Assembly (NCBI GenBank): GCA_902591695.1
Contig: CACJBQ010000002.1
Location: forward strand, 1 to 64,000
DNA from: an uncultured Pelagibacteraceae bacterium
Lineage (GTDB): Bacteria > Pseudomonadota > Alphaproteobacteria > Pelagibacterales > Pelagibacteraceae
Length of the DNA stretch: 64,000 nucleotides
Direction of reading: 5' to 3'
The notes under the pieces were generated by a model that was not told the origin of the DNA, did no database searches, and saw nothing but the letters and a program-made list of their open reading frames with translations. The position numbers were made by a program, and so were the translations under genes. Shown in pieces: positions 1 to 64,000 of the stretch. Numbering within the stretch: position 1 is the stretch's first letter; each line of letters starts with the position of its first letter.

Positions 1-541
1 TAAATTTAGACGTAGAATAAATATTTACATCAATATGAATAATTGCAATTTTTTCTGTATTTTTTTTTTGAAATTCTATCAAAGTGTCTTCAATTTTACC
101 CTTAATTATAATTACATTTTTTTTTAGTTTTTTTGGAATTTCACCAAATTGTGTTGAACTTCCAATGGTATTATTAGATCCTGGCCAAATTTCTGGATTA
201 CCAAAAAAAGTATCAAATCCATAAATTTTTAAATTATGTTGTGACAACTTATTTGCAAAATAATTAATTGAATATCCAGCGCCCACACCAAATTCTAAAA
301 TCAAATTTTTATCTATCTCCATATTGCTATTGTTAATAGCCTCATCTAAACAAAAATCCCAAAATTCATATTTGTTTTCAAAAATAAGTGAGGAAGATAA
401 TTCATCGTTTAATAGCTCATATGTTTTCTCATGTGCTTTTTTTTGTAAAAAAGAATTAAAATCTTTTGCATGATATTTCTTGCTTGTTAAAGCTATTTTA
501 ACAAAAGCATCTTTAATTATTTCATAGATTTTTCTAATCAT
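1..541 (-). CDS. Class I SAM-dependent methyltransferase-like protein (TylF/FkbM-like), C-terminus cut by window edge
   Basis: Open minus frame from ATG at 541 to the window edge, absent from the ORF track. Translation begins MIRKIYEIIKDAFVKIALTSKKYHAKDF and contains LILEFGVGAGYSINYFANKL (SAM-binding GxGxG-like) and IYGFDTFFGNPEIWPG. Confidence 0.7.
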   Translation of the reverse strand, partial: MIRKIYEIIKDAFVKIALTSKKYHAKDFNSFLQKKAHEKTYELLNDELSSSLIFENKYEFWDFCLDEAINNSNMEIDKNLILEFGVGAGYSINYFANKLSQHNLKIYGFDTFFGNPEIWPGSNNTIGSSTQFGEIPKKLKKNVIIIKGKIEDTLIEFQKKNTEKIAIIHIDVNIYSTSKF

Positions 542-1682
542 TAAATTTCTCTATATTTGTCAAAATTTCGCTTGCGACAATTAGATTGCCATTTGGAGAG
601 GTGTGATGTGTGTCTACAAAAATTGGAATGTTGTCTTTATAATTTAAAAAAATATTTTTAAAATTTATGAAATATTCTTTATTTTCCATTTTATTTTCTA
701 TTTCTTGATAAATATTTTTTATATTTCTAGTTTCTTCCTTTTTAAGATCAACAAAATTATATAATTCATAATTATTAAATATAATATGTGGCTCTAAAAT
801 TGCATAAAATTTACCACCATAACTATCAACTAAACTATTTGCTATCTCCCAGTTTTGCTCAATATTTTCGGCAATCTGTCTTACCCTATTTTTATCTGAA
901 CATTCTGTTTCAATATTTACCGTATCTAAAACATCAACAACTCTATTAGATCTATTTATTTTATTTTTTAAATTAGAAAAAAATTCGATTGGAATTGATA
1001 TATAATATTTAAAATTTAATTTACTATCTGCTCTTATAGTGGTGAATTTTTCTCTAAGTATGTCTTCTTGAATAACATTAGATTTTAAGTTTTTCCTAGC
1101 ACCTTTTTCACATTTTGCTAACTCATTTACTCCATTGTAAAATACTACTAATTCTGGTTTATAACCTTCTTTTAACAATTTTATTAAGTAAAATAATGAT
1201 TGATTTGAGTTCCAAGCAGACTCTGCAAAATTATAACTTTTAATTTTGGAAAGTCTTTCAAAATTTGACGGTATAGTATTTTCATCATTAGAACCAAAAC
1301 CCCACATTACCGATCCACCAAAAAAAAAAGCATTTTGATTTAATAAATCAGAATTATCTAAATTTGATAAAGTTAATCTTGTATTATGTTCGCCATCTAT
1401 ATTAATTGTTTTTCCCTTAAATTTATTCGCTCTCCAAACAACGGGTGTTTCATAATGAAATTTGATTTGAGAATATTCTCTATAGTGTAATGCTGCCCAA
1501 GGAATATTATCGTAATTTTGATAACAAGAATAACGTACACAAGATGTATCTAAATTTTTTTCTACTTTTTTATCTTGATATACTCTGTAAACTTCAGAAA
1601 CACCTATCATTAAAAAAATAATTAAATTATATATGAGGAAGATTAATAATAGATTGATTGAAATTATTTTAACTAATTTCAT
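534..1682 (-). CDS. SGNH/GDSL hydrolase-like protein with N-terminal membrane anchor
   Basis: N-terminal TM segment, then FFFGGSVMWGFGSNDENTIPSNF (GDS-like block) and C-terminal VDTHHTSPNGNLIVASEIL (DxxH-like block). Confidence 0.6.
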   Translation of the reverse strand: MKLVKIISINLLLIFLIYNLIIFLMIGVSEVYRVYQDKKVEKNLDTSCVRYSCYQNYDNIPWAALHYREYSQIKFHYETPVVWRANKFKGKTINIDGEHNTRLTLSNLDNSDLLNQNAFFFGGSVMWGFGSNDENTIPSNFERLSKIKSYNFAESAWNSNQSLFYLIKLLKEGYKPELVVFYNGVNELAKCEKGARKNLKSNVIQEDILREKFTTIRADSKLNFKYYISIPIEFFSNLKNKINRSNRVVDVLDTVNIETECSDKNRVRQIAENIEQNWEIANSLVDSYGGKFYAILEPHIIFNNYELYNFVDLKKEETRNIKNIYQEIENKMENKEYFINFKNIFLNYKDNIPIFVDTHHTSPNGNLIVASEILTNIEKFND

Positions 1683-1685
1683 AAA

Positions 1686-2633
1686 TTAAATAAGTTTATC
1701 TTTTAAATCAAAGGCCTCCATAAGTTCATTCCATTCCCTTTTTGAAAGTCCAGAAGTTTCTATATCAACTTTTTCGCCTTTAATAAGTTTTTGAATGATT
1801 GCTTTTCCTTTCGCTGAAACTTCAATGCCACCAACTCTATAATCCATAAACGCATCATATGTGGTTGGCACCCACTTTTTAAGAGTATCTAACATTATAT
1901 CAGCATAAACTCTTATTTCATATTGAGCATGACTATCAGCTCTTAGTCTTAAAAAATTCATTAAATTTAATAAATCAGTTTTCCAATACCACTGGGTATA
2001 AGTATTTAACGTTAAATTCATTCTTGCAAGCTCTCTTGCTAAACCTTTTTTATTTTCATCAATAGTTGATCCATCAAATCTTTCATTAAGCATAGTCTCG
2101 TAATTATCATAAGTTCTCTCTGCATCGCTTTTTAAAAGTTCTAAAACTTCTTCTGCTTGTTTTCCTTCCAAGACATCTCCTCTACCCTGTCTATTACTAG
2201 TTGATTGAGCTGCTAAATTTTCTTGAGATGGCAAATAAAATTCCTTATCCAGAATTGAATACCTTGCAGAATATTCATTTACATTTGCTGTTCTATGTCT
2301 AATCCATTGTCTTGCAATAAAAATTGGAAGCTTAACATGATATTTAATTTCACACATTTCAAATGGCGTACTGTGCCAATGTCTCATTAAATATTTAATT
2401 AAACCTTTATCGGTTGAAACTTGTTTTGTTCCTTTTCCGTAAGATACTCTAGCTGATTGAACTATGGATGTGTCATCACCCATATAATCAACAACTCTTA
2501 CAAAACCATGATCTAAAGCTGGAATTGCTTCATATAGGATTTTTTCGAGCTCAGGAGCTGTAACTCTTTTTGTTTGATTGCTTTGAGATTGTTGATTTTT
2601 AATTTCTTCTTGTTGTTCTTTAGTTAATTTCAT
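1686..2633 (-). CDS. thyX: Flavin-dependent thymidylate synthase ThyX; start trimmed to [10 protein letters not shown]
   Basis: ThyX motif [18 protein letters not shown]. The ORF-track N-terminal extension (to 2756) runs antisense through the tmRNA acceptor arm, so I place the start at 2633. Confidence 0.9.
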
Positions 2634-2641
2634 GATTGTTA

Positions 2642-2669
2642 TTGAATCTGTTGTAATTACTTTTATATT
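2642..2669 (+). promoter_or_regulatory. Candidate sigma70 promoter for tmRNA (TTGAAT-N16-TATATT)
   Basis: -35-like TTGAAT at 2642-2647, -10-like TATATT at 2664-2669, just upstream of the predicted tmRNA precursor. Weak evidence in an AT-rich genome. Confidence 0.35.
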
Positions 2670-2675
2670 AATAAT

Positions 2676-2935
2676 GTTGGTTTTCCAACTACGACGATAA
2701 ACGAATTTCGTAATAACCATTGCGGACGTGGGGGCAGTACCCACCACCTCCACCATTACAACTTATGGGGGTGAACTAGATTCGACGGGTGACTAAAGGC
2801 TATTCTTTCGTTCGGGATTGTTCCACCGTAACGGGCTAATTTATAATTGCTAACGAAAGTTACGCACTTGCTGCCTAATTAACTCAGTTAATTAAGCAAA
2901 CGGGGTCTGGGGCACCTGGCAACAGAACGCCCCCT
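2676..2935 (+). ncRNA. ssrA: Circularly permuted (two-piece, alphaproteobacterial) tmRNA; 5' end approximate
   Basis: T-arm/acceptor 3' strand GGACGTGGGGGCAGTACCCACCACCTCCACCA (CCA at 2753-2755) precedes an 11-nt spacer TTACAACTTAT (2756-2766) and the tmRNA 5' strand GGGGGTGAACTAGATTCGACGGG (from 2767). CACCTCC pairs with GGGGGTG over 7 bp. Tag ORF GCTAACGAAAGTTACGCACTTGCTGCCTAA (2849-2878) encodes ANESYALAA*. Confidence 0.93.
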
Positions 2936-2937
2936 AT

Positions 2938-5604
2938 TTAATTTAATTTTTTTTTAATTTCAGCTTGAGCGGCAGCCAACCTTGCAACAGGAACTCTATA
3001 AGGTGAACAAGAAACATAATTCAATCCTGCTTTTGAACAAAAAGATATACTATGTGGATCTCCTCCATGCTCTCCACAGATACCTAACTTTAGATTTTTG
3101 TTTTGTTTTCGTCCTTTTTCTACTGCTATTTCAACTAAATCTGAAACTCCTTCATCTATTGAAACAAAAGGATCAACAGAAAATATTTTGTTTTCTAAAT
3201 AATCATTTAAAAATTTACCGCTATCATCTCTACTTATCCCAAAAGTAGTCTGAGTTAAATCATTTGTTCCAAAACTAAAGAATTCTGCGTGCTTAGCAAT
3301 CTCCTTTGCTTTTATTGCCGCTCTAGGTAATTCAATCATCGTTCCAACTAAAAATTCTATTTTCAATTTATTTTCTTGTTGAACTTGACTAGCAATTCTA
3401 ATTACTAATTCTTTCATTATTTTAATTTCAGCCTCTGTAGATACTAAAGGTATCATTATTTCAGGAAATGCAGATTTAATTTTATTTTTTTTGAGGTAAG
3501 CCAAAGCCTCGAATATTGCTTTGCATTGCATTTCATAAATTTCAGGAAAAGATATTCCCAGACGACATCCCCTATGACCTAACATAGGATTTTGCTCATG
3601 GAGCTCTTCAATTCTCGACTCAACCTCTTTAACTGGGAGATTAACTATACTAGCAACTTCATTCATTTCCTTTTCTGTACGTGGTAAAAATTCATGTAAT
3701 GGTGGGTCCAACAATCTAACTGTGACTGGTAATCCACTCATGATTTTAAAAATATCTATAAAATCTTTTCTTTGATGCGGTAACAGTTTTTGTAATGCTA
3801 TTGCTCTGTCTTCTTTTGTTTTAGATAATATCATTTCTCTTACAGATAAAATTCGTTCTTCATCAAAAAACATATGTTCAGTTCTGCATAATCCAATACC
3901 CTCTGCACCAAATTCTTTTGCAATTTTGGTATCTTTTGGAGTCTCAGAATTTGTTCTTACTTTTAATTTCCTAAAGCTATCTGCCCAAGACATTAACTTG
4001 GAAAAATCACCAGATATTTCAGGCTTCACAGTTGAAATACTTCCTGCAATAATTCTTCCAGTTGAGCCGTCAATAGTGATTACGTCTCCTTCTTTAATCT
4101 CTATTGAAGAAGTTTTAAAAGATTTATTTTCATAGTTTATATCAATTTCACTTGATCCTGATACACATGGTCTACCCATACCTCTCGCAACAACAGCTGC
4201 ATGACTTGTCATTCCTCCTCTAGCAGTCAAAATTCCTTTAGCAGCATGCATTCCTTGTATATCTTCTGGAGAGGTCTCTACCCTGACCAAAATTGTATCT
4301 TGCATCATTGCGGTTAATCTTTCAGCTTCTTCTGATGTAAATACAACTTTACCACTCGCTGCACCTGGTGATGCTGGCAATCCATTTGCTATAACATTAA
4401 TTGAACTTTTTTCATCCAAAGTAGGGTGTAAAAGTGTATCTAAAGAGTTTGGGTCAACTCTTAACACAGCTTCCTTTTTAGAAATTAATTTTTCTTTAAC
4501 CATATCAACTGCAATCTTTACTGCTGATTTTGCTGTTCTTTTTCCTGATCTTGTTTGAAGCATCCATAGTTTACTATTTTCAACTGTAAACTCTACGTCT
4601 TGCATATCTTTGTAATGTATCTCTAATTTTTTCAAGATTTTTTGTAGTTCTTTAAATACTTTAGGCATAGATTCTTCCATTGATAATTCTTTTACTTTAG
4701 CATCTCTCCTAGCTTTTTTTGTTATGTATTGAGGAGTCCTCGTACCAGCTACAACATCTTCCCCTTGCGCATTAATTAAATACTCGCCATATATTTCATT
4801 TGATCCATCTGATGGATTTCTTGTAAACACAACTCCTGTTGCACAATCATCACCCATATTTCCAAAAACCATTGATTGAACATTTACAGCAGTTCCCCAC
4901 TCGGCTGGGATTTGATTTAATTTTCTATAAACTTTTGCTCTATTGCTTTCCCACGATAAAAATACTGCGCTTATTGCTCCTAGCAATTGTTCATAAACAT
5001 CTTGGGGAAAATCTTTTTTTGCTTTTTCTCTTACTGTTTTTTTAAAATCCTGAATTAATCCATCCCAATCACTTTCATCTAAATCTGTATCTAACAAAAC
5101 GCCTTTCGTAAGTTTATAATTTTCAATTAATTCCTCAAAATGATAACCTTCTACACCCATTACTACATTACCGTACATTTGAATGAACCTTCTATAACTG
5201 TCTTTAGCAAATCTTCCATTTGAAGTTTTAATTGCTAAAGCTTTAACTGTTTTATCGTTCAGGCCTAGGTTTAGAATAGTATCCATCATACCTGGCATTG
5301 ATACTCTTGCGCCAGAACGTACAGACAACAAAAGTGGATTCTTTAAGTCACCAAATTTCTTAGAAACATCTTTTTCAATTAATTTTAATTCTTTTTTAAT
5401 TTGAGAAATTAAATTTTTATTTAATTTTTCTTTATCTTTATAAAAAATTTCACAAACTTTTGTAGATATTGTAAAACCAGGGGGCACTGGAAGACCCATT
5501 CTTCCCATTTCAGAGAGATTAGCACCTTTTCCTCCTAAAAAGTTTTTAGGATTTTTAATTTTTTTACTGTTCTTAGAATTAAAGTTTAATATAAGTTTCT
5601 TCAT
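2938..5604 (-). CDS. ppdK: Pyruvate, phosphate dikinase
   Basis: Full-length PPDK with GGKGANLSEM, TARGGMTSHAAVVARGMGRPCVSG (catalytic His) and LGICGEHGGDP. Confidence 0.97.
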   Translation of the reverse strand: MKKLILNFNSKNSKKIKNPKNFLGGKGANLSEMGRMGLPVPPGFTISTKVCEIFYKDKEKLNKNLISQIKKELKLIEKDVSKKFGDLKNPLLLSVRSGARVSMPGMMDTILNLGLNDKTVKALAIKTSNGRFAKDSYRRFIQMYGNVVMGVEGYHFEELIENYKLTKGVLLDTDLDESDWDGLIQDFKKTVREKAKKDFPQDVYEQLLGAISAVFLSWESNRAKVYRKLNQIPAEWGTAVNVQSMVFGNMGDDCATGVVFTRNPSDGSNEIYGEYLINAQGEDVVAGTRTPQYITKKARRDAKVKELSMEESMPKVFKELQKILKKLEIHYKDMQDVEFTVENSKLWMLQTRSGKRTAKSAVKIAVDMVKEKLISKKEAVLRVDPNSLDTLLHPTLDEKSSINVIANGLPASPGAASGKVVFTSEEAERLTAMMQDTILVRVETSPEDIQGMHAAKGILTARGGMTSHAAVVARGMGRPCVSGSSEIDINYENKSFKTSSIEIKEGDVITIDGSTGRIIAGSISTVKPEISGDFSKLMSWADSFRKLKVRTNSETPKDTKIAKEFGAEGIGLCRTEHMFFDEERILSVREMILSKTKEDRAIALQKLLPHQRKDFIDIFKIMSGLPVTVRLLDPPLHEFLPRTEKEMNEVASIVNLPVKEVESRIEELHEQNPMLGHRGCRLGISFPEIYEMQCKAIFEALAYLKKNKIKSAFPEIMIPLVSTEAEIKIMKELVIRIASQVQQENKLKIEFLVGTMIELPRAAIKAKEIAKHAEFFSFGTNDLTQTTFGISRDDSGKFLNDYLENKIFSVDPFVSIDEGVSDLVEIAVEKGRKQNKNLKLGICGEHGGDPHSISFCSKAGLNYVSCSPYRVPVARLAAAQAEIKKKLN

Positions 5605-7670
5605 TAACGGGAGTCGATTAGAGAAAAATTAACATAATTGTTGAACGTTTTACACATCATTTGGATAAGTTCCAGCCTATTCTTCTTTGTGACTGGATCA
5701 TCTTCGTTAACAATTACATTATCAAAAAAGTCAAAAACTTCTCTTTTGACGCTAGCTAAATTGTCCAATGTTTGAACATAATTTTCATCTTTATTAATAC
5801 CTAAGAAATATTTTCTTAATTCACTAATTTTTTTAAATAAATTTTTTTCTAACTCAGTTTTAAAAATACCAGGGTCAGTTGTATTTGATAATTCTATTTT
5901 ATTATTTTTTAATTCTCCGTCTAAAATGTTTGAGGCTCTTTTATAGCTTGCAATAATATCTAAACCATCTGGTTTGTTAATAATTTTATTTAAATGCTTA
6001 GCTTTGTTAAAAATAATAACAGATTGATCTAAGTTAAAAGAACTAGTTGATGCTTGAATTATATCATTTCTAATATTTTCTTCCTTCATGTGATATTTTA
6101 ATCTATCCATTAAAAAATCTGATAACTCATTTTGTAAAGATTGATTATCAATTTCAAATCCTTGATCTAAATACAGGCTTAAAGAATAATTAATTAGATC
6201 TTTTATTTTAAAATCTTTTTTATTTTCAATTATTATTCTTATTACTCCTAATGCTAATCTTCTTAGGGCATATGGATCTTTAGAACTTGTTGGTTTTTGA
6301 TTTAAACCAAAAAAACCAACCAAAGTATCTATCTTATCAGCTAAAGAAAGGGCTATGCTAAATGGTTTTTTTGGGACTCTTGAGCCTGAACCTGCAGGTA
6401 GATATTGTTCACTTATGGCCAAAGCCAAATCTTTATCAAAACCTTGTGCAATAGCAAAATAACCTCCCATCACACCTTGTAGTTCCGGGAATTCACCCAC
6501 TAGCTCTGATAATAAATCAACCTTACAAATTGATGCTGATAATTCAACTTTTTCTTTACTAATTAAAAGTTCATCAGATATCATTCCACCCAATTTTCTC
6601 ATTCTTTGAGCTTTATCAAAATAACTTCCTAATCCTCTAAAATAACTCATTGATTTTAAATCTGTAACTTTTTTAACCATATTTTGAGATTTATCTTTTT
6701 TCCAAAAAAATTCTGCGTCACTTAATCTTGCTTCAACTACTCTTTCATTTCCTAATTTAATTAATCCCTTTTTATCTTTTTTGTTTGCAACAACTAAAAA
6801 CTCATTAGTAATATTTTCTTTATTATCAAATATAGGGAAATATTTTTGATGGTATTGCATGGTGATAATTAATATTTCTTTTGGAATATTTAAAAATTTC
6901 TTATCAAATTCACAAAGAAGGATATTTGGTTGATCTGTTAAATCTACAACCTCATTCAGTAATCTAGGATTATGTTGAATCTTAATATTTTTATTTTTTA
7001 ATATATTGTTGAATTTTTTTTCTATTAACTTTTTTCTTTCATTGTGATCGACGATAATGTCCATTTTTTTAAAAAAACTTTTATAATTTTTAAATTCTAA
7101 GAATGACTTTTTATTTTCCTCAAATTCTTTATCAATAAAAGTTGAGCTAGAAGATGTTAGGTGATGAAAATTAAAATTTAATTTTTTTTTATCAAATACA
7201 GCTAGAATTGATTTTAACGGTCTCCCCCAATTTAGGTCAAAAGTTCCCCAATACATTGATTTTTTCCATTGAATTTTACTTAACAATGTTGGGATAAATT
7301 TCTCTAGCAATTCATGTGTATACAATTTTTTTGATTTTGTCTTGAAAAAATAAAATTCTCCTTTGTCAGATTTCTTTTGGTATAGATCCTTTTTTACGAT
7401 TTTATTTGACCTAACAAAACCCTCTAGCGCTACCTCTGGTGACTTGATATTTGGACCTTTAATCTCCTCTGATTTTAGTACAACATTTTTTTGAACTCCT
7501 TCAAACAATACCACTAGTCTGTTTGGTGTTGAGTATGATGAACTTTTTTTAAATAAAATTGATTTTTCTAAAAAAAAATCATTAAAACTTTTAAGTAAGT
7601 CTTCCCTTAAATTTTGTTGAAGATTTGAGGGTATTTCTTCACTAAATAATTCTAAAAAAAACTCTGACAT
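5604..7670 (-). CDS. glyS: Glycyl-tRNA synthetase beta subunit
   Basis: FFLELFSEEIPSNLQ N-terminus and ELVGEFPELQGVMGGYFA motif; directly downstream of glyQ. Confidence 0.95.
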   Translation of the reverse strand: MSEFFLELFSEEIPSNLQQNLREDLLKSFNDFFLEKSILFKKSSSYSTPNRLVVLFEGVQKNVVLKSEEIKGPNIKSPEVALEGFVRSNKIVKKDLYQKKSDKGEFYFFKTKSKKLYTHELLEKFIPTLLSKIQWKKSMYWGTFDLNWGRPLKSILAVFDKKKLNFNFHHLTSSSSTFIDKEFEENKKSFLEFKNYKSFFKKMDIIVDHNERKKLIEKKFNNILKNKNIKIQHNPRLLNEVVDLTDQPNILLCEFDKKFLNIPKEILIITMQYHQKYFPIFDNKENITNEFLVVANKKDKKGLIKLGNERVVEARLSDAEFFWKKDKSQNMVKKVTDLKSMSYFRGLGSYFDKAQRMRKLGGMISDELLISKEKVELSASICKVDLLSELVGEFPELQGVMGGYFAIAQGFDKDLALAISEQYLPAGSGSRVPKKPFSIALSLADKIDTLVGFFGLNQKPTSSKDPYALRRLALGVIRIIIENKKDFKIKDLINYSLSLYLDQGFEIDNQSLQNELSDFLMDRLKYHMKEENIRNDIIQASTSSFNLDQSVIIFNKAKHLNKIINKPDGLDIIASYKRASNILDGELKNNKIELSNTTDPGIFKTELEKNLFKKISELRKYFLGINKDENYVQTLDNLASVKREVFDFFDNVIVNEDDPVTKKNRLELIQMMCKTFNNYVNFSLIDSR

Positions 7671-8575
7671 TATTTTTGACTATCTAACCAAACGCCTGCT
7701 GTAGATTTTGTAATATCTCTTATTCTGGCAATATAACCTGCTCTTTGTGCAACACTGATTGCACCTCTTGCATCTAAAATATTAAAAACATGACTGGCTT
7801 TTAAACATTGATCATATGCTGGTAAAGAAATTTTTTTTTCTACCAAATCTTTTGCCTCGGACTCATGCATTTCAAACATTTTAAAAAGTGTTTCTACATT
7901 CGCGTGTTCAAAATTGTATGCTGAAAATTCTTTTTCGGCTTGATGAAATACTTCTTGATATTTTACACCTTCATCATTCCACAACAGATCATAAACGTTT
8001 TTTTCTTTTTGAGTAAACATACAAATTCTTTCTAAACCATAAGTGATTTCAACTGATACAGGTTTACAATCAAATCCAGCCATTTGTTGAAAATAGGTGA
8101 ATTGAGTAATTTCCATTCCATCACACCATACTTCCCATCCCAATCCTGCAGCACCTAATGTTGGACTTTCCCAATCATCTTCAACAAACCTTATATCATG
8201 GTCATTATGATCTATTCCTATAGTAGATAAACTATTTAAATAAAGTTTTTTTATATTTTCAGGAGAAGGTTTAATTAAAACTTGAAATTGATAATAGTGT
8301 TGCAACCTGTTTGGATTATCTCCATATCTTCCATCTGTAGGTCTTCTTGATGGTTGTACGTAAGCTGCTTTCCATGGTTTATTTCCAAGTGATCTTAGGG
8401 TAGTAGCTGGATGAAAAGTTCCTGCACCAACCTCCATATCATAAGGCTGAAGAATAATGCATCCTTTTTTACTCCAAAATTTCTGAAGATTTAAAATTGT
8501 ATCTTGGAATGTTTGAATTTTTTTTTTTTCTTTTTTTGCTTTAGAAACCATATCTTTGCCAAATTGATCTTTCAT
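7670..8575 (-). CDS. glyQ: Glycyl-tRNA synthetase alpha subunit (start may be internal, e.g. 8551)
   Basis: [53 protein letters not shown] is typical GlyQ. Confidence 0.96.
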
Positions 8576-9347
8576 CTAAAATACTTGCTATTTGATCTAC
8601 TTGATTGCTGGATGAAGAAAGTTTTTGACTTAACCATCCTTTTGGTTTTTCAAATTTTTTAATAATTACATCTTCACCAAATTTATCTTTTAATATTTCA
8701 TGTGCGTTACCAATTCCGTCAATCAATCCTAAATTTTTTGCTTTACTGCCTGACCAAAACTCACCTGAAAAAAGTTCTACATCAGATTTGTTTAATTTTG
8801 ATCCTCTGCTTTTTTCAACAACATCTATAAAGTCTTTATGAAGATCCAATTGAATATTTTTTAATCTTTCAATATCTTCGTTTTTTTCTTCTAAAAATGG
8901 ATCAAGTGTGCTTTTGTTTTTACCAGCAGTATGAACTCTTCTTTCAACTCCAATTTTTTTTATCAACTCTGTAAATCCAAAAGAAGAATATATCACACCT
9001 ATAGATCCAATTATTGAACTTGAATTTGCATAAATTTCGTCCCCAGCACAAGAAATCAAATATCCTCCAGAAGCTGCTACGTCTTCAGCGAATACAATAA
9101 CTTTTTTTTTATGTTTTTTTGATTGTTGTCTAATAAAATTGTAGATTAAATGAGATTGAACTGGTGATCCTCCTGGAGAATTGATTGATATAGCAACACA
9201 TGTCGCTTTTTTCAGAGAAAAAGCCTTTTTAATTAGTTCTTCTTGACCTGCAAAATCAATACCTTGTTTAAATTTTCCAGCATTACCAATAACTCCGCTT
9301 AATTTTAAGTGAGCAACAATTTTTTTCTTTTTAAAAAAAGAGAACAT
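8541..9347 (-). CDS. S49 family signal-peptide peptidase (SppA/SohB-like)
   Basis: [20 protein letters not shown] and [32 protein letters not shown] (S49 Ser nucleophile region). Confidence 0.9.
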
Positions 9348-9461
9348 AAGTAAGTCTTATAGAATTATTTATTGAATATAAAGACTACTTATAATTGAAG
9401 AAACTGGTGCGTCAATTGATAAGTAATATATATAAACAAATTATACTAATTTAAAAATGTT

Positions 9462-10475
9462 ATGGGAACAGTTGTACAGCTTAAAAATCAGATAAATGAT
9501 TCATATTTTCAACTTAAAGACTCGGTTGAAGAAAAACTGGTTTTAACCGAAGAAAAAATAAGATCAAAATTATCTAGCAACGTACAGCTGGTTCAAAAAA
9601 TGACAGATTATCATATAGAAACTGGAGGAAAAAGACTGAGAGCTTTACTAACATTGGGTAGTGCAAAATTATGTGGTTACTCTAAAGGCTCTAGAGATAT
9701 AAATTTAGCTGCGTGTGTTGAATTAATTCACAGCGCTACGTTGATGCATGATGATGTGATTGATGAAGGCACTGTTAGAAGAGGGAAAGAAACTTTAAAC
9801 AAAGTTTGGGATAATCATTCGTCAGTTTTAATAGGAGATTATCTGTTGAGTAGGTGTTTTGAAATGATGGTAGAGGACGGAAACCTAGAAGTTTTAAAAT
9901 TATTATCTTCCACTTCATCTAAAATTGCTCAAGGAGAAATTCTACAACTTCAACACAAAGGTGAAGTTGATATGCTGGAAGAAACATATTTAAAAATCAT
10001 CTCAGCTAAAACTGCTGAGTTATTTGCAGCAGCAACTAAAGTTGGTGCAATTTTATCTGATGCACAAAATAAAGAAAAAGATGCTTTAGAATTTTATGGA
10101 AGAAACTTGGGATTAACTTTTCAAATAGCAGACGACACACTTGACTATAATGCTGAGCTCAAACTATTTGGTAAAAAAATTGGTCAAGATTTTTTTGAAG
10201 GAAAAATTACCTTACCAATAATTTTACTTTTTCAAAAATTAGGAAATGATGAAAAGAAAATTTTATCAAATATGTTTAAAAAAGAGTTAAGAACAAAAGA
10301 TGACTTTAATGAAATTATAGCTCTTATAAATAGGTATAAAATAATTCAGGAATGCTATCAAAAAGCACAGCACTATATAAATTTAGCCTCAAATTCTCTA
10401 AGTGTATTTAAAGACTCTGAAGAAAAAAATATTCTTAAAAGATTAACTTCATTTAGTTTATCAAGAAATTTTTAA
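9462..10475 (+). CDS. ispB: Polyprenyl (octaprenyl-type) diphosphate synthase
   Basis: ELIHSATLMHDDVIDEG and FQIADDTLDY aspartate-rich motifs. Confidence 0.88.
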   Translation: MGTVVQLKNQINDSYFQLKDSVEEKLVLTEEKIRSKLSSNVQLVQKMTDYHIETGGKRLRALLTLGSAKLCGYSKGSRDINLAACVELIHSATLMHDDVIDEGTVRRGKETLNKVWDNHSSVLIGDYLLSRCFEMMVEDGNLEVLKLLSSTSSKIAQGEILQLQHKGEVDMLEETYLKIISAKTAELFAAATKVGAILSDAQNKEKDALEFYGRNLGLTFQIADDTLDYNAELKLFGKKIGQDFFEGKITLPIILLFQKLGNDEKKILSNMFKKELRTKDDFNEIIALINRYKIIQECYQKAQHYINLASNSLSVFKDSEEKNILKRLTSFSLSRNF

Positions 10476-11098
10476 GGACTTAATAAAGACTTTATCCACT
10501 TTCCGGAGTTATCTTTATTATATTTTAATCTCTCGTGGATTCTATTCTCACCATCTAGCCAAAATTCAATACTATCTGGAGATAAAATCCATCCAGACCA
10601 GTGACTTGGTCTTGGTACATCTGATTTGTTGCTATATTTTTTTTTGTAATCTTGTATAGATTTTAACAATTGTTCTCGCGAATTTAATTCTTCACTTTGC
10701 TTAGAAGCCCATGCTCCTATTCGACTTTCATACGCTCTAGATGAATAATATTCATCTGCAACCTGATCAGAAACTAATGACACCTTTCCACTAATTCTTA
10801 TTTGTCTTAAGAGACTTTTCCAATGGAAACACATCGCAGCATACGGATTTTCTTTTAATTCATTTCCCTTTTGACTATTTAAATTTGTATAAAATACAAA
10901 TCCATCTTTGTTGAAATCTTTAAGTAAAACCATTCTAACTGAAGGAATGTTGTTTTTGTCTGATGTGGCTAGAGCAACAGCGTTTGGATCATTTGGCTCA
11001 GTTTTCTTTGCTTCCTCCATCCATTCATGAAATAAATGAATTGGATCATCTATATCAAGAAAGCAACTATTAAGATCTAAAGAGTTTTTTTGATTCAT
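10472..11098 (-). CDS. pdxH: Pyridoxamine 5'-phosphate oxidase
   Basis: DPNAVALATSDKNNIPSVRMVLLKDF, FWLDGENRIHERLKY C-terminal signature. Confidence 0.95.
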   Translation of the reverse strand: MNQKNSLDLNSCFLDIDDPIHLFHEWMEEAKKTEPNDPNAVALATSDKNNIPSVRMVLLKDFNKDGFVFYTNLNSQKGNELKENPYAAMCFHWKSLLRQIRISGKVSLVSDQVADEYYSSRAYESRIGAWASKQSEELNSREQLLKSIQDYKKKYSNKSDVPRPSHWSGWILSPDSIEFWLDGENRIHERLKYNKDNSGKWIKSLLSP

Positions 11099-11131
11099 AA
11101 TTTAAACAAAATAATCTATATAATATAAATA

Positions 11132-12214
11132 ATGTCATTTAATACTTTTGGAAAGCTATTTCGTTTCACAACTTGGGGAGAGTCTCATGGACCTGCAATT
11201 GGTTGTATTGTTGATGGTTGTCCTCCAAACATAAATCTTAAAGAACAAGATATTCAAATAGAATTAGACAAAAGAAAACCAGGACAATCTAAATTTACGA
11301 CTCAGAGAAAAGAGGATGATAAAGTTCAAATATTGTCAGGAGTATTTGAGGGTAAAACTACAGGAACACCTATTTCTCTCATAATCTACAACAAAGATAT
11401 GAGATCAAAAGATTATAGTAATATTAAAGATAAGTTCAGACCGGGTCATGCAGATTTTACTTATTTTAAAAAATATGGAATTAGAGACTATAGAGGTGGT
11501 GGTAGATCTTCTGCTAGAGAAACTGCAGCACGAGTTGCGGCCGGTGCAATAGCAAAAGTTGTACTTCAAAAAAAATTAGGTAAAAAATTTAAAGTAATTG
11601 CTGCAGTAACTCAGTTAGGAATTCTTGGATGTGATACAAATCAGTGGAACGATAAAGTAATTTCAAAAAATCCATTTTTTTGTCCGGATAAATCAATGAT
11701 TAAATTATGGGAAAAATATTTACTTGGTGTTAGAAAGTCAGGATCCTCATGTGGAGCAGTGATTGAAATAAGAGCAAGAGGTATCCCAGTCGGTTTAGGT
11801 GCTCCAATTTATTCAAAATTGGATACTGACATAGCTTCAGGTCTAATGAGTATTAATGCAGTTAAAGGTGTAAATATTGGTGCAGGAATGAACTCAGCAC
11901 AATTAAGTGGAGAACAAAATTCAGATGAAATTTCTTCAAAAGGAAATAAATTAAAATTCAATTCAAATAACGCTGGTGGAATTCTTGGTGGAATTTCTAC
12001 GGGCCAAGAAATTGTTGCATCTTTTGCTGTCAAACCAACATCTTCAATTTTAACTAGTAGAAAAACTATAAATAAATTTGGGAAAAATACTTCAATATCT
12101 GTTAAAGGTAGACACGATCCTTGTGTAGGAATTAGAGCTGTACCAATTGGTGAAGCTATGATGAACTGTGTTTTACTTGACCACTACTTAATGAATAAAG
12201 CCCAGTGTGGTTAG
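11132..12214 (+). CDS. aroC: Chorismate synthase
   Basis: [51 protein letters not shown]. Confidence 0.97.
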
Positions 12215-12220
12215 CTTAAA

Positions 12221-14137
12221 TTAATTTTTCACAACTCTTATTGTCTCCTTTTGAAACAAAATATCAGCAATTTTCTTAGAAATTTGAGAACTGTTTAATC
12301 CAGCTTTATCGTACATTTTTTTTGGATCATCTTGTTCAATAAATTCATCTGGTAAAGTCATTGATCTAAATTTTAAACCTTTGTCAAATACTCCTCTTTC
12401 AGCTAATAAATTTTTAACATGAGAACCAAAACCACCTATTGATCCTTCTTCAACAGTTATCATAAGCTCATGTTCCTTAGCAGATTTTAGTATAAGTTCT
12501 TCGTCTAAAGGCTTAGCAAATCTGGCGTCTATTAAAGTTGTTGAAACTCCTTTTGCTTTTAATTCCTCTGCAGCTAACTTGCACTCTTCAAGTCGAGTTC
12601 CAAGGTTTAATACACAAACTTGTGTCCCTTGTTGAACGACTCTCCCTTTACCAATTTCAATTTTTTCATCTATTGATGGGAGATCAACACCTACACCAGT
12701 TCCTCTTGGATATCTGATTGCAGAAGGTCTGTCATTTATATCTACTGAAGTATTAATCATTTTTACTAGTTCAGCTTCGTTACTTGCTGCCATTACTACA
12801 AAGTTAGGCAAAGTTGATAAGTAAGTTATATCAAATGAACCAGCATGTGTTGATCCATCAGCACCAACTAATCCTGCTCTATCTATCGCAAATCTAACTG
12901 GTAAACTTTGGATGGCAACATCGTGAACAACTTGATCATATGCTCTCTGTAAAAATGTAGAATAAATTGCAGCATATGGTTTGTATCCTTCGGTTGCTAG
13001 ACCAGCTGCAAAAGTTACGGCATGTTGCTCTGCTATTCCTACATCAAACATTCTATTTGGAAACTCCTTGCCAAAAATATCCATGCCAGTACCTCCTGGC
13101 ATAGCTGCTGTTATTCCTACTATTTTGCTATCTTTTTTGGCATGTTTAACTAAGGTGTTTGCAAATACTTTTGTATAAGCTGGAAGGTTTGATTTACTCT
13201 TTACTTGTTCGCCAGTCTCAACATTAAATTTTGACACTCCATGATAATGATCATTTGCTTTTTCTGCATAAGAATAACCTTTTCCTTTTTGAGTTTTGAT
13301 ATGAATCATTATAGGACCCTCATGTCTTGATTCTTTTGCGTTTTTTAAAATTGGAACCAGGCTTGATAAATCATGACCATCTATAGGACCTGCATAATAA
13401 AAGCCAAGTGAACTAAACAATGTACCTCCAGTAACTGCTGAACGGAAAAAATCCTCTGCTTTTCCTGCTTTGGCACTAAATCTTTTTGAAAATGCAGATG
13501 TAATTAATTTTAAAGTTTCCCTAAGACTAAAATATATTTTACCCGTAAATAATTTTGCCAAGTAAGTTCTCATTGCTCCAACTGGTTTTGCAATTGACAT
13601 GTCGTTATCATTTAAAATAACAATCATTTTTGTCTTAGATGCTCCAGCATTATTCATAGCTTCGTAAGCCATACCTGCACTAATTGCTCCATCACCTATG
13701 ACAGCTATTACATTGGAAGACTTATTTTCTAATTTATTTGCCTCAGCAATTCCTAATGCTGATGAAATAGATGTTGAGCTATGGGCTGCTCCAAATGGGT
13801 CATACTCACTTTCAGATCTTTTTGTAAAACCTGATAAACCATCGCCTTGCCGTAAAGTTCTAATTTTATCTTTTCTTCCAGTTAAAATTTTATGTGGGTA
13901 AGATTGATGACCAACATCCCATATTAATTTATCATTTGGTGTGTCAAAAACATAATGAAGTGCAACTGTCAATTCAACCACGCCCAAACCAGCACCAAGG
14001 TGACCTCCTGTTTCTGAGACAGCACTTATCATTTCCTCCCTCACCTCATCTGCTACTTTTTGTAAATTGTCTTCAGACACTTTTCTTAAATCAGATGGAA
14101 AGTTGATGTTGTTTAAAAATTGATAATTTTTTTTCAT
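12221..14137 (-). CDS. dxs: 1-deoxy-D-xylulose-5-phosphate synthase
   Basis: [54 protein letters not shown]. Confidence 0.96.
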
Positions 14138-15006
14138 TTTTTTCTATTCAATATATAGCCTAGAGTTTCATTTATTTTTTTAGATTTTGAACCATATTTT
14201 ATTAAATTCTTATTAATATCTTTTATTATCTTATCACAATACTTAAGTGAGTCATCATAGCCTATTAAATTTATAAGTGTTGCCTTGCCTTTTTTTTGAT
14301 CTTTTCCTGTTTTTTTGCCAGCTTCCTTAGAATTACTTTTCAGATCAATTAAATCATCAGCTATTTGGAATAATAGACCAATTTTTGATCCAATATTTTC
14401 AAAAAATTTAATTTCTTGAATTGTTTTTTTCTTAATTATTGCTGGAACTGCACAACAAAAACTAAATAACATTCCAGTTTTTTTTATTTCCATTTCTAAT
14501 ATTTGATTCCTTGATATTTTTTTTCTCTCATAACTTAAATCTAAATATTGCCCACCAGCTATTCCTAAATGACCTGAGCATTCTGATAATTTTTTTATAA
14601 GGTTAATTTTAATCTTTTCATTTAATTTCAATTTAGGACTTGATAAAATTTCAAAAGCTAAAGTTAGTAATGAATTTCCTGCTAGAACTGCTGTAGACTC
14701 ACCAAATTTAATGTGGGTTGATGGTTTTCCTCTTCTAATATCATCATCATCCATGCAGGGTAGATCGTCATGAATAAGCGAATAAGCATGAATACATTCA
14801 ACGGCCGACCCAACTATTATCAATGTTTTGTAATCTATTGAAAATAATGACCCTAAGTCGATCAAGATTTTAGATCTTATTTTTTTTCCACCTGGAAATA
14901 AACCATACTTCATGGGTGACATTAAGTGAGAATATTTCTGTGAATTAATATATTTTTTAAGAAATTTATTTGTATCCTTGGCTATTTTATTAAGCTGTTT
15001 TTTCAT
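14134..15006 (-). CDS. ispA: Farnesyl/geranyl diphosphate synthase
   Basis: [27 protein letters not shown] and [10 protein letters not shown] motifs; next to dxs and xseB. Confidence 0.9.
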
Positions 15007-15236
15007 TTTTTAATTATTTGTTTAATCTTTTTATTTGTCTCTTCCCCAATGGATTTAAAATTTTTATGAAATTTCTTTTCAATAATATTATTTAATTTTA
15101 GAAGTTCTTGATAACTGTCAGCTGAATTGTTTAAATCGTTTTCCTTTTCTAAAGAATCTATAATCTTATTTGCTTTTTCTGTAAGCTCCTCAACTGAGTA
15201 CTGATCATAATCAGGTGGTATTATTTTATCTTTCAT
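15003..15236 (-). CDS. xseB: Exodeoxyribonuclease VII small subunit
   Basis: Short 77-aa protein, XseB-like helical pattern, classic xseB-ispA-dxs order. Confidence 0.7.
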   Translation of the reverse strand: MKDKIIPPDYDQYSVEELTEKANKIIDSLEKENDLNNSADSYQELLKLNNIIEKKFHKNFKSIGEETNKKIKQIIKK

Positions 15237-15256
15237 ATAATAATAATTATTAATAC

Positions 15257-16189
15257 ATGAAATCTATTCAATCAAATATCAAAAAAGCAAAAAAATATTT
15301 AGATAATAATCATTGTGTTGCAGTACCAACAGAAACTGTTTATGGATTAGCTGCAAACGCTTACTCGAATAGTGCAGTTAAGAAAATATTTAGTCTTAAA
15401 AAAAGACCATTTAACAATCCGCTCATTGTACATTATTACGATATTCAAAGACTTAGAGAGGACTGTGATATAAATGATAATTTGGTAAAACTTTACAAAA
15501 GATTTTCTCCAGGTCCCATAACTTACGTTTTGAAATTAAAAAATGAATCAAAAATATCAAAATTTGTCACTAATAATAAAAAAAGTATTGCTGTACGTTT
15601 TCCTAAACATAAATTGTTCAGAAATTTATTAAAAAATTTAGATTATCCAGTAGCTGCACCTAGCGCAAATATATCTTCAAGATTAAGTTCAGTTAAACCA
15701 TCTGATGTAAAAGAAGAATTTGGTTCAAAAATAAAATATATTTTAAATGGAGGAAAAAGTAAAATTGGAGTTGAGTCCACAATATTAAATCTTTTAAAAA
15801 AACCCTCACTTTTAAGATATGGAGGCTTAGATGCTAAAAAAATTGAAAATTTTTTAAAAAAAAAATTATTAATTAGTACAAATTCAAAAAAAAAAATATC
15901 CCCTGGTTTATTTCCGTTACATTACTCTCCCGGGATACCTTTAAGAGTCAATGTTAAAAAACCAAAAAAAAACGAGGCGTATTTATTAATCAAAAAAAGA
16001 AAATCAAAATTAAAAAACTATTATTATTTATCAAAAGTGAAAAATATAGAGGAAGCTGCAAAGAATTTATATTCAACTTTAAGAAAAATTAAAAACGATG
16101 GTTTTAAAAAGATTGCAGTTGAAAAAATACCAAACAAAGGTCTTGGTAAAACAATCAACGATAGATTAAAGAGAGCCTCTAAATATTAA
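15257..16189 (+). CDS. L-threonylcarbamoyladenylate synthase (Sua5/YwlC type)
   Basis: CVAVPTETVYGLAANAYS; KRPFNNPLIVHY; C-terminal Sua5 region SPGLFPLHYSP. Confidence 0.92.
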   Translation: MKSIQSNIKKAKKYLDNNHCVAVPTETVYGLAANAYSNSAVKKIFSLKKRPFNNPLIVHYYDIQRLREDCDINDNLVKLYKRFSPGPITYVLKLKNESKISKFVTNNKKSIAVRFPKHKLFRNLLKNLDYPVAAPSANISSRLSSVKPSDVKEEFGSKIKYILNGGKSKIGVESTILNLLKKPSLLRYGGLDAKKIENFLKKKLLISTNSKKKISPGLFPLHYSPGIPLRVNVKKPKKNEAYLLIKKRKSKLKNYYYLSKVKNIEEAAKNLYSTLRKIKNDGFKKIAVEKIPNKGLGKTINDRLKRASKY

Positions 16190-16911
16190 TGACAAATTCT
16201 ATTGAAGTAATCAATTTATCAAAAAAATATAAAGATAAAAAAGCAGTGGATAATATAAATTTTAAAATTAATGAAAATGAAATGGTTGGTCTTTTAGGAC
16301 CTAATGGATGTGGAAAAACTACAACTATTGCAATGATTTTAGGATTATTAAAACCAAGTAGAGGTGAGGTTTTAATCAACGGAGAGAATATTGAAAAAAA
16401 TAAAATCTCTCTTCTTCATAAAATGAATTTTATTTCACCCTATATTGAATTGCCTAAAAAACTTAAAGTTAAACAAAATTTAATTGTTTATGGAAAATTA
16501 TATAACATTCAAAATTTAAATGACCGAATAGATCACCTTGCAAATAAACTTAGATTAAAAGATCTTTTAAACAAAATTACTGGAGAACTTTCTTCTGGAC
16601 AAAAAAATAGGGTAAGTCTTGCTAAAGCTTTAATAAATGATCCAACGGTACTTTTGTTGGATGAACCCACTGCTTCATTAGATCCTGAAACTGGTGATTT
16701 TGTAAGATCATTTTTAGAAGATTACAAAAAAGAAAAAAAAATATCTGTTTTGCTTGCCTCACATAATATGGAAGAAGTAAAAAGATTATGTGGTTCTGTT
16801 TTAATGATGAAAGATGGTTTAATAGTGGATAGAGGAACACCTGAAGAGTTAATAACTAAATATGGAAGAAGAAATTTAGAGGAAGTATTTTTAGAAATTG
16901 TGAGAAAATAA
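16189..16911 (+). CDS. ABC transporter ATP-binding protein (ABC-2 type)
   Basis: Walker A GPNGCGKTT, signature LSSGQKNRVSLAKAL, Walker B VLLLDEPTASLDP. Confidence 0.95.
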   Translation: MTNSIEVINLSKKYKDKKAVDNINFKINENEMVGLLGPNGCGKTTTIAMILGLLKPSRGEVLINGENIEKNKISLLHKMNFISPYIELPKKLKVKQNLIVYGKLYNIQNLNDRIDHLANKLRLKDLLNKITGELSSGQKNRVSLAKALINDPTVLLLDEPTASLDPETGDFVRSFLEDYKKEKKISVLLASHNMEEVKRLCGSVLMMKDGLIVDRGTPEELITKYGRRNLEEVFLEIVRK

Positions 16912-16913
16912 AA

Positions 16914-17705
16914 ATGAATTTAATTAGAATTTATGGTCTTTTTTTAAGACACTTTTATTTAATAACTAGATCATTTCCAAGAATATTAGATTTAATTTAT
17001 TGGCCTTCAATTCAAATTACTCTTTGGGGATTTATTTCTAATTTTTTTGCAGCTCATAGCTCTTATTACAGTGGTGCAGTCGGAGTTATTCTTTCATGTG
17101 CAATTCTATATGATTTTTTATTTAGAACCAGTATTGGTTTTAATATGTTATTTTTGGAGGAGATTTGGAGCAGAAATTTTACAAACCTATTTATTGCACC
17201 AATGAAAATTAGTGAGATAATTATTTCTCTAGTTTTTACTGCTTTAATAAGAGCATTAATTGGTTTAATTCCAGCTATACTATTAACATCTCCATTATTT
17301 GGTATATCTTTGCTAAAACTAGGTCTTCCTTTGGCATTTCTTTTCTTAAGTCTGTATTTATTTGGAATAACACTTGGTCTATTTGTTTCAGCAGGATTGT
17401 TAAGATTTGGACCATCTTTTGAGAATATTGCATGGTCTACCATGTTTTTATTAGCACCATTTGGATGTATTTACTATCCAGTTGAAACACTACCAGGTAT
17501 CTTCCAAACAATCGCTTTCGCACTTCCGTTAGTTTATATTTTTGAGGAGACTAGAAATATCTTAGTCAATGGAATGGTAAATTATGAAAATATCATAAAT
17601 GCAATCTATCTAAACGGGTTTTATTTAATTTTGTCAATATTTGTATTTTATTACTCTTTCGACAAAGCAAGAGATAAAGGAACTTTAATAAATATGGGTG
17701 AATAA
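16914..17705 (+). CDS. ABC-2 type transporter permease
   Basis: Multi-TM protein directly downstream of the ATPase gene. Confidence 0.88.
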   Translation: MNLIRIYGLFLRHFYLITRSFPRILDLIYWPSIQITLWGFISNFFAAHSSYYSGAVGVILSCAILYDFLFRTSIGFNMLFLEEIWSRNFTNLFIAPMKISEIIISLVFTALIRALIGLIPAILLTSPLFGISLLKLGLPLAFLFLSLYLFGITLGLFVSAGLLRFGPSFENIAWSTMFLLAPFGCIYYPVETLPGIFQTIAFALPLVYIFEETRNILVNGMVNYENIINAIYLNGFYLILSIFVFYYSFDKARDKGTLINMGE

Positions 17706-17710
17706 ACTGG

Positions 17711-17787
17711 TGGTGCGCCTGCTAGGAGTCGAACCCAGAACCTCCTGATCCGAAGTCAGGCGCTCTATCCAGTTGAGCTACAAGCGC
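17711..17787 (-). tRNA. tRNA-Arg, apparent anticodon TCG
   Basis: Minus strand GCGCTTGTAGCTCAACTGGATAGAGCGCCTGACTTCGGATCAGGAGGTTCTGGGTTCGACTCCTAGCAGGCGCACCA: 7-bp acceptor stem, anticodon loop CTTCGGA, T-loop GTTCGAC, encoded CCA. Confidence 0.95.
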
Positions 17788-17810
17788 ATATAGTATTAAT
17801 ATTATATTTT

Positions 17811-18791
17811 ATGGAAAAAAACATTAATTTTATAGTCAAAGAGGATGAGAAGAATTTAAGGGTTGATGTTTTAATTAACAAAAGAGAGGAATTAATTAGT
17901 AGAACTAGAATTAAAAATTTAATTTTAAAAGAAAAGTTAACACTAAATAATAAAATTATTAAAAGTCCATCAAAAAAAGTCTCAATTGGTGACACTATAA
18001 ATCTTAAGATCCCAGAGCCTGAAATGGCGTCCCTTAAACCTTATCAATTTAAATTAGAAATAATATACGAAGATAATGATCTATTGGTTATTAATAAACC
18101 TGCTGGAATAATCATGCATCCAGGGGCTGGAAATTATGATAAAACAATTGTTAATGCATTGATGCATTATAATAAGAATTCTTTATCAAATATAGGTGAT
18201 GAATTAAGACCTGGTATTGTTCATAGAATTGATAAAAACACATCTGGTTTAGTTGTAATTGCAAAAAACAATGAAACTCATGAAAATTTATCAAAACAAT
18301 TTAGTGATCATACAATTATAAGAGAGTACCAACTTTTAATATGGGGAAAATTAAGACCATCTTCAGGAAGGATTGAAACATTTATAACTCGCAGTTCAAA
18401 AAATAGACAACTTATGGAAGTTAGTAGTTCTAAAGGCAAGAAAGCTATAACAAATTATAAAACACTTAAAATTTTTGAAAATCAGAAAACACCAACTTTA
18501 AGTTTAGTTGAATGTAAATTAGAAACAGGAAGAACACATCAAATAAGAGTCCATATGAATTACAAAGGTAATAGTCTTGTTGGAGATGGCAAATATAAAA
18601 AAAAATATAAAAAATTAAAAAATATTGATTTAGACATCCAAACTTCAATTACTAAATTAAATAGACAATTCCTGCATGCAAAAACTTTAGGATTTATGCA
18701 TCCACGTACTAAGAAAGAGATGATTTTTTCCTCACTTTTGCCACAAGATCTTAATAATATTCTTAAAATGCTTAGAAACACTGAAGAATAA
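17811..18791 (+). CDS. rluD: 23S rRNA pseudouridine synthase RluD-like
   Basis: GIVHRIDKNTSGLVVIAKN catalytic motif; ETGRTHQIRVHM. Confidence 0.9.
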   Translation: MEKNINFIVKEDEKNLRVDVLINKREELISRTRIKNLILKEKLTLNNKIIKSPSKKVSIGDTINLKIPEPEMASLKPYQFKLEIIYEDNDLLVINKPAGIIMHPGAGNYDKTIVNALMHYNKNSLSNIGDELRPGIVHRIDKNTSGLVVIAKNNETHENLSKQFSDHTIIREYQLLIWGKLRPSSGRIETFITRSSKNRQLMEVSSSKGKKAITNYKTLKIFENQKTPTLSLVECKLETGRTHQIRVHMNYKGNSLVGDGKYKKKYKKLKNIDLDIQTSITKLNRQFLHAKTLGFMHPRTKKEMIFSSLLPQDLNNILKMLRNTEE

Positions 18792-18832
18792 ATTATTGAA
18801 AATTTGCTATAATTAATTAAATAAACACCTCT

Positions 18833-19726
18833 ATGAGCACAACAATGAGTAATAATCTGCCAACCCTTTCTAATGAAGGTGGGCTATCTGCATATTTAGA
18901 GCAGATTAAAAAATTTCCGATGTTAGCTGCAGAAGAAGAATATATGCTAGCAAAAAACTGGAAAACAACTGGTAATATTAAAGCTGCAGAAAAACTGGTC
19001 ACTAGTCACTTAAGATTAGTTGCAAAGATTGCTATGGGCTACAAAGGATATGGTTTGCCTATTAATGAAATGATTTCAGAGGGAAATGTAGGTCTTATGC
19101 AAGCTGTTAAGAAATTTGAACCAGAAAAAGGTTTTAGATTGGCAACTTATGCAATGTGGTGGATTAAGGCTTCTATTCAAGAATATATTTTAAGATCCTG
19201 GAGTCTTGTCAAAATTGGAACTACTACTGCTCAAAAAAAATTATTCTTTAATTTAAAGAAAATTAAAAATCAAATTTCTCCAGAAACTGAAGGTGACTTA
19301 AGAGATGAACACGTTGATCATATAGCTAATAAGCTCGATGTAAGTAAAGAAGAAGTCGTTTCAATGAATAGAAGACTTTCTGGAAAGGAGTTCTCGCTAA
19401 ATGCTCAAGTTGGAGAAGATGGCGATGAATGGCAAGACTGGTTGGTTGATAAAGAACTTGATCATGATTTAAAATTTGCTCACCACGAGGAAATGGAGCA
19501 AAGAAAAGATTTATTAAAAGACTCTATTAAAGTTCTTAACGATAGAGAAAGAGAAATTTTATACTCTAGAAGACTAAATGATAACCCAACTACTCTAGAA
19601 GATTTAAGTAAAAAATATAAAATTAGCAGAGAAAGAGTTAGACAAATTGAAAATAAAGCATTTGAAAAACTCCAAAAGCACATGCTTCTATTAGCTAAAT
19701 CAAAAAATCTTTTACCCGCAAACTAA
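18833..19726 (+). CDS. rpoH: RNA polymerase sigma-32 factor
   Basis: [53 protein letters not shown]. Confidence 0.95.
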
Positions 19727-21015
19727 ACTTCAAAAGGATTTTCAATTAAAATAGTATCATCTCTTTCTGGACTAGTTGAGATACTTGATACTTTTGCACC
19801 AATAAAATCTTCTACTGCAAAAATATATTTTTTTGCATTTTCGGGTAATGAGTCTAGATTTTTAACTCCACTTGTAGAAGCTTTCCAACCTGGAAAAGTT
19901 TCATAAATTGGTTTTATTTTTATTTGATCTTCTACAGCAGCAGGTAAATAATCTAATCTTTTACCATCAAGCTCATAAGCAATACACATTTTAATTTCAT
20001 CTAATTCATCGAGTACATCTAATTTAGTTAAAGCTATACCATCAATTCCTGAAACTTTAATAGTTTGCCTAACTAAAACACCATCAAACCATCCACATCT
20101 TCTTTTTCTGCTTGTAACAGTTCCAAATTCTTTACCGCGTGTTCCTAAAAGTTCACCAACATCATCTTTTAACTCTGTAGGAAAAGGACCTTCTCCAACT
20201 CTTGTTGTATAAGCTTTTGTAATTCCAAGAACATAATTAATCGAATTAGGGCCACAACCAGTCCCTGTAGCTGCGCTTGAGGCGACAGTATTAGATGAAG
20301 TTACAAAAGGATAAGTTCCATGATCTACATCAAGTAAAATACCTTGGGCTCCTTCGAATAAAATTCTCTTTTTTTGTTTTTTAAATTGATCAATCTTTAG
20401 CCAAACTGGCTGAGAAAATTCTAATATTTTGGGTGCTATTTTAAGCAAATCAGATTTAAGTTGATCTTTTTCAAAAATTTTTTTTCCTAGACCTTTTCTA
20501 ATCGCATTATGATGAACTAATACAGAGTCGAGTCTTTGATCTAAATTTTTATCAGATCTTAGATCCATAACTCTTATAGATCTTCTTCCAACTTTATCTT
20601 CGTATGCAGGTCCAATTCCACGTCTTGTAGTTCCTATTTTGCTTTTTCCTGCTGCATCCTCTCTAATCTCATCCATTTCTCTGTGAAAAGGCAAAATTAA
20701 ATTTGCAGACTCAGAAATAATAAAATTATTTACATTTACTTCTACGCCTTTAGATTTAATTTCTTCTATTTCCTCTAATAAAGCCCATGGATCTACTACA
20801 ACTCCATTGCCAATAATTGATATTTTACCTTGTCTAACTATTCCAGATGGCAGTAGTCTCAATTTATATGTAACACCATCAATCACTAAAGTATGGCCAG
20901 CATTGTGACCTCCTTGAAATCTTATTACTACGTCAGCCTGTTCAGATAACCAATCAACAATTTTTCCTTTACCTTCATCACCCCATTGAGATCCAACAAC
21001 GACTATATTTTTCAT
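19723..21015 (-). CDS. purA: Adenylosuccinate synthetase
   Basis: [45 protein letters not shown]. Confidence 0.97.
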
Positions 21016-21827
21016 TATTTAAATTTTCTGTCTACTTTTAAGGAAGTGAGATGGTTAATTGGGCCATTACCTTTTCCATATTTAGGGTTTGATTTTATTG
21101 CAGAATTTACATACTTAATTCCAAGCTCACAAGATTTCTTTACTGTTTTTCCACATGATAAAAAAGTTGTAACTGAGCTAGATAAAGTACAACCTGTACC
21201 ATGAGTATTCTTTGTTTTGTGACGGTCGCTTTTGAAGATCTTTAGATCTTTTGTGTTTATTAAAATATCTAATACATTTTTATGTTTTAAATGACCACCT
21301 TTTATAAGTACATTTTTAGCTCCTAAACCTACAAGTTTATTGGCGGCAAAAATCATATCCTCTTTTGTTATAATTTTTGTTTTAGTTAAAATTTCTGCCT
21401 CAGGAATATTGGGAGTAATAAGTGATACTTTTTTAATTAATTTAAATTTTAAAAATTGAATAGCTTTACTATCTATCAGTTTAGCACCTCCTTTAGCAAC
21501 CATTACTGGATCTAATACGATTTTTTTAACTTTAATTACATCCAAAGCTTTTAGTACCATTCTAATAACCTCTGAAGAATGCAGCATACCAATTTTTATT
21601 GCATCAGGTCTTATATCTTTACAACTATAAATAATCTGATTAAAAATTTCTTTTGGATTGATACCAACAATTGATTTTACACCTGTAGTATTTTGTGATG
21701 TAACTGCAGTTATTGCTGTCATTGCATAAGAACCAAGAGCAGTGATAGTTTTTATATCAGCTTGAATACCTGCTCCACCAGATGAGTCAGATCCTGCGAT
21801 AATTAAAATTTTAGAATTAGGTTTCAA
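21015..21827 (-). CDS. thiD: Hydroxymethylpyrimidine/phosphomethylpyrimidine kinase
   Basis: [42 protein letters not shown]. Confidence 0.95.
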
Positions 21828-21828
21828 T

Positions 21829-23160
21829 TTATTTAATTTTTTTCGTAATCATATTCACACATTTATATAGAAGAGCTTTGTTTTCACTTTCTCCCATTAC
21901 TCTTATTTTAGACTCTGTACCTGATTTTCTTACTAAAATTCTTCCTTTACCTTTAATTAATTTATCTGCATTTTTTATAATTTTTTTTATCTCTGATTTG
22001 TTAATAATATTTTTATCTTTTACCTCGATATTTTCTAAAAGTTGAGGTGTTTTCTTAAATTGTTCAAAAAATTCACTTGCCTTTTTTCCTTTTCTTAAAG
22101 CAAAAAGAGCTTCTAAAGCTACTAACAAACCATCTCCTGTAGTTGCAAATTTACCTAAAATAATATGTCCCGATTGTTCACCACCTAAATTAAAATTATA
22201 TTTTTGCATTTTTTCTTTAACATATCTATCTCCAACATTTGCCCTCAAAAATTTTATTCCTTTAGATTTAAAATATTTTTCTAAACCATAATTTGACATT
22301 AATGTTCCAACAACTCCCCCCTTTAACATTTTTTTATTTTTCCATCTTGTTGCTAAAGCAGCTATAATTTGATCTCCATCTATTATATTGCTTTTCTCAT
22401 CACACATTATAATTCTGTCAGCATCTCCATCTAAAGATATACCGATATGTGCTTTATATTTTTTTACAGCAGATCTAATGTTTCTTGGAAAAGTTGATCC
22501 ACATTTTTTATTAATATTTAAACCATTTGGTTTGACACCTATTGCTATCACTTTAGCTCCTAATGATTTCAATAATTCAGGACCTGCCTTATAACCAGCA
22601 CCGTTTGCACAGTCGATTACTATTCTTAGTCCTCTTAAATTGAACTCTTTTGTGAAATTTTTTTTTAATATTTTAATATAATTTTTGGTGCCTGTTTCTA
22701 ATCTTTTAACTCTTCCTAATTTTTCAGAATGCGAGAGATTTTTTGAGATTTTCTTATCAATGAGACTTTCAATTTTTTTTTCTATTTTATCTGATAATTT
22801 CATTCCATCAGGACCAAACAATTTTAAACCATTGTCAAAATGTGGATTATGAGAAGCGGTAATCATTATACCCATATTCGCCTTCATCTCTTTTGTTAAC
22901 ATAGCCAGCGCATTAGTTGGTAAGGGTCCTAGGGTATAAACATGCATACCAGCTGAAGCCAAACCTGAGACAAGGGCTGGTTCAAGTGTATATCCAGACA
23001 ATCTCGTATCTTTTGCAATTATTGCTGTTTGTTTTCTTTTTTTTTGAGATTTAAAGTATGTTCCACTAGCAAGTCCAAATTTAAAGAACATATCTCCATT
23101 TATATATTTGCTGTTAACTGCACCTCTTATTCCATCTGTTCCAAAATATTTTTTTGCCAT
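21829..23160 (-). CDS. glmM: Phosphoglucosamine mutase
   Basis: KKYFGTDGIRGAVN; ITASHNPHFDNGLKLFGPDG; SLDGDADRII. Confidence 0.97.
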   Translation of the reverse strand: MAKKYFGTDGIRGAVNSKYINGDMFFKFGLASGTYFKSQKKRKQTAIIAKDTRLSGYTLEPALVSGLASAGMHVYTLGPLPTNALAMLTKEMKANMGIMITASHNPHFDNGLKLFGPDGMKLSDKIEKKIESLIDKKISKNLSHSEKLGRVKRLETGTKNYIKILKKNFTKEFNLRGLRIVIDCANGAGYKAGPELLKSLGAKVIAIGVKPNGLNINKKCGSTFPRNIRSAVKKYKAHIGISLDGDADRIIMCDEKSNIIDGDQIIAALATRWKNKKMLKGGVVGTLMSNYGLEKYFKSKGIKFLRANVGDRYVKEKMQKYNFNLGGEQSGHIILGKFATTGDGLLVALEALFALRKGKKASEFFEQFKKTPQLLENIEVKDKNIINKSEIKKIIKNADKLIKGKGRILVRKSGTESKIRVMGESENKALLYKCVNMITKKIK

Positions 23161-24212
23161 TAATTTTTGATTATCTGATTAAAAACTTTAATACCTTGCA
23201 TAACTTCATTAACATCATGAATTCTTAAAATCTGAATTCCTTGCATCATTAAATAAATTGAAGAAGACATAGTTCCACCGATCCTTGTTTCGCTATCATT
23301 TTTTTTTGATATATCTTTAATAAATCTTTTTCTTGAATTCCCTACTAGTATAGGAAAACCTAATGAATGAAAAATAGAAATACCTCTTATAAGATTCATA
23401 TTATGTTTCAAATTTTTTCCAAATCCAATTCCAGGATCTAAAATTATATTATTGTGTTTAATACCTTTAGACCTTATTAACTTAATCTTATCTTCAAAAT
23501 AATCGTATATATCTAATAATTCATTTTTATATATTGGATTCTTTTGCATATTTTCTGGTGTCCCAACTGAATGCTGTATTACAAATGGAATTTTATACTT
23601 TTTTAAAACATTTATTGTTTTAGGATCATGGCTTAATCCCGAAACATCATTAATAAGTTTAACCCCCATTCTAATACCATTTTCCATAATTGCAGATTTT
23701 CTTGTGTCTAAAGATATTGGTATTTTTTTTACAATTAATTTTAATGTCTTATTAATTCTATACCATTCTCGATTTTTATTTACTTCCTTTGATCCTGGTC
23801 TTGTAGACTCACCACCAACATCTACTAACGAAGCACCAGAATTATATAAATTGATAGCATGACTGACGCCTTTATTTTTTTTGTTAAATTTTCCTCCATC
23901 AGAAAAACTATCTGGAGTTAGATTTAAAACACCCAATATATTTGGAATTTTTTTAAAATTTAAATTTGAAAAATTTGATTTTTTTGACCTAATTTTTTTT
24001 AAATCTGAATTTATTTTTGTTTTCAGTTTTTTTGGTAAATTTCTAATTTTATTTATTGAAATTTTTCTAATTTTTTTTCTTGTAATTATCTCAACATGGT
24101 CAAAAGATATTTCTTTAATCTGGTGTAAAGAGATAGATTGTTTTTTCTTTACTAAAATTTTTGATTGTTTGCCGAAGTAGAAATTACACGCTCTTGTGTA
24201 ATATCTTGGCAT
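23160..24212 (-). CDS. folP: Dihydropteroate synthase
   Basis: NILGVLNLTPDSFSDGGKF; VDVGGESTRPGS; NDVSGLSHDP. Confidence 0.95.
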   Translation of the reverse strand: MPRYYTRACNFYFGKQSKILVKKKQSISLHQIKEISFDHVEIITRKKIRKISINKIRNLPKKLKTKINSDLKKIRSKKSNFSNLNFKKIPNILGVLNLTPDSFSDGGKFNKKNKGVSHAINLYNSGASLVDVGGESTRPGSKEVNKNREWYRINKTLKLIVKKIPISLDTRKSAIMENGIRMGVKLINDVSGLSHDPKTINVLKKYKIPFVIQHSVGTPENMQKNPIYKNELLDIYDYFEDKIKLIRSKGIKHNNIILDPGIGFGKNLKHNMNLIRGISIFHSLGFPILVGNSRKRFIKDISKKNDSETRIGGTMSSSIYLMMQGIQILRIHDVNEVMQGIKVFNQIIKN

Positions 24213-24218
24213 TATTAA

Positions 24219-26126
24219 TTAATGAACAATTTTTGGTTTCAAACCCATCGCGCCCAAAGCTGAATCTTGATCATCTTTTGATTCTGGATTATCTAAAATT
24301 TTATCTTTAGGATATAAATTTTTATTAATTATATTCTCTATTTCTTCACCAGTTAAAGTCTCATAAGTTATTAAAGCTTTTGCAATTTTATGTAGATCAT
24401 CTATTTTTTCTGTTAAAATTTCCTTAGCCTTATTATATCCTTCGTCTACAAGCTTTCTTATTTCTTTATCAATTTTCTGAGCAACTTCCTCTGATACCGA
24501 TTGAGTTTGAGTAACTGATCTTCCTAAAAACACTTCTTCTTGGTTTTCCCCATATTCAACTGGACCCATTTCTTCACTCATTCCATATTTTGTTACCATT
24601 GCTCTTGCTAACTGTGTAGCCTGATTAATATCAGAACCATTTCCTCCACCTGCTCCTGTAGATATATTATCTTTCCCAAAAATTAATTCTTCAGCCACTC
24701 TTCCTCCAAAACAAACAGCTAGTCTCGCTTTAAGATATTTTATTGAGTAACCGTGTTTGTCTCTTTCAGGTAAGTTCATTACCATTCCAAGAGCTCTGCC
24801 TCTTGGTATAATAGTAGCTTTATGAATAGGATCATAACTTGGCATATTAAACGACACTAGAGCATGTCCACCTTCATGGTATGCAGTTAGTTTTTTCTCA
24901 TCTTCTGTCATGACCATTGAACGTCTTTCAGCACCCATCATAACTTTATCTTTTGCTTCTTCAAATTCTAGTAATGTGACTATTCTCTTATTTTTTCTCG
25001 CTGCTAACAAAGCTGCTTCATTAACTATATTTGCAAGATCAGCTCCTGAAAATCCTGGAGTGCCTCTTGCAATTGTTCTTAAATTAACATCTGGCGCCAT
25101 TTTTATTTTTTTTACATGAACTTTTAAAATTTTTTCTCTTCCAATAATATCTGGGTTTGAAACCACTACCTGTCTATCAAACCTTCCTGGTCTTAATAAA
25201 GCTGGGTCGAGCACATCTGGTCTGTTTGTTGCAGCTATAATTATGACACCTTCATTTGTATCAAAGCCATCCATTTCAACTAATAACTGGTTTAAAGTTT
25301 GTTCTCTCTCATCATTTCCACCTCCTAGACCTGCCCCTCTACTTCTTCCAACAGCATCTATCTCATCTATAAAAATAATACATGGAGAATTTTTTTTACC
25401 TTGTTCAAACATGTCTCTTACTCTAGATGCTCCTACTCCAACGAACATCTCAACAAAATCAGAACCTGAAATAGTGAAAAACGGGACACCTGCTTCACCT
25501 GCAATTGCCCTTGCTAATAAAGTTTTACCAGTTCCTGGAGGACCAACAAGTAAAGCTCCTCTTGGAATTTTACCACCCAACCTACTAAATTTTTTTGGAT
25601 CTTTTAAGAATTCTACCATTTCTTCTACTTCTTCTTTAGCTTCCTCTACACCAGCAACATCATTAAAAGTAACCTTTCCTTTTAATTCATTCATCATTTT
25701 AGCTTTTGATTTTCCAAATCCCATCGCTCCACCTTTACCACCCTGCATTTGTCTCATGAAGAAAATCCATACTGCAATCAGTAATAACATTGGAAACCAT
25801 GATAAGAGTACACCAAACAATGAAGGCATTTTTTCATCTAAAGGTGCTGCTGAAATACTTACACCTTTCTCTGATAATTTTTCTATAAGATTTGGGTCAT
25901 TAGGAGCATAAGTTGAAAAAGAATTTCCATTCGAATAAGTACCTTTGATGTTATTTCCCTGAATCTCAACTTTTAGAACTTCACCATCCTCTACTGAATT
26001 TAAAAAATCTGAAAATATTATTTGATTTCCACCTCTAACATTAGACTGTGGATTTTTAAACATGTTATAAAGACCTATGGTTAAGAAAACTATTATCCCC
26101 CACATTGCAAGATTTTTTAAATTCAT
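24219..26126 (-). CDS. ftsH: ATP-dependent zinc metalloprotease FtsH
   Basis: [31 protein letters not shown] zinc motif; two N-terminal TM segments. Confidence 0.98.
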
Positions 26127-26189
26127 AGGTTTAAAATAAGAATTATTATTAAATTAACAAGTGACAAAATATCAGTTATTTCATCAACT

Positions 26190-27218
26190 TTAACGCTCTT
26201 TTGATACTATAACTGAGTTATTTACCTTCTTTATCATACAGTTTCCTAAAGTGGTCTTAAAAGAGGTGTCATTTTTAATTCGATAAATTAAGTTATCAAT
26301 TTTTTTTCCTCTTACTGGGTAGTATTTTTTACCAACACCTTTTAGCACTTCTGTGAGAGACCTAAAAACCACTTCTTCTGGCTGAAGAAAAAAATTTTTA
26401 TTCAAAATAATAAAATTATTAATATTTGAAATTGTTGAATTGTCTTTCAAGTTTTTTTCTACAAAGTATTTAATTGAATTATTAGCAAATCTTAAATTTT
26501 TTAAAGTTAGATTAAATTTATCATTATCCAGTCCCTCTAATTCTAAATTTTTTATAAAATTTCTAACTTTTACTCTTTTAAATTGATCGTTTTTATTCGA
26601 GGGATCTTCAACATAATTATTAAAAACTTTTTTTGTAATATATTCTAAATTTTGTTTAGAAAATTTTAACAAAGGTCTAATCAAATTAATATTTTGTAGA
26701 TCAGTTTTTTGATCGAATGATACAATACCATTTAAACCGCTGCCTCTCAAAATTCTAATAAAAAAATTCTCTATTAAATCATCCCTTTGATGACCTAATA
26801 AAATATTATTTATTTTTAATTTTTTTGCCTTGTTGATCATGAGTGCATATCTTTTATCTCTTGCAATAGATTGAATGTTGCTTTTTGGTTTTTTTCCAAT
26901 CCAGGTTAAAATTTCAAGATTAGTAGAGAGTATTTTTAGAAGCAATTTTACAAATTTTGCCTCTTTTGTTGAGTTATTTCTAAGTTTATGATCAACATGC
27001 AAATATTTTACTTTTAGATGTTTTTTGATCGAATAAATTTTTGATAAAAAACATAAAGCTAAACTGTCTGGCCCACCAGAAACTGCAACTACAAAATCCT
27101 CATCTAATTTAAGATTTTTTTCAAATTTTTTATAAATTTTAGAAGTTTGTTTATCTTTTAATTGATTTAATAAAAACTTATGAGTCTTGTTTGATGCATT
27201 CAAATTTTTTGGACTCAT
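26190..27218 (-). CDS. tilS: tRNA(Ile)-lysidine synthase
   Basis: VAVSGGPDSLALCFLSKIYS PP-loop; HVDHKLRNNSTKEA. Confidence 0.93.
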   Translation of the reverse strand: MSPKNLNASNKTHKFLLNQLKDKQTSKIYKKFEKNLKLDEDFVVAVSGGPDSLALCFLSKIYSIKKHLKVKYLHVDHKLRNNSTKEAKFVKLLLKILSTNLEILTWIGKKPKSNIQSIARDKRYALMINKAKKLKINNILLGHQRDDLIENFFIRILRGSGLNGIVSFDQKTDLQNINLIRPLLKFSKQNLEYITKKVFNNYVEDPSNKNDQFKRVKVRNFIKNLELEGLDNDKFNLTLKNLRFANNSIKYFVEKNLKDNSTISNINNFIILNKNFFLQPEEVVFRSLTEVLKGVGKKYYPVRGKKIDNLIYRIKNDTSFKTTLGNCMIKKVNNSVIVSKER

Positions 27219-28185
27219 ATTTTGCTTTTTGTATTACAGACTGATTTGCATTAGGATATTGTAATTCTACACCATTTATCATTTTACATCCTTGGTCTTT
27301 TTCACCAATTTGAACCATTGATACTCCAAGTTTTAATAGATTAATGGGAGCTTTTTTTCCTTTAGGATATTTTTGGTAACCCTCTAAATAAGCAGAAGCT
27401 GCATCAGTATATAATTGTCTAATTCTGAATGTTTCTGCATACCAGTATTGTGCACTACCCGCTAACTCATGATCAGGGTTAGATAGAACAAATTCTCTAA
27501 AAGCTCTTTCTGCTGTACTGTAGTCTCCAACTTTTAAAAAACTTGTTGCAAATTCATATTGATCCACTGGATTTAAATCTTGAGGAAGTATTTTTTCTTC
27601 AGACTGAAAGGTTTCTGTTACAACTGAAGCTGTAGTATCTACAGATTGAATTTGTTGTGAATTTTCGTTTGTCTCTGTATCTTTATATGAAATTGTTCCT
27701 AAATCTTGGGGCTGTGAACTTCCAGGTAAAACTTTTTGTTCATCGATCTTTGGTTTTGAAGTTAATTGATTTTCTGCGCTATTTATATTTCCAGAGCTAA
27801 TGTTTGTCTCTATATCTTGAAATCTTATTTGGTTATCTGCTTGAATTTTTGAAACACGAGTAGATAATTTATCCAACTTAAAATTTATTTCTTCAAATTT
27901 ATTAGTGAGTTCTCTAAACTGATCCTCAACTTCTGACAATTTTAATAAATGTCTAGTTAAAACATCTTCTGAGTTTTGGTCCAAGTTTGAAACCGAACTA
28001 TCATTAGTACTTGCTTTCACTTCTATAGATCCAGAATAAACTGCTCTTTCAAGTGTTTTAAGATCATTTTTTATTATTTCTAATGTTTCATAGATATTAT
28101 GATTATCTGCAAAAGAAATATTAATAAAAAACAAATTTAAGATTAAAATTAATTTTAAAATTACTAATTTAAATACAAGCATCAT
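27178..28185 (-). CDS. cpoB: Tol-Pal system protein CpoB/YbgF
   Basis: Signal peptide, coiled coil, C-terminal TPR (YEFATSFLKVGDYSTAERAFREFV; AQYWYAETFRIRQLY); downstream of pal. Confidence 0.9.
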   Translation of the reverse strand: MMLVFKLVILKLILILNLFFINISFADNHNIYETLEIIKNDLKTLERAVYSGSIEVKASTNDSSVSNLDQNSEDVLTRHLLKLSEVEDQFRELTNKFEEINFKLDKLSTRVSKIQADNQIRFQDIETNISSGNINSAENQLTSKPKIDEQKVLPGSSQPQDLGTISYKDTETNENSQQIQSVDTTASVVTETFQSEEKILPQDLNPVDQYEFATSFLKVGDYSTAERAFREFVLSNPDHELAGSAQYWYAETFRIRQLYTDAASAYLEGYQKYPKGKKAPINLLKLGVSMVQIGEKDQGCKMINGVELQYPNANQSVIQKAKYESKKFECIKQDS

Positions 28186-28213
28186 TTAAATTAGATTTAT
28201 GATTATAAAAATG

Positions 28214-28255
28214 GCAAAAAAAAGACCCTAAATCCAATAAAGGTTTTAGGGTCTT
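28214..28255 (-). terminator. Rho-independent terminator downstream of pal
   Basis: Minus strand AAGACCCTAAAACCTTTATTGGATTTAGGGTCTT followed by a T run: ~10-bp stem plus U tract. Confidence 0.85.
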
Positions 28256-28268
28256 AAATTTTAAATAA

Positions 28269-28760
28269 TTAATTTGCTTTAACAGTTACTGATCTTCTGT
28301 TTTTTGACCAAGCTAATGGGTTTGAACCAGAGTCAACTGGTCTCTCCTTACCATAACTTAATACTGTAATTCTGTCAGAAGATATTCCGTAAGTCATTAA
28401 ATAGTCTTTAGCTGCATTTGCTCTTCTTTCACCAAGAGCCAAGTTATATTCTCTTGTTCCTCTTTCGTCAGCGTGTCCTTCAAGCACTACATTAATGCTT
28501 GGGTTTTTTCTTAACCAAGCTGCTTGCGCTCTTAAAGTTTCTCTTGATGCAGTTGTTAATATCGACTCATTTGTTGCAAAGAAAACTCTGTCTGGAACAC
28601 CATCAGCTAAATATTCAACTGTGTCTGTTCCTGTGTAAACATCACCTTGCATTTGACCTTGAATGTCTGTTGCCACTTCTTTTTTAGTTGCACATGCAGA
28701 TAGCACTAGGCAAGCTGTTAATACTAAAAGTGTGTTTTTTAAAATTTTGTTTAATCTCAT
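28269..28760 (-). CDS. pal: Peptidoglycan-associated lipoprotein; start trimmed to MRLNKILKN
   Basis: Lipobox LSAC in MRLNKILKNTLLVLTACLVLSACATKK; OmpA-like NVVLEGHADERGTREYNLALGERRA. RBS-like GGAGCA precedes the ATG at 28760; the extra 21 aa in the ORF track precede the signal peptide. Confidence 0.95.
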   Translation of the reverse strand: MRLNKILKNTLLVLTACLVLSACATKKEVATDIQGQMQGDVYTGTDTVEYLADGVPDRVFFATNESILTTASRETLRAQAAWLRKNPSINVVLEGHADERGTREYNLALGERRANAAKDYLMTYGISSDRITVLSYGKERPVDSGSNPLAWSKNRRSVTVKAN

Positions 28761-28857
28761 TAAATTGCTCCTTGCTGCTAATTTCAATTTCTTAACTTTT
28801 TCACAACTAAATAGAGGTTTCAAGTCTAAAAATCAAGAAATTTACAAAAATTAATCT

Positions 28858-30198
28858 TTAATTACTTAATAAAGATGACCATGATGGGTCTGAAGCATCT
28901 GTTGGTGTCTTTATTTGCCGTTCATTATAACCCGTTAAATCTATAGACCACAATTTTGCAGAAAAACCTTCTCCTTTGGAGTTAGTTTTTGTCTCTCTAT
29001 AAAATATTAATACCCTTCCATTTGGAGACCAAGAAGGTGCTTCTTGATAATAATTTTCAGTTAACAACCTTTCACCACTACCATCAGTTCTCATTACGCC
29101 TATATAAAATTTACCTTTATGTAATTTTGTAAATGCAATTAAATCTCCTCTTGGAGACCACACAGGTGTTCCATATAAACCGTTGCCAAAAGAAATTCTT
29201 TTTACATCACTTCCATCATTCTTCATTACATAAATTTGCTGATAACCGCTTCTATCAGAATTAAATGTAATATATTTCCCATTAGGAGAATAAGATGGAG
29301 AAGTGTCAATTGATGGATGATTAGTAATTTTTTCAACAATTCTATTTTCTAAATCCATAGTGTAAATATCTGACTTTCCATCTTTAGCAAAACTCATAAT
29401 TATTTTTTTACCGTCAGGTGAAAAACGTGGTGCAAATGTCATTCCAGGAAAATCTCCAACTACCTCCTGTGTCCCCGTTTCTATATCTAACAAATAAACT
29501 CTTGGCATATTTTTAAAGTAAGACAAATAGGTTACCATTTGACTTGCCGGATTAAATCGTGGAGTTAAAACTAACTCATTCCCTAATGTCAAAAATTTAT
29601 TATTAGCTCCGTCTTGATCCATGATTGCTAATTTTTTTATTCTTTGTGTTTTTGGTCCTTCTTCTGAGACATAAATTATTCTTGTATCAAAATAACCTTT
29701 TTCTCCAGTCAGCCTTTCATAAACCTTATCAGAAATAATATGCCCTACTCTTCTCCAATTGTTAGGAACTGTGGTAAAAGCTAAAGCCATCATTTCTTTA
29801 GCAGCTAAAACGTCCCATAATCGAAACTCAACCCTTAATTTATCGTCAACATAATTTACTTTACCAGTAATAAGTGCTTGAGCTTTAATTAAATTCCAAT
29901 CTTCAAATCTTGGTTTTAAATTTGCAATATCAGGAGCTTGTAAAAAAGCTTTTTTGTCTAGAGGATTAAATAATCCCGATGTTCTCAAATTATTCTCAAC
30001 GATATTTGATATCTCGGAGCCAATATTTTCTTTTTTAAGTATTTTTTCAAAACCTTTTCTAGACTCTTCATCAATTGATAGGGGAGAAACTGCTAATGGA
30101 AGTGGATTTAAATTTCCCCTAGTTATATCAACTTCAATTAAAGCATTTGCTTTGATAGGTATTAATATAAATAATAATATTAAAATTTTTTTTGTCAT
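28858..30198 (-). CDS. tolB: Tol-Pal system beta-propeller protein TolB
   Basis: Repeated [25 protein letters not shown]-type WD/propeller blades; signal peptide. Confidence 0.96.
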
Positions 30199-30207
30199 TT
30201 AAATATA

Positions 30208-31071
30208 CTACCCTTCTAACATCTCTCTTGCATCAAAATTTAATTGTAATTCTTTCCATCTTTCATATCCGGTTGTTGGAACTCTTAATGGTTGGCATAA
30301 CTTGACAGCTCTCAAAGCACTTTCTGCTAAAACCTTGTAAAATCCTTGGCCTGGTTTATTCATCCTTGCATGGTCCAAAATTTCTGTTTTTGATACCGTT
30401 CCGTCAGGTTTTAATTTTAACTTTATTCTTACCAATAAATTTTCATTGTATGGTAATCCTAATGGAATACTCCAGCACCCAAATATTTGTGCCTTAAGAG
30501 CATCCTCTTCGCTTAGAGTAAGACCTGTGTTTTCTACATTTCTCTCTTGATCTTGAGTAATATCATCATTTGTTTTTAAAACTTCTGCACTCTCTTCTTT
30601 TGATTTATCAATTAAAGCAGCAATATTATTTGGATCAAACAAATCTTTTTTTTCAAATTCTGATACTTGTTTAACTTCCTCATCTACTTTTTCAGGATTT
30701 TGTTTTTTTTCCTCTTTTGTTTCTACCTTTTTTAAAGTTTTATCTGGAAGTGGAATTGCCTCAGGTGTTTCATTCTCTATTTTTTTATTATTTTGATCAG
30801 GAGCCAGAACGGTTTTTGTTTTCGTTTTTTCTACTTTTTTTGGTGGAGCTTGTTCTGAAACAAGTTTTTTTTCTTTCTCTTTTACTTTCTCAATTATTTT
30901 TTTAGCCTTAGGTGCAAATGGAATATTGGTTTTTTCTGCTATTTGAATTAACTCAACCGATACGATTGGCGGAATATCTAGTGGTTTCTTTGCCAAAAAA
31001 GGTAAACTCATAGCTGTAATGAAAATTAACATAGCATGTAAAACAGAAGAAATAATCAAACTTCTATTCAC
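30208..31071 (-). CDS. tolA: TolA-like / TonB C-terminal protein
   Basis: N-terminal TM, long charged Pro/Lys/Glu linker, C-terminal TonB-like domain; between tolR and tolB. Confidence 0.85.
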   Translation of the reverse strand: MNRSLIISSVLHAMLIFITAMSLPFLAKKPLDIPPIVSVELIQIAEKTNIPFAPKAKKIIEKVKEKEKKLVSEQAPPKKVEKTKTKTVLAPDQNNKKIENETPEAIPLPDKTLKKVETKEEKKQNPEKVDEEVKQVSEFEKKDLFDPNNIAALIDKSKEESAEVLKTNDDITQDQERNVENTGLTLSEEDALKAQIFGCWSIPLGLPYNENLLVRIKLKLKPDGTVSKTEILDHARMNKPGQGFYKVLAESALRAVKLCQPLRVPTTGYERWKELQLNFDAREMLEG

Positions 31072-31076
31072 TTTAA

Positions 31077-31493
31077 TTACCTTTGTTTATACGGTTCTGA
31101 AATCAATGCTACTTTGGTAAAACCAGATCCTGATAGTAATCCCATTATTTCTAGAACTCTTCCGTAATTTATAGTTTTATCACCTCTTACATAAATTCTG
31201 GTATCAGTTCTATTTTTTGAAACAGCTAAAACCTTTGCAATAATATTATCATATTCAACTTTTGCTTCTTGAATAAAAATTTCACCTTTTGCATTGATTG
31301 AAAGTGTTAGAGGTTCTGTCTCTTCTGGCAAAGAGTCTGCTGAACTTTCTGGTAAATCAACTTGAACACCTACCGTTAACAATGGTGCTGTTACCATAAA
31401 TATAATTAATAACACCAACATAACATCAACGAATGGAGTAACATTTATTTCACTCATTGGTTCTTTAGAAGAACGATTTAATTTAAATGCCAT
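31077..31493 (-). CDS. tolR: ExbD/TolR family protein
   Basis: MSEINVTPFVDVMLVLLIIFMVTAPLL; YVRGDKTINYGRVLEIMGLL. Confidence 0.94.
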   Translation of the reverse strand: MAFKLNRSSKEPMSEINVTPFVDVMLVLLIIFMVTAPLLTVGVQVDLPESSADSLPEETEPLTLSINAKGEIFIQEAKVEYDNIIAKVLAVSKNRTDTRIYVRGDKTINYGRVLEIMGLLSGSGFTKVALISEPYKQR

Positions 31494-32168
31494 TTAAATA
31501 ATTGTTAAAAATCTTTTCGAAAAATTTTCTAATTTTTCTGAGTATTTTTTGGCATCATTATTAAATTTATTGTATGCTACTACCGCTGGTATTGCGGCCA
31601 ATAAACCAAGTGCAGTTGCAAATAAAGCTTCTGCTATTCCTGGCGCAACTATCGCAAGACTTGTGTTTCTTGAAATAGCTATAGATTGAAAAGAATTCAT
31701 AATTCCCCAAACAGTTCCAAACAATCCAATAAATGGTGCGGTTGAGCCTACCGTTGCCAAAAAAGTAAAACCTTTCTCTATTTTTGTCATTTGTTTTTCA
31801 ATTCCAGCTTCTAAAGATGCACTCATTCTCTCACTAATATTGGTTCTTGATTTTTTTTTAAGTAATCCTTCCATTGCATCTTGAAACACAAGTGACATTG
31901 GATCCTCAAGTTTACTAGGTAAACTATTGTAAAAAGTTTCAGCGGATTTAGAATTCCAGAATTTTTCTTCAAATTCCTCTGAAGATTTAGTTATTTTTTT
32001 AAATAAACGAAACTTTTCAATAATTACAGCCCAAGAATATATTGAGCACAATATTAATATAATCATTACAGACTTAACAATTATGTCTGCTCTAAAAAAT
32101 AAACTGAATAATGAAAAATCAGTATTTGTTCCTAATTCAACTGCTTTTGCTGCGATATCTGCTTCCAT
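31494..32168 (-). CDS. tolQ: MotA/TolQ/ExbB proton channel protein
   Basis: FLATVGSTAPFIGLFGTVWGIMNSF; TALGLLAAIPAVVAYNKF. Confidence 0.95.
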   Translation of the reverse strand: MEADIAAKAVELGTNTDFSLFSLFFRADIIVKSVMIILILCSIYSWAVIIEKFRLFKKITKSSEEFEEKFWNSKSAETFYNSLPSKLEDPMSLVFQDAMEGLLKKKSRTNISERMSASLEAGIEKQMTKIEKGFTFLATVGSTAPFIGLFGTVWGIMNSFQSIAISRNTSLAIVAPGIAEALFATALGLLAAIPAVVAYNKFNNDAKKYSEKLENFSKRFLTII

Positions 32169-32221
32169 ACTTACTCATCACACGTAAATGTGTCATGATT
32201 TTGTCTTTTAATTTAAATTGA

Positions 32222-32716
32222 TTATTCTTCTTTTTGATATGTTTCGTAGAAAAAACTAGCTATTAGAATAGCATCTGCCTTGTTGTTATCTTTTTTTTTT
32301 GACAATTGTGATGAAAAATATGGAAAAATTTCAATAGCTCTTGTTCTACTCGCATCTTTTTCTGAATTAATAAGATTAAAATATTTTTTCCACTTAGCAG
32401 GCCTAACATAATAAACAGGTAAATGCATTGCGCTGCATATTCCTTTTAAAATACCAAAAGATTGGCCAAAATTAAACATACTGGTAACGCCTTGTCCAGG
32501 CATTGCGGAAACTTGTTCAATTACAACTTTTATGTTTTTTTTATCAAATTTGTTTATCCTTTCACTAATTTCATTAAATATTTGAGCACCATTTACTTGT
32601 CTTTTATTCTTCTTACCATCTGTCATGGTTGGCATTTCAATTACGTCTTTTATAATACCGTCTTGAAAAAAACAGATTGAACCTGAGATGCCTGGATCAA
32701 TTCCAATAATCATCAT
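32222..32716 (-). CDS. RuvC-like / phage-type RNase H-fold Holliday junction resolvase
   Basis: MMIIGIDPGISGSICFF, VVIEQVSAMPGQGVTSMFNFGQSFGILKGI and C-terminal DNNKADAILIASFFYE; sits where ruvC is usually found, after yebC. Confidence 0.75.
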   Translation of the reverse strand: MMIIGIDPGISGSICFFQDGIIKDVIEMPTMTDGKKNKRQVNGAQIFNEISERINKFDKKNIKVVIEQVSAMPGQGVTSMFNFGQSFGILKGICSAMHLPVYYVRPAKWKKYFNLINSEKDASRTRAIEIFPYFSSQLSKKKDNNKADAILIASFFYETYQKEE

Positions 32717-33441
32717 TAAATACTACCTAAATTAACGTTTGAATAGACGTTCTGAACATCGTCATCTTCCTCGAGAGTTTCTAAAAAATCTACAACATTG
32801 TCTTTATTTTCATTATTTACCTCAACACTATTTAATGGGACCCATTCAATTTCTGTAGAAATAAAATTGACAATAATTTTCTCAAGATTTTTTTTTACAT
32901 TATATATTTCACTAATTTGACACTGGATTTCATGATGATCCTCATAAGAAAAACATTCATCAGCTCCTGACTCAATCGCTAAATCTAAAATTTTTTCGTC
33001 AGATATCTCTTTTTTATCAATTTTGATTATACCCAATTGTTGAAAATTGTGAGATGCTGAACCTTGGGTTCCTAAGCTCCCACCACTTTTTTGAAAAATA
33101 GTTCTTATATTTGATGCGGTCCTATTTTTGTTGTCTGTTAAAGTTTCAACTATAACAGCAATCTTTTCTGGTCCAAACCCCTCGTATCTTAAATTTTCAA
33201 AATTTGCTCCTGTAGCTGCAGAAGATTTATCTATTGCTCTTTCAATATTATCTTTGGGCATATTTGCAGATCTAGCAGCCTGTACTGCAGATCTTAGTCT
33301 AGGGTTCATTGCTGGATCTTTGTCACCAAGTTTTGCCGCAACAGTAATCTCTTTAGATAATTTTGAAAATATTTTTGATCTTTGCTTATCAGCCTTACCT
33401 TTTTTATGTTTTATTCCTGCCCAATGCGAATGTCCTGCCAT
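32716..33441 (-). CDS. yebC: YebC/PmpR family transcriptional/translation regulator
   Basis: MAGHSHWAGIKHKKGKADKQRSKIFSKLSKEI. Confidence 0.97.
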   Translation of the reverse strand: MAGHSHWAGIKHKKGKADKQRSKIFSKLSKEITVAAKLGDKDPAMNPRLRSAVQAARSANMPKDNIERAIDKSSAATGANFENLRYEGFGPEKIAVIVETLTDNKNRTASNIRTIFQKSGGSLGTQGSASHNFQQLGIIKIDKKEISDEKILDLAIESGADECFSYEDHHEIQCQISEIYNVKKNLEKIIVNFISTEIEWVPLNSVEVNNENKDNVVDFLETLEEDDDVQNVYSNVNLGSI

Positions 33442-33446
33442 GATTT

Positions 33447-34250
33447 TTAAATATTTTTTAGTTGATCTCCGTATACATAGCTTTTGATGTCTATTGCTAA
33501 ACCTGTTTTTATATCACAATCTACTATAACACCACACAAAGTAGCATCTCCATTAGCGGGAAAGTGTTTCACTGAATTCTTTTTTAAAAATCTATTCAAG
33601 GAATTTTCTTTATTCATTCCAATCACTGAATCATAATCCCCACACATACCTGCATCGGTTTGATATCCAGTGCCATTATTAAGTATTCTGGCATCATTTG
33701 TTGGGATATGAGTATGTGTTCCAACCACGAGAGTTGCCTTTCCATCAAATAGATGTCCTATAGCATTTTTTTCGCTAGTAATTTCACCATGGAAATCAAC
33801 TACAAGTAAATCAAAATCCTTTTTCATTTCATTTTCTTTTAAAAATTTTTGAGAAGCTTCAAAAACATCTTCACACTTTTTCATAAAAACATTGCCCATC
33901 AAATTAAGAACTCCAATTTTTATATCATTCTTTGTTTTGTAAATTTGAAATCCTTTTCCTGGTGCAGGTTCAAATAAATTTTTAGGTCTTAATAATCTTT
34001 CCTCTTTATCAATAAATTCCATAATTTCTTTTTGATCCCAAACATGATTGCCAGTTGTGATAACATCAACTCCACAATTAAAAAAATCCTTACATATTTC
34101 TTTAGTTAGCCCCACACCTTGAACTGCTGCATTTTCACCATTTACTATTACAAAATCGATTTTGTTTTTATCAATTTCATTTAATAAATTACTTGTTAAT
34201 TTAGAACATCCTGAAATTCCAACAACATCTCCTAAAAATAAAATTCTCAT
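33447..34250 (-). CDS. YmdB-like metallophosphoesterase
   Basis: MRILFLGDVVGISG; VNGENAAVQGVGLT; GNHVWDQKEI; GTHTHIPTNDARIL. Confidence 0.9.
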   Translation of the reverse strand: MRILFLGDVVGISGCSKLTSNLLNEIDKNKIDFVIVNGENAAVQGVGLTKEICKDFFNCGVDVITTGNHVWDQKEIMEFIDKEERLLRPKNLFEPAPGKGFQIYKTKNDIKIGVLNLMGNVFMKKCEDVFEASQKFLKENEMKKDFDLLVVDFHGEITSEKNAIGHLFDGKATLVVGTHTHIPTNDARILNNGTGYQTDAGMCGDYDSVIGMNKENSLNRFLKKNSVKHFPANGDATLCGVIVDCDIKTGLAIDIKSYVYGDQLKNI

Positions 34251-34792
34251 TGTATAATTTTTTTCTCGGTTATTATTAAATCAAGTTTCTTATCATGCTT
34301 GTTGATAGGTATTTTTTTTATCTCCTGGTATGTAAATCCTAATCCAATTTTAAATATTTTTTTAATTTTAGATACTTTTTCTAAATAACGATCATAAAAT
34401 CCTCCACCATACCCTAATCTATTTAAATCATCATCATAAGCTACTAAAGGAACAAATATTATATCTGGGTAAATTTTCTTTCCTAAAGTTGGCTCAGCAA
34501 TTCCATACTTATTAATTCTTAAAGGATCTTTATTTGTCCATTCAAAAAAATCCATTTGGTTATTTTCTCTAATTATTGGTAGGGAAATATTTGCCTTTTT
34601 GTTTCTTAAAAAATAAAGCATATCCAAATCATCAATCTCATGATTACAAGGGTAATACCCTCCTACATTTTTGAAATTAATTTTATTTTTTTTTAAAAAT
34701 CGATAAATTCTATCAGGATTGAGGCTAAGTTTTTTATTCGAATTTTTTTTTCTAAGATTTAAAATTTTACTTCTTAGCTTAGATTTACTCAC
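34247..34792 (-). CDS. 5-formyltetrahydrofolate cyclo-ligase
   Basis: VPLVAYDDDLNRLGYGGGFYDRYL signature. Confidence 0.93.
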   Translation of the reverse strand: MSKSKLRSKILNLRKKNSNKKLSLNPDRIYRFLKKNKINFKNVGGYYPCNHEIDDLDMLYFLRNKKANISLPIIRENNQMDFFEWTNKDPLRINKYGIAEPTLGKKIYPDIIFVPLVAYDDDLNRLGYGGGFYDRYLEKVSKIKKIFKIGLGFTYQEIKKIPINKHDKKLDLIITEKKIIQ

Positions 34793-34796
34793 AGAC

Positions 34797-35243
34797 CTAC
34801 TTTGAAATGTTTTCTAATTTTGCTTTTTTTACAAAATTTGATATTTGATCAGCAGCTTCATCAATTAAATTTTCGTATTTTTTTTGATTATCGTCAATTT
34901 CTTGTTTTAAATTTTCATGATCAAGATTTAGTTTTTCAATTTCAGATTCTTTTGTGTCCCTATAATCGTAAATTAGAGATTTTAGTTCTTTAAATTTTTT
35001 TGATAGATCATTTAATTCTTCTTTTTTTTGATCTACTTTTTTCTTGGTTTCGTAATATTCATCCATTATTTTTACAGCTGTAATTAATAATAATTTATTT
35101 TCACCTAGATTTCCCAAATCATTTTTTAAATTATTAAACTTTTTGTTAATCTGAATTAACAATTCTTCTAAGTGCTCCTCTTGTCCATCTTCGCAAGCAA
35201 GCAAAAACTCTTTATTGTTAAATTTTATACTTACATTTGCCAT
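34797..35243 (-). CDS. zapA: Cell division protein ZapA-like
   Basis: ANVSIKFNNKEFLLACEDGQEEHLEEL; adjacent to the cyclo-ligase gene as in many proteobacteria. Confidence 0.8.
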   Translation of the reverse strand: MANVSIKFNNKEFLLACEDGQEEHLEELLIQINKKFNNLKNDLGNLGENKLLLITAVKIMDEYYETKKKVDQKKEELNDLSKKFKELKSLIYDYRDTKESEIEKLNLDHENLKQEIDDNQKKYENLIDEAADQISNFVKKAKLENISK

Positions 35244-35554
35244 TTATCTATTTCATCCAATAGTGTGTCAGTTTCTTGATTGAGTTCGTCAATTTTTTCA
35301 GAAAATTCAATTTGTTTTCTTTCTTCCAACTTTTCTTTATTTTTTAAATCCTCAAGTTTTTTTGATAAATTTTCATGTTCCTCGAGTAACGTTTTATATT
35401 TTTCCTCAATCTGTGTTTTTTCAATTTCTAATTGATTTTGTTTTGTGCTTAAATTTTCGATATTTTTTTGTAATTCAGGATTTGTTAGATCTAATTTTTT
35501 TAATTCCTCTAATGCAATATTTAATTTTTTTTCTTTTTCGTTTATAGAATTCAT
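35231..35554 (-). CDS. Short coiled-coil protein of unknown function
   Basis: Near-continuous heptad coiled coil; overlaps zapA start by 13 bp. Confidence 0.65.
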   Translation of the reverse strand: MNSINEKEKKLNIALEELKKLDLTNPELQKNIENLSTKQNQLEIEKTQIEEKYKTLLEEHENLSKKLEDLKNKEKLEERKQIEFSEKIDELNQETDTLLDEIDKWQM

Positions 35555-35607
35555 ATATATATGTTTATATTATTAAATAGATTCTTCTTAGTCTAGTCAG
35601 GATAATT

Positions 35608-37578
35608 TTGAGCAAACTACACAATGATTTAGCTAATTGCATCAGATTTTTATCAATTGATGCCGTTCAAAAAGCAAATTCAGGTCACCCAGGAATGCCA
35701 ATGGGTATGGCAGATGTTGCAACAGTGTTGTTCAAAAATTTTTTAAGATTTAATCCAAAGAATCCAGATTGGTTAAATAGAGATAGATTTGTTTTGTCTG
35801 CTGGTCATGGTTCTATGCTTTTATATTCTTTGCTTTATCTAACGGGATATAAGAGTATATCAATAAATAAAATCAAAAAATTTAGGCAGCTTAATTCTAT
35901 TTGTGCTGGACATCCTGAGTATCATCCAAAAACAGGCATTGAAACTACAACGGGTCCTCTTGGACAAGGTATATCTAATGCAGTTGGTTTTGCAATAGCT
36001 GAAGAAATTTTAAAAAATAAATTAGGTAAAGATTTAATTAATCACAAAACTTATGTTTTAGCAGGAGATGGATGCTTAATGGAAGGAATAAGTCATGAAG
36101 CGATGAGTTTAGCGGGACATTTAAAACTTAAAAATTTAGTTATGCTATTTGATAACAATTCAATTTCAATTGATGGTCCAACAAATCTCGCGGTTTCTGA
36201 TAATTTTAAAAAAAGATTTGAAGGATATGGTTGGGATTATATTTCTATCAACGGTCATAATGAAAAAGAAATTTTTAAAGCACTAAAAAAAGTTCAAAAA
36301 GCTAAAAAACCTACTGTGATTTCCTGTAAAACTAAGATTGGATATGGTTCACCGAATAAATCAGGAAAAGCATCGTCCCATGGAAGTCCATTGGGAATAG
36401 ATGAAATCAAGCTTGTAAGAAAAGCCTTAAATTGGAAAACCAAACCTTTTGATATCCCAAATAAAATTTTAAATGAATGGAGAAAAATTGGCCAAAGAGG
36501 TGAAATTTTAGAAAAAAAATGGAACAAAGTATTAAAAAGAAAAAAAATAAAATTTAATCAAACTTTAAAAAATAACTTTACTACAGTGCTTAAGAAAGAA
36601 AAAGAGAATGCAATAAAGGAGCCAAAAAGTTTAGCTACTAGAAAATGTTCAGAAATGACATTGAACGCACTAACAAAACAAAAAAATAATTTGATTGGTG
36701 GCTCTGCAGATTTAGCAGGATCAAATAATACAAAAACTAAAAACCATAAAATAATAAAACCTGGAGATTATGCTGGTGACTACATTCACTACGGAGTGAG
36801 AGAACACGCAATGAGTGGGGTTATGAATGGTATCGCACTTCACAGTAATCTAATTCCCTATGGAGGTACTTTTTTAATATTTTCTGATTATTGCAAACCT
36901 TCGATCAGATTGTCTGCTTTAATGAAAATAAGAGTCATTTATGTAATGACTCATGACTCTATTGGGCTTGGAGAAGATGGCCCTACCCATCAACCTATAG
37001 AACAGCTTTCGGGATTACGTGCTATACCTAACCTAAATGTATTCAGACCTGCAGACAGAATTGAAACTATCGAGTGTTGGGAACATGCATTAAAAAGCTC
37101 AAAAACACCCAGCGTGCTATCTTTAACAAGACAAAACTTAAATCCAGTAAGAAAAACATACCCAAATAAAAACTTATGCTCATTAGGTGCTTATGAAGTA
37201 TTAAGAACAAATAAAAAAATTAATCTAACAATATTAGCTAGTGGATCTGAAGTTAATCTAGCGTTGGAGGTTAGCCATAAATTAGCCAAAGATAAAATAT
37301 ATTCCAAAGTGATATCAATGCCTTGCATGGAACTTTTTGAATTACAATCAAAATCTTATAAAAATAAAATTTTAGAGGAAACAAAATTTAAAATATCCAT
37401 TGAAGCTGGATCAAGCGATTGTTGGAAAAAATATGTAGGTGATAACGGTATTGCTTTTGGAATTGATGAATTTGGAAAAAGTGCACCCTATAAAGATATT
37501 TATAAATATTTTGGACTAGAGAGTACAAACGTTAAAAGTATCACTAAAAAATTATTAAATAAACAAAATGACAATTAA
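35608..37578 (+). CDS. tkt: Transketolase (TTG start)
   Basis: DAVQKANSGHPGMPMGMADVATVLF; GPLGQGISNAVGFAIAEE; GEDGPTHQPIEQLSGLRAIPN. Confidence 0.96.
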   Translation: MSKLHNDLANCIRFLSIDAVQKANSGHPGMPMGMADVATVLFKNFLRFNPKNPDWLNRDRFVLSAGHGSMLLYSLLYLTGYKSISINKIKKFRQLNSICAGHPEYHPKTGIETTTGPLGQGISNAVGFAIAEEILKNKLGKDLINHKTYVLAGDGCLMEGISHEAMSLAGHLKLKNLVMLFDNNSISIDGPTNLAVSDNFKKRFEGYGWDYISINGHNEKEIFKALKKVQKAKKPTVISCKTKIGYGSPNKSGKASSHGSPLGIDEIKLVRKALNWKTKPFDIPNKILNEWRKIGQRGEILEKKWNKVLKRKKIKFNQTLKNNFTTVLKKEKENAIKEPKSLATRKCSEMTLNALTKQKNNLIGGSADLAGSNNTKTKNHKIIKPGDYAGDYIHYGVREHAMSGVMNGIALHSNLIPYGGTFLIFSDYCKPSIRLSALMKIRVIYVMTHDSIGLGEDGPTHQPIEQLSGLRAIPNLNVFRPADRIETIECWEHALKSSKTPSVLSLTRQNLNPVRKTYPNKNLCSLGAYEVLRTNKKINLTILASGSEVNLALEVSHKLAKDKIYSKVISMPCMELFELQSKSYKNKILEETKFKISIEAGSSDCWKKYVGDNGIAFGIDEFGKSAPYKDIYKYFGLESTNVKSITKKLLNKQNDN

Positions 37579-38575
37579 AATTGGAATTAATGGAATGGGA
37601 CGGATTGGTCGTATGGTTGTTAGATCGATTGTCGAAAGTAAAAATAAAAATTTAAAAATTAATCATATAAACAACAGGTCAAATTCAGAAACTACATCTA
37701 AATTAATCAAATATGATTCTATACATGGAAAATTAAATGCTGATTTAGAATATGATCCAAATCATTTAATAATTAATAAAAATAAAATTACATTTTCTCA
37801 AGAAACAAAAATTGAAGACATAAATTGGAAAAAACATGATGTTGATTATGTTTTCGAATGCACTGGAAAATTTAATTCGAAAGAAAAACTTCTTGCTCAT
37901 ATAAAAAATGGTGCAAAAAAGGTGATCGTTTCTGCTCCATGTAAAAATGCTGATAAAACAATAGTGTTTGGTGTTAATGAAAATATAATTACTAAACATG
38001 ATAAAATAATATCTGCAGCTTCATGCACAACCAATTGTCTAGCACCAGTAATCGGTGTTCTTGATCAAAATTTTGAAATTGAAAAAGGTTTTATGACTAC
38101 AATTCATGCATTTACTAGCGATCAGAGAATTTTAGATAACTCTCACAAAGATCCAAGAAGAGCGAGATCTGCAAGTCAATCAATCGTTCCTACCTCAACA
38201 GGAGCTTCGAAAGCAATAGGAGAAATAATACCAAACCTAAAAGGGAAACTAGAAGGTGTTGCGATGAGGGTGCCCACTCCTAATGTTTCTCTTGTTGAAT
38301 TAGTTTTTTGTACAAAAAAAGATATTAACATAAAAAAAATTAATGATGCCTTTGAACAATCATCAAAAAATAAATTAAAAAACATCTTAGAAGTTACTCA
38401 TGAAAAATTAGTATCTATAGATTTTAATCATCATCCTGCTTCTGCAATAGTAGATGCTTCTTTAACAAATGTAGTTGGAAGTAATATGGGTAAAATATCA
38501 GCCTGGTATGATAATGAGTGGGGCTTTTCTAATAGAATGTGTGATATCGCTAAAACTTTGCATAAAATCTCTTAA
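37568..38575 (+). CDS. gap: Glyceraldehyde-3-phosphate dehydrogenase
   Basis: IGINGMGRIGRMVVRS; ISAASCTTNCLAPVIGVLD; WYDNEWGFSNRM. Confidence 0.97.
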   Translation: MTIKIGINGMGRIGRMVVRSIVESKNKNLKINHINNRSNSETTSKLIKYDSIHGKLNADLEYDPNHLIINKNKITFSQETKIEDINWKKHDVDYVFECTGKFNSKEKLLAHIKNGAKKVIVSAPCKNADKTIVFGVNENIITKHDKIISAASCTTNCLAPVIGVLDQNFEIEKGFMTTIHAFTSDQRILDNSHKDPRRARSASQSIVPTSTGASKAIGEIIPNLKGKLEGVAMRVPTPNVSLVELVFCTKKDINIKKINDAFEQSSKNKLKNILEVTHEKLVSIDFNHHPASAIVDASLTNVVGSNMGKISAWYDNEWGFSNRMCDIAKTLHKIS

Positions 38576-39753
38576 TGAGAAGCATTATAAACGAAAAAAA
38601 TCTAAACAATAAAAAAATATTATTAAGACTAGATTTGAATGTCCCTTTGGAAAGAAACAAGATAACAGACACAACAAGAATCGATAAAATTCTTCCTACA
38701 TTAAATTTTTTGATTAAAGAAAAAGCTAAAATTATAATTTTATCTCATGTTGGAAGACCAAAAGGAAACGTTGTTAAAGAGCTCTCCCTAAAACCAATTT
38801 GTGAAGAATTGCAAAATAAATTGGGAAAAAAAATAAGACTTATTGATGAAAATATTAAAGAAATAAAAAATAAAAATTTTTTCAATAACTACAATGAAGA
38901 TATTTTTATTTTAGAAAATATTAGATTTTATTCAGAAGAAGAACAAAATGACAATAAGTTTGGTGAACTCCTTTCAAATCTTGGAGATATGTATGTCAAT
39001 GATGCTTTTTCTTGCTCACATAGGGCGCATACTTCTATTTGTGAGATTCCTAAATTCTTACCTTCGTTTTCTGGATTACAGCTAGAATTAGAAGTAAATG
39101 CACTCAATAAAATAACTTCCGAAATTTCCAGACCAATTACTTGTATTATTGGGGGTTCTAAAATTTCTACTAAGATTAATGTTATTAAAAATTTAATTCT
39201 TAAATTTGATAATATTATAATTGTTGGGGGTATGGCTAATAATTTTATAGAATATTTCGGAAATAGTGTTGGAAAATCTATTAAAGAAAAAAATTGTCTT
39301 AAAATAGTCGAAGAAATTATCTCTCTTTCAAAAAAAGAAAAATGTAAAATAATTTACCCAGAAGATGTGATTGTATCTAATGATTTAAATGGATCTCCTC
39401 AAAAGAAAGAATTGAACGAAATATTATTTGATGAAATGATATTAGATATTGGTCCAAAAACTATAGATAAGATAACAAAAATTATTGATAACAGTAAAAC
39501 TATACTTTGGAATGGACCCGCAGGATATTTTGAAAATTCAAATTTTGCTAATGGAAGTATTCAAATAGCAAAAAAAATAATTGAAAATAATAAAGCAAAC
39601 AAAATTTTTTCAGTTGCTGGTGGTGGCGATACAGTTTCTTTATTAAATAATTTAAAGGCAGTTAATGAATTTAATTTTGTTTCAACTGCAGGTGGAGCTT
39701 TTTTAGAATATCTTGAAGGTAAAAACCTTCCTGGTATAACCGCATTAAATTAA
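38575..39753 (+). CDS. pgk: Phosphoglycerate kinase
   Basis: ILLRLDLNVPLERNKITD; LSHVGRPKG; SVAGGGDTVSLL. Confidence 0.96.
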   Translation: MRSIINEKNLNNKKILLRLDLNVPLERNKITDTTRIDKILPTLNFLIKEKAKIIILSHVGRPKGNVVKELSLKPICEELQNKLGKKIRLIDENIKEIKNKNFFNNYNEDIFILENIRFYSEEEQNDNKFGELLSNLGDMYVNDAFSCSHRAHTSICEIPKFLPSFSGLQLELEVNALNKITSEISRPITCIIGGSKISTKINVIKNLILKFDNIIIVGGMANNFIEYFGNSVGKSIKEKNCLKIVEEIISLSKKEKCKIIYPEDVIVSNDLNGSPQKKELNEILFDEMILDIGPKTIDKITKIIDNSKTILWNGPAGYFENSNFANGSIQIAKKIIENNKANKIFSVAGGGDTVSLLNNLKAVNEFNFVSTAGGAFLEYLEGKNLPGITALN

Positions 39754-39754
39754 A

Positions 39755-40765
39755 ATGTCTGAATTAAATAAAATTGCACTTAAAATAATTTCCAATGGCA
39801 AAGGCATTCTTGCAGCTGACGAAAGCAATGGAACTATGACAAAAAGACTTGAAGCAGTAAATGTCAAATCAACACCAGAAAATAGACTTGCCTTCAGAGA
39901 AATTCTTTTTTCATCAGATGGAATGAAAGATTGTATTGGTGGTGTTATTCTTTACGATGAAACCATAAATCAAATTTCAAGCAAAGGAAAATCAATAACA
40001 GATTTAATATCTAGTTTTGGTGCAGTTCCTGGAATTAAGGTTGATACTGGTGCGAAAGATTTAGCAAATTCCTCTAAAGAAAAAATTACAGAGGGATTAG
40101 ATGGGCTTAGAGATCGATTAAAAAAATATTATGATATTGGAGCAAGATTTACAAAATGGAGAGGCGTCTATTCTATTGGTGAAAAATATCCAAGCAAACT
40201 TGCAATCAGTAGTAATGCTCATGCACTTGCTAGGTACTCTGCACTAGTTCAAGAAAGTGGAATGGTTCCAATAGTAGAACCTGAGGTATTGATGGATGGA
40301 AACCACTCTGCAGAAATTTGTTTAAACAAAACATCAGAAGTAATTAAAAAGTGTTTTGAGGAACTAATTTTACACAAAGTTGATCTCTCAGGAATAATAT
40401 TAAAACCAAATATGATTTTGCCTGGCAACCTATCAGAAAATAAAATTTCTAATGAAGAAGTTTCTATCAAAACATTGGAATGTCTTAAAGATTCTGTACC
40501 CAATGAAGTTCCAGGGATAGCTTTTTTATCTGGAGGGCAATCTGAAATTGAAGCTACAGAAAATTTAAATTTAATAAATAAAAACAACAATACCAATTTT
40601 ATAATGACCTATTCATATGGAAGAGCTCTTCAACAAAGTGCTTTAAAAGTTTGGTCTAATGATATTAAAAATGTAGAGGCAGCTCAAACTACTTTTAATC
40701 ATAGGGCTAAAATGTGTTCTTTAGCTGCTAAAGGAAAATGGTCTCGTGAGCTTGAAAATAAGTAA
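39755..40765 (+). CDS. Class I fructose-bisphosphate aldolase
   Basis: GKGILAADESNGTMTKRL; VDLSGIILKPNMILPG Schiff-base Lys region; GVILYDETINQ. Confidence 0.95.
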   Translation: MSELNKIALKIISNGKGILAADESNGTMTKRLEAVNVKSTPENRLAFREILFSSDGMKDCIGGVILYDETINQISSKGKSITDLISSFGAVPGIKVDTGAKDLANSSKEKITEGLDGLRDRLKKYYDIGARFTKWRGVYSIGEKYPSKLAISSNAHALARYSALVQESGMVPIVEPEVLMDGNHSAEICLNKTSEVIKKCFEELILHKVDLSGIILKPNMILPGNLSENKISNEEVSIKTLECLKDSVPNEVPGIAFLSGGQSEIEATENLNLINKNNNTNFIMTYSYGRALQQSALKVWSNDIKNVEAAQTTFNHRAKMCSLAAKGKWSRELENK

Positions 40766-41366
40766 AAAAAAATTTATTTATCTTATTTCTCCTAACAAAA
40801 TTCCTAATTCTTTCTATAAAAATCTAAAATTAGTTTTGAAAACTGGAAAGGTAAGTTTTTTTCAACTTAGACTTAAAAATTATTCTCTTAAAAAAAAAAT
40901 TTTAATTGGAAAAAAAATTAAGAATATTTGTAAAAAAAATAAAGTAAAATTTATTATTAACGATGATCCTTTACTTGCTTTAAAATTAGACGCGGATGGT
41001 TGCCATCTAGGTCAAAAAGATATGAATATTAATAAAGCAAAAAAAATACTTGGTAAAAAAATTATAGGAATTACTTGTCATAATTCTATGAATTTGGCAA
41101 AAAAAGCAATTAAAGCTAAAGCTGATTACATTGCCTTTGGTGCTTTTAATCAATCTAAAACTAAAAAAACTAAGATTATTGCCTCTGTAAAGATTTTAAA
41201 TAAAGTTAAAAAATTTACAAAAACTTCAACAGTAGCTATTGGTGGAATTAATGCTGTTAATTATAAAAATCTATTATTGAATAATGCTAATTTTTTAGCT
41301 ATCTCAGGCTACATTTGGAAAAATAAAAAATATAAACTGTTACAAGCTATAGAAAGATTAAAATGA
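40746..41366 (+). CDS. thiE: Thiamine-phosphate synthase-like
   Basis: FQLRLKNYSLKKKI, FIINDDPLLALKLDADGCHLGQKDMN, GITCHNSMNLAKKA, AIGGINAVN. Confidence 0.85.
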   Translation: MSLKISKKKFIYLISPNKIPNSFYKNLKLVLKTGKVSFFQLRLKNYSLKKKILIGKKIKNICKKNKVKFIINDDPLLALKLDADGCHLGQKDMNINKAKKILGKKIIGITCHNSMNLAKKAIKAKADYIAFGAFNQSKTKKTKIIASVKILNKVKKFTKTSTVAIGGINAVNYKNLLLNNANFLAISGYIWKNKKYKLLQAIERLK

Positions 41367-41923
41367 AAATTAATGCTGGAGAAATTAGAGTTGGAATGCT
41401 CTTAGAATATAAAAATGACTTATGGCAAGTATTGAAAACCCAACATGTGAAACCAGGAAAAGGTGGTGCATTTGCTCAAGTTGAAATGAAAAGCTTAAAC
41501 AAAAATACAAAGTTAAATGAAAGATTTCGATCAAGTGAAACAGTAGAAAAAGCATCATTGGAGGAAACGACTTTCAATTATCTTTATAGTGATGAAACTA
41601 ATTATTTTTTTATGGATCCAAAAACATTTGAACAAATAGAAATAAAAAAAGAAACTGTAGGTGATAAAGGTAAACTTTTGATTGAAAACCTACAAGTTTC
41701 TGTAAGTTTTTATAATGAAAACCCGCTATCAATTGAATTACCTAACCAAGTTCAGTGTAAAATTGAAACTACTGATGCTGCCCTTAAAGGGCAAACTGTG
41801 TCATCATCCTACAAACCAGCAACTCTTGATAATGGTTTAAATATTCAAGTTCCTCCGTTTATTGAAGCAGGTGATGAAATCTTAGTTGATACTAGAAATT
41901 TAGAATACATTAAAAAAATCTAA
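41363..41923 (+). CDS. efp: Elongation factor P
   Basis: MKINAGEIRVGMLLEYKNDLWQVLKTQHVKPGKGGAFAQVEMKSL. Confidence 0.97.
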   Translation: MKINAGEIRVGMLLEYKNDLWQVLKTQHVKPGKGGAFAQVEMKSLNKNTKLNERFRSSETVEKASLEETTFNYLYSDETNYFFMDPKTFEQIEIKKETVGDKGKLLIENLQVSVSFYNENPLSIELPNQVQCKIETTDAALKGQTVSSSYKPATLDNGLNIQVPPFIEAGDEILVDTRNLEYIKKI

Positions 41924-41924
41924 A

Positions 41925-42665
41925 ATGATCTCTATATCTTCAAATTTAAATATTATGATCAAAGCAGCTGAAAAAGCCTCAAAGTCTGCGATAAGAGATT
42001 TTGGAGAAGTTGAGAAGCTACAGGTATCCAAAAAAGGACCCAGAGATTTTGTTACTAAAACTGATAAACATGTAGAAAAAATTCTAATTGAAGAACTTTC
42101 TAAAACAAAAAAAAATTACTCTTTTTTATCAGAAGAGGTTGGTTCAATTCAAAACAAAGATAAAGATAATATCTGGATTATTGATCCAATAGATGGTACA
42201 ACAAATTTTTTACACGGCATTCCTCATTTTGCAATTTGTGTAGCTCTTGAATCTAAAAAAGAGATAATTAGTGGTTTAATTTATGATCCTATTAAAGATG
42301 AAATGTTTTATGCAGAAAAAAACAAAGGAGCGTATCTAAACAATCAAAGATTACGAGTATCAAACAGAAATTTAATTGATGAATGTTTGTTTTCAAGTAA
42401 CCATGAAGGAGTCAAATTTAGTAATTTAAATATGAGATACAGCGGATGTGCAGCTTTAGACTTGGCTTATGTGGCTTCAGGTAGATTAGATGGTTTTTTT
42501 CATAATAAAATTAATCTTTGGGACGTGGCATCAGGAGCCTTGTTAGTAAAGGAGGCGGGTGGAATAGTTAATAATTTAGATAAATTCGATCAAAATAATA
42601 TAGATATTCGAGCATCAAGTGGAGCAATTAATGATAAAATGCTTGAAAATTTAAAGAACTTTTAA
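41925..42665 (+). CDS. suhB: Inositol monophosphatase family protein (SuhB-like)
   Basis: IWIIDPIDGTTNFLHGIPHFAICVAL; NLWDVASGALLVKEAGG. Confidence 0.93.
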   Translation: MISISSNLNIMIKAAEKASKSAIRDFGEVEKLQVSKKGPRDFVTKTDKHVEKILIEELSKTKKNYSFLSEEVGSIQNKDKDNIWIIDPIDGTTNFLHGIPHFAICVALESKKEIISGLIYDPIKDEMFYAEKNKGAYLNNQRLRVSNRNLIDECLFSSNHEGVKFSNLNMRYSGCAALDLAYVASGRLDGFFHNKINLWDVASGALLVKEAGGIVNNLDKFDQNNIDIRASSGAINDKMLENLKNF

Positions 42666-42700
42666 TTGTGTTCTAGGTTTCTTTTGCTATAAGTCTCGAT

Positions 42701-42931
42701 ATGAAAAAAGACATACATCCTAACTACCACACTATTAAAGTTGAGATGACTGATGGTACTCAATTTGAAACTAAATCGACTTGGGGTGCTGAGGGAGATA
42801 TATTAAAATTAGAAATAGATCCTAAATCTCACGCAGCCTGGACTGGTGGAAAGCAAAAATTAATGGACAAAGGTAGAATAAGTAAATTTAATAAAAAATT
42901 CCAAAATTTTAAATCAGAAAAAAGTAGCTAA
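42701..42931 (+). CDS. rpmE: 50S ribosomal protein L31
   Basis: [29 protein letters not shown]. Confidence 0.95.
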
Positions 42932-43513
42932 ATGTCAAATGCACCCTTAATGCCAATGGCAACTGCCGTATGGTTAGTAGAAAATACTACATTAACTTTC
43001 AAACAAATCGCAGATTTTTGTAAATTACATGAAGTTGAAATCCAAGGAATTGCAGACGGTGAAGTAGCAAAAGGCATTAAAGCATATAATCCTATTATAT
43101 CTGGTCAACTTTCAAGAGAGGAAATTGAACAATCATCAAAAGACGAAAACAGACCATTAAATATTAAAAGTAGTGACATTGAAATTTCAAATAATGAGAA
43201 AAAAATAAAGAAATATATTCCTCTATCAAAAAGGCAAGATAAACCAGACTCTGCTTTATGGTTAATTAAACAACACAATATATTAAAAGATTCTCAAATA
43301 GCTAAGTTGGTTGGTATTACTAAAAACTCTGTAACATCAATTAGAAATAAAAGTTATTGGAACTATAATAGTTTAAATCCAAAAGATCCAGTTGCTCTAA
43401 ATTTATTCACTCAAAAAGATTTAGTTGAGGCCATTGAAAAAGCTGAAAGAAGAATAAAAAGAGAAAAAAAAGAAAAAGAAAAACAAAATAAATCAACTCA
43501 GGCATCTATTTGA
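42932..43513 (+). CDS. DUF1013 family protein (TrcR-like cell cycle regulator)
   Basis: NAPLMPMATAVWLVENTTLTFKQIADFCKLHEVEIQGIADGEVAKGIKAYNPI is a conserved alphaproteobacterial DUF1013 pattern. Confidence 0.85.
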   Translation: MSNAPLMPMATAVWLVENTTLTFKQIADFCKLHEVEIQGIADGEVAKGIKAYNPIISGQLSREEIEQSSKDENRPLNIKSSDIEISNNEKKIKKYIPLSKRQDKPDSALWLIKQHNILKDSQIAKLVGITKNSVTSIRNKSYWNYNSLNPKDPVALNLFTQKDLVEAIEKAERRIKREKKEKEKQNKSTQASI

Positions 43514-43541
43514 TGAATAAAATTAATAGACATCAATTTAT

Positions 43542-43571
43542 AAAAGTGCTAATTAAGCGCTTTTCTGGAGG
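43542..43571 (+). promoter_or_regulatory. Hairpin followed by Shine-Dalgarno in the rpsU leader
   Basis: AAAAGTGCT-AATTA-AGCGCTTTT (9-bp stem incl. one G-U, 5-nt loop; 43542-43564), then CTGGAGG (GGAGG 43567-43571). Confidence 0.6.
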
Positions 43572-43576
43572 TAGTT

Positions 43577-43771
43577 ATTAAAATAGAAGTCAAAGATAAT
43601 AATGTTGAACAAGCTCTGAGAGTCTTAAAAAGAAAACTTCAAAGAGATGGTTTCTTTAAGGATATTAAATTAAAGAATACTTATGAAAAACCATCAGAAA
43701 AGAAAAAGAGAATTCTTCAAGAAAATATTAAACGAGTTAAGAAGTTAAATAAACTCAAAAATAGAATTTAA
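43577..43771 (+). CDS. rpsU: 30S ribosomal protein S21 with apparent ATT start codon
   Basis: Translation (I/M)KIEVKDNNVEQALRVLKRKLQRDGFFKDIKLKNTYEKPSEKKKRILQENIKRVKKLNKLKNRI*. No in-frame ATG/GTG/TTG between upstream stop TAA (43550-43552) and the conserved N-terminus; ATT lies 5 nt after GGAGG. Absent from the ORF track. Confidence 0.85.
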   Translation: MKIEVKDNNVEQALRVLKRKLQRDGFFKDIKLKNTYEKPSEKKKRILQENIKRVKKLNKLKNRI

Positions 43772-43777
43772 AAATAC

Positions 43778-43854
<77 letters not shown>

Positions 43855-43859
43855 AATTA

Positions 43860-45542
43860 CTATTTTTTTTTTAATTTTTCATTCCATAAATTGTAAGCAC
43901 TTACATCTTCAAATGAATAAACTCCATTGATTACAACATTTGAATTCACTATTTCAAAAATGGTATCTGAATAATCTTTAAGTAAGTCATAATTAGGATT
44001 GTATCTATTATTTAAAAATAAGTAGATTTTTCCTTGATAATTTTGAAAATCTGAAAAATTATCAAAATAATTTATAAATTTTTTTCTAATATTAGGTTTT
44101 AAAATTTTTAAACTTGTTTTAAACATTGAGCCAGAATAGTCATATAAATATATGTTTTCATTGTTTTCAATTTCTATAAATGCCTCTAACAATTGTTTAT
44201 TTGAAAGACCCCAATAATCTTTTTCAAATTTTTCAAGAGGACTTTTAACAAAAAAGGAATTAAAATAAATATTTTGATGCGGGTGATTTTTTATTAAATT
44301 GTTAATGTTGGTAACAATTAGTATTAAAAAAATAAATAAATAAAAAAATCTTTTTTTATATTGGAAATCAAAAATATATTTAAGAGTGAATAAACTCATC
44401 ACAATTATTATCGTATACATGTAGTATAAATGTCTCCATCCATCATACATGGTAATATTAAATAGATTGAAAAGAGTATACGGAACCAGGATGTAAAAGA
44501 TAATCGTATTTAAAACATAAATTGTTTTATGATCACTATGGTTGCTGAAACAAAATCTAAAAAATATAAAAATACCACTAAAAAATAAAAAAATAGATAA
44601 AAGAGGTGATGTAATTAATATCCAAATACCAATATAGTGCCAAGGTGTTTCTGTAGTTCTAAAATATTTATCATTATATAAAGTATAAATTTCAGGTAGA
44701 TTGTTAAAATGATTTATTATATGTAAAAAATTATTTAAAGGATCTTCCCATAAAATAGGAGTAAAAATAAAATAAAAAAATAAAATAATTATAGATATTG
44801 TTAGGTAATTTATGTCTATAAATTTTTTTTTTTTGAGATTATTTATAAAAAAATTTATGAATATAGTGATAGGCACAATTGCACCAAATAACCTTAAGTT
44901 TATTAAACCTGCAGAAAAAAAACAAAATAGTAAAATATTTTTAATTTTTTTTTTGTGAATTAAAGAAAAACCATAATAATTAGCAATAACAAATAATCCC
45001 AAAAAAATTATATCTTTGGAATTGTAAAAACTATTAGCAAATATTCTGGGATGTATGATTAATAAAATTACACCAAAAAATGGAATTATCTCATTTTTAA
45101 ATATTTTTTTTAATAGTAAATAAAAATAAATTAATGAAAACCAAAAAAAAATAAATGTAATTAAATGTCTAAATAAAAATACTTCTCTATCGTCTTTAAT
45201 ATTTAAAATTACTTCTAGCGTAGCTAAAGGAAGTTCAAAAAATGCTCCATAAGCTTTATCAAAAAAATCGTGTAAATTTGTTGGCTCTTTAATTTTAATT
45301 TTATCAGGAAATTTACTTTGAGTTACTTCAGAAAATATTTTGTCATAAAAATTTTCATTTAAAAAAGTTTTTAAAATATAATTTCCGTTAATAAGTCCAT
45401 AAAGCCTGTTAGTTTCTTCATCAAAAGAAATTCCATAATCTTTATGAATATTGAAACCTATGAATAAATAACTTAAAAAAAAAACTATTACTAAGTTTTT
45501 GACAGTAAAATATTTTTTTCTAAGGATAGATTTTTTTAACAT
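43860..45542 (-). CDS. Polytopic membrane protein, GT39/ArnT-like glycosyltransferase candidate
   Basis: ~10+ TM segments; N-terminal YGISFDEETNRLYG acidic loop and later MYDGWRHLYYMYTI resemble GT-C family proteins. Confidence 0.6.
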   Translation of the reverse strand: MLKKSILRKKYFTVKNLVIVFFLSYLFIGFNIHKDYGISFDEETNRLYGLINGNYILKTFLNENFYDKIFSEVTQSKFPDKIKIKEPTNLHDFFDKAYGAFFELPLATLEVILNIKDDREVFLFRHLITFIFFWFSLIYFYLLLKKIFKNEIIPFFGVILLIIHPRIFANSFYNSKDIIFLGLFVIANYYGFSLIHKKKIKNILLFCFFSAGLINLRLFGAIVPITIFINFFINNLKKKKFIDINYLTISIIILFFYFIFTPILWEDPLNNFLHIINHFNNLPEIYTLYNDKYFRTTETPWHYIGIWILITSPLLSIFLFFSGIFIFFRFCFSNHSDHKTIYVLNTIIFYILVPYTLFNLFNITMYDGWRHLYYMYTIIIVMSLFTLKYIFDFQYKKRFFYLFIFLILIVTNINNLIKNHPHQNIYFNSFFVKSPLEKFEKDYWGLSNKQLLEAFIEIENNENIYLYDYSGSMFKTSLKILKPNIRKKFINYFDNFSDFQNYQGKIYLFLNNRYNPNYDLLKDYSDTIFEIVNSNVVINGVYSFEDVSAYNLWNEKLKKK

Positions 45543-45580
45543 TTTATTTCAATGAAATATCATATAAATATAAATTAGTA

Positions 45581-47596
45581 ATGATTAAACCGAATTACAG
45601 ACCAGATATAGATGGTCTAAGAGCTTTAGCTGTTCTATCAGTCGTACTTTATCATGCAAAATTTGAAGCTTTTGGTTCTATTATATTTCAAGGTGGTTAT
45701 ATTGGTGTTGATATTTTTTTTGTCATTTCTGGTTTTTTAATAACTAGACTTATTTTGTTTGAAAAGTTAACTTTAAGAAGATTTTCTTTTATTAATTTTT
45801 ACGAAAGAAGATTGAGACGACTACTACCTGTATTACTAATTGTAGTTATATCAATTTATCCATTTGTAACTTATTTTTACCTACCAATTGATTTTAATAA
45901 TTTTGTAAATTCAATAAATTATACATTGATTTTTATATCAAATTTCTTTTTTCACTATTCGGGAATAGAATATGGCGGAACTTCAAGTCTACTAAAGCCT
46001 CTTTTGCATACTTGGTCTTTATCTGTTGAGGAACAATTTTATATATTCTTTTCAGTTATTTTTGTAGCTCTTTTAAATTTTAAAAAACAAATTTTGTTTT
46101 TTTTTATTTTTATAGGAATTATTTTAAGTTTACTTGCCTCCACTTATTTAGCGAATAATCATCCCTCTTTTAATTTCTATATGATAGTCTCTAGAATTTG
46201 GGAGTTATTGGTAGGAACACTAATTGCTTTATATTTTTTTTATTCAAAAAAAAATTTTTTTTCTAATCATAGTAAAAAATTTGGAATATTTGGTTTAGGT
46301 TTAATAATATTTTCAATTTTTTTTTTCAACGAAAATACAAAACATCCTTCAATAATTACTTTATTACCAATAATAGGAACTTCACTTGTTATATTATTTT
46401 GTGAAAAAGAAAATATTATAACCAAAATTTTATCAAACAAAAATTTAGTTTTTTTAGGTTTGATATCCTACTCTCTATATTTGTGGCACTACCCTATATT
46501 TGCAATTGCTAGATATAACGATGTATTTGAAAGCAATTTTATTAAACTTTCATTAATTTTTTTAAGCTTAATTCTGTCAATAATTAGTTTTTATTTTATA
46601 GAAAAAAAATTTAGAAATTTGAAACTAATTTCACGGAAAAAATTTTATATATTTCTTGCTCTTATGTTGTTGATAATTTTGGGTGCTTTTAATTATACTT
46701 TAAATTATAAAATTAAAAACTTGCCAAAAGATTTAGTCAGTTTTGATTATAGGCCATGGCAAAAGTTAAGAAATGATAATTTAATAATTTGTCATAATAA
46801 TCAAAATTTTTGCAAATTTATAAAAAAAAAGGAATATCCAAATATTTATATCTTAGGAGATAGCCATGCCTCTGTATTGATGAGTGGGATTAAAAAAGAT
46901 TTTGTAGATAAGAAAAACTTTAATTTAATTACTACCACCTCAAGCTGTTTTGGTATGCCGAATTTTAATTTTGTTAAAGGTGATCAGATCATTCAGGAGC
47001 CTTGTAATAGTCAACATTATGAAAATATTCTGAAAACAATCTCAGCAACAAACAACAATATAATAATAATAAATGCTAGATTTCCATTATACCTATCTAA
47101 TGGTGAATATTTTGACAATAAGCAAGGAGATATTGAAGCAAATGGAGAAACATTCTATCAATTAAAAAGTATTGATAAAAATATTTCAATTGAACAAGGT
47201 TATATAAATTTCTTTAATAAATTGAATAAGATTTCAAAAAAAGTAATAGTTGTTTATCCTGTTCCTGAAGTTGGCTTTAACGTTCCTAGAAGAATTCTGA
47301 ATTTAATGAAAGAAAAAAAATTAAAAAATTTAAATAATGCTAAAAGTATAAAAAATTTGAGTACAAGCTATGAGGTCTATATAAATCGAACTAAAGATTC
47401 TTTTGATTTACTAAATAAATTAAATGATAACATTGGCAAAATTTATCCTCACAAAATTTTTTGTGATAAAAAAAGATGTTTTACAATTTTAAATAATCAA
47501 ATTCTATATTCAGATAGCAACCACTTATCTTTGTCTGGAAGCAAGTTGATAAATGAAAAAATTATAAATGAAATTAAAAAAATTAATTTTGAATAA
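45581..47596 (+). CDS. Acyltransferase 3 (OafA-like) with C-terminal SGNH domain
   Basis: YRPDIDGLRALAVLSVVLYHAKF; LHTWSLSVEEQFYIFF; SGNH block YILGDSHASVLMSGI and C-terminal YSDSNHLSLSGSKLI. Confidence 0.92.
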   Translation: MIKPNYRPDIDGLRALAVLSVVLYHAKFEAFGSIIFQGGYIGVDIFFVISGFLITRLILFEKLTLRRFSFINFYERRLRRLLPVLLIVVISIYPFVTYFYLPIDFNNFVNSINYTLIFISNFFFHYSGIEYGGTSSLLKPLLHTWSLSVEEQFYIFFSVIFVALLNFKKQILFFFIFIGIILSLLASTYLANNHPSFNFYMIVSRIWELLVGTLIALYFFYSKKNFFSNHSKKFGIFGLGLIIFSIFFFNENTKHPSIITLLPIIGTSLVILFCEKENIITKILSNKNLVFLGLISYSLYLWHYPIFAIARYNDVFESNFIKLSLIFLSLILSIISFYFIEKKFRNLKLISRKKFYIFLALMLLIILGAFNYTLNYKIKNLPKDLVSFDYRPWQKLRNDNLIICHNNQNFCKFIKKKEYPNIYILGDSHASVLMSGIKKDFVDKKNFNLITTTSSCFGMPNFNFVKGDQIIQEPCNSQHYENILKTISATNNNIIIINARFPLYLSNGEYFDNKQGDIEANGETFYQLKSIDKNISIEQGYINFFNKLNKISKKVIVVYPVPEVGFNVPRRILNLMKEKKLKNLNNAKSIKNLSTSYEVYINRTKDSFDLLNKLNDNIGKIYPHKIFCDKKRCFTILNNQILYSDSNHLSLSGSKLINEKIINEIKKINFE

Positions 47597-47676
47597 ATTT
47601 CAAAATCATCAAAAAATATTAATACATTAGAAGTGGATGTGGGAAATCCTGAAAAAGTAACAAGAAAATAAAAAAA

Positions 47677-48375
47677 TTAAATACTAAATTTTGATTTTTT
47701 ACTATCAACCAAAAAGGCTTTGACTGTTTCGACAGTTAATTGATTAAATGATTTTCCAAATTTCTCTATTTTTTCAATTAGAGATGGGGGTATAGTAATT
47801 ATATGACAACCTAATTGCTTAGCTTGTAAATAATTGTAAGGCTCTCGAGTACTGGCCCATAAAATTTGTACATTTTTAAATTTCTTAGCTAATTTTATGC
47901 TATTAATAAATTCGGGTATTGGATCCTTGCCCGTATCTCCAGCCCTACCTGCAAATATTGATATTATGACTTTTGTGTCTTTATTGATTACTTTAAGTAT
48001 TTTTTTTGTTTGTTTTGCTGTGTATACAGCAGTTATATTTAATTTAATATTGTTAGAATTTAGTTCTTTGATTACATTCCCTGAAAACTTATTTTTTGAG
48101 TTAACCACTGGGACCTTAACGTATACATTTTTTCCCCAAGAATTAATTTTTTTTCCCTGCTCAATCATTAATTTTTGATTATCAGCAAAAACTTCTAAAG
48201 AAATAGGTTTATTTTTACAAACTTTAAGTATTTGTTTACAATATGACATGTAATCTTTTGCACCAGCTTTCCTCATTAGGCTAGGATTAGTTGTAAATCC
48301 TTTTACAATTGACTTACTATTAAATTTTTTAATTAAAGAAACATCTGCAATATCACAAAAAATTTTTGTATTCAT
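47677..48375 (-). CDS. Transaldolase (small/FSA-like)
   Basis: KIFCDIADVSLIKKF; VKGFTTNPSLMRKAGAKDY; VYVKVPVVNSK; SIFAGRAGDTGKDP. Confidence 0.9.
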   Translation of the reverse strand: MNTKIFCDIADVSLIKKFNSKSIVKGFTTNPSLMRKAGAKDYMSYCKQILKVCKNKPISLEVFADNQKLMIEQGKKINSWGKNVYVKVPVVNSKNKFSGNVIKELNSNNIKLNITAVYTAKQTKKILKVINKDTKVIISIFAGRAGDTGKDPIPEFINSIKLAKKFKNVQILWASTREPYNYLQAKQLGCHIITIPPSLIEKIEKFGKSFNQLTVETVKAFLVDSKKSKFSI

Positions 48376-48380
48376 AAGTT

Positions 48381-49775
48381 CTACAAATTCTTTGTAATAT
48401 CTTCTGTCATTTTTTTTGCGTCAGCAAACAACATTAGTGTATTTTCTTTGTAGAACAAATCATTATCTATTCCCGCATATCCTGGTGATAAACTTCTTTT
48501 TACAAATAATACTGACTTACATTTTTCTACATCTAAAACTGGCATTCCATAAATTGGACTCTGCGGATCTGTTTTTGCAACAGGATTAGTTACATCGTTT
48601 GCACCAATAACAAAAGCAACATCTGCATTCGCAAAATCATTATTAATTTCCTCTAATTCAAAAACTTCATCATATGGAACATTAGCCTCTGCTAACAAAA
48701 CATTCATATGTCCAGGCATTCTTCCTGCTACTGGGTGTATCGCATAAGATACTTTTATATCATTCTTCTTTAATGTATCTACCATTTCTCTCAAAGCGTG
48801 TTGTGCTTGTGCTACTGCCATTCCATATCCTGGGACGATTATAACTGAGGAAGCATTTTTCATTAGAAAAGCCGCATCATCTGCATTACCACTTTTTACA
48901 GGTCTCTGTTCTTTATTCTGATTACTAGCAGTTTGATCTGTAGCACCAAAACCACCTAATATTACATTAAAGAATGATCTATTCATTCCTTTACACATTA
49001 TATATGAGAGTATTGCACCAGATGATCCAACTAGTGCTCCTGTAATAATTAAGGCAGTGTTTTCCAAAGTGAACCCAATTCCAGCTGCGGCCCAACCTGA
49101 ATAAGAGTTCAACATTGATATTACAACTGGCATATCTGCACCACCAATAGGAATAATAATTAAGAATCCAATTAAAAAAGAAATAGCAATTAATATCCAA
49201 AACAAATTAGATGATTGTGTTGAACAAAGATAAATTGTTAAAATCACAATCAAAATTAACAACAACGCATTTAATAAATGTTGACCTTTAAAAGTTATTG
49301 GTGCACCTGACATTATTCCTTGTAATTTTAAGAATGCTATTACAGATCCAGAAAAAGTTATTGCACCTACTGCTGCTCCAATTGCCATTTCAATTAAACT
49401 TGCAAGTTTAATATTTCCAGGTGCTCCAAGATTAAATGCAGATGGATTAATAAATGCAGAGATTGCAACAAATACAGCTGCTAAACCAACTAAACTATGA
49501 AAGCCTGCAACTAATTCTGGCATTGCAGTCATTGGGATACGATACGCTATAAATGCTCCAAGACTCCCACCAATAGCTAAAAATATTAAAACATAGATAA
49601 ATCCAGAACTAAAATTACCAACTGACAGAAATGTAACTGTTACAGCAATAACCATTCCAATTATTCCAAATAAATTTCCTTGTCTTGAAGTTTCAGGAGA
49701 AGACAAACCTCGTAAAGCTAAAATAAATAATACTCCAGATACTAAATATAAAATTGCAGATAAATTTGCAGACAT
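48381..49775 (-). CDS. pntB: NAD(P) transhydrogenase subunit beta
   Basis: VIVPGYGMAVAQAQHALREM; SYAIHPVAGRMPGHMNVLLAEANVPYDEV; VIGANDVTNPVA. Confidence 0.97.
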   Translation of the reverse strand: MSANLSAILYLVSGVLFILALRGLSSPETSRQGNLFGIIGMVIAVTVTFLSVGNFSSGFIYVLIFLAIGGSLGAFIAYRIPMTAMPELVAGFHSLVGLAAVFVAISAFINPSAFNLGAPGNIKLASLIEMAIGAAVGAITFSGSVIAFLKLQGIMSGAPITFKGQHLLNALLLILIVILTIYLCSTQSSNLFWILIAISFLIGFLIIIPIGGADMPVVISMLNSYSGWAAAGIGFTLENTALIITGALVGSSGAILSYIMCKGMNRSFFNVILGGFGATDQTASNQNKEQRPVKSGNADDAAFLMKNASSVIIVPGYGMAVAQAQHALREMVDTLKKNDIKVSYAIHPVAGRMPGHMNVLLAEANVPYDEVFELEEINNDFANADVAFVIGANDVTNPVAKTDPQSPIYGMPVLDVEKCKSVLFVKRSLSPGYAGIDNDLFYKENTLMLFADAKKMTEDITKNL

Positions 49776-49778
49776 TAA

Positions 49779-50087
49779 TTATTTATCCTTTTTCTTTTTT
49801 TTATACATTGCTAACATTCTTTGGGTGACTAAAAATCCACCAAAAATATTAACAGCTGCTAAAATAATTGCTAAAAATCCATAAATACTAGATGATGAAA
49901 AAACTACTCCATCGCTTCCAGACAAGGCTGCAATTATCGCACCTACGATGATTACTGAAGAAATTGCATTCGTGACTGACATTAACGGAGTATGTAAAGA
50001 GGGTGTTACGCTCCACACAACATAGTAACCAACAAATATTGATAATATAAATATACTCAATCTGAATATAAAAGGGTCAATTTCCAT
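49779..50087 (-). CDS. NAD(P) transhydrogenase subunit alpha part 2
   Basis: Small 3-TM protein VTPSLHTPLMSVTNAISSVIIVGAI between the pntA domain I and pntB genes. Confidence 0.94.
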   Translation of the reverse strand: MEIDPFIFRLSIFILSIFVGYYVVWSVTPSLHTPLMSVTNAISSVIIVGAIIAALSGSDGVVFSSSSIYGFLAIILAAVNIFGGFLVTQRMLAMYKKKKKDK

Positions 50088-50091
50088 AATT

Positions 50092-51180
50092 CTACTTGAT
50101 AAGTGTTTTCTCTATTATTTCATCTTCTAAATTAATATTTAATTTCTTATTTTCTTTATCATATAAATTAGAGATAAAATTAAATACATTTTTAGCATAT
50201 AAATTAGAAGCTGATATAGGTAATTTATTTAATATATTTGCCTCACCTAAAATTTTAACACCATTTTTTTCAACAATTTTATCAACCTCCGTAAATACAG
50301 TATTTCCTCCTTGAACTGCTGCTAAGTCATAAATGACTGAACCTGGTTGTAAATTTTTAAACATTTCCTCTTTAATTATCTTTGGGGCTTCTCTACCTGG
50401 GATTAAAGCAGTGCATATTATTATATCAATTTTTTTTAATGTTTCTGAAAGTACTTCTTCTTGTTTTTTTTTAAATTCATCTGATGCTTCTTTTGCATAA
50501 CCACCCTCAGTTTCTAAATTCTCAGATCCTTCAACTGTAAGAAATTTTCCTCCTAAACTCTCAACTTGTTCTTTTGAGGCCATCCTTACATCTGTTGCAA
50601 ATACTACAGCTCCCATTCTTTTAGCGGTTGCAATAGCTTGTAATCCGGCAACTCCGGCTCCAACTACTAATACTTTTGCTGCAGGTATTGTTCCTGCTGC
50701 AGTCATCATCATTGGAATTGCTCTTTCATAAATTTGGAAAGCTTCTACCACCGCCTTGTAACCAGCAAGGTTAGCTTGTGATGATAAAATATCCATTGAT
50801 TGCGCTCTTGTGATTCTTGGTAACAACTCCAAAGAAAAACAATTTATTTTCTTTGATTTTAAATTCTCTAATTTTTCTTTATTTACAAAAGCGTTTAATG
50901 AGCCAATTAAAGTTTGGTTTTCATTAAAAAATGATAACTTTTCCTCAACAGGTAGTCCTAATTGAATAAAAATCTCAGAATTTTTAATTATTTCTTCTTC
51001 ATTATCTGAAAAACTAACTCCTAAGTTTTTATATTCTTCGTCAGTAAAACCTAAATAATTTCCATAATTATTTGGTAAATTTAAATTAAATCCTAAACTA
51101 ATATATTTTTTTGCAATTTCTGGGGTAATCGCTATTCGCTTTTCAATATCTCTATTTTCTGAAATTGAAGCTAAATTCAT
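50092..51180 (-). CDS. NAD(P) transhydrogenase subunit alpha part 1
   Basis: ENRDIEKRIAITPEIAKKYISLG; VLVVGAGVAGLQAIATAKRMGAVVFATDVR. Confidence 0.95.
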   Translation of the reverse strand: MNLASISENRDIEKRIAITPEIAKKYISLGFNLNLPNNYGNYLGFTDEEYKNLGVSFSDNEEEIIKNSEIFIQLGLPVEEKLSFFNENQTLIGSLNAFVNKEKLENLKSKKINCFSLELLPRITRAQSMDILSSQANLAGYKAVVEAFQIYERAIPMMMTAAGTIPAAKVLVVGAGVAGLQAIATAKRMGAVVFATDVRMASKEQVESLGGKFLTVEGSENLETEGGYAKEASDEFKKKQEEVLSETLKKIDIIICTALIPGREAPKIIKEEMFKNLQPGSVIYDLAAVQGGNTVFTEVDKIVEKNGVKILGEANILNKLPISASNLYAKNVFNFISNLYDKENKKLNINLEDEIIEKTLIK

Positions 51181-51200
51181 AATAAAAATAAATCAAAATA

Positions 51201-51311
51201 CTATAAAAGAAATATCGCCATTAAAACTAAAACTGAGATTACTGCGACAGTTCCCCACAAAACAAATTTTGTAAAGTTATTCCAAGTATTTTTATGGTTT
51301 TCATTATCCAT
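51201..51311 (-). CDS. Small aa3-type cytochrome c oxidase subunit IV-like membrane peptide
   Basis: 36-aa ORF MDNENHKNTWNNFTKFVLWGTVAVISVLVLMAIFLL*; resembles the bacterial aa3 oxidase subunit IV family (HxxTWxxFxKxxxWGT). Missed by the ORF track. Confidence 0.65.
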   Translation of the reverse strand: MDNENHKNTWNNFTKFVLWGTVAVISVLVLMAIFLL

Positions 51312-51315
51312 AAAA

Positions 51316-51441
51316 TTACTTTTGCCTTGCTTTAAACTTTGGATTAGTTTTGTTAATTATGTAAACTCTTCCTCTTCTTCTAACTAACTTTGAATTGAGG
51401 TCTCTTTTTTTTATTGATTTTAATGAGCTTTTTATTTTCAT
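51316..51441 (-). CDS. rpmJ: 50S ribosomal protein L36
   Basis: 41-aa [44 protein letters not shown], matching alphaproteobacterial L36. Missed by the ORF track. Confidence 0.93.
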
Positions 51442-51450
51442 AATTTTTTA

Positions 51451-51565
51451 GCCGGCGATGACCTACTCTTCCATGTCTTAAGACAAAGTACCATCGGCGC
51501 AGTAAGGCTTGACTTCCGAGTTCGGAATGGGATCGGGTATAACACCTACGCAATAATCACCGGCG
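51451..51565 (-). rRNA. rrf: 5S ribosomal RNA
   Basis: Minus strand CGCCGGTGATTATTGCGTAGGTGTTATACCCGATCCCATTCCGAACTCGGAAGTCAAGCCTTACTGCGCCGATGGTACTTTGTCTTAAGACATGGAAGAGTAGGTCATCGCCGGC; conserved CCGATCCCATTCCGAACTCGGAAG core and paired ends. Confidence 0.96.
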
Positions 51566-51570
51566 AAAGT

Positions 51571-51598
51571 CTTATATAATAATTTATGTCTTTGTAAA
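51571..51598 (-). promoter_or_regulatory. Candidate sigma70 promoter for the orphan 5S rRNA
   Basis: Minus strand TTTACA-N16-TATAAG, with 5 nt (ACTTT) between -10 box and the 5' end of 5S. Confidence 0.5.
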
Positions 51599-51647
51599 GG
51601 ATCAATTTACTCTAAAATTCTGAATTTTTAGCTACAAATAATTAGAT

Positions 51648-52529
51648 TTAATTTTTTCTGATAAAATCATTAATGTAATCTTTTATTTTTATCTTTCCAT
51701 ATTTTCTGTGTACTTTATTTGAAAGACTCATTTTTGCTAAAGCTGAAGCGTATCTCTCACCCAGTCTTCTAGGCAAAAATTTAATTTCACATTTAAATAA
51801 TTTTGCAATTTCAATAATTGAGAATTCTTTATTGCTAGAAATGCTGTAATGTCTATTTTTATTTTGTTTCCAAGCTAAATAACAAATTTCTATTGTGTCT
51901 TTTATATGTGTAAATCTTCTTGTTTGTGTTCCTGGTTTAACAACTGGCAAAGGTTTGTTGTCTAAATAAGCTTTTTCAAAAATACCAATAACTGTGGCCA
52001 TGTCACCAGAGCAAATTTGGTTTTTACCATAGACGTTATAAAAATATACAACTTCATATTTAAAATTATACCATTTTTTTAAATTTTCTAACATTTCTAA
52101 ATTTTTTGCTTTTGAAAAAGCATATGGTGATAGATTCTTATCATTTCCATTGTTTCCCAAACTTGCAGAAGTTGCTGAATAAATTAATTTTATTTTATTT
52201 TTCATGCAAAAACTAAAAACTTCATGAGTACCAATAGTGTTTGAGTCTATACATTCATTCAATTTTAGAAAGCTTTGATAAATTCTAGCAAATTCACCAA
52301 AATGAAAAACAGTATTAATTTTTTTTTTATACTTTTTTAATATTTTTGAAATTAATTTTGTATTCCCTTTTATATATTTAACTCTTTTATTTTTTATATG
52401 ATTTTTTTTTAAACCTGTAGAATAATTATCTAAACTAATAATATTGAATTTAGATCTTAAAAGAATTAATTCGATTAAATTTGAACCAACAAATCCTGCT
52501 CCACCAGTAACTAAAACGTAATTTTTCAT
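51648..52529 (-). CDS. NAD-dependent epimerase/dehydratase (SDR, GalE-like)
   Basis: VLVTGGAGFVGSNLIELIL Rossmann motif; SATSASLGNNG, SPYAFSKAKNLEML. Confidence 0.9.
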   Translation of the reverse strand: MKNYVLVTGGAGFVGSNLIELILLRSKFNIISLDNYSTGLKKNHIKNKRVKYIKGNTKLISKILKKYKKKINTVFHFGEFARIYQSFLKLNECIDSNTIGTHEVFSFCMKNKIKLIYSATSASLGNNGNDKNLSPYAFSKAKNLEMLENLKKWYNFKYEVVYFYNVYGKNQICSGDMATVIGIFEKAYLDNKPLPVVKPGTQTRRFTHIKDTIEICYLAWKQNKNRHYSISSNKEFSIIEIAKLFKCEIKFLPRRLGERYASALAKMSLSNKVHRKYGKIKIKDYINDFIRKN

Positions 52530-52572
52530 TTATCTAATTTTGAATTTGTATATAAAAATATAAATTAAATCT

Positions 52573-54264
52573 ATGATAAATATTTTTTTAAGCTCATTTG
52601 TTGGATCTATAATTATTATTGGAAATGCTTATGCATTTAATTATTTGATTTTTAAAAAAAAAATTGATGAATTTAACATTACTGATGATACTTTTTTTGG
52701 TTTCATTTTAATTGGTTTTACTTCATTATTAATAAATTTTTTCTTTCCTGTTAATAAATCTATTTCATCATTTTTTTTATTTTTTTCTGTTTCAATTTTT
52801 ATTTATTTTTTTATTAAATATAAAAAAAAAAAAAATCTAATTTGGGCTATTACATATTTAACAATCATAACATTTCTAATTATAACTTTTGCCAATATAA
52901 ACAGACCTGATGCTGGATTATATCATTTACCTTTTATTAAAATACTTAATGAAAATAAAATAATAATTGGTCTAACAAATTTACACTATAGATTTGGTCA
53001 TACCTCTATATTTCAATACATATCAGCAATACATGTTAATTTTATTTTTAAAGAAGAATTTTTAAATATACCTTTGGCAATCCTTCCAGGAGTTTATTTT
53101 CTTTATCTTTATGGAAACTTCAATTTTGCAATAAAAAAAAATGATAAAAAAAATGTTATCACTTTATTTTTGTTAACAGCTTTTTCTCTTTATTCGTTTA
53201 GTAGATTTAGTGGCTTAGGTAACGATGGTCCTGCTAATATATTTTTTTTCATTTTATTAGTTCATTATTTAAAAATAAAAAAAATTGATAGTTTAAGTGA
53301 AAGCGAATTTAATAGAATATTAATAATATCGTCATTTCTTTTGATGCTCAAGCCATTTATGGTTGTTACTTTATTAATTCCAATATTTCTTTTTATAATC
53401 AGTAAAAATAAAATTATCATAATAAAAGATTTTAAAAAATTTTTTTGCTTGTTTTTTATCTCGCTTTGGTTTTTAAAAAATTTACTTTCAAGTAGCTGTA
53501 TAATTTTTCCATTAAAGCAAACTTGTTTTAATAACTTAATTTATTCAAATGATAAGGTAATCTTCATAGCCTCTAAAGAGGCTGAAGCTTGGGCAAAAGG
53601 TTATCCAGATTCAAAAGTTAAAAATGGATTTGAACAATACAATTCAAATTTTAATTGGTTAGATACATGGACTAATAATCATTTTAAGAAAGTATTAGAG
53701 AAAATTTCACCTTTATTTCTTTTAATCATTATCCTGGTATTAATTTCATTAATTAAAAAAAATAAATACAAATCCATTGACTATAGAAAAAGTCTTTATA
53801 ATAAAAAATTTTTATACTTAATTTATTTTTTAGCCTTTTGCGTAATTCTTTGGTTTCTTAAATTTCCTGTTTACAGATTTGGATTAGCATTTATTTCGTC
53901 CTTTATAATTGTAATTTATGTTTATCTTTTTGTAATAGAAAATAAAAAGTTTCATAATCGAAAAGCTCTATCAGCTTTTTTAATATTTGGGTTTCTAATT
54001 TTATGTATGAAAAATGCTTCTAGAATAATAAATAAATTCGATCAAAATTATTTTAATGCTCCGTGGCCTGCAATATACTCTTTGAACAACAAAGATAATA
54101 ATAAGTTTAAAAAGTTTGAACAAGTTTTTGATCAAAAAAATAATTTATTATTTTTTCATAGTAATGGTGTAGAATGTATGTACACAAAATCGCCTTGTTC
54201 AAATTACTTAAATAAAAATATAAAAAAAATTACAAAATTTGGATATAAAATCTTTTACTTTTAA
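52573..54264 (+). CDS. Polytopic membrane protein of unknown function (paralog A)
   Basis: Many TM segments; RPDAGLYHLPFIKILNENKIIIGLTNLHYRFGHTS; SSSCIIFPLKQTC. Matches the protein at 57884..59533 by eye. Confidence 0.75.
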   Translation: MINIFLSSFVGSIIIIGNAYAFNYLIFKKKIDEFNITDDTFFGFILIGFTSLLINFFFPVNKSISSFFLFFSVSIFIYFFIKYKKKKNLIWAITYLTIITFLIITFANINRPDAGLYHLPFIKILNENKIIIGLTNLHYRFGHTSIFQYISAIHVNFIFKEEFLNIPLAILPGVYFLYLYGNFNFAIKKNDKKNVITLFLLTAFSLYSFSRFSGLGNDGPANIFFFILLVHYLKIKKIDSLSESEFNRILIISSFLLMLKPFMVVTLLIPIFLFIISKNKIIIIKDFKKFFCLFFISLWFLKNLLSSSCIIFPLKQTCFNNLIYSNDKVIFIASKEAEAWAKGYPDSKVKNGFEQYNSNFNWLDTWTNNHFKKVLEKISPLFLLIIILVLISLIKKNKYKSIDYRKSLYNKKFLYLIYFLAFCVILWFLKFPVYRFGLAFISSFIIVIYVYLFVIENKKFHNRKALSAFLIFGFLILCMKNASRIINKFDQNYFNAPWPAIYSLNNKDNNKFKKFEQVFDQKNNLLFFHSNGVECMYTKSPCSNYLNKNIKKITKFGYKIFYF

Positions 54265-54267
54265 AGC

Positions 54268-54960
54268 CTAATCAAAAAATCTATATTTAAATATACAGTA
54301 TAAAGCTATAAAGGCATCCTTAAGGGTTATTTTTTTTCCATCCTCATACGATCTTCCTCGATAAGAAATTGGTACCTCATAAAATACATATTTTTTTTTT
54401 GCTAATTTAACTGTAATTTCAGGCTCTATACCAAAAGATTTTTCTTTAATATTTATTGATCGAATTACAGACTTTTTAAATAATTTGTATCCAGTTTCCA
54501 TATCGGACATATTTAGATTTGTAACAATATTGGTAAGTAGTGTGAGAAGTTTATTGGCAACAAAATGCCAAAAAAAATGTAATCTCACATAATCACCCCC
54601 CATAAATCTAGATCCATACACCACATCAGCATCAGTGTTTTTAAAAGGTTTAATTAAAGCAGAATAATCTTTAGGGTCATATTCTAAATCAGCATCTTGT
54701 ATTAGAACTATATCACCACTTACTTCCTCAAAGCCTTTTTTTAAAGCTGAACCTTTACCAAAATTTTTTTCAAGAAAGATACCTCTAATTTCAGGGTATA
54801 GATCTGCAAGATCTTTAATTATAAATTTTGAATTGTCTGTAGAACAATCATCTACAATGATAATTTCTTTTTCTAAATCTTTGAATTTTAGAACTCTCTC
54901 AATAATTATTTTTAGAGTTTTTTCTTCGTTATAACATGGTATAATTATAGATAATTTCAT
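54268..54960 (-). CDS. Glycosyltransferase family 2 (DPM1-like)
   Basis: LSIIIPCYNEEKTLKIIIERVL; IIVDDCSTDNSKFII; IQDADLEYDPKDY; DMETGYKLFKKSV. Confidence 0.94.
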   Translation of the reverse strand: MKLSIIIPCYNEEKTLKIIIERVLKFKDLEKEIIIVDDCSTDNSKFIIKDLADLYPEIRGIFLEKNFGKGSALKKGFEEVSGDIVLIQDADLEYDPKDYSALIKPFKNTDADVVYGSRFMGGDYVRLHFFWHFVANKLLTLLTNIVTNLNMSDMETGYKLFKKSVIRSINIKEKSFGIEPEITVKLAKKKYVFYEVPISYRGRSYEDGKKITLKDAFIALYCIFKYRFFD

Positions 54961-56336
54961 GTTTTCTTTTTAATTAATCTTAGGTATGTAAACAACATTA
55001 AAAATACGATCAACGAAAATCCACCATTGAAATAACCCGCTCCTCTCAAACTTTGAGTAATTATGAATGGTATATAAAAAAACTTCAAATCAATAGGAAT
55101 TTGTTTATTAATTAAAAACAAAATAATAAAAAAATAAAATAAAATACTAAAAATTCCAAATTCAACTATAATTTTTACAAAGTTATTAGTTCCATCTTTG
55201 TTATTATAGCTATTCAATTTCTCAATTTTTGATGGGCTCTTTTCGTTAAAATATCGAAAAGCTACATCATATCTATTTACGCCCCAGCCAAAAGGTTTCT
55301 CTATAATTGATTTTTTTGCGATCATGAAAGCATGAAAATGTATTGCGGATGTTATGTTTCCTGCTTTAACTTTCATAAATTGACTAATCCTTAACGCTAA
55401 GTTTTTATTTATCTCTCCAGCAACTTCAAACTCTAAATTATTTGTATCCTTTTTGTCATTATCTACCAAACCATAAGTAGGAACAAATCTATTTCTACAT
55501 TCGTTATCTAAAATTAATATTCCAAAAAACAATACAAAGATTAAAGAAAAGATTTTTAAAGTGTTTACAGGAATTATTTTAAAATTAAAAATAGTAATTA
55601 TTACTAAGCTTAATGCAGTTCCTAACAATAAAGTTGTAGAACTTTTAATTAAACATAAAAATATAAATATAAAAACTATAAATTTACTTAAAAAAGAAGT
55701 TTTTTGCTTTGAATTTACGTATAATAAATAGGTAATAACACCGGGTGCAATCATACCTAGATGTGAATTTTCTTTAAAAATAAATTCATCCAAAGTAAAT
55801 CTAATTTCTTCAATACGCTCCCCGTTTAAATTAAAATTAATAGCAGAATATTTATCTACGAAACTTAAAATTTTAAAAATTTTTATGCCACCGCAAAAAA
55901 GATTTTGACCGGAATCATTATGATGAAAATAACTCATCAAAACTGATAGAAAAAAAATTACCAAAAATAAATTAACTATATTTTTAATATTTTTATTAAA
56001 CTCATCAAAATAATAAAATGAAATTATAAATATTGCTGTTAAAAATACTATGCCATAAAAATTGTAAAGAGTTAACTTAAAATTTTCGAAATAAATATTA
56101 ACTAAAGAATGAAATATTAAAAATAAAAAAAAATACAAAAAAATTTTTATATTTGAAAAATTTTTCTCGTATAGAATTTTTACCAAGCATGGTAAAAGTA
56201 ATATTAATATTAACATTCTTGCTTGAAAATAATCATATTTAATACCTGAGAGAAAAATAAAAGAAACAAAGATAAAATTAAATGCGATCGTTAAAATTAA
56301 ATTTCGATTATTTAATTTTAAGTCTTTATTCAACAT
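54957..56336 (-). CDS. O-antigen polymerase/ligase-like membrane protein
   Basis: Polytopic; large loop; KPFGWGVNRYDVAFRYF and NFVKIIVEFGIFSILFYFFIILF resemble Wzy/WaaL-like proteins. Confidence 0.65.
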   Translation of the reverse strand: MLNKDLKLNNRNLILTIAFNFIFVSFIFLSGIKYDYFQARMLILILLLPCLVKILYEKNFSNIKIFLYFFLFLIFHSLVNIYFENFKLTLYNFYGIVFLTAIFIISFYYFDEFNKNIKNIVNLFLVIFFLSVLMSYFHHNDSGQNLFCGGIKIFKILSFVDKYSAINFNLNGERIEEIRFTLDEFIFKENSHLGMIAPGVITYLLYVNSKQKTSFLSKFIVFIFIFLCLIKSSTTLLLGTALSLVIITIFNFKIIPVNTLKIFSLIFVLFFGILILDNECRNRFVPTYGLVDNDKKDTNNLEFEVAGEINKNLALRISQFMKVKAGNITSAIHFHAFMIAKKSIIEKPFGWGVNRYDVAFRYFNEKSPSKIEKLNSYNNKDGTNNFVKIIVEFGIFSILFYFFIILFLINKQIPIDLKFFYIPFIITQSLRGAGYFNGGFSLIVFLMLFTYLRLIKKKT

Positions 56337-57855
56337 CTTTTCTTCTATTCATGTACAAATAAAAACCTAAAGGATAGAAACTAATCAAGTTAATCCAATT
56401 ATTAAAAAAGTTTCCATTCGTAGTCAATGGCCATATTGATAAAAATAAACCAATAAGTAAAACTAATTCGCTGTCGGACAGTTTTTTTGAATTTTTATTA
56501 ATTAGATAAAGAAAATTTTTAATTATTAAATAAGTTAAAAATATAAATAACGAAAAAATAAATAAAAATCCTATAATTCCTGTTTCAGCTAAAAGTTGTA
56601 TGTAGAAATTATGTGGATGTGTGTTGCATGCATTTCTCTTTAGAAGTTCGTTTGATGGAGAATGTTGAGGATCTAGATGTAAAAAAATGTGATTATGTAT
56701 AATTATTTTTTCTTTAAATATTTTTTTAATAATCCCTTCCCTATTTGAATAATAAATATTTAATTTATCGTCTCCCACATATTTATAAGAAAAAACTTTA
56801 TCTCCTTTTTCGATTATTTGTTCAGTTGAAACAAAGACTTTTTCCAATTCCATGGGTCTTTTTTCTTTCCAAGGAATGTCTATTGTCAATATTGTATTAT
56901 CTACAAATATTTTGTCTGGAAAATAACTTACAAACCTTTTATCATCACAGTGATATCTATAAGTTTTAGGTCCCTTCCCAATTAATTTATTGTCATTAAA
57001 CATTTTTAATGAAGTTTTAAACATGGGTAAATAGTTTTGTAAAAAACCAATATTTTTTTCTGATTTCCCAAATATATGGCTTTTTAATTGATCTACATAT
57101 CTATCAAATACATTTTGATTCATTAGCATTATCAATATTATGCTTACGGAAGAAAAAATTATACTAAATACTTTAATTCTCCATTTAATACCAGTTACAA
57201 AAAAAATTATTATTAATCCAATTAATGTTTTAAAAAAAGCGGCACGTTCTCCAGATAAAAAAATCATCACTAAGCATAATAAAATAGTAAGAACACTAAC
57301 TTTATTTAATTTAGAGTTACTTTTAAAATACAAAGCTAGTCCAATTAATACAAAAAGAATTCTTGATAAGTAACTACCAAGAATTAAATCTTCTTTAAAG
57401 AAACCAGATATTCTATCTTGTCTATATTTTTCAAATCCAAAAATATTTTTTTCAAAGAAAAATTGGATATATCCATCAATAATTACAATTATGACTGTGG
57501 TTAATAAAAAAATATATAATACTTTTAAATTTTCTTTGCTTTTATTAAGTATTTCAAATACCGCAAAAGGAAATAAAAAAAATCTAAAATAAAAAAAAAT
57601 ATTTAGTATTGTTTCTGGTATAAACTCTGAATTTAAAAGACAAAATAATAAAAATATATAAAAAGAAAAAAAAAATATAACTATTTTTTCTTTGAAGAAA
57701 TCAAATTTTTTTTTTTTTAAAAGATCTGATAAAAATAAAATAATTAATATATTAACAATTAATTCTACTATAAATGGGCCAATTACAAACGCACACGGGA
57801 GTAATGATAGAAGTATTAACGAAAAATTTTTTTTTTTTAATATATGAGTAACCAT
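56326..57855 (-). CDS. O-antigen ligase/polymerase family protein with an unusual periplasmic insertion
   Basis: SGERAAFFKTLIGL; GKGPKTYRYHC; NACNTHPHNFYIQLLAETGIIGFLFIFSLF is WaaL/Wzy-like. Confidence 0.85.
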   Translation of the reverse strand: MVTHILKKKNFSLILLSLLPCAFVIGPFIVELIVNILIILFLSDLLKKKKFDFFKEKIVIFFFSFYIFLLFCLLNSEFIPETILNIFFYFRFFLFPFAVFEILNKSKENLKVLYIFLLTTVIIVIIDGYIQFFFEKNIFGFEKYRQDRISGFFKEDLILGSYLSRILFVLIGLALYFKSNSKLNKVSVLTILLCLVMIFLSGERAAFFKTLIGLIIIFFVTGIKWRIKVFSIIFSSVSIILIMLMNQNVFDRYVDQLKSHIFGKSEKNIGFLQNYLPMFKTSLKMFNDNKLIGKGPKTYRYHCDDKRFVSYFPDKIFVDNTILTIDIPWKEKRPMELEKVFVSTEQIIEKGDKVFSYKYVGDDKLNIYYSNREGIIKKIFKEKIIIHNHIFLHLDPQHSPSNELLKRNACNTHPHNFYIQLLAETGIIGFLFIFSLFIFLTYLIIKNFLYLINKNSKKLSDSELVLLIGLFLSIWPLTTNGNFFNNWINLISFYPLGFYLYMNRRKDVE

Positions 57856-57883
57856 TCTATTTTTTATAAATTATATTTAATAA

Positions 57884-59533
57884 CTATTTAAGAAAAAAAG
57901 TATACCCGTATTTCTCTATAATTGGATAATCGTCTTTTGGACTATTAATACATATTTTGTTATAGTCAGCACATTGCCATCCATCAGAAATATAAATTTC
58001 GTAACCATTAAAAACACCTAACTTTGAAATATCTGAATAATCAAAATCCTGTTTATAGCTTTTAGTTAAATTATAAAAATTAAGTTTATTAAAATTCTTT
58101 CCAACTGAAAAAACTATTAAAATTGATAAAAAAAATAATGAAATATTTCTGGTTAGAAAAACTTTTAAAAATTTTAAGTTGATCAAAACATACCCTAAAA
58201 TTAAGCATGGGAAAAATAAAATATGACCCCAACCAAATCTGACCTCTGGTGCTTGCATCCAAAAATAATTATTTAAAAAAAATGATATTACAATTATTGC
58301 TAGTATATCTTTTTTTAAAATATAATTTTTTAAATAACCGAATAAGTAAAGAAATGACAAAACTAAGGTTGAAATTAAAAGCATTGAATAACTAATCTTA
58401 AGTAAAGAGGTATTTAAAAAATAATCATAAAACCAAGGCACAAACCAATCAAAACTGTAAATAGTATGATCAAAATCTAAATATCTCTCTCTTAATCTGG
58501 TGTCTCTTGAAAAACCTTTGGTGGCATTAACTAACAAATCGATTTTATCGTTACCAAAAAACCAGTTAGTATTTAAACAACTAATTTTTACAGGATAAAT
58601 AAAACAAGAAGTTAAAATAAAATTTCTCAGCATCCACAAAGCCAGAAAAAGAGTAGAAAAAAATACTGGAATAAGTGACTTTTTTAATAAATTAATTTTT
58701 TTTATTAATGCATATAATGCAAAGATGGATACCCCGATATAAGTAATTTTAGTTACAACACATAATACAGATGAAATTAGTAATAAGTCAAAATAGTGGG
58801 TTTCTTCAGTTTCATTAAACTTTAAAAAAAAATAAAAAGATGAGATAAATAATATCATAGCTATAGTATCTACTTCAGGATTGCCTAAATGATTGAAAAT
58901 GATGCCATTTTGAAATGGATGAATTATTGAGAAAAATATTAGATATACTCCTACTAAGAATAAACAAATTTCACTTAATAAATAATTTTTACTTGCACTT
59001 AAGTAAACTTGATAAAACAAAACTGTTAAAGGTAAAAAGTTTAAAAGGTATATTGTATCAAAACCTTTTATTTTAAATTTTAACAAAGATAACAATATGT
59101 GCCAGCCAGAATTAAGGCTATATAACCAATCTAAATTTGAAAGACCAAAAACAATTTTTTTATCATAAGCCCATCTAATTGTTTGAGTATGATAAACAGG
59201 TGAATCAATATTGTGACCATTTTCATAATTAATAAATATTAAAAAAAATAAAATTATAGAAAAAATGAAAATATTTATGTTTAATTTTTTTTTAAATACT
59301 AAATATAAAAAAAATACTAATCCAATTAAAATTATATAAATAAAAAATATTTTTAATGGAAAAAAAAAATTTAGTAAAATTGAAGTAAGTATTAAAAAAA
59401 ATATTCCATATAAAAAATCAAAATTATTTATCTGAATAAATGTATTTTCTTTTTCAAAAATTTTTTTTAACAAAAAAGAATATCCAAGTATTGAAAAATA
59501 TATGATCAAATTTAATGTAAAAGATATAATCAT
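57884..59533 (-). CDS. Polytopic membrane protein of unknown function (paralog B)
   Basis: Many TM segments; NIDSPVYHTQTIRWAYDKKIVFGLSNLDWLYSLNSGWH; LTSCFIYPVKISC. Matches 52573..54264 by eye. Confidence 0.75.
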   Translation of the reverse strand: MIISFTLNLIIYFSILGYSFLLKKIFEKENTFIQINNFDFLYGIFFLILTSILLNFFFPLKIFFIYIILIGLVFFLYLVFKKKLNINIFIFSIILFFLIFINYENGHNIDSPVYHTQTIRWAYDKKIVFGLSNLDWLYSLNSGWHILLSLLKFKIKGFDTIYLLNFLPLTVLFYQVYLSASKNYLLSEICLFLVGVYLIFFSIIHPFQNGIIFNHLGNPEVDTIAMILFISSFYFFLKFNETEETHYFDLLLISSVLCVVTKITYIGVSIFALYALIKKINLLKKSLIPVFFSTLFLALWMLRNFILTSCFIYPVKISCLNTNWFFGNDKIDLLVNATKGFSRDTRLRERYLDFDHTIYSFDWFVPWFYDYFLNTSLLKISYSMLLISTLVLSFLYLFGYLKNYILKKDILAIIVISFFLNNYFWMQAPEVRFGWGHILFFPCLILGYVLINLKFLKVFLTRNISLFFLSILIVFSVGKNFNKLNFYNLTKSYKQDFDYSDISKLGVFNGYEIYISDGWQCADYNKICINSPKDDYPIIEKYGYTFFLK

Positions 59534-59542
59534 AATATTTCT

Positions 59543-60712
59543 TTACTTTAATGCTTTGCCTTGAATAATTTTGTCTGATCTTTCCTTATGTGTGTCATAA
59601 GCCCAACATTTAATCATTTCCCTAGAATTAAGATATTTTTGAATTCCGCCTGGTTCTAAACTAAATTTTATTTTAGCACTTACCGCTTCTTTTGGGGCAC
59701 AAATATTGTTATTTTTATATTCAATTTGAAGAAAATTGTAATTAGTTATCCATGAAAAAAAATTAAAAAATATTATTAAAAATAAAATTTTTTTATTAAA
59801 AAATTTTGTAATAAAAAAATATAAAAATATTATACCTGGTTGCAAATATGATAGCTCAGCTGGTATATATAAAAAAAGTAAAAAATTAAGTAAAATAATA
59901 AAAAAAATAACTCTGTATTTATATAAATTAATAATTAGTGTTTTAGATCTCAGAAATGTAAAAAGAATTAATATTATTTGAATTAAACCTAAAGCTAATA
60001 TTGTTTTGTAAGCAAATCTTGCTAAAATTCCAAAAAAACCTTGGTCTGTTGGTCTTGCTGCTGTTAACCACTCTAGGGAAAATGAATAATCATACCATAT
60101 TGGAACATAAAAAAGTCCACTAACAAAAAATATTGAGAGAAAAATTATAATTTTTCTATTTAATGAAATTTTGTAATCATAATTATACAAAAATATTATG
60201 GGAATTATAAAAATTAAAAAATTGATTCTCGCGCCAATAGAAATCGATAAAAGTAAGATTGCTAATTCTATCTTTTTTTTTGATAATAAATAAAAACCTA
60301 GTCCAAAAGGGAATAGCGCCCAAGAGTAATCTATTGGTTCTAAATTATCAAAGTAAAGTACTTGACTAGATAAGCAAAGTAATAAATAGGGATATAAGTC
60401 TAAATCATTTTTTTTTGATAGTGCAAGAAAAATAAAAAATATTCCAAATAAAAATAATAAAAACGTTATCAAATTTGTAACAAAACTACCAAAAAAATAA
60501 GATAAGAAACCTATGCCCATTTCAGCAACTGGATTGCCTGTAAATCTTGAGGTTACAAAAGTTCCATCTATTAATCTTCTTTCAAAAACATATATCATTG
60601 GAAGTGTATCTTCATCTGACCCATAACCTCCAATGAAAGATAAATAAATTGCAAAGATCAGTAATATTGAAATAAGAAATATTATAAAAACGTTAGGCTT
60701 TATTTTAGCCAT
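59543..60712 (-). CDS. Polytopic membrane protein, possible GT-C-like enzyme
   Basis: ~10 TM segments; YGSDEDTLPMIYVFERRLIDGTFVTSRFTGNPVAEMG first periplasmic loop. Confidence 0.55.
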   Translation of the reverse strand: MAKIKPNVFIIFLISILLIFAIYLSFIGGYGSDEDTLPMIYVFERRLIDGTFVTSRFTGNPVAEMGIGFLSYFFGSFVTNLITFLLFLFGIFFIFLALSKKNDLDLYPYLLLCLSSQVLYFDNLEPIDYSWALFPFGLGFYLLSKKKIELAILLLSISIGARINFLIFIIPIIFLYNYDYKISLNRKIIIFLSIFFVSGLFYVPIWYDYSFSLEWLTAARPTDQGFFGILARFAYKTILALGLIQIILILFTFLRSKTLIINLYKYRVIFFIILLNFLLFLYIPAELSYLQPGIIFLYFFITKFFNKKILFLIIFFNFFSWITNYNFLQIEYKNNNICAPKEAVSAKIKFSLEPGGIQKYLNSREMIKCWAYDTHKERSDKIIQGKALK

Positions 60713-60717
60713 AAAAA

Positions 60718-61752
60718 TTATTTTAATTTTGATTTTAATTTATTCAAATCACTAAAAATCATATCTTTCACAAGCTGAGAAAAAGTTACTTTTGGTTTCC
60801 ATTTTAGTTTCATTCTTGCTTTATTGGCATCTCCTAATAAAGTATCTACTTCACTTGGTCTAAAATATTTTTTACTACATTCTACAATGCAGTTTCCTGA
60901 ACTATCAAATCCTTTGGTATTTATTCCGTTGCCTCGCCATGTAATCTTAATTTTTAAATTTTTAGCACATTCATCAATAAAATTTTTAACTGTATAGTTA
61001 ATTCCGGTCGCGATCACAAAATCTTCAGGTTTTTTTTGTTGCAATATCAACCACTGAGCCTCAACATAATCTTTTGCATGGCCCCAGTCTCTTTTTGCAT
61101 ACAAATTTCCTAGTACAAGTTTTTTTTGCAAACCTAGTTTAATTTTACTTAAACCAATTGTAATTTTTCTAGTTACAAATGTTTCTCCTCTTCTGGGACT
61201 TTCATGATTAAATAAAATACCATTGCAAGCAAAAATTTTATAAGATTCTCTGTAATTAATTGTAATCCAATGTGCAAATAACTTTGCTACTCCATATGGG
61301 CTCCTTGGATAAAAAGGAGTTTTTTCTGACTGGCGTTTTTCAACAATTTTTCCAAACATCTCTGAAGTGCCTGCTTGATAATATTTTACTTTATTTAATT
61401 TTAAAGTTTTTATAGCCTCTAAAATATTCAAACATCCAAGTGCATTAACGTTTGCTGTATAATTTGGAATCTCAAAGGATACGGCTACATGTGACTGGGC
61501 AGCTAAATTATATATCTCATCTGGCTTTACAAATTTTATTAGTTTTTGAATTGAGATGGGGTCGGTAATATCACCGTAATATAAAAAAAAAGATTTTTTA
61601 TTAGTTTCATAAATGTGATCTATTCGTTCAGTGTTTAATGAGGATGATTTTCTTTTAACAGCATGAACAATATAGTTCTTTTTGAGCAAAAACTCAGTTA
61701 GATAAGATCCATCTTGACCAGTAACTCCAAAAATTAATGCTTTTTTTTTCAT
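60718..61752 (-). CDS. gmd: GDP-mannose 4,6-dehydratase
   Basis: [87 protein letters not shown]. Confidence 0.96.
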
Positions 61753-61875
61753 AAAACTAATTCTAAGTGTATTCCTTATTTATATTAAGAAAAGAAAAAA
61801 TTTAAATCTAATTATTTTTTTTTTTAATTGTATCTGATCAATTAAAAATAACATTATAAGTTTTTATTATTAATA

Positions 61876-61998
61876 TTATTTTAATTTTTTATATCTAAAT
61901 ATCAGCTTTTTACAGATCTTTTTACTGAAACTAATCAAGTTTTTTATACCAAATGGATAATCAACTTGAATAATTCTAAAAATTTTTAAGCTACCAAT
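61876..61998 (-). pseudogene. Possible C-terminal remnant of a lost CDS
   Basis: In the long gmd-fcl gap; minus frame between two stops reads IGSLKIFRIIQVDYPFGIKNLISFSKKICKKLIFRYKKLK*, protein-like but without a start. Confidence 0.3.
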
Positions 61999-62096
61999 CT
62001 ATATTTAATAACTAACCAACATCCATATTATTAATTATTTATTCTAAAATAAATTTTGAATAACTGATTTTGATATTTATTATTATTAAATACTCT

Positions 62097-63053
62097 TTAG
62101 TTCATTAATTTCAACCTAGAATTAACAACTTTTTTTAAACCAGTATTTAGTTTTATTTTTGGTCTCCATTTTAATTTTCTTATTTTTGAACTATCTAAAT
62201 TTTTTATTAGAGTTCCATCTGGATAATTTTTATCAAATAAAATTTTTCCTTTAAATTTCACAATTTTTTTTATTTTTTTTACTAGTTGCAAAATTGATAC
62301 ATATTCACCAGTTCCCACATTAATTACCGGCAATTTCTTTTGAAAAATTTTAATAATGTTTGACCTAGGTGTTATTAGAGTTTTAAAAATAGCGTTTGCA
62401 AGATCATCAACATACATAAATTCTCTAATAGCTTTTCCAGTACCCCAAACTTTAACATTTGTTTTATTTTTTTTTGCATTCAAAAACTTTGTTATTAGTC
62501 CAGGTATCACGTGACTAGATTTAATATCAAAGTTATCTTTTATTCCATAAAGGTTAGTTGGCATCAAACAGATAATATCTTGATCTAATTCCTCGTATAA
62601 AATTGAGCTAAGCTTAATGCCATATAGTTTTGACATAGCATAAGCTTCATTTGTTTTTTCAAGCTTACCGGTCATTATATAATCTTCTTTTATAGGTATT
62701 TTTGAATTTTTTGGATAAATACAAGATGAACCCAAAAAAACAACTCTCTTGACTTTGAATTTTTTTGCTAAAAGTAAAATATTATTTTGTATTTCTGTAT
62801 TTTCTAATAAGAAATCAAGTTGGTAATTTTTGTTTTCTAAAATACCTCCTACTTTTGCAGCACACATAATCACAAATTCTGGACGTTTTTTTTTAAAAAA
62901 ATCCGTAACCTTTTTTTTATTTGTTAAATCTAATTTTTTTCTACTTGCAGTAATTATTTTTTTATAATGTTTTTTTTTTAAAAGACGATAAATAGCATTT
63001 CCAACTAATCCATTATGCCCAGCGATAAAAATTTTTGAATTTTTCTTAATCAT
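62097..63053 (-). CDS. fcl: GDP-L-fucose synthase
   Basis: KIFIAGHNGLVGNAIYRLLKK; FLGSSCIYPKNSKIPIKEDYIMTGKLEKTNEAYAMSKLYGIKL; NLYGIKDNFDIKSSHVIPGLI. Confidence 0.95.
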   Translation of the reverse strand: MIKKNSKIFIAGHNGLVGNAIYRLLKKKHYKKIITASRKKLDLTNKKKVTDFFKKKRPEFVIMCAAKVGGILENKNYQLDFLLENTEIQNNILLLAKKFKVKRVVFLGSSCIYPKNSKIPIKEDYIMTGKLEKTNEAYAMSKLYGIKLSSILYEELDQDIICLMPTNLYGIKDNFDIKSSHVIPGLITKFLNAKKNKTNVKVWGTGKAIREFMYVDDLANAIFKTLITPRSNIIKIFQKKLPVINVGTGEYVSILQLVKKIKKIVKFKGKILFDKNYPDGTLIKNLDSSKIRKLKWRPKIKLNTGLKKVVNSRLKLMN

Positions 63054-63087
63054 ATGTCAGAAGATATTTATAAAATTAAAACAAAAA

Positions 63088-64000
63088 TTACAAATCAATA
63101 TTCTTATAAAGAAAAAGAAGTATCTGATGTATTAATACTGTTAAAAATATAGTTCCAAAAAACATATATGAATTTAATGGCATATATCCGAAATGTATAA
63201 GTCTATATGAAATTTGTTGCATTATAAGAGCACAAAAAATAAAATTAGATGATTGATTAAGTACAATCCTTTCAAAAGATAACATTAATAAAGTTAAAAT
63301 AAATAAAGATAAAATTAGAAACATTTTAGATCCAGAATAAAATAAAAAAGATACTATTCCAGGTGTTGTAATTCCATAATTCACAGTTAATAAGTCTGCT
63401 CCATAATCTCTTTCTTGAATTACTCTCTCATAATATGGTAATTTCGAAACGTCATATTTTTCTTTAAATGAATTTACAAAAGTATCCCAATTTTTATTTT
63501 TGTTTGCCGTCACAGAAAGGACAGCATCTATACCAACCCATCTGTTTACAGCTAAATAAAAAAATTCATCAATAGCCTTAGGTAAAGTGTCATATTTTTT
63601 TATGTCAGTTTTTTTTTGTTGTGTTTCTTTATCAAAAACATCTATCTTCAGATCCTTAACTTCAGACCCAACCTTAACTTCATTGTAATAGTAATAATTA
63701 TGGCGTAAATAATTAATAGTTGATACTGAAATAAAAAAAAAAACAAATATTGTTATAAAATATATAATAAAGAATTTAGGTTTAAGTTTTAAACTATAGA
63801 TCTTATTTGATTTATAAAGACCATAAAAAATCGATAATGAATTAAATATCATTCCTCTACTCAGATAACTTATACTTGATATAAATGTTTCTAATATTCC
63901 AATTAGAGATAATTGATACAGCTTTATTTTATTATTAAGATTTATTAGTAAAAAAAAACTAATTATTGATGAAAAACCAAAAAGTAAAACCCATTTTATT
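63088..64000 (-). CDS. Polytopic membrane protein (O-antigen polymerase-like), N-terminus cut by window edge
   Basis: ORF track starts at 63852, but the frame stays open to the window end (…KWVLLFGFSSIISFFLLINLNNKIKLYQLSLIGILETFISSISYLSRGMIFNSLS…), so that Met is internal. Confidence 0.65.
   Translation of the reverse strand, partial: IKWVLLFGFSSIISFFLLINLNNKIKLYQLSLIGILETFISSISYLSRGMIFNSLSIFYGLYKSNKIYSLKLKPKFFIIYFITIFVFFFISVSTINYLRHNYYYYNEVKVGSEVKDLKIDVFDKETQQKKTDIKKYDTLPKAIDEFFYLAVNRWVGIDAVLSVTANKNKNWDTFVNSFKEKYDVSKLPYYERVIQERDYGADLLTVNYGITTPGIVSFLFYSGSKMFLILSLFILTLLMLSFERIVLNQSSNFIFCALIMQQISYRLIHFGYMPLNSYMFFGTIFLTVLIHQILLFLYKNIDL

What the first reader, a model, noticed from the sequence alone, without database searches (positions are those of the whole stretch)
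56640..56930. Lipoyl/biotinyl-like insertion in the periplasmic loop of an O-antigen ligase-family protein
Between GKGPKTYRYHCDDKRF and NACNTHPHNFYIQLLAETG, where related proteins as I know them run almost directly into the HPHN block, there are ~90 extra residues: ...MELEKVFVSTEQIIEKGDKVFSYKYVGDDKLNIYYSNREGIIKKIFKEKIIIHNHIFLHLDPQ.... The pattern 'V...I.KGD.VF.Y........I.S.REGIIKKI......I....FL.LD' resembles a barrel-sandwich hybrid (biotinyl/lipoyl-like) fold. An inserted hybrid-motif domain in a WaaL/Wzy-like enzyme would be unusual; it may bind glycan or act as a docking module. It lacks an obvious modified-Lys MKM/DKA motif.
Basis: inference. Interest (0 to 1): 0.6.

Follow-up and report, generated by a model that had tools for sequence, protein, structure and literature searches.

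The report
Lipoyl-fold domain inside O-antigen ligase-like enzyme
A sugar-chain ligase-type membrane enzyme of an ocean SAR11 bacterium carries, next to its catalytic histidines, an extra folded domain of the kind that normally holds lipoic acid or biotin, but without the attachment lysine, so it was probably reused as a docking or recognition module.

Summary
The 509-aa Wzy_C/O-antigen-ligase protein (window 56326-57855, minus strand, SAR11) has 106 residues between two conserved, predicted periplasmic cysteines (C303, C410) just before the catalytic-type THPHN motif; most relatives have about 20-35. A profile of seven such inserts finds lipoyl and biotinyl domains at the top of the PDB (E 1e-8), and in two tested genomes matches nothing but insert carriers and Biotin_lipoyl proteins. 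A reversed profile finds none. AlphaFold2 gives a confident beta domain (pLDDT 88-96 over its core), and Foldseek returns WaaL first and then biotinyl/lipoyl domains. Eight distinct carriers form one clade (support 77) within one Pelagibacteraceae genus, about 1% of sampled genomes, with a shared gene set. The insert evolves under purifying selection (dN/dS 0.25). No lysine is conserved at the canonical modified position, and the loop is predicted periplasmic, so cofactor attachment is unlikely. Best explanation: an unmodified hybrid domain captured once, working as a docking or substrate-recognition module at the acceptor side of the active site. Fold and position are well supported; function is inferred. 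Class: new variant of a known kind.

The parts
56326..57855 (-). O-antigen ligase/polymerase-family (Wzy_C) integral membrane protein, 509 aa, 12 predicted TM helices
   Evidence: Pfam PF04932 55.3 bits versus cut-off 31.7; Foldseek top hit WaaL 7tpg, prob 1.00
56629..56946 (-). inserted segment, residues 304-409, between C303 and C410, in the TM9-TM10 (predicted periplasmic) loop
   Evidence: absent from most homologues
56668..56856 (-). barrel-sandwich (biotinyl/lipoyl-like) core, residues about 334-396
   Evidence: profile match to lipoyl/biotinyl domains over profile positions 29-97; AF2 strands 335-340, 353-359, 366-369, 374-379, 390-395
56947..56949 (-). C303, first conserved loop cysteine (possible disulphide partner)
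   Evidence: at least 90% conserved in 70 homologues; only C303 and C410 lie outside TM helices
56626..56628 (-). C410, second conserved loop cysteine
   Evidence: at least 90% conserved in 70 homologues
56608..56619 (-). HPHN motif, residues 413-416, catalytic-type histidines
   Evidence: H413 and H415 invariant in 70 homologues; aligned with HAHN of WaaL 7tpg
54957..56336 (-). second, insert-free Wzy_C-like protein (459 aa), next gene downstream; present in several carrier loci
   Evidence: PF04932 26.8 bits, below cut-off
54268..54960 (-). family 2 glycosyltransferase resembling polyprenyl-phosphate sugar synthases, 64-68% identical in most carrier loci
   Evidence: PF00535 1.1e-39
57884..59533 (-). 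549-aa polytopic membrane protein, GT-C-like by appearance; good matches only in carrier loci
   Evidence: no Pfam or PDB match
59543..60712 (-). 389-aa polytopic membrane protein found only in carrier loci of this set
   Evidence: no Pfam or PDB match

Best explanation
The segment is a folded barrel-sandwich hybrid domain of the biotinyl/lipoyl superfamily, inserted once in an ancestor of this clade into the periplasmic loop of a WaaL/Wzy-type glycosyltransferase, between two conserved cysteines and directly before the catalytic-type HPHN motif. It carries no cofactor. It most likely works as a docking and positioning module at the acceptor side of the active site, binding a partner protein or another copy of itself, much as the unmodified lipoyl domains of periplasmic adaptor proteins stabilise assemblies. 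Shown by computation: position, fold, homology, rarity, one clade, purifying selection, lack of the canonical lysine. Inferred: periplasmic side (from homology to WaaL), the disulphide, and the docking role.
For: Profile of 7 inserts against the PDB: 7b9k PDH E2 1.2e-8, 2ejm biotinyl domain 5.3e-5, 1iyu 4.2e-4, 1z6h 7.7e-4; reversed profile finds no lipoyl domain. In G012 and G086 every match up to E 10 is either the insert itself or a PF00364 protein of that genome. Across 347 order genomes, the strongest matches after the 5 carriers fall in about 1,020-1,031-aa and 415-435-aa frames; the examples inspected are PDH E1 and E2. Pfam Biotin_lipoyl or Biotin_lipoyl_2 in 4 of 7 inserts, best 7e-4. 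AF2 mean pLDDT 89.7, residues 331-380 at 88-96. Foldseek rank 1 WaaL, then BCCPs with TM 0.74-0.79 by target length; the different insert of L096 gave no such hits. Carriers are one clade, support 77; dN/dS 0.25 in the insert versus 0.10 elsewhere for one pair. No conserved Lys at the canonical hairpin position. Lipoyl domains of periplasmic adaptors also lack the lysine and are thought to stabilise assembly (PMC4446572).
Against: Nothing here tests function. The window insert alone scores no Pfam family; only the group profile is significant. Foldseek E-values for the domain are modest (0.02 and up), the query being the full 509 residues. The insert evolves faster than the rest and its conserved residues look mainly structural, so no binding surface can be pointed to. 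The shared gene set could be simple co-inheritance of a cluster. Clade support is only 77.
Confidence: 0.58

Rival explanations
1. The domain is a glycan- or acceptor-binding module: it holds the acceptor (lipid A-core or growing chain) over the HPHN catalytic site and sets specificity for the glycan of this cluster, with no protein partner.
For: Its position is directly before the HPHN motif; in WaaL the long periplasmic loop carries two Arg that bind Und-PP phosphates and a His proposed to activate the acceptor (PMC10920833). Basic residues occur in the hairpin region of most members. It is tied to one gene cluster type.
Against: I know of no standard carbohydrate-binding role for biotinyl/lipoyl hybrid domains (own knowledge); no conserved aromatic or polar patch was identified beyond residues that look structural.
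Confidence: 0.25
2. The insert is a passive stabilising or spacer domain: a folded lid that tolerates drift and contributes only to loop stability.
For: Faster evolution than the rest of the protein; loop length varies in other SAR11 relatives (L072, L079, L096) and many relatives do without it.
Against: Fold motifs retained while insert sequences diverged to 16-39% identity and purifying selection dN/dS 0.25, in a lineage known for small genomes.
Confidence: 0.13
3. A true cofactor-carrying (lipoylated or biotinylated) domain acting as a redox or carrier arm in the periplasm.
For: Fold and sequence homology to PDH lipoyl domains; the window has DDK near the hairpin tip.
Against: The Lys is not at the canonical spacing to the following Ser (S-6 rather than S-7 in the window) and is Arg or shifted in other members; hairpin length varies. 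The predicted periplasmic location puts it out of reach of the cytoplasmic ligases.
Confidence: 0.02
4. The resemblance is chance: a beta-rich loop that merely looks like a hybrid motif.
For: Single sequences score weakly; the window insert alone hits no Pfam family.
Against: and the negative controls 83 and 89.
Confidence: 0.02

Closest known systems
WaaL O-antigen ligase (7tpg; PF04932 family)
   Same: Multi-TM fold (Foldseek prob 1.00, TM 0.64 by target length), periplasmic loop with HxHN histidines
   Different: 7tpg (403 residues modelled) is about 100 residues shorter than the window protein, consistent with lacking the hybrid domain; about 11% identity
Lipoyl domains of pyruvate dehydrogenase E1/E2 (SAR11 relatives and 7b9k)
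   Same: Closest by sequence profile; same two-half GD..V..GD / S..eGki..i pattern
   Different: No canonical DKA lysine, predicted periplasmic, inserted in a membrane enzyme
Biotin carboxyl carrier domains (5gu8, 2ejm, 1z6h)
   Same: Best Foldseek matches for the insert, TM 0.58-0.79 by target length
   Different: No MKM motif
Lipoyl domain of periplasmic adaptor (membrane fusion) proteins such as AcrA, MacA, EmrA
   Same: Unmodified, extracytoplasmic, hairpin loop altered instead of carrying the lysine; thought to stabilise assemblies (PMC4446572)
   Different: No alpha-hairpin, no beta-barrel domain; host protein is a glycosyltransferase

Membership tests
O-antigen ligase / Wzy_C (PF04932) | Pfam score over gathering cut-off | tested here: met
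   55.3 bits versus 31.7
O-antigen ligase / Wzy_C (PF04932) | WaaL-type multi-TM fold | tested here: met
   AF2 helices; 7tpg rank 1, prob 1.00
O-antigen ligase / Wzy_C (PF04932) | Conserved catalytic-type His and Arg residues | tested here: met
   R91, R204, H413, H415 invariant in 70 homologues
O-antigen ligase / Wzy_C (PF04932) | Ligase activity (rather than polymerase or protein O-glycosylation) | not testable with these tools
   Sequence does not separate them; weak, below-cut-off NCBIfam matches to several types
Biotinyl/lipoyl hybrid-motif superfamily (fold) | Barrel-sandwich fold of two interlocking four-stranded halves | tested here: met
   AF2 strands and Foldseek
Biotinyl/lipoyl hybrid-motif superfamily (fold) | Sequence homology by profile | tested here: met
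   E 1.2e-8 to PDH E2; reversed control negative
Biotin_lipoyl (PF00364) as cofactor-carrying domain | Modified Lys in DKA or MKM hairpin | tested here: not met
   Position not conserved, hairpin length varies
Biotin_lipoyl (PF00364) as cofactor-carrying domain | Window insert scores in the Pfam family on its own | tested here: not met
   0 families for the window insert; 4 of 7 inserts match, best 7e-4
Periplasmic adaptor / membrane fusion protein | Lipoyl domain split by alpha-helical hairpin, plus beta-barrel domain | tested here: not met
   No helix between the strands of the insert in the model

The most novel reading that the evidence does not exclude
A housekeeping-type lipoyl domain was captured into the active-site loop of a periplasmic glycan ligase/polymerase, lost its cofactor site and became a dedicated assembly module that couples the enzyme to cluster-specific partners (second Wzy_C protein, GT-C-like membrane proteins), setting which glycan is transferred.
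Probability: 0.2. Interest if true: 0.65.

Novelty: new variant of a known kind. Interest (0 to 1): 0.5.

Why it matters
O-antigen ligases and polymerases are usually described as a conserved membrane core with variable loops. A folded domain placed directly before the catalytic histidines gives a testable handle on how these enzymes choose or position substrate and partners. It also shows a lipoyl-fold domain reused without its cofactor in the envelope of one of the ocean's most abundant bacterial groups, whose O-chain clusters are highly diverse (PMC11898729). I found no description of such an insertion in the papers held; subscription journals are mostly not covered.

Tried and rejected
Cofactor-bearing domain: rejected on the missing canonical lysine and the predicted location. 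Universal family segment: rejected. Disordered loop: rejected. Chance resemblance: rejected with a reversed-profile control and a structural control, the different long insert of L096, which AF2 did not fold with confidence (pLDDT about 39-65 over much of it) and which gave no lipoyl hits. Idea that the long loops of L072/L079/L096 are the same domain: not supported; they sit elsewhere in the tree, and the fold of L096's insert is undetermined. Idea that 450-533-aa lipoyl hits in other SAR11 genera are further carriers: rejected, the four inspected are E2 proteins. Apparent 3,108-aa ligase fusion in G155: artefact of masked N runs. Phage origin: no protein match in phages; the viral fold library gave ordinary lipoyl domains and one phage membrane protein at the top. 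The GT-C-like neighbours found no Pfam or PDB family. In the tree script the loop trimming misplaced the cut in two short rows (L089, L105), not in the carriers.

Full report
WHAT WAS CLAIMED.

OBSERVATION. The gene is at 56326-57855 on the minus strand and encodes 509 aa. It scores 55.3 bits to Pfam Wzy_C against a cut-off of 31.7, in two stretches either side of the insert. Contigs of the nearest relatives are labelled Pelagibacteraceae, so the window is SAR11. The segment lies between C303 and C410 (residues 304-409, window 56629-56946). The GxGP-to-HxHN interval is 22-51 residues in short-loop relatives and 109-162 in long-loop proteins.

DISTRIBUTION. In 200 relatives, 119 genomes have a homologue but, besides the window, only G066 and G086 align through the loop in one piece. 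Insert-only searches find 4 carriers among 399 genomes of the genus (G000, G066, G086, G421) and 5 among 347 of the order (G000, G086, G619, G622, G654); the two samples overlap and many genomes are incomplete. The genome-contig scan adds L066 and recovers the same proteins as L067-L071. Eight distinct carrier proteins were found. In 289 genomes of the class no carrier was seen outside the window's own genome; hits elsewhere break at the loop.

FOLD BY SEQUENCE. A profile of 7 inserts (A5) searched against the PDB gives lipoyl/biotinyl domains at the top: 7b9k 1.2e-8 (summed over three repeated domains), 2ejm 5.3e-5, 1iyu 4.2e-4, 1z6h 7.7e-4. The reversed profile finds none. In G012 (one contig, listed as 100% complete) all three matches up to E 10 coincide with PF00364 proteins; in G086 the four matches are the insert itself and three PF00364 proteins. 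In the order sample the strongest background hits lie in about 1,020-1,031-aa and 415-435-aa frames, and those inspected are PDH E1 and E2. Four of seven inserts hit Biotin_lipoyl or Biotin_lipoyl_2 in Pfam on their own, best 7e-4; the window insert does not.

FOLD BY STRUCTURE. AF2 with 70 homologues gives mean pLDDT 89.7, pTM 0.86. The insert has strands at 311-318, 322-324, 335-340, 353-359, 366-369, 374-379, 390-395 and 403-408, with block means of 88-96 for residues 331-380 and 71-86 at the edges. Foldseek of the whole model against the PDB gives WaaL 7tpg first (E 1.2e-4, prob 1.00, TM 0.64 by target length); ranks 2-50 are largely biotin carboxyl carrier and lipoyl domains, with smaller groups such as EutE/DoeB and CphZ (best 5gu8, TM 0.79 by target length, E 0.02). 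As a control, the long but different insert of L096 was not confidently folded (blocks mostly 39-70) and its model returned WaaL but no lipoyl domains of note.

ANATOMY. H413 and H415 are invariant in 70 homologues, as are R91 and R204; C303 and C410 are at least 90% conserved and are the only cysteines outside TM helices. By homology to WaaL, whose long periplasmic loop holds the phosphate-binding Arg residues and the proposed catalytic His (PMC10920833), the insert is periplasmic and next to the active site; a disulphide closing it is an inference. The hairpin where cofactor domains carry Lys has variable length; the window has Lys at S-6 instead of S-7, L071 has Arg, others are shifted. This is not a conserved modification site.

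EVOLUTION. A tree built without the loop puts all 8 carriers on one side of one branch (support 77), while other long-loop proteins (L072, L079/L096) fall elsewhere. Insert identity among carriers is 16-39% (78% for the close pair L068/L070), lower than in the rest of the protein. For L068/L070 dN/dS is 0.25 in the insert and 0.10 elsewhere, so the insert is under purifying selection, although more weakly. The closest sequences are PDH lipoyl domains; capture from such a gene is compatible but not shown.

CONTEXT. Carrier loci share a set of neighbours: a 389-393-aa membrane protein found in no other locus of this set, a 549-554-aa membrane protein with only weak (25-27%) matches elsewhere, a 230-aa family 2 glycosyltransferase at 64-68% in most carriers, an inverted 550-560-aa membrane protein, often gmd/fcl, and in several a second Wzy_C-like gene (families). 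Flanks are unequal and clusters travel together, so this supports a specific glycan type but not a physical interaction.

HOW IT PROBABLY WORKS. Lipoyl domains of periplasmic adaptor proteins also lack the lysine, have an altered hairpin, and are thought to stabilise assembly through the transporter or self-association (PMC4446572). By analogy the insert most likely serves as a docking and positioning module at the acceptor side of the active site. Complexes of a polymerase of this general kind with a partner protein are known (WzyE/WzzE, PMC10030265). My weights for the role: protein docking or self-association about 0.58, glycan or acceptor binding 0.25, passive 0.13, cofactor arm about 0.02, chance resemblance 0.02. 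The fold itself I hold at above 0.95.

NOVELTY. The enzyme core and the domain fold are each known; the combination, in this loop, was not found in the searched literature. I class it as a new variant of a known kind, seen only in a small SAR11 clade.

Noticed in passing
L079:5953-7437, L096:5986-7488, L072:5965-7596, L165: Other SAR11 ligase-family proteins carry different long insertions (about 95-148 aa) in the same inter-cysteine loop, with motifs such as VYAPYDGVAKI or KSPIDGFFY; the L096 insert was not confidently folded by AF2. The loop may be a recurrent insertion site.
   Followed up: partly
54957-56336 (-): A second, insert-free Wzy_C-like protein lies directly downstream, overlapping the first gene by 11 bases; tandem ligase/polymerase pairs recur in several carrier loci.
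   Followed up: partly
57884-59533 (-) and 59543-60712 (-): Two multi-TM proteins with no Pfam or PDB match, conserved at about 45-53% among carriers; possible uncharacterised GT-C glycosyltransferases.
   Followed up: partly
L195 (G155:C2): A 3,108-aa frame containing a ligase is an artefact of masked N runs, not a fusion.
   Followed up: yes
L166 (G494:C53:4821-5468): A ligase-family stretch with four in-frame stops in another genus of the family, possibly a pseudogene.
   Followed up: no
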